From contig JAKSYS010000751.1 of assembly GCA_022925895.1 (NCBI GenBank), positions 1 through 27,584 on the forward strand: a stretch of 27,584 bases of DNA, in the 5' to 3' direction. The notes under the pieces are model-generated. The model made no database searches. It was given only the letters and a program-made list of their open reading frames with translations, and was not told where the DNA came from. Positions 1 to 27,584 of this stretch are shown in pieces. Position 1 is the first letter of the stretch. Each line of letters begins with the position of its first letter. Made by a program: the position numbers and the translations under genes. The DNA comes from Fragilaria crotonensis. Its lineage: Eukaryota; Bacillariophyta; Fragilariophyceae; Fragilariales; Fragilariaceae.

Positions 1-875
1 TTTGGTCCGACGTTCGCTGATCGAGGAGCACTATCGTGTGGATGAGACCCGTACTGTGATTCTTCCTGGAGTGCCAAAACAAGATGAAGATTGGCCAAGA
101 GATGCGCATGATTTTTTCAATCTCGTGGTTTTGGTACGTGTCACAAGAGGGTCCTTGCCATGACGTTGAATTAGAATGGGCCAAACTTACAATAATTGAA
201 CTCACTCCAAAACGTCAATGACAGATCCCTGTTGTCGTCCTCAACATAATGAACTGGAATTGGGATATGCTGCTTGATATGCCTGCAGGCAAAAATCCAG
301 AAGCGGCTTGGACTGGAGAGTGGTTTAACGTTTTCTTCTACTACACCCAAGCCTATTTTATTTCGGACTTGTTGTGGTTGCTTCTTATCCCATGCTGCGT
401 GCGATCTCCCATGACCATCATTCAACATCACATTGCTACCATCTTATACATGATGATCCCCTTTTTCTATCCCGATTTGCGCTTCATGATGGGTGCCTTG
501 CTCACTGTTGAAGTCAACACCTGGTTCCTGATTGCACGACGTGTCTTCAACAAGCAAGGCTTCCCTCCATGGACCATTGACCTGCCTCCCATCATTTCCA
601 TCCGAATCAAGCTCATTTCCATCTGTTTCTACACCACCTGGATCATCATCCGATGCATCATCTATCCCAGCCTCTGGATTGAGCTTGTCTCTCGCCATAT
701 TCAACGCACTGCATTGGTAGGGACGCGATTCAATATATTCCTCATTTGTGTTGTCCTACAAACGTGCTTCGTCGGGCTCAATTTGAAGTGGACCTATGAT
801 TTGATCATGTCCAAATTGCGCTATTGGAGAAGAAAGGAAAAAAACAAAAGGGAGGATTTGGGCAAAGGTCTCTAA
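1..875 (+). CDS. TLC-domain membrane protein (TRAM/LAG1/CLN8 superfamily), 5' partial
   Basis: The gene enters the window from the left. The first visible exon is read from base 2 to 133 and ends at a GTACGT donor. A 91-nt intron (134-224, acceptor ACAG) is followed by the last exon, 225-875, in the same frame. The junction joins DAHDFFNLVVL to IPVVVLNIMNW, making one continuous hydrophobic helix, which supports the splice. About 260 residues are visible, with several hydrophobic helices, the paired histidines of a TLC domain (IIQHHIATI) and a basic tail rich in K and R. TLC proteins sit in ER or plasma membranes and act in lipid synthesis, sensing or transport. The short form resembles the TLCD/TMEM56 group more than ceramide synthase, which is inference. 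The true start lies outside the window; the ATG at 249 is internal. Confidence 0.72.
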
Positions 876-1315
876 AAAGTGGTGAATGCGTTTGATTTTG
901 CTCCTTGACTGGGTGTCCTCGTTCTTTGCGATGTGTCTCATTACGATCATGATGCGTGTTCAAGTGTTCCGACACCTGTCGGCTGGGCAGGGAGTATGGA
1001 GTGTTTGATTGTGTATGGAGAGTCCACACCACGTGCTACATAGGTCGAAATTGGACAAGCGGGACGAAGACGTACCCGTCCTAACTATATAGTTCCATGT
1101 CTACCATGCTCTCGTAGTAGTTGACACAGCTCTACCTTCAAGTACTGTGGTGGATCACGAAAAACGATTGTTTCATCTACGTTTTTCCACTATTGGCGTT
1201 TCGAGCTGCTTAAATGTTTCCGAAGAACGGCTCATTGGACGAGCATCGATCCATTCGTGGCGCAGATGTGCACAAGTTGTTCTGATTCGTCGGCATCATC
1301 ACTGCCCATTGTCCA
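876..1315. other. Intergenic region between convergent genes
   Basis: This 440-base gap holds the 3' flanks of the TLC gene and the WD40 gene. I see no RNA gene, repeat or convincing reading frame. The open frame at 1147-1428 lies mostly in the gap and runs antisense into the end of the WD40 gene. Confidence 0.6.
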
Positions 1316-2734
1316 TTAGATGCGTTCTTCATGACGAACAGCAAGTCGTGAATCGAGTGGCTCGTACGCCAACGAGTCCTTACTTCGTTTCGGTCGTAAA
1401 AATGGTGCAGGGGCCCATGCCAACTTGACATTGCCTTCATCAATTTGATCTGGAAAGCGATTTAGCGGTGTAACGAGATTGACGATACTATTTGCTTTGG
1501 ATTCCTTCGCAGAAGCGGAAGCACCAAAGGCTCCCATCTCGGCCTGTTCGGAGGAGTCATCGCCTCGCGGAACGACCAAGATTGAAGTGACCGGATGTGA
1601 CCCGCTACTCTTTGCAGCCTCACTGTCTGACGCGAATGTTGTTCGAGTCGAGAAGGACCATGGCATGATAACTCTCACGCACCCCCGCGATTCCAGGTCC
1701 CACACGCGTAGCGTTCCACCGCTGTCCCCACTGATGAGATAGACCCCGTCCTCGACAAGGATAGCAAGTGCGGTGACGCTCTTCTCATGTCCTCGTAATT
1801 CAGACTTGTAGCAGTCACTACTATCCAGCTCAAACACTTTGTCCTCAGTCGTTTCCGATACCTTGCGTCGTTTCACAGTGGCACCGAGCTGCGCAGTCTG
1901 ATGCGCAGCGTAAACGTCGAAATCAACAGTGAATATAGTACCCTGCACTGATCCAGCGTAAAGACGACCATCATGAAATGCCAGGCATTGAATTCCTGTG
2001 GATGTCTGGATCTTTGCGAGCGTTGTTTCTGAAAAAATCTCCATGAGAACCAGTTGACCATCCTCCGATGCCGACACGATGCGACTTGCTCCGATAACTT
2101 GCAATGCCGTCACGGGCAAATGGTGGGATGACCACGTTCGAACTGGAGATATGGTTCGACTTTCACCTCGTTCCACCAAATCCATTAGGGAGAACACGTG
2201 CACCATCCCGTCAGCACCGCCTGTCACAAGGTAGGATTCGCAATCGCTCCACACCATTGTCGTGACCGGTCGGTAGTGCGCCTTGACGGTCCGTAGAAAA
2301 CTTCCACTTAAAGCCGACCACACAAATAAGTTTCCTGAATGCGAGCCGCCGACGATGTAGTAACCACAGGGAGATACCAATAGTCCAGCCGACAGCTGGG
2401 CCTCGGGCAGTCGGCACTTCCAGTTTAGAATCGGAGGGGAGGACACGTTTCTAAGTGTCAATAGCATGCCGTACGTGTCGTCCTTTCTTGACACTGTTCC
2501 TCCATAAGCCATCACGAGAGAATTATTGCGGGATCCAAATTGTGGAGGAAATAGAGAGATGGACGACATGCCGAGGAGGGATTTACTTGAGTTGTCACCA
2601 GACGCTCGCAGTGATGAAAGGATCGAGCCAGTTTGAGGGCAAACTAACGTGACGGCGCCTCCACCACCTCCGGGCGTCAACGAAGCTGTTGGTTTCGAGG
2701 TTGTGATGCATAATGCCTGCCTTCTGGGTGCCAT
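1316..2734 (-). CDS. IPI3: WD40-repeat protein, IPI3/WDR18-like (Rix1 complex, pre-60S ribosome maturation)
   Basis: The product has 472 residues from the ATG at 2734. A longer frame opens 15 codons upstream, but only with TTG, so I start at MAPRRQ. Several WD40 blades are visible: GLLVSPCGYYIVGGSHSGNL to FVWS near residues 118-140, then YLVTGGADGMVHVFSL (168-183), RIVSASEDGQLVLMEI (218-233), LYAGSVQGTIFTVDF (258-272), and a canonical RGHEKSV...LISGDSGGTLRVWDL blade (314-348). The order and the HYRPVTTMVW segment match WDR18/Ipi3, which works with Rix1/Ipi1 (TEX10/PELP1 in animals) in nucleolar processing of the large ribosomal subunit and has a replication-licensing role in yeast. The family call rests on the blade pattern, so another WD40 family remains possible. 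No intron is needed. Confidence 0.7.
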   Translation of the reverse strand: MAPRRQALCITTSKPTASLTPGGGGGAVTLVCPQTGSILSSLRASGDNSSKSLLGMSSISLFPPQFGSRNNSLVMAYGGTVSRKDDTYGMLLTLRNVSSPPILNWKCRLPEAQLSAGLLVSPCGYYIVGGSHSGNLFVWSALSGSFLRTVKAHYRPVTTMVWSDCESYLVTGGADGMVHVFSLMDLVERGESRTISPVRTWSSHHLPVTALQVIGASRIVSASEDGQLVLMEIFSETTLAKIQTSTGIQCLAFHDGRLYAGSVQGTIFTVDFDVYAAHQTAQLGATVKRRKVSETTEDKVFELDSSDCYKSELRGHEKSVTALAILVEDGVYLISGDSGGTLRVWDLESRGCVRVIMPWSFSTRTTFASDSEAAKSSGSHPVTSILVVPRGDDSSEQAEMGAFGASASAKESKANSIVNLVTPLNRFPDQIDEGNVKLAWAPAPFLRPKRSKDSLAYEPLDSRLAVRHEERI

Positions 2735-4349
2735 CGTCGACAACGAATTCACTTTTCTTTGTATTTGCCGAAGTCGCAAACCAGATTACGGAATGTAAGT
2801 TGCATAGAGAAAGATGGATGGTGCCAAGCGATCGATTATGAGATGATTTACACATCATTCATACACGTATATATCTTAATGTCGAACGCTACTATAATTG
2901 ATGGACAGTACTCGAGTACAATGACATAAGGGTTTTCTGTTTTTTTCATTTCCGACTAGAATGGCACCCTGATGCCTAGAAAGGAATGGCACAACAGCGA
3001 ATTGCATGTAATGATACAGTCATTGGAACATTTCCCATAGTGTCAAAGGAAGCGAAAAGACGAGCTCCAAGAATTGTAGCCAGCAATGAATGGCTGAGAA
3101 ATAACCGTTTGTTCGGTTTGGTGAGGTTGGATGAATAATCATAACTTTCCGATGGCAAATGCGAAGGACATTCTTCAAAACCATGCAATTGTTGACAATA
3201 CTAACAATTATTCAACCAGTGGTCAGCATACAGCACATTATGCCCATCAGTTAGAACAATGCCAGTTCAAAAATCATATCAGCCAATATGCAACATCAAA
3301 ATTTGCATGTCGGATGATGCTTGCATAGCAGCAATGAGCACACCAATGCCAGCACCTCTTCAAGTTGCTTCCAACTTTTCAATGGTACTTTGACTAGCTT
3401 AATGGACAGTCCACAATGCATAGCCTTGCATGAGCACAAAGAATGTGGAGTGATCATTGAAGGCGGCAACAGTTGGTCCTTGATGTGTTTCAATACTTGT
3501 AGTAGCGCTGAGATATTAGAAGGTAGTAGAACATGCTATTGAAGTGCTCATTCAGTGCAGGTGCTTGAGATTTCAGGAAGGTCAGGCAAATCAAGTGTAA
3601 TGGTGCTTGAAGCAAAAATGCATGCTGCCAGACGGAGGAGGAAATGTTTCAGTCTAGAAAAGGACTGGCACAACACTGAATATGCTGGTGTGAGTGTCAT
3701 TTTGCTGACATCTGCAATGAATTTAATACCCTGATGTGTGCTTGCCGGGCCAGACTCTTCAGAGTTGCAATTTGAAATCATCCTACTCGACCAAAGCGTA
3801 CTCCGAGTAGGACGGTGCGGACACAGAGAAGGGACACATGCTTTGCGTCCACCTTTTCCAACAAACAGTACTAGTACTGTAGGCTGTAGGGTATGTACCT
3901 CGTACTCGTACTGTATGATATGCCATACTGGAGTACACTCTACCGGTAGTAGCAAGGTACTCAGAGCTCAGAGTACTAGCTAGGTCATACTACATGAAAA
4001 TCCTGTAAAATATATCCGGTAAATGACGGTTCGTGATGTAGTAAACGTAGCTAAACAGCTCAACTTCATCAGATTGCATTCAATGAAAATTGAATCTTGT
4101 TCGAAATTTTTGAAATCCCTCAAACCCTCAATTTCAGTGACTCAACGGAGAAATGTTTCTTATGTATGTTTGAGTCTACGTATCAAGTACAGAACCCATG
4201 TCGCGATATAAATTATATGCACTCTTGTAGGAAGCAATAAAGCAAAAGAAATTGGGCAAAGCTTAAAAAATGCACTCCCATCGAAATTCACCCTCGACTC
4301 TCGTTCCAACAACGCGGAAGCATTCACAGCCGCCATTCCCGTGAATACT
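2735..4349. other. 1.6 kb intergenic region between divergent genes
   Basis: This stretch carries the 5' flanks of the WD40 gene and of the unknown gene at 4350. Its reading frames are short and resemble nothing I know. It contains an imperfect direct repeat (2976-3002 and 3654-3681), suggesting old repeat or mobile-element debris. A cluster of GTAC-type motifs lies at about 3850-3985 and includes the palindrome CTACCGGTAG at 3940-3949. Confidence 0.5.
2976..3681. repeat. Imperfect direct repeat, two copies about 680 bases apart
   Basis: Copy A (2976-3002) and copy B (3654-3681) both begin CTAGAAA, share the block TGGCACAACA and continue CGAAT or CTGAAT, with a few mismatches and one gap. 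Weaker similarity continues for about 30 bases more. This could be the remains of a duplicated element; no coding domain lies between the copies. Confidence 0.4.
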
Positions 4350-6032
4350 ATGGAGGCTATAGGGACCTCTGGTTCATCCGATGCTCTGACCATCGCGCTA
4401 CGAGAGGAACGGCAGAAAGGAAAGGCACAGAGGGGTCATCACGCTGTTGAACCCGGTGCTGCACGTCACCGACATTCCGGGAAGAAGAAGAGTCGTAGTA
4501 AAGTTATGAAGGACGGCGTTGAAAAGGCGCGCCGAAACAAATCAGCCATGCTTGATGCGAATCAAGATCGTCACGGCGCTTCGTTTGCGATGCAGTCGAC
4601 GCCAACGAAACGAACGAACACACGCAAGGAGGAGATTTCGCCGGGAGGGACCATGACCACTGGATCTGAAATGTCTGAAGAGGACAAGCCCGAAGATTCA
4701 AGTAAAGGGAAGGTTGCGCGCAATCGCTCGCCAAGAGCCACTCAAGGAGTTGGGTTCATGAAGACTTTTTTCCGAAAAACAAAGCCGTCTCGTGTTCCAA
4801 GCACTGTTGAGACTACCTCGCCAGCTGCACCGTCTGCAACCCTTCGAGACCCAGATGTCCAGTCGATTGATACTCCTACCGTCCGGCATCGCAACACGAA
4901 AAAGCCGAAGAGCCTTCCTGGAGATTCTGATGATCCTGCCATTCTTATTAAGCGGGCTAGACGGTACAAGAAAAAAGCCAAGCGGCTTCTTGAACAAGCC
5001 ACGGCTATGGGTGGCGAGAAAGGGCACGCCAAGAAGGACGCGCGTGTTGTTGAAGCGTTGGCTCGAAAGTCGTATCGCTATGCTGCAGAATCCCGACGTT
5101 TATCTGAATTGATCCGCCTGAAGTTAAATTCAGAGGCATCTGAAATAGAAAGTCACGACTCTGAGAGTGACGCGTCAATTGTGCTGAATCCAGAGCGTAG
5201 ACAACCTAGCTCCAAGAAGAAGACTTCCGAAAACGAGGCGTACAGCCCTCCCGTGTGGGATGAAGACGATACTATTCAAACCATACATACCTCGTTCAGC
5301 GAGAAGGTTGAGCGGGATGAGCATAGAAGAAAATGGAAGGAATTTGAGCTCTTTGGTGCCACGGATTTGTTTGGTCCAATGGCTTGCGGCAGAGGTGTTG
5401 AATTAGGCCAACAGTATGCTCACGAAGCCAAGATTATTGTTCATTCCCTACGAGATGTGAGAAGCATGTCCGGTGATAACATGTCAGTCATGTCGCCTGA
5501 TACAGTCAAGTCCGACGAAACGACTGCAAGTGAAGCTGCGTTGCGACGGGAACACAACCAAAAGATGAAAGAATTGGAGTTATTCTCAGCGTCAAACATG
5601 ATGGAAAGCTGGAATGTGTGGGTGCAATCCTTTTGGACCCGCAAGGCGACAACGCCGGCAACTCAATTTGATGATGATGATGATGCCAATAGATCGCTTG
5701 ACGGCGACTCGCGTCAAGGCGAGGCGCGTCGCATGGGTGGCCTTTGTGGTCCCACCATGTTGGAAGACGATGTCCTCAATGACGACGACATGATCATAGA
5801 AAGGCGTCGTTACACTCATTTCATGGAAGATGAAGATTCATTCTCTGATGCGGATGGACATACCTCATCTAGCGACGAGGATGATAGTGGTTCTGGTAGT
5901 GGCGAAAGCGAGGTTGACAGTGACGATGAGAGTAAGGATGGCAAACGTGGTAGTGAGAGTAGCGATGAAAGCGACGACGAAAGCAAGCGAAGTCGCCGCG
6001 GAGTCTTCGGCCTTATATTTGACAAGTATTGA
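4350..6032 (+). CDS. Hypothetical charged, low-complexity protein
   Basis: The product has 560 residues from the ATG at 4350; the frame extends three codons upstream but only with GTG. I do not recognise a family. The first 300 residues are rich in K, R, S, T and P and look disordered. A basic helix around residues 200-260 (RARRYKKKAKRLLEQA, then ALARKSYRYAAESRRL) could be a short coiled coil. Two related segments occur about 75 residues apart: DEHRRKWKEFELFGA and REHNQKMKELELFSA. The last 100 residues are strongly acidic and serine-rich (SSSDEDDSGSGSGESE), followed by a basic RRGVFGLIFDKY end. The pattern would suit a nuclear or scaffold protein regulated by casein-kinase-type phosphorylation, but that is inference. 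It converges on gamma-tubulin, with 102 bases between the stop codons. Confidence 0.72.
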   Translation: MEAIGTSGSSDALTIALREERQKGKAQRGHHAVEPGAARHRHSGKKKSRSKVMKDGVEKARRNKSAMLDANQDRHGASFAMQSTPTKRTNTRKEEISPGGTMTTGSEMSEEDKPEDSSKGKVARNRSPRATQGVGFMKTFFRKTKPSRVPSTVETTSPAAPSATLRDPDVQSIDTPTVRHRNTKKPKSLPGDSDDPAILIKRARRYKKKAKRLLEQATAMGGEKGHAKKDARVVEALARKSYRYAAESRRLSELIRLKLNSEASEIESHDSESDASIVLNPERRQPSSKKKTSENEAYSPPVWDEDDTIQTIHTSFSEKVERDEHRRKWKEFELFGATDLFGPMACGRGVELGQQYAHEAKIIVHSLRDVRSMSGDNMSVMSPDTVKSDETTASEAALRREHNQKMKELELFSASNMMESWNVWVQSFWTRKATTPATQFDDDDDANRSLDGDSRQGEARRMGGLCGPTMLEDDVLNDDDMIIERRRYTHFMEDEDSFSDADGHTSSSDEDDSGSGSGESEVDSDDESKDGKRGSESSDESDDESKRSRRGVFGLIFDKY

Positions 6033-6134
6033 ACGAATGACCTGTTGCATGCGAGGCGTTTATTACATTTTATCGTTTGTCTGGATGGCAAACCTGTACC
6101 AGCAGCAGACTATAGCAACATGTCATGCTCCGTG

Positions 6135-7486
6135 CTACTTGATTCCAAAGTTTGCATAGTCTGCTCGTTCACATGCCTGGTATTCGTGCACAAGTTGCTG
6201 CACTGTCTCGCGCGAATCATCAAACTCGTCCAAACTGTCCGCAAACATTGGTTCGCGCTTATACACATCTACAAACGCGTTTCGTTTGCGAATTACATCG
6301 TATTGGTGGAGTAGCCGATCAAAGAGCTCTGCCATTGAAGTATGGTTTGCCAGCAGGAAGCCGCTCACTTTGTGTGAAGTCTCAAGATAGGGCGATTTAC
6401 GCGCCAAGGCAACTTGAATCGATGCTGGTCCCCAAGGAATGAACTTGATAAGCTGTCGCTCTCGTATTCTTTGCAAAGCTTTGTGTATTTGCGTCGGATC
6501 TACATCATTTCCCTGAATAATGTTGAGCATGGAAATGTAACAACCAGATCTAGTGTCTGCTGAAACCATAATGTTTTTGGGTTGCGAGAGACGTCTCATG
6601 ACATCTAAAACAGTGGTCTTGCGAATCGTTGGTGGAGCTGCATCCGCGACAGTGAGTGGTGTGTAGCCTGACATGAGGAAGTGACACCGAGGGGTAGGAA
6701 TCAAGGACGCCAAGAGACCTATCAAATCGTTGTTCATGTAACCAGGGTAGCGAAGCGTCGTTGTTGACGCTGCCATGATAGTGGCAACGAGGCTGTTGAT
6801 GTGATCTACTGAGGGGTTCTGGATTCTCAAGCGTTCCTCCGCAATGCGATTCAACGCCGTGTTGTCCAGAACAACTACTGCATCTGCATGAAGAGTCAAC
6901 CGTTTCAGCGTCAGAACCGAATTGTACGGTTGCACGACAACATCAGACTGGCTTTGGTCCCAGTTTGGAAAGACAGAATAGGTCGTCACCAATTTTTTAG
7001 GAAAATGATCTTGTAGTTTTTCCAAAAGATAGGAGCCCATCCCACTTCCTGTCCCCCCAGCAATCGAGTGAGTTAGCACGAAACCTTCCAACGAGTCACT
7101 GTTGTCAGCCTCCCGATCAATCATGTCCACAACTTGTTCCGAATGTTCTTCCCCCTGTCTAAATCCACTTGCCCAATTGTTACCAGCACCCCCTCCGTCC
7201 TTGGCAATGAACAAATTTTCTGGATTGAAAAGATTCCGGTAGGCCCCTTGGTGCGCGAGTTTGTTGACGACGCGCGGTTCCAGATCAATGAGTAGGGCAC
7301 GAGGCACGTAGCGATCGTCGTCACTTTGATAGAAAAAGACATCTTTTCGATCATCCGAAATTATAGATGGATCCAACAGCGTGCCATCGGGGGTAATCCC
7401 ATGCTCAAGACAAAGCTGTTTCCAAATTCACCGCCAATCTGGTTGCCGCATTGGCCAACTTGCAATGTGATGATTTCTCGTGGCAT
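6135..7486 (-). CDS. TUBG: Gamma-tubulin, with a one-base frameshift near codon 22
   Basis: Gamma-tubulin nucleates microtubules at spindle poles and microtubule centres. The protein starts [18 protein letters not shown] at 7486. After the codons for GGEF the frame is lost, and the expected [19 protein letters not shown] continues one base out of frame. The rest is open to the stop at 6135. With one base restored the protein would be 450 residues, the usual family length. Landmarks are [20 protein letters not shown], the nucleotide-binding loop [29 protein letters not shown] and [19 protein letters not shown], which are gamma rather than alpha or beta. The break is at a run of three A (7424-7426 on the plus strand) where four are expected. 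A splice reading would need a 16-base intron and would delete conserved residues, so I reject it. Confidence 0.93.
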
Positions 7487-8011
7487 TACTCTACCCAGAA
7501 AACCAATCTGGAAGGAAAGATATTCAAGAACAGTTCCTGAAGTCAAATATGGTACAGTAACAGACACAGCGACAGGAGACCCTCGCACGAGAAAGGAGAT
7601 CAATAGTCTCGATTCTTGTTCAAAGCGTGACAATGCGGTGTCGGCATCCTTGGGTGCGCCAAATTCTTATTTCCCGCGCTCACAACTTTGTTACGAGTTA
7701 TGACGCTCTACTACTAATTGTACTCTCTACAGTAGAGCAGTGGTCAGTAATTCGCCCCTTGTACTGTAGCATGTACTCCAGTACAAGAGTACAAGTACCC
7801 TATCACCCAGTACCCAGTACTGATATTGTTCCAGATTAACGTACTGGTATTACTATTCCAGTACTCTGCGCAGTAATCTGGCGCCCAGAGTCCCAAGTCC
7901 CAACTCGAAGTGATTTCCTTATACCGGCATGGTTCTTCTCCTCTCTATCCATACGGCAGTACTCTACAGAGATCAAATTGGAAAGCACATCTATCGCCTT
8001 CGCTAATGAAG
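7487..8011. other. Intergenic region upstream of gamma-tubulin
   Basis: This 525-base gap holds the 5' flank of gamma-tubulin and the 3' flank of NTAQ1. From about 7720 to 7880 it is dense in GTAC and TACTGTA-like motifs of the kind that recurs in other gene-free parts of the window. I see no gene. Confidence 0.5.
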
Positions 8012-8728
8012 TCAGGAACAGTCAGCTGACGTCCCAAATCGTCGCTCGTTCCCGCCTTGCGTCGCATCCTTGCAGACACTCCGAACTAGATCCAGAAATT
8101 GGTCTCGATTCAACACGGTGCCATACGGAGTATCGAGCGAGTGCTCGTCGATCGGATCGGATTTTTTCCAAATCATGTTGCGATACTGATCAAGATTTGA
8201 AGATCCCGCGCGAAGAATGCACTCATAGGTGGGGGGCGGCGCAATCCAAGTTCCGTCCTCATTCCGCATGTGGCTGCGATCGCTGGAAAAGTGTTTAAGG
8301 TAAGCCTCGGCCCTAACCACTCGAAATAAGGGTGCATAGTTAGAAGGAACGTCTTTGGGGAATGTACAGTGCACATACATGTCAAGTGGACAGGGATATG
8401 GCAGTCGGCTGTCTATATCGAGGATTTGTGGTCCATCATCGGAACCATGCGACTGTACCACAATCACATGATAGTCCCATAAGCACGCCGATGTTGGCGT
8501 CTTCGACGCTAGCTGGTGAAACATAGGAACACATTTCGACTCGTTGGACACGAAGACAACAAAGTATGAGGGACCCGTGACGGCAGCGGCTTTGGATCCA
8601 AGCTGGGTCAGTTTGCGGGTCACCAGTCGATACGCATTTTCTTCGCAGTAACAGGGAACTCGAAGCCCTTGGTCAGAAGGTGCATCCAATGCACTTTGTG
8701 CGACTTCACTGAGAGAGAGGTGATCCAT
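8012..8728 (-). CDS. NTAQ1: Protein N-terminal glutamine amidohydrolase (WDYHV/NTAQ1 family)
   Basis: The enzyme deamidates N-terminal glutamine to glutamate, a step of the Arg/N-degron pathway that marks proteins for degradation in the cytosol and nucleus. The product has 238 residues from the ATG at 8728; the longer frame to 8767 begins with GTG. The family signature is complete: CYCEEN near the start with the catalytic cysteine at 28, WDYHV with the catalytic histidine at 87, and ILDIDS with the catalytic aspartate at 104. The conserved block YLKHFSSDRSHM, then W.APPPTYECI, follows. Length is a little above the human enzyme (205 residues). A single exon is enough. Its 5' side faces a long repeat-rich gap. 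Confidence 0.92.
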   Translation of the reverse strand: MDHLSLSEVAQSALDAPSDQGLRVPCYCEENAYRLVTRKLTQLGSKAAAVTGPSYFVVFVSNESKCVPMFHQLASKTPTSACLWDYHVIVVQSHGSDDGPQILDIDSRLPYPCPLDMYVHCTFPKDVPSNYAPLFRVVRAEAYLKHFSSDRSHMRNEDGTWIAPPPTYECILRAGSSNLDQYRNMIWKKSDPIDEHSLDTPYGTVLNRDQFLDLVRSVCKDATQGGNERRFGTSADCS

Positions 8729-9300
8729 TGTTGAGGATAGATCACGCTTTTGCTGCCGATCAGTCACTCATTGCCACGAGTTGCACCATTTGACCATTTA
8801 GCTTGGAGTGAAATTTGGCGCAGTTGCGGCATGGGTGAAACTTGCAATGGAGTGGTAATGGGGTACTGTACTCCTACACGTGCGACTACTTGGAGTATCC
8901 CTCTATGCATACAGAGTCCATCAAATACTGTACCGTTTGAAGATTGAAGTTGAGTCAGGATGACACGTGTTGGAAATGCATAGACATAAGCCTACGAGCT
9001 CCGAGAATGCTCTATGAAACTATAGTACTAGTAGAGTACCGTAGGGTTACTGGAGTAAAATGGTGTGACTCGTTGATATATATATATTATACTCCGAATA
9101 CAAATTAAATTATAGAGCTGTCCTTTCGACCTACAAATCTCTTCCTATTCTCTCTATGAATAGAAACGCCGTACTCGAAGTATGAATACGCCGTACGTGT
9201 AATACGTAGAAACAGTACTCCAGTAAAGTACTTCAGTCATGGCCAGAGCTCGATTGTTGTGCGGCCCCCGTATACATATCCTACTATATTATAAATTAAT

Positions 9301-9334
9301 TGTGTGCGTGTGTGCGTGTGTGCGTGCGTGCGTC
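9301..9334. repeat. GT/GCGT microsatellite
   Basis: About 34 bases alternate GTGT and GCGT units, ending in three GCGT-type units before TCTGTTAC. It is a simple repeat that could form Z-DNA and is likely to vary in length between strains. Confidence 0.85.
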
Positions 9335-9592
9335 TGTTACGGAGTATGACCACTCTGGGGTACTGGATCAAATGTTGCACTGTTACGTGGATTACATGTA
9401 CTACAGGTCTACAGTACATAAACGGACGGTAATTTATGTTGAAACGACAGTGTGTTACGTTACTGAACTACAATACTGTACGAATTCAAAGTTACTGGAT
9501 GGAATACTCATTGAATTTGCTGTGAACAGGTTGCTTGACAAATGCTACTGTAAAATATACCGTGCGATGAACTGCAATACTGGGGCATGATA

Positions 9593-9619
9593 AGTACCAG
9601 GTACCTGGTACCTGGTACT
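9593..9619. repeat. 27-base near-perfect palindrome built of GGTACC units
   Basis: Two 13-base arms (AGTACCAGGTACC and its exact complement) flank one central T at 9606. The four GTAC cores inside it are spaced exactly 7 bases apart (9594, 9601, 9608, 9615). It is the clearest member of the GTAC-rich repeats in this window. Confidence 0.85.
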
Positions 9620-10134
9620 GTACTTCATGAAGTTTCCTACGTGGGTACCATGGTACTGCATACTGTAGGGGAAAAAGTAGTGATACGGAGTACGACCAGG
9701 TTGGGGGTACTGTACGTCCAGTTTCCTGTAGTAGACACTCCGATCAAATGTGAGGCACCCACTTAGTAGTATATTAAAATCCTTGCAATCACATTAAAAT
9801 ATTATGGAGCACTGTAGCTACTATAGATGTTATGTACGGGTGTACAGTGTACAGTACTGGAATACTCCGAACGTGCTTCTACACTGTAGTAGATTTACAG
9901 TACCTGGTACGCAACGAAGAATAGGATTGCGATCGATTTTGTCGCCGAAGGTTCTTTTCATCTCGAGCTCTCTGGAGTTGTTGTTCTTGATTCTGAGACA
10001 CTATACTCCGTACGACGTACTTGTACCGGTACAGAGAAAACAGTCAAGGGAAAACACATTAAATCGAACACAACGAACAAAAACGGGGGTCGAGTTGCTC
10101 CGAGGGCTGCCATTGTCGTTCCTTGGCAAGAACC

Positions 10135-12771
10135 ATGGCATCGAACAATCCTCAAACACGCAACATTCGTGTTTTATCAGCTAGCACGGGAGCTTGTTAC
10201 AATGTTGCGCTTCATCCTGCCGAATTAACGTGAGTTCAGGTTGTTCTTTCTCTCCGGGTTTCTTCGTTCGTGAAACATGTCCTTGTTAATGAGACAGTTC
10301 CTGTCCGTTTGAACTGTTGGTTGGAATTAAAGGAAACATTTTCGCTGCCCATGGTTAATGAACTATTCACCTACCGGTGTGAAGAATGTGTTGTGTGGAA
10401 CTGGTTGCTATCGCTCTTGTTCGACGGATTCTTCTGTTTCGAAAAGATACTTTCTAATCCTCGTTTGCTCTTTTTTCCATTACTCGTTTTTATTGTACAT
10501 GTGAAGTGTTGCAAACATTCGACGCCATTTAGCTGCAGCTATGCCACCATCAGATCAAATTCTATTGTTAGGTCCGCCATACAAGGTACCTAAAGACGCT
10601 ATTTTACAATCCGAAGAAATGTTGAATTCGTTGCGTCTCGGAGACATAGAGGATGACCCATCAGAGTCAAACAAGGAGTTATTATCCACGACCGAATCCA
10701 CTGGAGCGAAACGCCTCTTTCTCTTCTCCAAGCAAGCCCTTTCTCAACAAGCCCCGGACCCACCACCATGCGTATTGACCCCAATGGACATTACTCTACC
10801 CACGGAGGCGGGACCGAGCGTTCTGCAATTAGGTGCAAGTCAACAGCATTACTCTCCCCTCCACCAGGCGTTGGAGGTGTACGAGCGCCGATTTAGGTTA
10901 CATTTAGATCAGGGACGAGTTTTGGCGGATGGAGCGGATGTGCGACTTGCGGCTTGTCGAACTTGTGTTGCAGAACAAGCGGTCATTGCTAGGGCGTTGA
11001 GAGCGGCTGTTTCAAATCTTTCGGTGCACTTTAATGGGACTCAGCGCTTACGCTCGGAGTTTACAGCCGATTTTCAGAGAAAGACGTCTTCCCATGCCTC
11101 CCTATTGAGTCGCTTTGAGTCGCTGATGACTTCCTTGGGATCCATACAGCTCCACCCTTCGTTAGTGTCGGTTGCGAGAGCATCTGGTCGAGTCATGGAA
11201 ACGCTTATTGATACCGTACCAGTTGAAAGGGAGCGGGCGTGGGCTGCACAGTGTCAAATTTCACACCAACGATTAATGACCATGTTTTCGGAGCTGGAAA
11301 GTGGGTTTGCTCAATTGGGAACTACGGCCTCTCGAAAGGAAGAGGCAAAGCAGGATTTGGAGTCGGAGGAGGGAATTCAGGCTTTGTGGGGAGAAGTCGA
11401 AGGCCTTGGTCAACAAATACGAGACCGCCAAGCGCAGCGACTGGAAAAGTTGACCTCTGATCACGGTGAAGTTGTCAAGGTTATTAGGAACGCTATCGCT
11501 GGTGATAGTGCGCACAGTGCCTTTACTGTTTTGGAGGATATGTCGAAGGCATCCGTCGATGTCATTCCATCTATGCTGGAGGACGACTTGGCATTGAGGC
11601 AATTGATGGAAAAGCTGGCCGAGGCAAAGACTAAAACAATGAAGCGCATGAAAGTGCGACTGCGAGAAGTCAGTGTTGCGCAGTCCGGTATCCAGCGTGT
11701 CAATTCAAGTGTCGCGGTATTAAAAGATGCCATGACTCAACAATGTGAGAATATGGTACACTTGGAACACGTTGCGGAATTACCAACGGCGTATCGCGAT
11801 TTCATCAGTGAAATCCGCAGGCGACGAGCGTATGGAGGGGCAGTCACGTCCTCCGGCGCGGCAATGATGGAACGCCTGGCCTCAATGAGAGAAGATGAAG
11901 TAAAGGAGAGAGAGAAGTTCCTCCGTGGTTCTGGACGCCATCTAATGCCGGCGTTTTTTGAAATTTTCACCCCACTCTTGCGACTCCTCCTCCGCTGTTC
12001 ACACCTCAACTCCCAGCAATGGTTGAGATGGACACTTTGCCTGATATCGGTCCGGCAGATAATGTTGGTGGCTCTTCGTCCGCAGCGTCGCCAATGCAGG
12101 GTGGTGTCAGTAGCGCATCGTCGCTCACAGCGATAAGCCAACATAGGCCTGAGGAATCGGCTATCATGGCCACAGATACGCCCTCGAACGAAGATCTTAT
12201 TGTAAGTGCAGATGACCAGACTGACCATGAGCTGATTGTTGATTCGTCTGGAAACGCGACAGCAGACGCCGAGCGCAAGACGTTGGCCTACGAGAATGCT
12301 GTGCTGAGACAAGCGATCGAGCGCATGGGAACCAAATCTCCGCGCACATACATTGACGAGGCGAAGGATGCTGATCCGCAGCTTTTCGAATTGGAAAATT
12401 TGAGGAAAGAATTGGATGCTGCCAAGGCCGAGGCACGCAAAGTGAAGGCTGAACTTGCAAAGAAAATAGAGGAAGCCAAAGCGAGCGACAAGATCAGCCA
12501 CACCAGCTTTTCAGTTGGCGATTTTGCTCTTTTTATGCCCACAGGGCGCGGCTCTGGCGGCAAACGCACATACCTTGCTTTTCATACCGGATGTCCACAT
12601 TACTATTTGTCGACAGACAATATAAACGGTTCTCCCGACTTCGTGTTGGGCCGTATTGTCTTCCAGGAACCGTTGATTGCTGGGGATTTGGGCACGGACG
12701 CCAATCCTTACGGACTCCATGTTGGCACCAAGTTCTTTGTCAACACAGTCGAGGTTCTAAGCTCTCCATAA
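10135..12771 (+). CDS. ATG11: ATG11/FIP200-like autophagy scaffold, with hidden first exon and probable frameshift
   Basis: ATG11/FIP200 proteins scaffold the ATG1/ULK1 kinase complex and bind cargo receptors in selective autophagy. Exon 1 is 10135-10229 (MASNNPQTRNIRVLSASTGA), ending at a GTGAGT donor; the 277-nt intron runs to 10506. The join gives HPAELTVANIRRHLAA, then SDQILLLGPPYKVPKD, a ubiquitin-like start typical of the family. Next come KRLFLFSKQALS, a long helical middle, and the block FISEIRRRRAYGG...KEREKFLRGSGRHLMP. There the frame breaks: TPTLATPPPLFTPQLP continues one base out of frame, and this second frame runs to 12771. It ends in a claw domain (GKRTYLAFHTGCPHYYL, VLGRIVF, NPYGLHVGTKFFVNTVEVL). 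Total is about 786 residues if one base is missing near the CCCC at 11970-11973. An alternative intron from 11925 or 11928 to 12016 has a weak donor and removes the conserved block. Confidence 0.8.
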
Positions 12772-13156
12772 TGTTCGGTGTTCAGAGAGTTACCAACGTC
12801 GTCTAGTCAATGCTCGTAACTAGACGTCAGATGAGAGTGCGAGCAATATCAAACTTATAATTATCATAGAAAAAACTTTTGCTCAGTAGCCCTCTATCCT
12901 GCCTTGTGTTTCAAGTCAAATCCCCTCTTTCAACGTTCCTCATACCCGTAATAATGACATGGAAGGTCGAGACATGACAATCATCCCCGACATCAACAAC
13001 CACGCAAACGAATGCATGAGCATTTCAACTAGATTTCTTGCCATCCCACAAACCAGTATTCTCCAAAACAGCCAGCACATGGGGTCACAATCTCAATGTG
13101 ACACGCACGACGCAAAACGTGTCAAAATGTGTTCGCGTGCATTGTACTGTACCTGC
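12772..13156. other. Intergenic region between convergent genes
   Basis: This 385-base gap lies between the 3' ends of the ATG11-like gene and LSM2. It begins with an imperfect hairpin around 12800-12828 (CGTCTAGTC / AACTAGACG) that could sit in the 3' end of the ATG11 transcript. I see nothing else. Confidence 0.45.
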
Positions 13157-13606
13157 CTACTTTTTCGCCACAACATTCTCCTTGCGGCACGCATCTTGCA
13201 ACAGTTCGGTATCAACGTGTTCCGGTGGGATTTGTATGTACCGTACCACCGAACCTCGGACGAAACAATTTTGTAAGGTGCACAATTGCGGATACCGTTC
13301 GGGGTTCACCACCTTGACATTGAGTAGTTTGACGTTCAAATACTGGTCGACCGAATGGAGTGTACCAGTCAGTACGACATCATTCTTTAATTCGACGGCA
13401 ACTTCCTTTCCGACAAGAGTCTTGAAGAATGAATAAAAAATCTGTGGCCAAGTGATGCAAATGTTGCAATTGTTGTTGTGAGTAAGGAGGAGGATAGCAA
13501 AATGGTAAACTCCTTCCTGTCATCCGTCGAAAACGTCCTTATGAGCCATTAACTGTTCACGTTCCGACGCGCTGATTCGAGGCGATTTTTATCAATAACA
13601 TACCAT
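13157..13606 (-). CDS. LSM2: LSm2, U6 snRNA-associated Sm-like protein; start codon alone in exon 1
   Basis: LSm2 is a subunit of the LSm2-8 ring on U6 snRNA in the nucleus and of the LSm1-7 ring in mRNA decay. Exon 2 (13441-13157) encodes FYSFFKTLVGKEVAVELKND, then GTLHSVDQYLNVKL (Sm motif 1) and NCFVRGSVVRYIQIP (Sm motif 2), ending in a charged tail. No ATG opens this exon. Directly upstream is a CACAG acceptor; at 13606-13604 an ATG is followed at once by GTATGT. Splicing the 162-nt intron (13603-13442) joins ATG to ATT, giving M-I-F-Y-S-F-F-K and 95 residues, the length of human LSm2, which begins MLFYSFFK. The family call is very firm; the single-codon exon follows from the sequence but has no transcript evidence here. 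Confidence 0.92.
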
Positions 13607-13847
13607 GAGAAGACCGGGCGAGGTATCGAAGAGGACAGCGGAAGTGGATGAATGAAAGGCAGATGAGGGCTTGCGGCTCAAGATGCGGGGTGGTGTGTAT
13701 GGTCCTTGTTGTATGATAACTCCAAATCATATATATATGCATACCAAAATCGGCCAGAGACCATCAATGTTTTCGAAGGATAGGTAGACTTTAAATACCA
13801 TAAAAACAACACTTACGGATGACGTTTTGAACGTTGAAGCACAAAGT

Positions 13848-13927
13848 AAGCCCTTGGTCGCCGGTTCAAACCCGGCCTGGAGTATAGTCTTACTCCTGTA
13901 ACTCAGTGGTCAGAGTGGGGGTCTTAT
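13848..13927 (+). tRNA. Circularly permuted tRNA-Ile(UAU) gene: 3' half precedes 5' half
   Basis: The 3' half (13848-13884) reads: AA, anticodon-stem strand GCCCT (13850-13854), variable TGGTC, T stem GCCGG, T loop TTCAAAC, T stem CCGGC, acceptor CTGGAGT, discriminator A (13884). After 7 bases (13885-13891) comes the 5' half (13892-13927): acceptor ACTCCTG, TA, D stem ACTC, D loop AGTGGTCA, D stem GAGT, G26, anticodon-stem GGGGT, then CTTAT. Rejoined, this is a 73-nt cloverleaf with U8, A14, G15-C48, G18G19, A21, U33, TTC, A58 and A73. All stems pair except one U-U in the acceptor (6-67), with two G-U pairs in the anticodon stem. The loop becomes CTTATAA, anticodon UAU. The exact joint is uncertain by a base; A37 argues for joining after T36. 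A T5 run follows. A normal tRNA cannot be drawn, because each half lacks its partner on the expected side. Confidence 0.85.
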
Positions 13928-13936
13928 GAGAGCTTC

Positions 13937-13941
13937 TTTTT
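13937..13941 (+). terminator. RNA polymerase III terminator candidate (T5)
   Basis: Five T follow the 5' half of the permuted tRNA by nine bases. No run of four or more T occurs from the 3' half to this point, so one transcript could cover both halves and end here. GCTTC just before it (13932-13936) can pair with GAAGC just before the 3' half (13836-13840). Confidence 0.6.
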
Positions 13942-14946
13942 GCACACTCTGAGATGAATGCGGAAGCCAACTTGCATGGATCAGAGGACCGAAGGTAGTC
14001 CACATTTCTTTTTTTCATCATGGTTGTTACTTTAGAGTGTTATTAGATATGTTATTGCAGAGATGCGATGTCAAGGCCAATTTGTATGAACTCACGTAAT
14101 TCTGTGTCTACGCCAGTGCTGTAGGGTAGTTGCACTATGTTACTACCGGTAGTACTAGTAGACCGTACTTATACGGGTACTGAGTACTGGTAGTCTGGTA
14201 CTGTAGTAGTTGCTATCGGTGATGATTATAGCGTTGTATGTCATAATTGGCGTATGATACCTGGTACAAATCGTACTCAGCACTGTACTCAGTATCAGTA
14301 CTTAATATTTAATATTACTTGAAATACGTACACGTCATTCTCGGTATGGTCACGACACTATGACGTTTTCGTGACAAGTTGTAGAATTCTCGTTCTCACA
14401 TAACGTGTCGTGCGTGTGGTGGAGCACGACGACACACGGAAACTTGTTGAAGGGTGGCTCTTTCGTCAGATTGGAACTGTGGTACTCGTAGTACAGTACG
14501 TGTACTGGTGTCGGTCTGTCGAGAGTCGAGAGATCGATCATAGCGACAGATGAGTTGGTTGTTTTCTGATTCATTACCATTTCCTTTTGATTAATCACGC
14601 GTCAACACTCACATACCGAACATCGTGTCGTTGATTTCAATCACCAGAACTCACACGCAGTCACAGTGTTCCTTTTATATTGTAGTGTTGCATCGCCAGT
14701 ATCTCTCGTGATTACAGATTCTTTGAATTTCGCCGGGAACCAACTTGAAATCCTGCATGACATCATCGACAATTACTACAACAGCGACGAGGCCGTGTTG
14801 TTTCGGTTCGGATATTCTGTTTTGCAATTGAACACATCAAGACGCTGGACAAATCAAGAACACCTAGGTATTCACAGGCACTCAAAAAGAGAGAAACAAA
14901 TAGACAGAGACGGACGATCGCTTCGACTAAGATTCACATTGTCCTT
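13942..14946. other. Intergenic region between the permuted tRNA and the CCA-enzyme gene
   Basis: About 1 kb without a recognisable gene. Positions 14140-14310 form a dense GTAC-type repeat cluster with the 14-base palindrome at 14141-14154. The last 300 bases are the upstream region of the CCA-adding enzyme. The shorter stretch 13607-13847 holds the LSM2 5' flank and the presumed promoter of the tRNA (a TTTAAATACC sequence near 13790). Confidence 0.5.
14141..14154. repeat. 14-base palindrome TACTACCGGTAGTA, copy 1
   Basis: This is a perfect 14-base palindrome. An identical copy lies at 22259-22272 and a 12-base match (CTACCGGTAGTA) at 3940-3951. Here it sits inside a GTAC-rich intergenic cluster. 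Confidence 0.85.
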
Positions 14947-17211
14947 ATGGCTGGTATTGATCGACATCGTCGAAGGCAACAATTTGCTTCCCTACCCTTC
15001 ATTGTTTTGCTGGTTATCATGATTTCTCGTCTGATTCCATCGTTCTCAATGGTCATATCCAATTGTCATCGGAGGTCTGCGCCGATGATGATGGCCCTGG
15101 ACTCGAGAACATTGAGATTCTACAGCGGAGAGGATGGGACTGTTGCGACGTTGCTGGGGGAACGCAGACTGGAAATGGCGCATGGAACCACCAGCTCCTC
15201 CATTCAAGGCTCGCGCAACAACAATAACATCAACAACGAAAAATCAGGTACAAACTACAATATAGAATTAACTGAAGACGAGGCTAAGCTCTTTGAGCTA
15301 CTTCGCCAAGTCACGGCCGAAACGAAATTGGGATCCACCTTGCGAGTTGCCGGAGGATGGGTCCGTGATAAGCTCCTTGCGACTCCGGAATTTCAGCGTC
15401 ACCATCACTCGCCACCCGAGAAGCACAAGGCTGGCCGACTAGCGTCTAAATTCCATAAATCATCCCAAGGTTCCATGGGACGCCAGGGGACCAAACTTGT
15501 GATTGAAGACGACACTCATCAACCGGTGGATATCGACATTGCTCTTGATGACATGCTCGGGCGCGAATTTGCAGATCATTTGAACGAATATCTTCAGAAC
15601 CATGGAGAAAAGACAGTTGCGGTCGGTGTGGTCCTCAAGAATCCAGAAAAGTCAAAGCATTTGGAGACCGCGACGATGAAGGTCGGGTCTTTCTGGATTG
15701 ATTTCGTTAACCTTCGTGCAGAAGAATATACTCAAAACAGCCGAATACCCGACATGATGCGTATCGGGACACCCTCTGAAGATGCTTTTCGAAGAGACTT
15801 GACCATCAATTCTCTCTTTTACAACATTAATTCGCAACAAGTAGAGGATTTTACAGGTCGGGGTTTCGATGATTTGAAGCGAGGTGTTGTCGCGACGCCG
15901 ATGGCTCCATTGACGACTCTCCTGGATGACCCTCTTCGAGTTTTGCGGGCGGTGCGATTTGCAGCCAGACTCAGATTTGCCATGGATACTGCCTTGATTC
16001 AAGCTTCCAGGGATGCCAAAGTTCGCGATGCCCTCGCTCAAAAGGTATCTAGAGAACGCGTGGGCGGAGAGGTCGACCTTATGCTTCGATCGCCCGACCC
16101 CGTTGGAGCCATGCGACTTCTAATCAACCTCAACCTTGTCGAAACTGTCTTCCCCATTCGTGAGGTGCTTCCTGAAGAATTCCCAGGGGGTATTTTTATC
16201 TTTACAAATGGTCTGAATGTCCTTTCCACAACCTTTGACTATCTCTGTGACAACAAAAGGAAGCCACCGCTGTGGTGTGAAATAAAGCAACAGTCGACGA
16301 CTCATGGATTTTGCGAATCTACACTGTTGCAGGATGAAGAGGCTAGAAGATTACTCTGGTACGCTGCTTTCTTGAAACCCCTGCACGACTATTCTATATT
16401 GCTTCCCGAAAGAAAGCCTAGTCCGCAAAACGGCAAGAAAGCTAATCGTTCGATAATTTCAAAACTGCTTGTGGATCATCTCAAGCGACCCAGCCGTGAT
16501 GCGGATAACATTGAAAAGATTACGAGAGCAGCTGATGACTTCACCAAACTCATGGGGGCTGGCTTTGACCTCTCTGCGGAGTCAGTTTTGTTGAGTGGTA
16601 TTCGGGTGCATCACGATGTGGGCAGCGTCGGCGATGACTCTGACACTCTGTGCTGTCGAATGGGGAACAAGCTTATTGACAGTGAGACGGAAGACGATCC
16701 TCTCTGGCTGCATGCCATGGAATTCAGACTTCTCACTTCAAAAGTGCTTGGTCGTGTTGGTCATTTATGGAGGGCGGCGTTTGTACTGTCTCTGGTCGAG
16801 GAGCTCGTTTCTGCGACGGACGATGACTTGGAATACAGAATCGAAGGAGATGTGGTAAGTGAATGTCCTTTGGACCTCAACGGCGACGCTAGTTTCTTTA
16901 CGTGTTTCCTCATCGCATATTTTTACCATGTGTTTCAGTTTGAAGAAAGTCAGGAAGAAAGACGGCAAGGCATCATTGATCAGTACGACGCCTTTGCCGC
17001 TGCGCTACAGAAACTCGGTCTGATAGGCGTATGGACCCGAAAGCCGCTTATTGATGGCGACTCCATGAAGGCTGTGCTTCCCAATATCCCTGTTGGGCCT
17101 GGCTTCCGAGAGGTTATGGATGAACAGCAGAGTTGGATGACCACCCACCCTGGAGGAGGAATAGACGCCTTGTCGGCGCACTTGAGGGAAGTTTTTGCAG
17201 ACTTTGCATGA
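14947..17211 (+). CDS. CCA1: CCA-adding enzyme (tRNA nucleotidyltransferase), one intron
   Basis: The enzyme adds or repairs the 3' CCA of tRNAs. Class II poly(A) polymerase-type motifs appear in order: RVAGGWVRD (133-141), the metal-binding DIDIAL (195-200), RRDLTINSL (282-290), DDPLRVLRAVRFAARL (327-342) and ERVGGEVDLML. A GTAAGT...TTTCAG intron of 84 bases (16855-16938) is in frame and stop-free, so a naive reading keeps 28 foreign residues; spliced, IEGDV joins FEESQEERR and the protein has 726 residues. An unusual insert of about 45 residues separates the first two motifs. The N-terminus has a hydrophobic stretch (LPFIVLLVIMISRLI, 16-30) that may be a signal peptide of a plastid-type leader. 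Internal ATGs at residues 35 and 47-49 could give other forms, as eukaryotes must serve several compartments from this gene. Confidence 0.93.
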   Translation: MAGIDRHRRRQQFASLPFIVLLVIMISRLIPSFSMVISNCHRRSAPMMMALDSRTLRFYSGEDGTVATLLGERRLEMAHGTTSSSIQGSRNNNNINNEKSGTNYNIELTEDEAKLFELLRQVTAETKLGSTLRVAGGWVRDKLLATPEFQRHHHSPPEKHKAGRLASKFHKSSQGSMGRQGTKLVIEDDTHQPVDIDIALDDMLGREFADHLNEYLQNHGEKTVAVGVVLKNPEKSKHLETATMKVGSFWIDFVNLRAEEYTQNSRIPDMMRIGTPSEDAFRRDLTINSLFYNINSQQVEDFTGRGFDDLKRGVVATPMAPLTTLLDDPLRVLRAVRFAARLRFAMDTALIQASRDAKVRDALAQKVSRERVGGEVDLMLRSPDPVGAMRLLINLNLVETVFPIREVLPEEFPGGIFIFTNGLNVLSTTFDYLCDNKRKPPLWCEIKQQSTTHGFCESTLLQDEEARRLLWYAAFLKPLHDYSILLPERKPSPQNGKKANRSIISKLLVDHLKRPSRDADNIEKITRAADDFTKLMGAGFDLSAESVLLSGIRVHHDVGSVGDDSDTLCCRMGNKLIDSETEDDPLWLHAMEFRLLTSKVLGRVGHLWRAAFVLSLVEELVSATDDDLEYRIEGDVVSECPLDLNGDASFFTCFLIAYFYHVFQFEESQEERRQGIIDQYDAFAAALQKLGLIGVWTRKPLIDGDSMKAVLPNIPVGPGFREVMDEQQSWMTTHPGGGIDALSAHLREVFADFA

Positions 17212-17226
17212 TATCCTTTGTTGCCA

Positions 17227-18090
17227 TCAATAATCATAGTCACACGTTTCATTGTAGAAGACGCTCGCCAGTGCACCTGGGGCTTCAATGGCCATTTCTG
17301 CGGCCAGTTCATTTTCATGCTTGTGCTCTTGCCTGTCCTTTGCCCGCGACTGGAATGTTGGCAATCGTCCTCGTTGAACATTTGCCACTTGAAATTTGTG
17401 TCCATGAAAGACTCTCTCATGATATCCCGCCCACTGTGTCAAGTGATGCAAAGTGATGCTTAAACAGGATGGCACATCCAGGGGCAGATCTACTGGTTGA
17501 CCGCCAACAGGCGGGATTGCCACATGCGGTACATGAACAAAAAAATCGCAATGTGCGGCCAGCTCCATTGGAAGTCCCTTGTTACTTTTGCTCAAAACGA
17601 CACAGTAGTTACCACTACTACTTTGTGAAAGAAATGGCTTTGTATGGACCGGATACGACAGTGGCAAAGCTGCGCTGCGGCTCGATGGCGTGTTGTTCTC
17701 CTCCAAAGGACCTACAACTCGTATCGAATCATGTTGAATGTTGTGCGCTGATGGGTATCCTGCTGGACTGTAGGCCCCTGCCGCACCGACACACAGGAGG
17801 CCCATGAGTGTCTCGCAATTGCAGCCGCCATTTTCGTCGTTGATGGATCGTCGGAGATACGCCACGGCTTGATTCCATACTGGGAATGCCACAATATCGA
17901 CATGTTTCGATGCCCCATGTGATCCCTCCGTATTACACTTGTCGTACCCAACAAGAATAACTTGAGTGACAGCAAAGGCAGCGGCGCATCGAAGGATGGG
18001 ACCCAAATTGTTGGATTTCTTGGGATTCTCAATCAAAAGGAAAATTCTGGGAGGTAAAAGTGGTGTGGCTGATGCTTCATTGTCGCTCAT
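17227..18090 (-). CDS. SpoU/TrmH-type (SPOUT) RNA 2'-O-methyltransferase
   Basis: SPOUT enzymes transfer a methyl group from S-adenosylmethionine to the ribose of tRNA or rRNA. The product has 287 residues from the ATG at 18090; the frame runs further up only to a TTG. Motif 1 is ENPKKSNNLGPILRCAAAFA (21-40), followed by VTQVILVG. Later come VVLSKSNKGLPMEL (motif 2 region) and the C-terminal VHVPHVAIPPV...LDVPSCLSITLHHL, the SAM-binding trefoil-knot region. Motif 2 is atypical: SKSNKGL stands where many family members have GNEGxGL. The C-terminal 60 residues are charged and not conserved. The target RNA cannot be told from the sequence. The gene is tail to tail with the CCA enzyme, with 15 bases between stop codons, so the two 3' ends must overlap. 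Confidence 0.82.
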   Translation of the reverse strand: MSDNEASATPLLPPRIFLLIENPKKSNNLGPILRCAAAFAVTQVILVGYDKCNTEGSHGASKHVDIVAFPVWNQAVAYLRRSINDENGGCNCETLMGLLCVGAAGAYSPAGYPSAHNIQHDSIRVVGPLEENNTPSSRSAALPLSYPVHTKPFLSQSSSGNYCVVLSKSNKGLPMELAAHCDFFVHVPHVAIPPVGGQPVDLPLDVPSCLSITLHHLTQWAGYHERVFHGHKFQVANVQRGRLPTFQSRAKDRQEHKHENELAAEMAIEAPGALASVFYNETCDYDY

Positions 18091-18570
18091 ATCGTGGTTG
18101 TTATGGGTGTATTTATCTGGGGAGGATGCGTGATATACGTATGATCGGTTGGAGATATCTTGCAATGCCTCGATTACTGTGGGAACTATGCTTTCTCTCG
18201 ACTGGCGTCAAAACTTGGAGGGGTCCGTCGCCAAGTGTGCTGATCCGCCTTACGTTGGGAACACTGGTGATGGATGCAGTATTTCAAATTTCAACCGATT
18301 TGTGCTTTCTCGAAGTGAGTGATCGGTGATCGGTGATCGGTGATCGGTGATCGAACATGGAAGTGGCGCCATGATGGATTCAGAACGTACGACCAACTTA
18401 CGTTATTCGACTACTGTATTTGTACTGTTACCTGGTACTGTAGTACTAGGTACGAGTAGCGGTCCACTAAAGTACATGCATATTTTTATTTTTATAGAAT
18501 ACAAATATGTATGTGTATCATATCGTCACCCTAAGTTGTACATAGGATTGTGCTTGTACATACTTGTGTC
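18091..18570. other. Intergenic region between divergent genes
   Basis: This 480-base gap separates the SPOUT and prolyl-hydroxylase genes. It contains the GTGATCG tandem repeat (18319-18353) and GTAC/TACTGTA motifs at about 18410-18475. The open frame at 18060-18329 has no recognisable content. Confidence 0.5.
18319..18353. repeat. Tandem heptamer GTGATCG, five perfect copies
   Basis: Five exact copies of GTGATCG occupy 35 bases, each containing GATC. It lies in the promoter region shared by two divergent genes and is likely variable in copy number. Confidence 0.9.
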
Positions 18571-20163
18571 ATGACGAAAAACATAAATCGACCTTTGTTG
18601 AAACCAACGATGACATTTGTGTTCACTGTACTTCACCTATTCTCGTTCGCTGTCCTCCTTCTGGCAGGATATGGCGTTGGTCAGGAGGAACAGACCTGTT
18701 CCTGGAATGATCTCAGTTGCTACCAGGATCCACATTTGAAGGAAATTCAGGTTGACCTTGGCAAAGGCGTCAATGAGACATTTTTGGCATACTTTCCACC
18801 CGATGTATCCACTTTTTATCGGGAGGAACCCTTCTCCCGCAAGCCCATTACGCCAACCTTCAATGGTCAATTTGGAAAGTTTATCAATTTGAGCCCGAAA
18901 CCAATCACCATTCTTTGGTAAGTTCCAGTAGCTGACTGAACTGACGATCATTTCTGAAAGAGTTCGCATTTTGACCCATCAACTTTGTGTTTTCAACACA
19001 GGTCGTCCGGTGACAGAAGATCGGATGTGTACATTTCTGACACGGCACCCTTTCAAGCGTCCGCAACTGCCACTTTTCCAGGCCATGTGTTTTTGGTGAA
19101 GTTGAAGGATAAACCGGACAAGGTAATTCATCAATGGAAAGTCACTAGAGGCAAAGTTCTGTATGTCTACGATCCGATTGAGTTGGGTACACTCAAGCTT
19201 ACGGACCTCAGCGCCCAAGAACGCGAACGTTACAACTTGCAAAAAGACAATCTTAAGTTTGCAGAACAGTACAAGGCTGCGACAGGAATCGACTACTTGA
19301 GCCTATACCCGTTGCGTCCCAGGCCCACAAATCCGATGTGGCCAGCAGATTACTTTGGTCAGGAACACAGTGTGTTATCCCGAGAGACTCATTTTGAAGC
19401 CCTGCCTCCGCAAGAGTTCTTGAAGAGTATCACGCCTGCTGTGCAGAATCAGCCTGTTTTGAAAGAATACCGCAACGTTGATAGTGAGGTGCTCAACATG
19501 ACACTCAAGGTCCTCTCATGTGCCCCTCGCGTGTTTGAGATCAAAAATTTCATGTCCAAGGTAGAAATCGACCACGTAATGAAACTTGCCACCGGCATGA
19601 CCCTGCATCAAAGCTCAACCAAGGCTGGCGACAGTGGTGACAAACGCCTTGACGACGAGACTCGTAACTCCCGGAACTCCTGGGTCCCTCGCGGGCAGTC
19701 CGCCATTCTTGACGCCATTTATCGTCGGGCAGCAGACTTGATGCAGCTCGATGAGGCCTACATGCGAACCCGCCAAAGAAACGAAATGCCACTCTTGAGC
19801 GCCAAATCTTCCAATGCGGAATTGTTGCAGCTGGTGCACTACGATGTCGGACAACAATACACGCCGCATCACGACTTTAGCGTCCCAGCCGCTGTTCCTG
19901 GTCAACCGATGCGCTTTGCTACCATTTTGTTTTATTTGAATGAGGGCATGGAGGGAGGGGAGACTACCTTCCCTCGTTGGCTCAACTCAGAGGACCCAGG
20001 ACCACTGAAAGTTGTACCGGAGGTTGGCAAGGCCGTGCTTTTCTACTCTCTCCTTCCAGACGGGAACATGGATGACCTTTCACAACATGCTGCAGCCCCA
20101 GTTACAAGTGGAGAAAAGTGGCTCATAAATCTATGGACATGGGACCCGATGATGAAATTTTAA
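18571..20163 (+). CDS. Prolyl 4-hydroxylase (2-oxoglutarate/Fe(II) dioxygenase), secretory
   Basis: This enzyme class hydroxylates proline using Fe(II), 2-oxoglutarate and O2. Exons are 18571-18917 and 19002-20163, with an 84-nt intron (GTAAGT...ACACAG); the join restores ILWSSGDRR and gives 502 residues. The frame before the ATG at 18571 begins only with GTG. Residues 14-38 (MTFVFTVLHLFSFAVLLLAG and on) form a signal peptide or anchor, so ER or Golgi is likely. The C-terminal domain has all ligands: YTPHHDF with H405 and D407, QHAAAPV with H478, and GEKWLINLW with K488 for 2-oxoglutarate. GMEGGETTFP is also typical. The 280 residues before the catalytic domain do not match the collagen P4H peptide-binding domain as far as I can see. 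The gene converges on hslU, 69 bases between stops. Confidence 0.92.
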
Positions 20164-20232
20164 CAAGATCGATAAAATCTTAGAGAATTGTATTCGAATG
20201 AATTCGGCCCCCGTTATCACGATGGCCCCTTC

Positions 20233-21806
20233 TTAAAGAATATACTTTGATAGGTCGGTTTTGGTCACGTCGTCCGATAGTCTCTTCTGCACCAACTCCT
20301 TGTCAACAACTACAACTGTTCCCGGCTCTTTCTCCGCAGCCTCAAAGCTAATGTCCTCCATGATGCGTTCAATAACGGTATGGAGTCGTCTCGCCCCGAT
20401 GTTCTCAACAGTTTTGTTGAGCATAGCAGCCATGCGAGCCATTTCGCGGATAGCGTCGTCTCTGACCTCCAGCGTCACTCCCTCTGTTCCGATAAGTTCA
20501 ATTTGCTGTCGAACAAGCTGAATGGACATAGCACAAAGAGTTAGTCGCAACATTCGAGCATGGCGACGGCTACGAAGCCAGAACTTACATTTGTCACTGG
20601 CTCAGTCAGAATCCTGTATAAATCGTCTTCGTTAAGCCCTTTCAACTCAACACGTATTGGGAGACGTCCTTGCAGCTCGGGAAGCAGGTCGCTTGGCTTG
20701 ACCGAATGGAAAGCACCGCAGGCAACGAAGAGAATGTAATCCGTATTAACATTTCCATGTTTGGTGCTGACCGTGGTTCCTTCAATAACCGCTAGCAGAT
20801 CGCGCTGGACGCCCTCAGAGCTGGCGTCTCCACCACTTCGATAACCATAATCCGAGGAGGTACAAATCTTATCAATCTCGTCGATGACAACAATGCCACT
20901 TTCTTCCACGGCCGCAATCGCCTCTTTCTTAACGTCAACGTTCTCCATAAGTTTTTCAATTTCGATCTCAAGAAGCACCTCACGAGCTTGAGAAATCGGC
21001 ATTTTCTTTCTGTCAGTCGGGGCCTTCTTCGCAAGTTGCGCATTCAAGCCTCTCAGGACTTCGTCGATATCAATAACTGTGTCGTTCCTGCCAAAAAAGG
21101 TTCCAGCCGAGGGATTCGACGCACCTGCTGGGATATCAACGTCAACCTCTATGTCGTCCAAATTTCCTTGACGGTACAATTCCCGAAAAGCCTCCTTTCC
21201 TTGATTTCCTTCATGATTACCAGTCAATAGAATCAATATACGATCCTCCACCAACTGTTTTGCTGCTTCGCGTAACTTCTCCCTCTGGGTTCTTTTGATC
21301 ATTGTGATGGAAACCTCTACGAGATCACGAATGATTTGGTCGACATCCCGTCCATGAAATCCGACTTCAGTAAATTTGGTCGCTTCGACCTTCAAAAAGG
21401 GAGCATCTCCCAAGGCCGCCGTCCGCCGTGCTATTTCTGTCTTACCACAACCGGTGGGACCAATCATGAGCACATTACGTGGCGTGACGTCCTTCATCAT
21501 GTCGGGTGGCAGCTGCTGCCGTCTCCAGCGATTCCGCATCGCAATGGCAATGGCACGCTTGGCGTCCTGCTGACCCACAATGTGGAGATCGAGGGCTTTA
21601 ACAATATCACTTGGACGACCTTCGCTTCGATCTAGCGCGCCCTTGTCCACGGGGACGATGCTGACCTCCTCTGCATCGTCGACGACAACCGGAACGGGGA
21701 CTTCGGATTCGGGTGACTCGGTGGCACTCAACCAACGAGTGTTCACTCGTCTGGCATTCTGAGAAGCTAACCGAATCTGTGAGCGAAGGGAAGCGGAAAG
21801 AAGCAT
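20233..21806 (-). CDS. hslU: HslU (ClpY), AAA+ ATPase of the HslUV protease, mitochondrial
   Basis: HslU unfolds substrates and feeds them to the HslV peptidase. Exon 1 runs 21806-20589 and exon 2 20517-20233; the 71-nt intron (GTAAGT...TTCAG) splits the segment TEPVTN / LVRQQIEL. The spliced protein has 500 residues. The frame before the ATG at 21806 opens only with TTG. Seen in order: a basic, serine-rich presequence (MLLSASLRSQIRLASQNARR) suited to mitochondrial import, HIVGQQDAKRAIAIAMRNRW, Walker A GPTGCGKT (116-123), a variable I domain, Walker B GIVVIDEID (304-312), ELQGRLPIRVEL, ENIGARRLHTV and the C-terminal tail KTDLSKYIL, which in this family docks into HslV. Mitochondrial HslUV of bacterial origin is known in several protists; the location here is inferred from the presequence. 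Confidence 0.96.
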
Positions 21807-22230
21807 GGTGGTGGATGCCGATGGGTTTGTGATGGCAATCAACAAAGCAAGGCGTACTGAGGACTGTCAACTGTCAATCAAAGGAACGCAGTTGTGTTGC
21901 GAGTTGCGAGTCCTTCCACAAATGTCAGGAAAGAAACACACCGAAGGTTCCATGAGCCCTGATGTTGAACTCCACATTCCTGCCGGCCACTTGAGACTTG
22001 AGACTATCACCGGAGATGATACTCTAATAGTAGAATGTAGTACGTAGTACCGTAGAAAATTACTGTAGGAAGGTTTCACACAAAGCGTACAGTACGTTCT
22101 GAGAAATTATTAGCTTCTGTACCAGGTACTGTACTAGTACCACACAGTAATCCGGTGCCTCGATCGTACGAAAGACAAACTCGTCGAACGTGTCAAACGA
22201 AAATGTTAATGTTACATACCGCGTATCGTC
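21807..22230. other. Intergenic region upstream of hslU
   Basis: This 424-base gap has the hslU 5' flank and a GTAC-type cluster at about 22030-22145 (GTAGTACGTAGTACCGTAG and relatives). I see no gene. Confidence 0.5.
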
Positions 22231-23564
22231 GACATCATTTCTTTCATGTCCGTCGACATACTACCGGTAGTAACCTTTTCGTTGCGTGTTATAGGTGAAC
22301 CCAAGACGGTGCAACCAGTGCCAGCATGTTGGGATACTTAACGTGCTGATTTGATGTTCAGACAGAAACACTTCCTTTGTCCGCAAAGTAATATCCCTGT
22401 TGTAACTGTTACTATGCTCAATATTGGACCACCATTGCTTGAAAAGCTTTGGTATTAGGAGCACATCATGGCAAAAGCCATGCACCGATTCAACTGTTAA
22501 TGTGGCAAGGTTCTTCACTCCGAGCTGAATTATTTCATCCATTGCAATCGGGTACTTTGAAAAAGTAATGGTAATGGTCGCTTCCCACATCGAAGCAACT
22601 GCATGATTTGGATGTGGAAAAGATCCGTGATGCCGAAATTTGCTATTCCAATCGCGTACAGCACGATCATGAGTCGCCTCGCCTGTTCCATACCTAGAGG
22701 GTTGAGTTGTGAGCAGGCAACGGAGCAACACTTTTTCCATGATCACTGATTCATATGGAGTATCGCTAGTTGATAGGCAAGACATACTAGAATCATGGAT
22801 CGACCGCGAACCGCAAAGATGTCAGACAGTGACCATAGGTTGTCAGGATCACAACCCTCAATAACATTTTGCCACCCATTTTCACTTTTGTTAACTGATT
22901 GCAAGAGCTCTATGCGAACCTTTAGTAGATCTCGCGCATCATCTAATGGTGTGAGGAGTTTTACACCAAACAAATTACTACAGCAGGCATCTTGACTGTT
23001 CCATTTGGAGGAAAGAGAATTCAACAGCACTCCTCTAGTAGTATTAGTAGGCAAAGGTGTACTGGTAGTCTTGCCAACCATACTCTCCACACTCTTGTCC
23101 TCGGAGGGGTTTGGTTCTTGTACGAGATTACTCAGCAGAAGCGGGGGCAAAGCACCGATGGATGCTGCATCATGATTCATCTGCAGCAGGGGCATGGGAA
23201 TAGAAACAGCATCATGATTTCCTGTCTTTTGACGCTTGCTTGGTACTGCTTGTGGCTGTAGATCATTCGAGGGTGAAGACCGTGTTGCTGGTGGATTGAA
23301 GACATTTTTTGCGACAGCCAACACCCTATCCTTCCAACTGCCATCAAGAGGGACGGGATAAGGAACTTGAGTGTTCTTGTCGGTCACAATGTAAAACTTT
23401 TTTTGCTGAAACGTGAGCCGAAATATTCCTGTTGTATTCGTTCCATCAAAGCGCGACATCATTTGGCCATCAAAATCACAGCGAGGACTCCGCCCCATTG
23501 CAGCATTAAAAGTTCCTGCCTTAATTGAAGGTATGATTGTCCGGTCAACAAGGTTTGACTTCAT
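22231..23564 (-). pseudogene. Decayed transposase-like fragment (N-terminal and HTH part; no DDE domain)
   Basis: Two overlapping frames look like one broken gene. The upstream frame (23564 to 22743; ATG at 23564, GTG earlier) encodes a lysine/serine-rich protein I do not recognise (FDGQMMSRFDGTNTTGIFRL). The downstream frame (22785-22261) contains AVRDWNSKFRHHGSFPHP, then ISTLSIPTCWHWLHRLGF, NTQRKGYY, an arrangement I know from eukaryotic DDE-endonuclease transposases just before a KGxYxDGHERxDVV motif. Here KGYY is followed by R, a TAG stop and then YVDGHERNDV in the same frame (to 22231), so that motif is interrupted at the palindrome 22259-22272. No catalytic domain follows. The two frames could be linked only by a frameshift or a non-consensus intron. 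It is probably a dead remnant; domestication of the N-terminal part is less likely. Confidence 0.55.
22259..22272. repeat. 14-base palindrome TACTACCGGTAGTA, copy 2
   Basis: This copy is identical to 14141-14154. It lies exactly where the transposase-like frame is interrupted and supplies the TAG stop. Confidence 0.85.
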
Positions 23565-24406
23565 GAGTGCATCTACCCAAGTCTCCACTGGTAACCACTA
23601 ATTCCACAGTCGTCATTGCCGTGTCAGTGCATATCTTGATAAAGGCACTTCGTATTCTTGACGAAGTTTGAGTGCGAAGACTTTTGAGATTGCCTGACTC
23701 ACTCATACCACTCAAATCCTAAGATAATGATGAACACAATGGTTTGGGTGAGTCAGGCTAATGCTATGTGTGTGATAACTCCGACCGTGATTAATACCAT
23801 CGTAGATTCTCGTGCTTACCTCGTCAAAAATATTGCGCATCAGGACGTCTGAAGCCAAGTTTTACATAGGAGAATAATCGTGTGTGTAGAAAACGTATGG
23901 AGGCCTACCTCGGGTTTCTCGAACGTGAAACCAGCCATACAAGTACTCGACAACAATGTCATTCACGTGATGTACCAGTCGTATACTGTCTATGCACATG
24001 GATTGGTACAATATTTGGAGTGTATTTGGTGTATCATAAGTGTAGTGCATGGTTCCAGTACAAGTACGGTACTGTAGCTGCTCGTCAATCGAAGCAGCCA
24101 CGGATCTCTCATTCACGAACCATAGATCGCTCGAGAGGGTGTCGTGGAGTAATCTACCAGTATGCAACTTACACGAGGAAAGGTGAAGGAGACAAGACTA
24201 CGACATTTCGACAAATCGTGGCGCCACTCAAGTTCGGAACACTGCTCCTATGACACTTGGAAAAAACCTCATGGATATATGTATATGGCATAGAAATCAA
24301 ATCGTGTTGGTCTCTATTTTCGCGTCAACAGGTTCAAGACTATAATCCAAGACCAAAGCTAATTAGTACTGAAGTACTTGTCATCCTTGGTTCACAAATC
24401 GCCAAT
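23565..24406. other. Intergenic region between divergent genes
   Basis: This 842-base gap lies between the transposase-like remnant and the DUF6824-type gene. It contains an 11-base inverted repeat (23692-23758). The frame 23882-24253 is open but matches nothing I know. Confidence 0.5.
23692..23758. repeat. Inverted repeat, 11-base perfect arms with diverged extension
   Basis: GCCTGACTCAC (23692-23702) and its exact complement GTGAGTCAGGC (23748-23758) flank a 45-base loop. Similarity continues inward with mismatches (CATACCACT against CAAACCATT). It could be a folded RNA, a terminal repeat pair of a tiny element, or chance decay of a palindrome. Confidence 0.6.
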
Positions 24407-25469
24407 ATGACAGGAGTGATGAAAACACAAGTTTTGTACAACCGTCGAGCCGTCGATTATAATGAGGGCAAGGCAATGGACGATGGCTATCAGCCTGGCC
24501 CTTGCGATGTGATTTGTGGGCGCGGCAAGCGAGCTATCCATCATCCAGGGAATGCAAGGTTCAGGTTGGCAATTTTGCTCCATCTGGACGTGTACCAGGA
24601 AGCCCGCACTAAGATTGATAAGTCCCTGGTTGTTATCAACATCGCGGATAGTTTCAAATCCGTCAACGGTGCGTTTATCAAGGAAAACGCGAAGAAAAAG
24701 GGTCAATGGGTGCAGCTTTGCGACCGGCTGACGGTAAGTCAATGAATTATTTGGGAAGACCCTGTCCTGATATCTATGAGCTAACCTACATTCTTGTCAG
24801 CGCGAAAAGATTGGTCATGCTCTTCGTGATACTATCATGTCCAGAGTTGCCGAAGGAAGGAACTCCGAAGACATCAAACAGTTTGCTGAAGTGACGACGC
24901 TTGATGATCTGATGAATATGAGTCCGTCAGATTTGGAAAATGTGGAAAGGCAACTGAGGCTGGGCGGACCTATCACACGCCCTTTTCACGTCAAATCTTC
25001 GGGAAGTGGTTCCATAACGATGACTGCGCTAATGAAATTGAGTTGTTCGGATTTGGAAAAGACTGAAACAAAACTCAGGTCTGGTGGCCCCACCATTCCT
25101 TCTTGTCTCGTCGATTCGAAGGAGGATACCTCGATGTCAACGAGAAATAACGACATCACAACCGTGCATCACGAAGCGGTAAAGCGAATGCGTCCCTTGA
25201 GCCGTTCAGATCGCCAGCTATCGGACCAGTTTGCTCCCATCCGATTGGATGATATGGACTCGATTGACATGTCCGTTCTTCATGCATTCTCTTCAAATTA
25301 CTGGCTCGGAGAGCCTGCCGGTAAAGACCAAATGCGTCGAGATTCCGACTTCAATGGAGAAGTCTCAGCCTTTGTAATGGACCTGTTGGAAGGGTATGAA
25401 GAAGGGTTTGAGTGTGAATCAAGAAGGGCAGCTCACTTCAAGGCCTTGTTGAGTGGCTGTGTGGAATAG
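24407..25469 (+). CDS. DUF6824-type protein with internal repeat (diatom-expanded family)
   Basis: Exons are 24407-24733 and 24801-25469. The 67-nt intron (GTAAGT...TGTCAG) joins VQLCDRLT to REKIGHALRD, giving 331 residues. The longer frame upstream opens only with TTG. Residues 33-120 hold the domain: DVICGRGKRAIHHPGNARFR, then an IADSFKSVNGAFIKE stretch and REKIGHALRD. I know this domain as greatly expanded in diatoms and without a settled function; a DNA-binding or regulatory role has only been guessed. After it two copies of a roughly 45-residue unit follow in tandem: TTLDDLMNMSPSDLENVERQ and TALMKLSCSDLEKTETK, each continuing with L, R and GGP. The C-terminal part is acidic, with FVMDLLEGYEEGFE. 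Confidence 0.85.
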
Positions 25470-26841
25470 GAGAACAAGTCACGCAATGTAACATCATTAG
25501 TTTTGGTAAGCCTAACAGTGAAAAACAGCTAGTCTATTTCATACAATTACTCTTGTACATCGCTCTACCGACGGTAGGATTCCTCTTCACTCCTTTCAAT
25601 TCTCGATCCGATGCCGAAAACAAGAGAGAGGGAAAGGCTGGTGAGTGCATTCGAACCTTGGCATCAAGCGAAAACAGCATGTGGAACACAAACGAACAAT
25701 CACAAGCGGAGATTTGCCGTCCGGCACTATTGTTTAATACCACTTGCAGCAAATGTCGACGCGCTCGAGCAAAAGTCAAAAACGTTAACATCGCGCGGCA
25801 GATATTTCTGTACAGAGAAAACGTGAGGTTTTGAATGCAGGCTATGCAGCCATTCGTACGGATTTAGGGTGAGGCATTTCTTTTGTCGTCGTTGCGTCCA
25901 TTAAAAGTCTCTTGCGTTTCAGTAGCTTTTGAGTACCGGTACGTAAAAAGGATATAATGCGACACAATCACAACGCGCAACACTATTAGAGTCTGTAGTA
26001 CTATACTCGAGTGCATTTTACATGCGAATGTCACAGTCATTCTATCTTCCTTGCAACGACATGCGGTCATTTATTCGCCCTTTATATGTGTAGCATATGT
26101 GTATTTATTTTGTCTTTTGTCGTCTTCGTCGTGAAAAAGTGCAGATCCTTGCTTCTTGGTTCTTGATATCGCTTCGACTCCACACCACATGTTCTTGGAG
26201 CTTGGAGTGCTTGTACCCGAAAATCTAAAATCAACTATACCGGTACCACTACGCAGAGGTTTGTTTGATGAGCACTATTCGGAGTACAATTAAACGACAT
26301 TGTGAAGTATGCTCAAGAATAAGCACAAAAACGAACCCAGGATGTCGGCGGAATGACCAGGAGACAAGCCTACAGAGATAATCGGAACGTAGAGTACTCC
26401 GTACGAGTGATAATTGTATCGTTCAGTACGCATGAAAAGCCCAATGACAAGTTCGCAAGAGGAGTGGAACGCGTGGTTTCCTTGTGATGCTCGAGTGCAC
26501 GTGATACACTCACCCCCCCCCCCCCCCCCCGACTGTCTCAAACGAGGGTTCTTATAGGAAGTGGTGGGCATCATCTGTCGTCCATCCTTGTATCACGATA
26601 TGACTTCGGTAGCTGAAGGACAAGTATCGCCGCAAAAACAAACTGACCCGAGGCAGTCCGAAAGCAACTTGTACCAGGGTTGGAAGAGGATCGTATCATA
26701 GTAAGTCGTCATTCGACTCTTCCTGGTAGGACTGACAGAAGGACCCGCAAAATGGTGATAGCGAGTCTCGAGCTTTGAAAAATCTCCTCAGAAGGAAGTA
26801 TATGTATGCTCGCCTCACAGCACGTTCCCATTTCCCGTTTC
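25470..26841. other. 1.4 kb intergenic region
   Basis: This gap lies between the 3' ends of the DUF6824-type gene and the right-edge membrane-protein gene. I see GTAC-type motifs near 25930-26010 and 26380-26430, and a C18 run (26513-26530). Frames at 25553-25834 and 25611-25826 encode basic peptides without recognisable motifs. A short frame at 26600 ending at a GTAAGT (26701) may be a first exon, but I cannot support it. Confidence 0.45.
26513..26530. repeat. Homopolymer run of 18 C
   Basis: Eighteen consecutive C on the plus strand. Such a run can form an i-motif or, on the other strand, a G-quadruplex, and its length is unreliable in any assembly. Confidence 0.9.
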
Positions 26842-27584
26842 TCAACGCGTCTTCTTGAGTTTCTGTTGTCGGAATTTTTCCAAAGATGTGGACTCACTTT
26901 CCTCTGGACCAGTCATGATGTAAGGCAGCCAAAACAACATCGCGACAAAGACCAAATCGCAACCCCAAAAGGTTGTGGTAGCTGCCATGAAGGCATCACC
27001 CCATTGTTGACCAAGCACACGACATGCCGTGGCATCCAACAGAATACCTAGCATGACAACAAGAACGCCGCCACCACATGCAACGGAACAGCCTACGATC
27101 CGTATGGTGCTCCAGCCACGTGCTGCATCGTCGGCGGCGTTCTGTCGTAGTACCCCGCCCAGCGATTGTAGTAAGAGTGGACCCAGTGCCGAAGCCCCCA
27201 CTGCGATAGGGATCAAGTAGAACAGTTCTAGAGCGTAAGTCTCATGAAACCATAATAATTGAAGGATTGCGAGCGTAGCAAGCATGGCAAGGGCAATCCA
27301 TCCAACGTATGGCACAAATTTCGTAGCAGCATCAGCTTGTTGTATTGTGTAATGTCGTCTGAGATGGATATCGAAACAGCCAAAGGCGAGCACCGATGCG
27401 GACCATCCGGTGAAGAGACAATCCAGTGCCCACCAAAGAGGATACGCCTCTGGCATTGCAAGCTGAGTCGCGGGTAGGAAGCTGTGCAGAGGCAATGCCG
27501 TCACGTTCATCAGTCCAAAGAAGGCGAATCCAATGAGAAAAGATCGATGCTGTTGTCGTGTGGTTTTAAAGATCAACTTCGTGC
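26842..27584 (-). CDS. Multi-pass membrane protein of unknown function, 5' partial
   Basis: The frame is open from the right edge to the stop at 26842, about 247 codons, and no ATG precedes the first helix, so the start lies outside the window. Six hydrophobic helices are visible: SFLIGFAFFGLMNVTALPL, LDCLFTGWSASVLAFGCF, VGWIALAMLATLAILQLLWF, FYLIPIAVGASALGPLLLQS, VACGGGVLVVMLGILLDA and CDLVFVAMLFWLPYIM. The tail is basic and charged (EKFRQQKLKKTR) and probably cytosolic. I do not recognise a family and see no catalytic motif. Confidence 0.75.
   Translation of the reverse strand, partial: TKLIFKTTRQQHRSFLIGFAFFGLMNVTALPLHSFLPATQLAMPEAYPLWWALDCLFTGWSASVLAFGCFDIHLRRHYTIQQADAATKFVPYVGWIALAMLATLAILQLLWFHETYALELFYLIPIAVGASALGPLLLQSLGGVLRQNAADDAARGWSTIRIVGCSVACGGGVLVVMLGILLDATACRVLGQQWGDAFMAATTTFWGCDLVFVAMLFWLPYIMTGPEESESTSLEKFRQQKLKKTR

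Follow-up and report, generated by a model that had tools for sequence, protein, structure and literature searches.

Can a tRNA gene with the 3' half in front of the 5' half be a working gene in the nucleus of a diatom? The question is raised by a short unit on one contig (C726) of the Fragilaria crotonensis assembly, which comprises 62,107,879 bases (62.1 Mb) in 881 contigs. This contig with its 27,584 nucleotides is the whole stretch of DNA that was analysed and is called the window below. In the first-pass annotation, the unit had been read as a nuclear tRNA-Ile(UAU) gene of a diatom-like genome in circularly permuted form. This reading was supported by the order of the halves, by the ARAGORN assignment to Ile(TAT), and by a score of 63.2 bits with a model of permuted tRNAs (R1, described below), and direct reading of 13836-13941 verified all parts and coordinates that had been given for it. 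The permuted gene belongs to the nuclear DNA of a diatom. From the sequence we infer that it is probably a working gene, which would be transcribed, would pass through a circular intermediate, would be joined within the anticodon loop and might be essential.

Organization of the permuted gene

The 3' half is located upstream of the 5' half, and direct reading, ARAGORN and R1 revealed no complete tRNA alongside. The unit has the following features:

13788-13808, + strand: TATA-like element ACTTTAAATACCATAAAAACA, a probable RNA polymerase III promoter element, based on its likeness to upstream regions of ordinary tRNA genes
13836-13840, + strand: leader strand GAAGC of the leader-trailer helix (direct reading), pairs with 13932-13936
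13847-13850, + strand: TAAG (direct reading)
13848-13884, + strand: 3' half of tRNA-Ile(UAU), positions 37-73, from A37 to the discriminator A73 (R1 match, ARAGORN on the joined halves, sequence)
13863-13873, + strand: B box GGTTCAAACCC (sequence)
13885-13891, + strand: spacer TAGTCTT between the mature ends, 7 nt, the acceptor loop of the precursor (sequence)
13892-13927, + strand: 5' half of tRNA-Ile(UAU), positions 1-36 (R1 match, ARAGORN with either joint)
13899-13909, + strand: A box TAACTCAGTGG, tRNA positions 8-19 (sequence)
13923-13926, + strand: CTTA (direct reading)
13925-13927, + strand: anticodon TAT (sequence)
13932-13936, + strand: trailer strand GCTTC of the leader-trailer helix, pairs with 13836-13840
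13937-13941, + strand: T5, probable RNA polymerase III terminator, 9 nt past the 5' half

The B box thus precedes the A box, and CCA is not encoded after A73. The seven bases that had been noticed between the mature ends are the spacer TAGTCTT, and the T5 run that had been said to close the unit is indeed present at its end. In the unjoined window, neither ARAGORN nor Rfam at the gathering threshold called a tRNA.

Completeness and isotype of the joined tRNA

Joining of the 5' half to the 3' half results in a tRNA of 73 nt, which ARAGORN called tRNA-Ile(tat) with either of the possible joints. The conserved nucleotides U8, A14, G15, G18G19, A21, U33, C48, U54U55C56, A58 and C61 are all kept. 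All pairs are formed in the T stem (5/5), the D stem (4/4) and the anticodon stem (5/5, two of them G.U), and six of the seven pairs in the acceptor stem, the exception being a U6:U67 mismatch. Therefore, the complete 73-nt cloverleaf with invariant bases and UAU anticodon that had been described before holds for the length, the bases and the anticodon, but contains a mismatch that had gone unmentioned. The yeast tRNA-Ile(UAU) likewise carries a U6:U67 mismatch.

Among 86 distinct ordinary tRNAs, the closest to the joined tRNA was an Ile(TAT) of a viral contig (56 of 73 positions), followed by a Met(CAT) of the plastid-like contig (55/73), the nuclear Ile(AAU) and a Val(TAC) of a viral contig (54/73 each). 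Overall likeness is thus not decisive for the isotype, and the assignment to Ile is mainly based on the anticodon. The viral Ile(TAT) gene (L073:1782-1856) is part of the 410-kb IMG/VR contig IMGVR_UViG_2799112330_000002, and its acceptor stem is near-identical to that of the joined diatom tRNA.

Search with a model of permuted tRNAs and controls

R1 is a covariance model of permuted tRNAs that was built from 14 other nuclear tRNAs of the genome, i.e., the candidate locus was excluded. The training tRNAs were rotated at 36/37 and were given random 7-nt linkers. The permuted-tRNA-aware search of the window, which had been suggested at first pass, yielded this locus as the sole match (E up to 10), at 13848-13927 with 63.2 bits and an E value of 2.9e-21, which is rough due to a short calibration. 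A much looser, hand-written scanner also found only the candidate locus in the window, and in 113 Mb of random sequence from a Markov model (one strand) it had three matches.

As a control, R1 was applied to 37 of 48 loci, the remaining 11 being duplicates or the candidate locus. Scores of 62 bits were obtained for two tandem tRNA-Trp pairs (L036, L037) and of 45 bits for a plastid-like tandem Ile-Ala pair. Tandem pairs score high because the 3' half of the first gene is followed by the 5' half of the second, as in a permuted gene. The R1 score is thus proof of the halves, but not of the permutation, which rests on the absence of a flanking tRNA. Ordinary tandem tRNA genes could be ruled out, because direct reading and ARAGORN revealed no other tRNA beside the unit.

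Upstream element and probable terminator

The TATA-like element ACTTTAAATACCATAAAAACA resembles the upstream regions of ordinary tRNA genes of the genome. The ungapped score was 16 with the upstream region of tRNA-Arg(TCT) and 13 each with those of tRNA-Thr(CGT) and tRNA-Gln. A score of 16 was reached by none of 297 control segments of the window against any of 28 flanks (mean 9.7), the control segments not being matched for A+T content. With at most one mismatch, ACTTTAAATACC occurs once in the window versus 0.06 expected occurrences. The word TTTAAATA lies 46 nt before 13836, and the corresponding distance is 47 nt in one Thr gene and 40 nt in the Arg gene. The exact word TTTAAATA is absent from most of the 28 ordinary tRNA genes, and thus it would be one promoter variant among several.

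In ordinary nuclear tRNA genes, a run of four or more T first appears 3-15 nt past the 3' end, as seen in all 28 distinct flanks. In the permuted unit, the promoter-like element and the T5 run are found at the outer ends, and neither is present between the halves, i.e., in the spacer. A TTTT run at 13825-13828 suggests that transcription would start after it.

Predicted precursor fold and splice joint

The lowest-energy fold of 13829-13941 has an energy of -36.5 kcal/mol. Besides the leader-trailer helix, it contains the T arm, the acceptor hairpin, the D arm and a helix of GUAAG with CUUAU that sits above the anticodon stem, and the pairing probability of GAAGC 13836-13840 with GCTTC 13932-13936 is above 0.99. 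When window segments were paired at random, 1436 of 20000 pairs (7%) contained a Watson-Crick helix as long as the leader-trailer helix, and thus the presence of the latter is not significant. Also not significant was the stability of the fold of 13828-13945 (z = -1.23), as 22 of 200 shuffled sequences folded at least as well.

A canonical bulge-helix-bulge consists of a 3-nt bulge, a 4-bp helix and another 3-nt bulge. The geometry of the predicted fold is non-canonical, i.e., U31 forms a bulge, and cleavage before A13848 would hit the inside of a helix. A canonical motif can be drawn with the A-I pair C32-G13846 and two more pairs, a UAA bulge, and cuts before A13849 and after position 37. 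The energy of this drawing is -27.3 kcal/mol with the A-I helix and -29.1 kcal/mol without the A-I pairs, compared to -36.5 kcal/mol for the best fold. From the two helices GAAGC/GCTTC and TAAG/CTTA, a structure like the bulge-helix-bulge had been proposed. Each helix was predicted with high probability, but the geometry is not canonical, and the leader-trailer helix is equalled by the mentioned 7% of random pairs.

The proposed joint at 36/37 is indeed located within the anticodon loop and results in A37, but it is one base off the joint 37/38, which is used by 26 of the 34 genes in Table 1 of PMC3978253. Joining at 36/37 recreates CTTATAA, and the ordinary Ile(AAU) of the genome has CTAATAA. 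With the canonical joint at 37/38, position 37 would be G13928. An A37 is expected of tRNAs reading ANN codons, in connection with the modification t6A37. It was found in eight of eight ANN-reading tRNAs with loops that were read, i.e., Met, Arg(TCT), Arg(CCT), Asn, Lys(CTT), Lys(TTT), Thr and Ile(AAU). The joint is therefore ambiguous: either cleavage is shifted by one base relative to the usual 37/38 and yields A37, or the tRNA carries G37. As ANN readers are expected to have A37 but the canonical cut at 37/38 would give G37, the locus would be a clean test of the splice rule.

Proposed processing pathway

The features of the unit are consistent with the following pathway. RNA polymerase III, directed by the TATA-like element, would start between TTTT 13825-13828 and the leader helix at 13836, and would stop at the T5 run. 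The transcript is predicted to fold into the T arm, the acceptor hairpin with its 7-nt loop and the D arm within an outer leader/trailer stem. By analogy to the algal pathway as outlined in PMC3978253, the tRNA-splicing endonuclease would cut off leader and trailer at the anticodon loop, a ligase would close the ends at 36/37 (or 37/38) to form a circle, RNase P and tRNase Z would reopen the circle at the spacer, and CCA would then be added. Judged from its anticodon, the mature product would read AUA.

The catalytic domain of the tRNA-intron endonuclease (PF01974, above the cut-off) was detected in two reading frames of the genome, one of 148 aa on contig C870 and one of 430 aa on contig C68. 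The 148-aa frame also matches the EndA-like chain 5x89, and no solved structure matched the 430-aa frame. The search of the genome for the ligase domain PF09511 was empty, and so were its 14 controls.

Copy number and further candidate genes

A BLAST search of the assembly with the joined tRNA retrieved the two halves at the permuted locus and nothing else, and the 3' core of the permuted gene is unique in the assembly within three mismatches. The possibility that the unit is a tRNA-derived repeat was ruled out, because it is single copy by search.

An ordinary tRNA-Ile(UAU) gene was not found in the assembly by BLAST and three patterns, and RF00005 was used to score 63 of 2258 candidates. The pattern TTATAA..GNTTCRANNC matched 11 places and CTTATAA..GTTCRANNC matched five, together 12 different places. 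At nine of the 12 (L051-L056, L062-L064) ARAGORN found no tRNA, and Rfam found none at the six to which it was applied. The matched letters at the remaining three places (C306, C493, C765) are identical to those of a place on C49, which was examined. A D-arm pattern, which would also catch intron-bearing copies, matched two places, the permuted locus and one on C65, at which ARAGORN found no tRNA. Outside the reach of the patterns are copies that have T32 and lack G52, copies that differ in the D arm, and copies in which positions 37-38 are occupied by other bases. The count of other tRNA-Ile(UAU) genes that had been proposed as a check thus gave none, but from a search that was not exhaustive.

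A tRNA-Ile(AAU) is present in the genome (L040). A tRNA-Ile(AAU) may read AUA after editing of A34 to inosine. In the seven window reading frames that match Pfam families, AUA accounts for 24 of the 149 Ile codons. It is plausible that the permuted gene is the sole source of tRNA-Ile(UAU). The more far-reaching reading, i.e., that it is the only source of an AUA-specific tRNA in this diatom, that its halves are joined at 36/37, and that this tRNA exists only after circularisation, is conceivable but rather doubtful. If the permuted gene is the sole AUA decoder, a basic decoding function would depend on a circular RNA step.

The search for further permuted genes covered the given A box and a Ser/Leu-type pattern; other A boxes and breaks in the D loop or the T loop lie outside it. 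The pattern GGTTCRANNC..TRRCTCAG matched 17 places in the genome, i.e., 12 members of a repeat family, two of the plastid-like tandem Ile-Ala, one each on C73 and C742, and the candidate. R1 did not match the places on C73 and C742 or the one repeat copy that was scored. The Ser/Leu-type pattern matched four places, which were rejected because, by eye from the matched letters, matching acceptor arms are lacking. The members of the dispersed repeat family (12 places, e.g., C211:34654-34697) share a B-box-like stretch followed by an A-box-like stretch.

Alternative explanations

The unit could be a non-functional relic, silent or with a transcript that is degraded, of a tandem duplication of tRNA-Ile(UAU) that has lost its outer halves, so that only the inner halves remained, 3' of the first copy and 5' of the second. 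Tandem tRNA pairs exist in the genome and have nearly the same R1 score, the acceptor stem has the U6:U67 mismatch, and the splice motif is non-canonical, all of which would be in accordance with decay. However, apart from the mismatch all stem pairs are formed, the conserved tRNA positions are kept, and direct reading and ARAGORN revealed no remnants of outer halves. In addition, the promoter-like element and the terminator are located at the ends of the permuted unit, and no ordinary copy that could have freed the unit from selection was found, in a search that was not exhaustive. A relic is therefore judged to be unlikely. A misassembly of an ordinary gene is even much less probable: the locus is known from a single assembly only, but the rearrangement spans only about 100 bases, and the promoter-like element and the terminator fit the permuted order.

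A tRNA mimic of the YrlA type, i.e., a Y-RNA-like molecule in which the arms stay in permuted order and the halves are at no stage ligated to a tRNA, would have a similar architecture. The Rfam family YrlA (RF02553) matches 13834-13941 with 26.3 bits and an E value of 0.0012 for 351 bases, and it shares the order T arm, acceptor-like hairpin and D arm within an outer stem with the diatom locus. A match is explained by the fact that part of YrlA resembles a tRNA whose arms are permuted in the same way. Its score is far below the gathering score of 69 bits and also below the 63.2 bits of R1, and the anticodon loop of the diatom locus is intact with U33, UAU and A37. The TROVE domain of Ro60 (PF05731) had no match in the genome; the control was positive in one of 14 genomes, and an intron-split gene could escape the search. 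Taken together, a YrlA-type mimic is a very improbable explanation, and the preferred reading is that of a permuted tRNA gene.

Comparison with known permuted tRNA genes

Permuted tRNA genes occur in certain red and green algae and in a single archaeon. Table 1 of PMC3978253 (2014) contains 34 permuted genes from six unicellular algae and one archaeon, none of which is a tRNA-Ile gene and none of which is from a stramenopile. Permuted genes of type II are tabulated there for Cyanidioschyzon merolae, Ostreococcus, Micromonas and the nucleomorph of Bigelowiella natans. Permuted tRNA genes of the Amorphochlora nucleomorph (PMC4494063) and of Auxenochlorella (PMC12636532) were added later. In the available text of nine articles (PMC3978253, PMC12636532, PMC4090602, PMC13353863, PMC8450103, PMC4494063, PMC4033280, PMC11528492, PMC4929541) no permuted tRNA gene of a diatom or another stramenopile is mentioned; a report elsewhere is possible.

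Anatomically, the locus is a type II permuted tRNA gene, in a lineage that is absent from the 2014 table of PMC3978253. Like the algal type II genes described there, it has the 3' half first, a break in the anticodon loop and no encoded CCA. It is also preceded by a TATA-like element and followed by a stretch of T, as is described in the same article for the permuted genes of C. merolae. The spacer of 7 nt is within the tabulated range of 1-74 nt. In contrast to the algal genes, the host is a diatom and its assembly comprises 62 Mb, the isotype is Ile(UAU), the best joint is 36/37 instead of 37/38, the splice motif is non-canonical, and the gene is known here from sequence alone. The genes of Thermofilum pendens also have the permuted order and short spacers (1 and 7 nt; PMC3978253, Table 1), but they differ in that the break is in the T loop (59/60), an additional intron is present and CCA is encoded. 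YrlA differs from the diatom locus, which has 26.3 bits versus a gathering score of 69, an intact anticodon loop and a genome in which the Ro60 domain was not found. The locus resembles ordinary tRNA-Ile genes in that ARAGORN assigns the joined halves to Ile(TAT), but the halves are in reversed order in the diatom gene.

If the reading as a working gene is true, permuted tRNA genes would extend to the stramenopiles. On the more far-reaching reading of the locus as the only source of an AUA-specific tRNA, they would reach secondary algae with red-derived plastids, where they would either have arisen independently or have been inherited from the red endosymbiont. In view of the 62-Mb assembly, the link of such genes to extreme genome reduction would be weakened. 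It would also be a warning that the standard annotation of tRNAs can miss genes in diatoms, as both ARAGORN and Rfam were blank at the permuted locus.

Similar units in other sequences and neighbouring genes

In other genome contigs, a pattern search for relatives detected five loci, and R1 scored at none of the matched places; a single R1 match of 15.6 bits within these loci overlies an ordinary tRNA-Gly. In viral contigs (IMG/VR), one pattern detected 12 loci and another search none. At least 100 phage records resemble the joined tRNA, and the two that were examined contain ordinary tRNAs.

One viral unit in permuted order (L078:1101-1180, - strand, IMGVR_UViG_3300049454_000030) has an R1 score of 66.5 bits and lies near 14 ordinary tRNAs. 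It has an encoded CCA, a 5-nt spacer, an A at the site of U33 (by eye) and a YrlA score of 34.9 bits, which is below the cut-off of 69. Perhaps it is a phage Y RNA-like molecule. Two further IMG/VR units in permuted order, L068:4835-4937 and L070:832-912, have R1 scores of 40.4 and 37.4 bits, and ARAGORN found no ordinary tRNA in these loci.

About 1 kb downstream of the permuted gene, the protein encoded at 14947-17211 (+ strand) has the head domain of poly(A) polymerases and CCA enzymes and looks like a CCA-adding enzyme. Its relatives reach 95% identity, and the closest that carries an organism name is that of Synedropsis cf. recta (Bacillariophyta) with 70%; no relative was found in the viral contigs. 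The next reading frame, 17227-18165 (- strand), looks like a SpoU-type RNA methylase. The location of these two genes beside a tRNA gene is probably a coincidence.

Two further contigs of the assembly appear to be organellar: C881 seems to carry plastid-type genes, and C880 seems to be mitochondrion-like. Among the 120 matches listed for a plastid pheT-like protein is one from Nanofrustulum with 57%. On C880, six copies of one tRNA-Lys(TTT) sequence are present at 69508-75687 (L008-L013), spaced about 1.0-1.4 kb apart.
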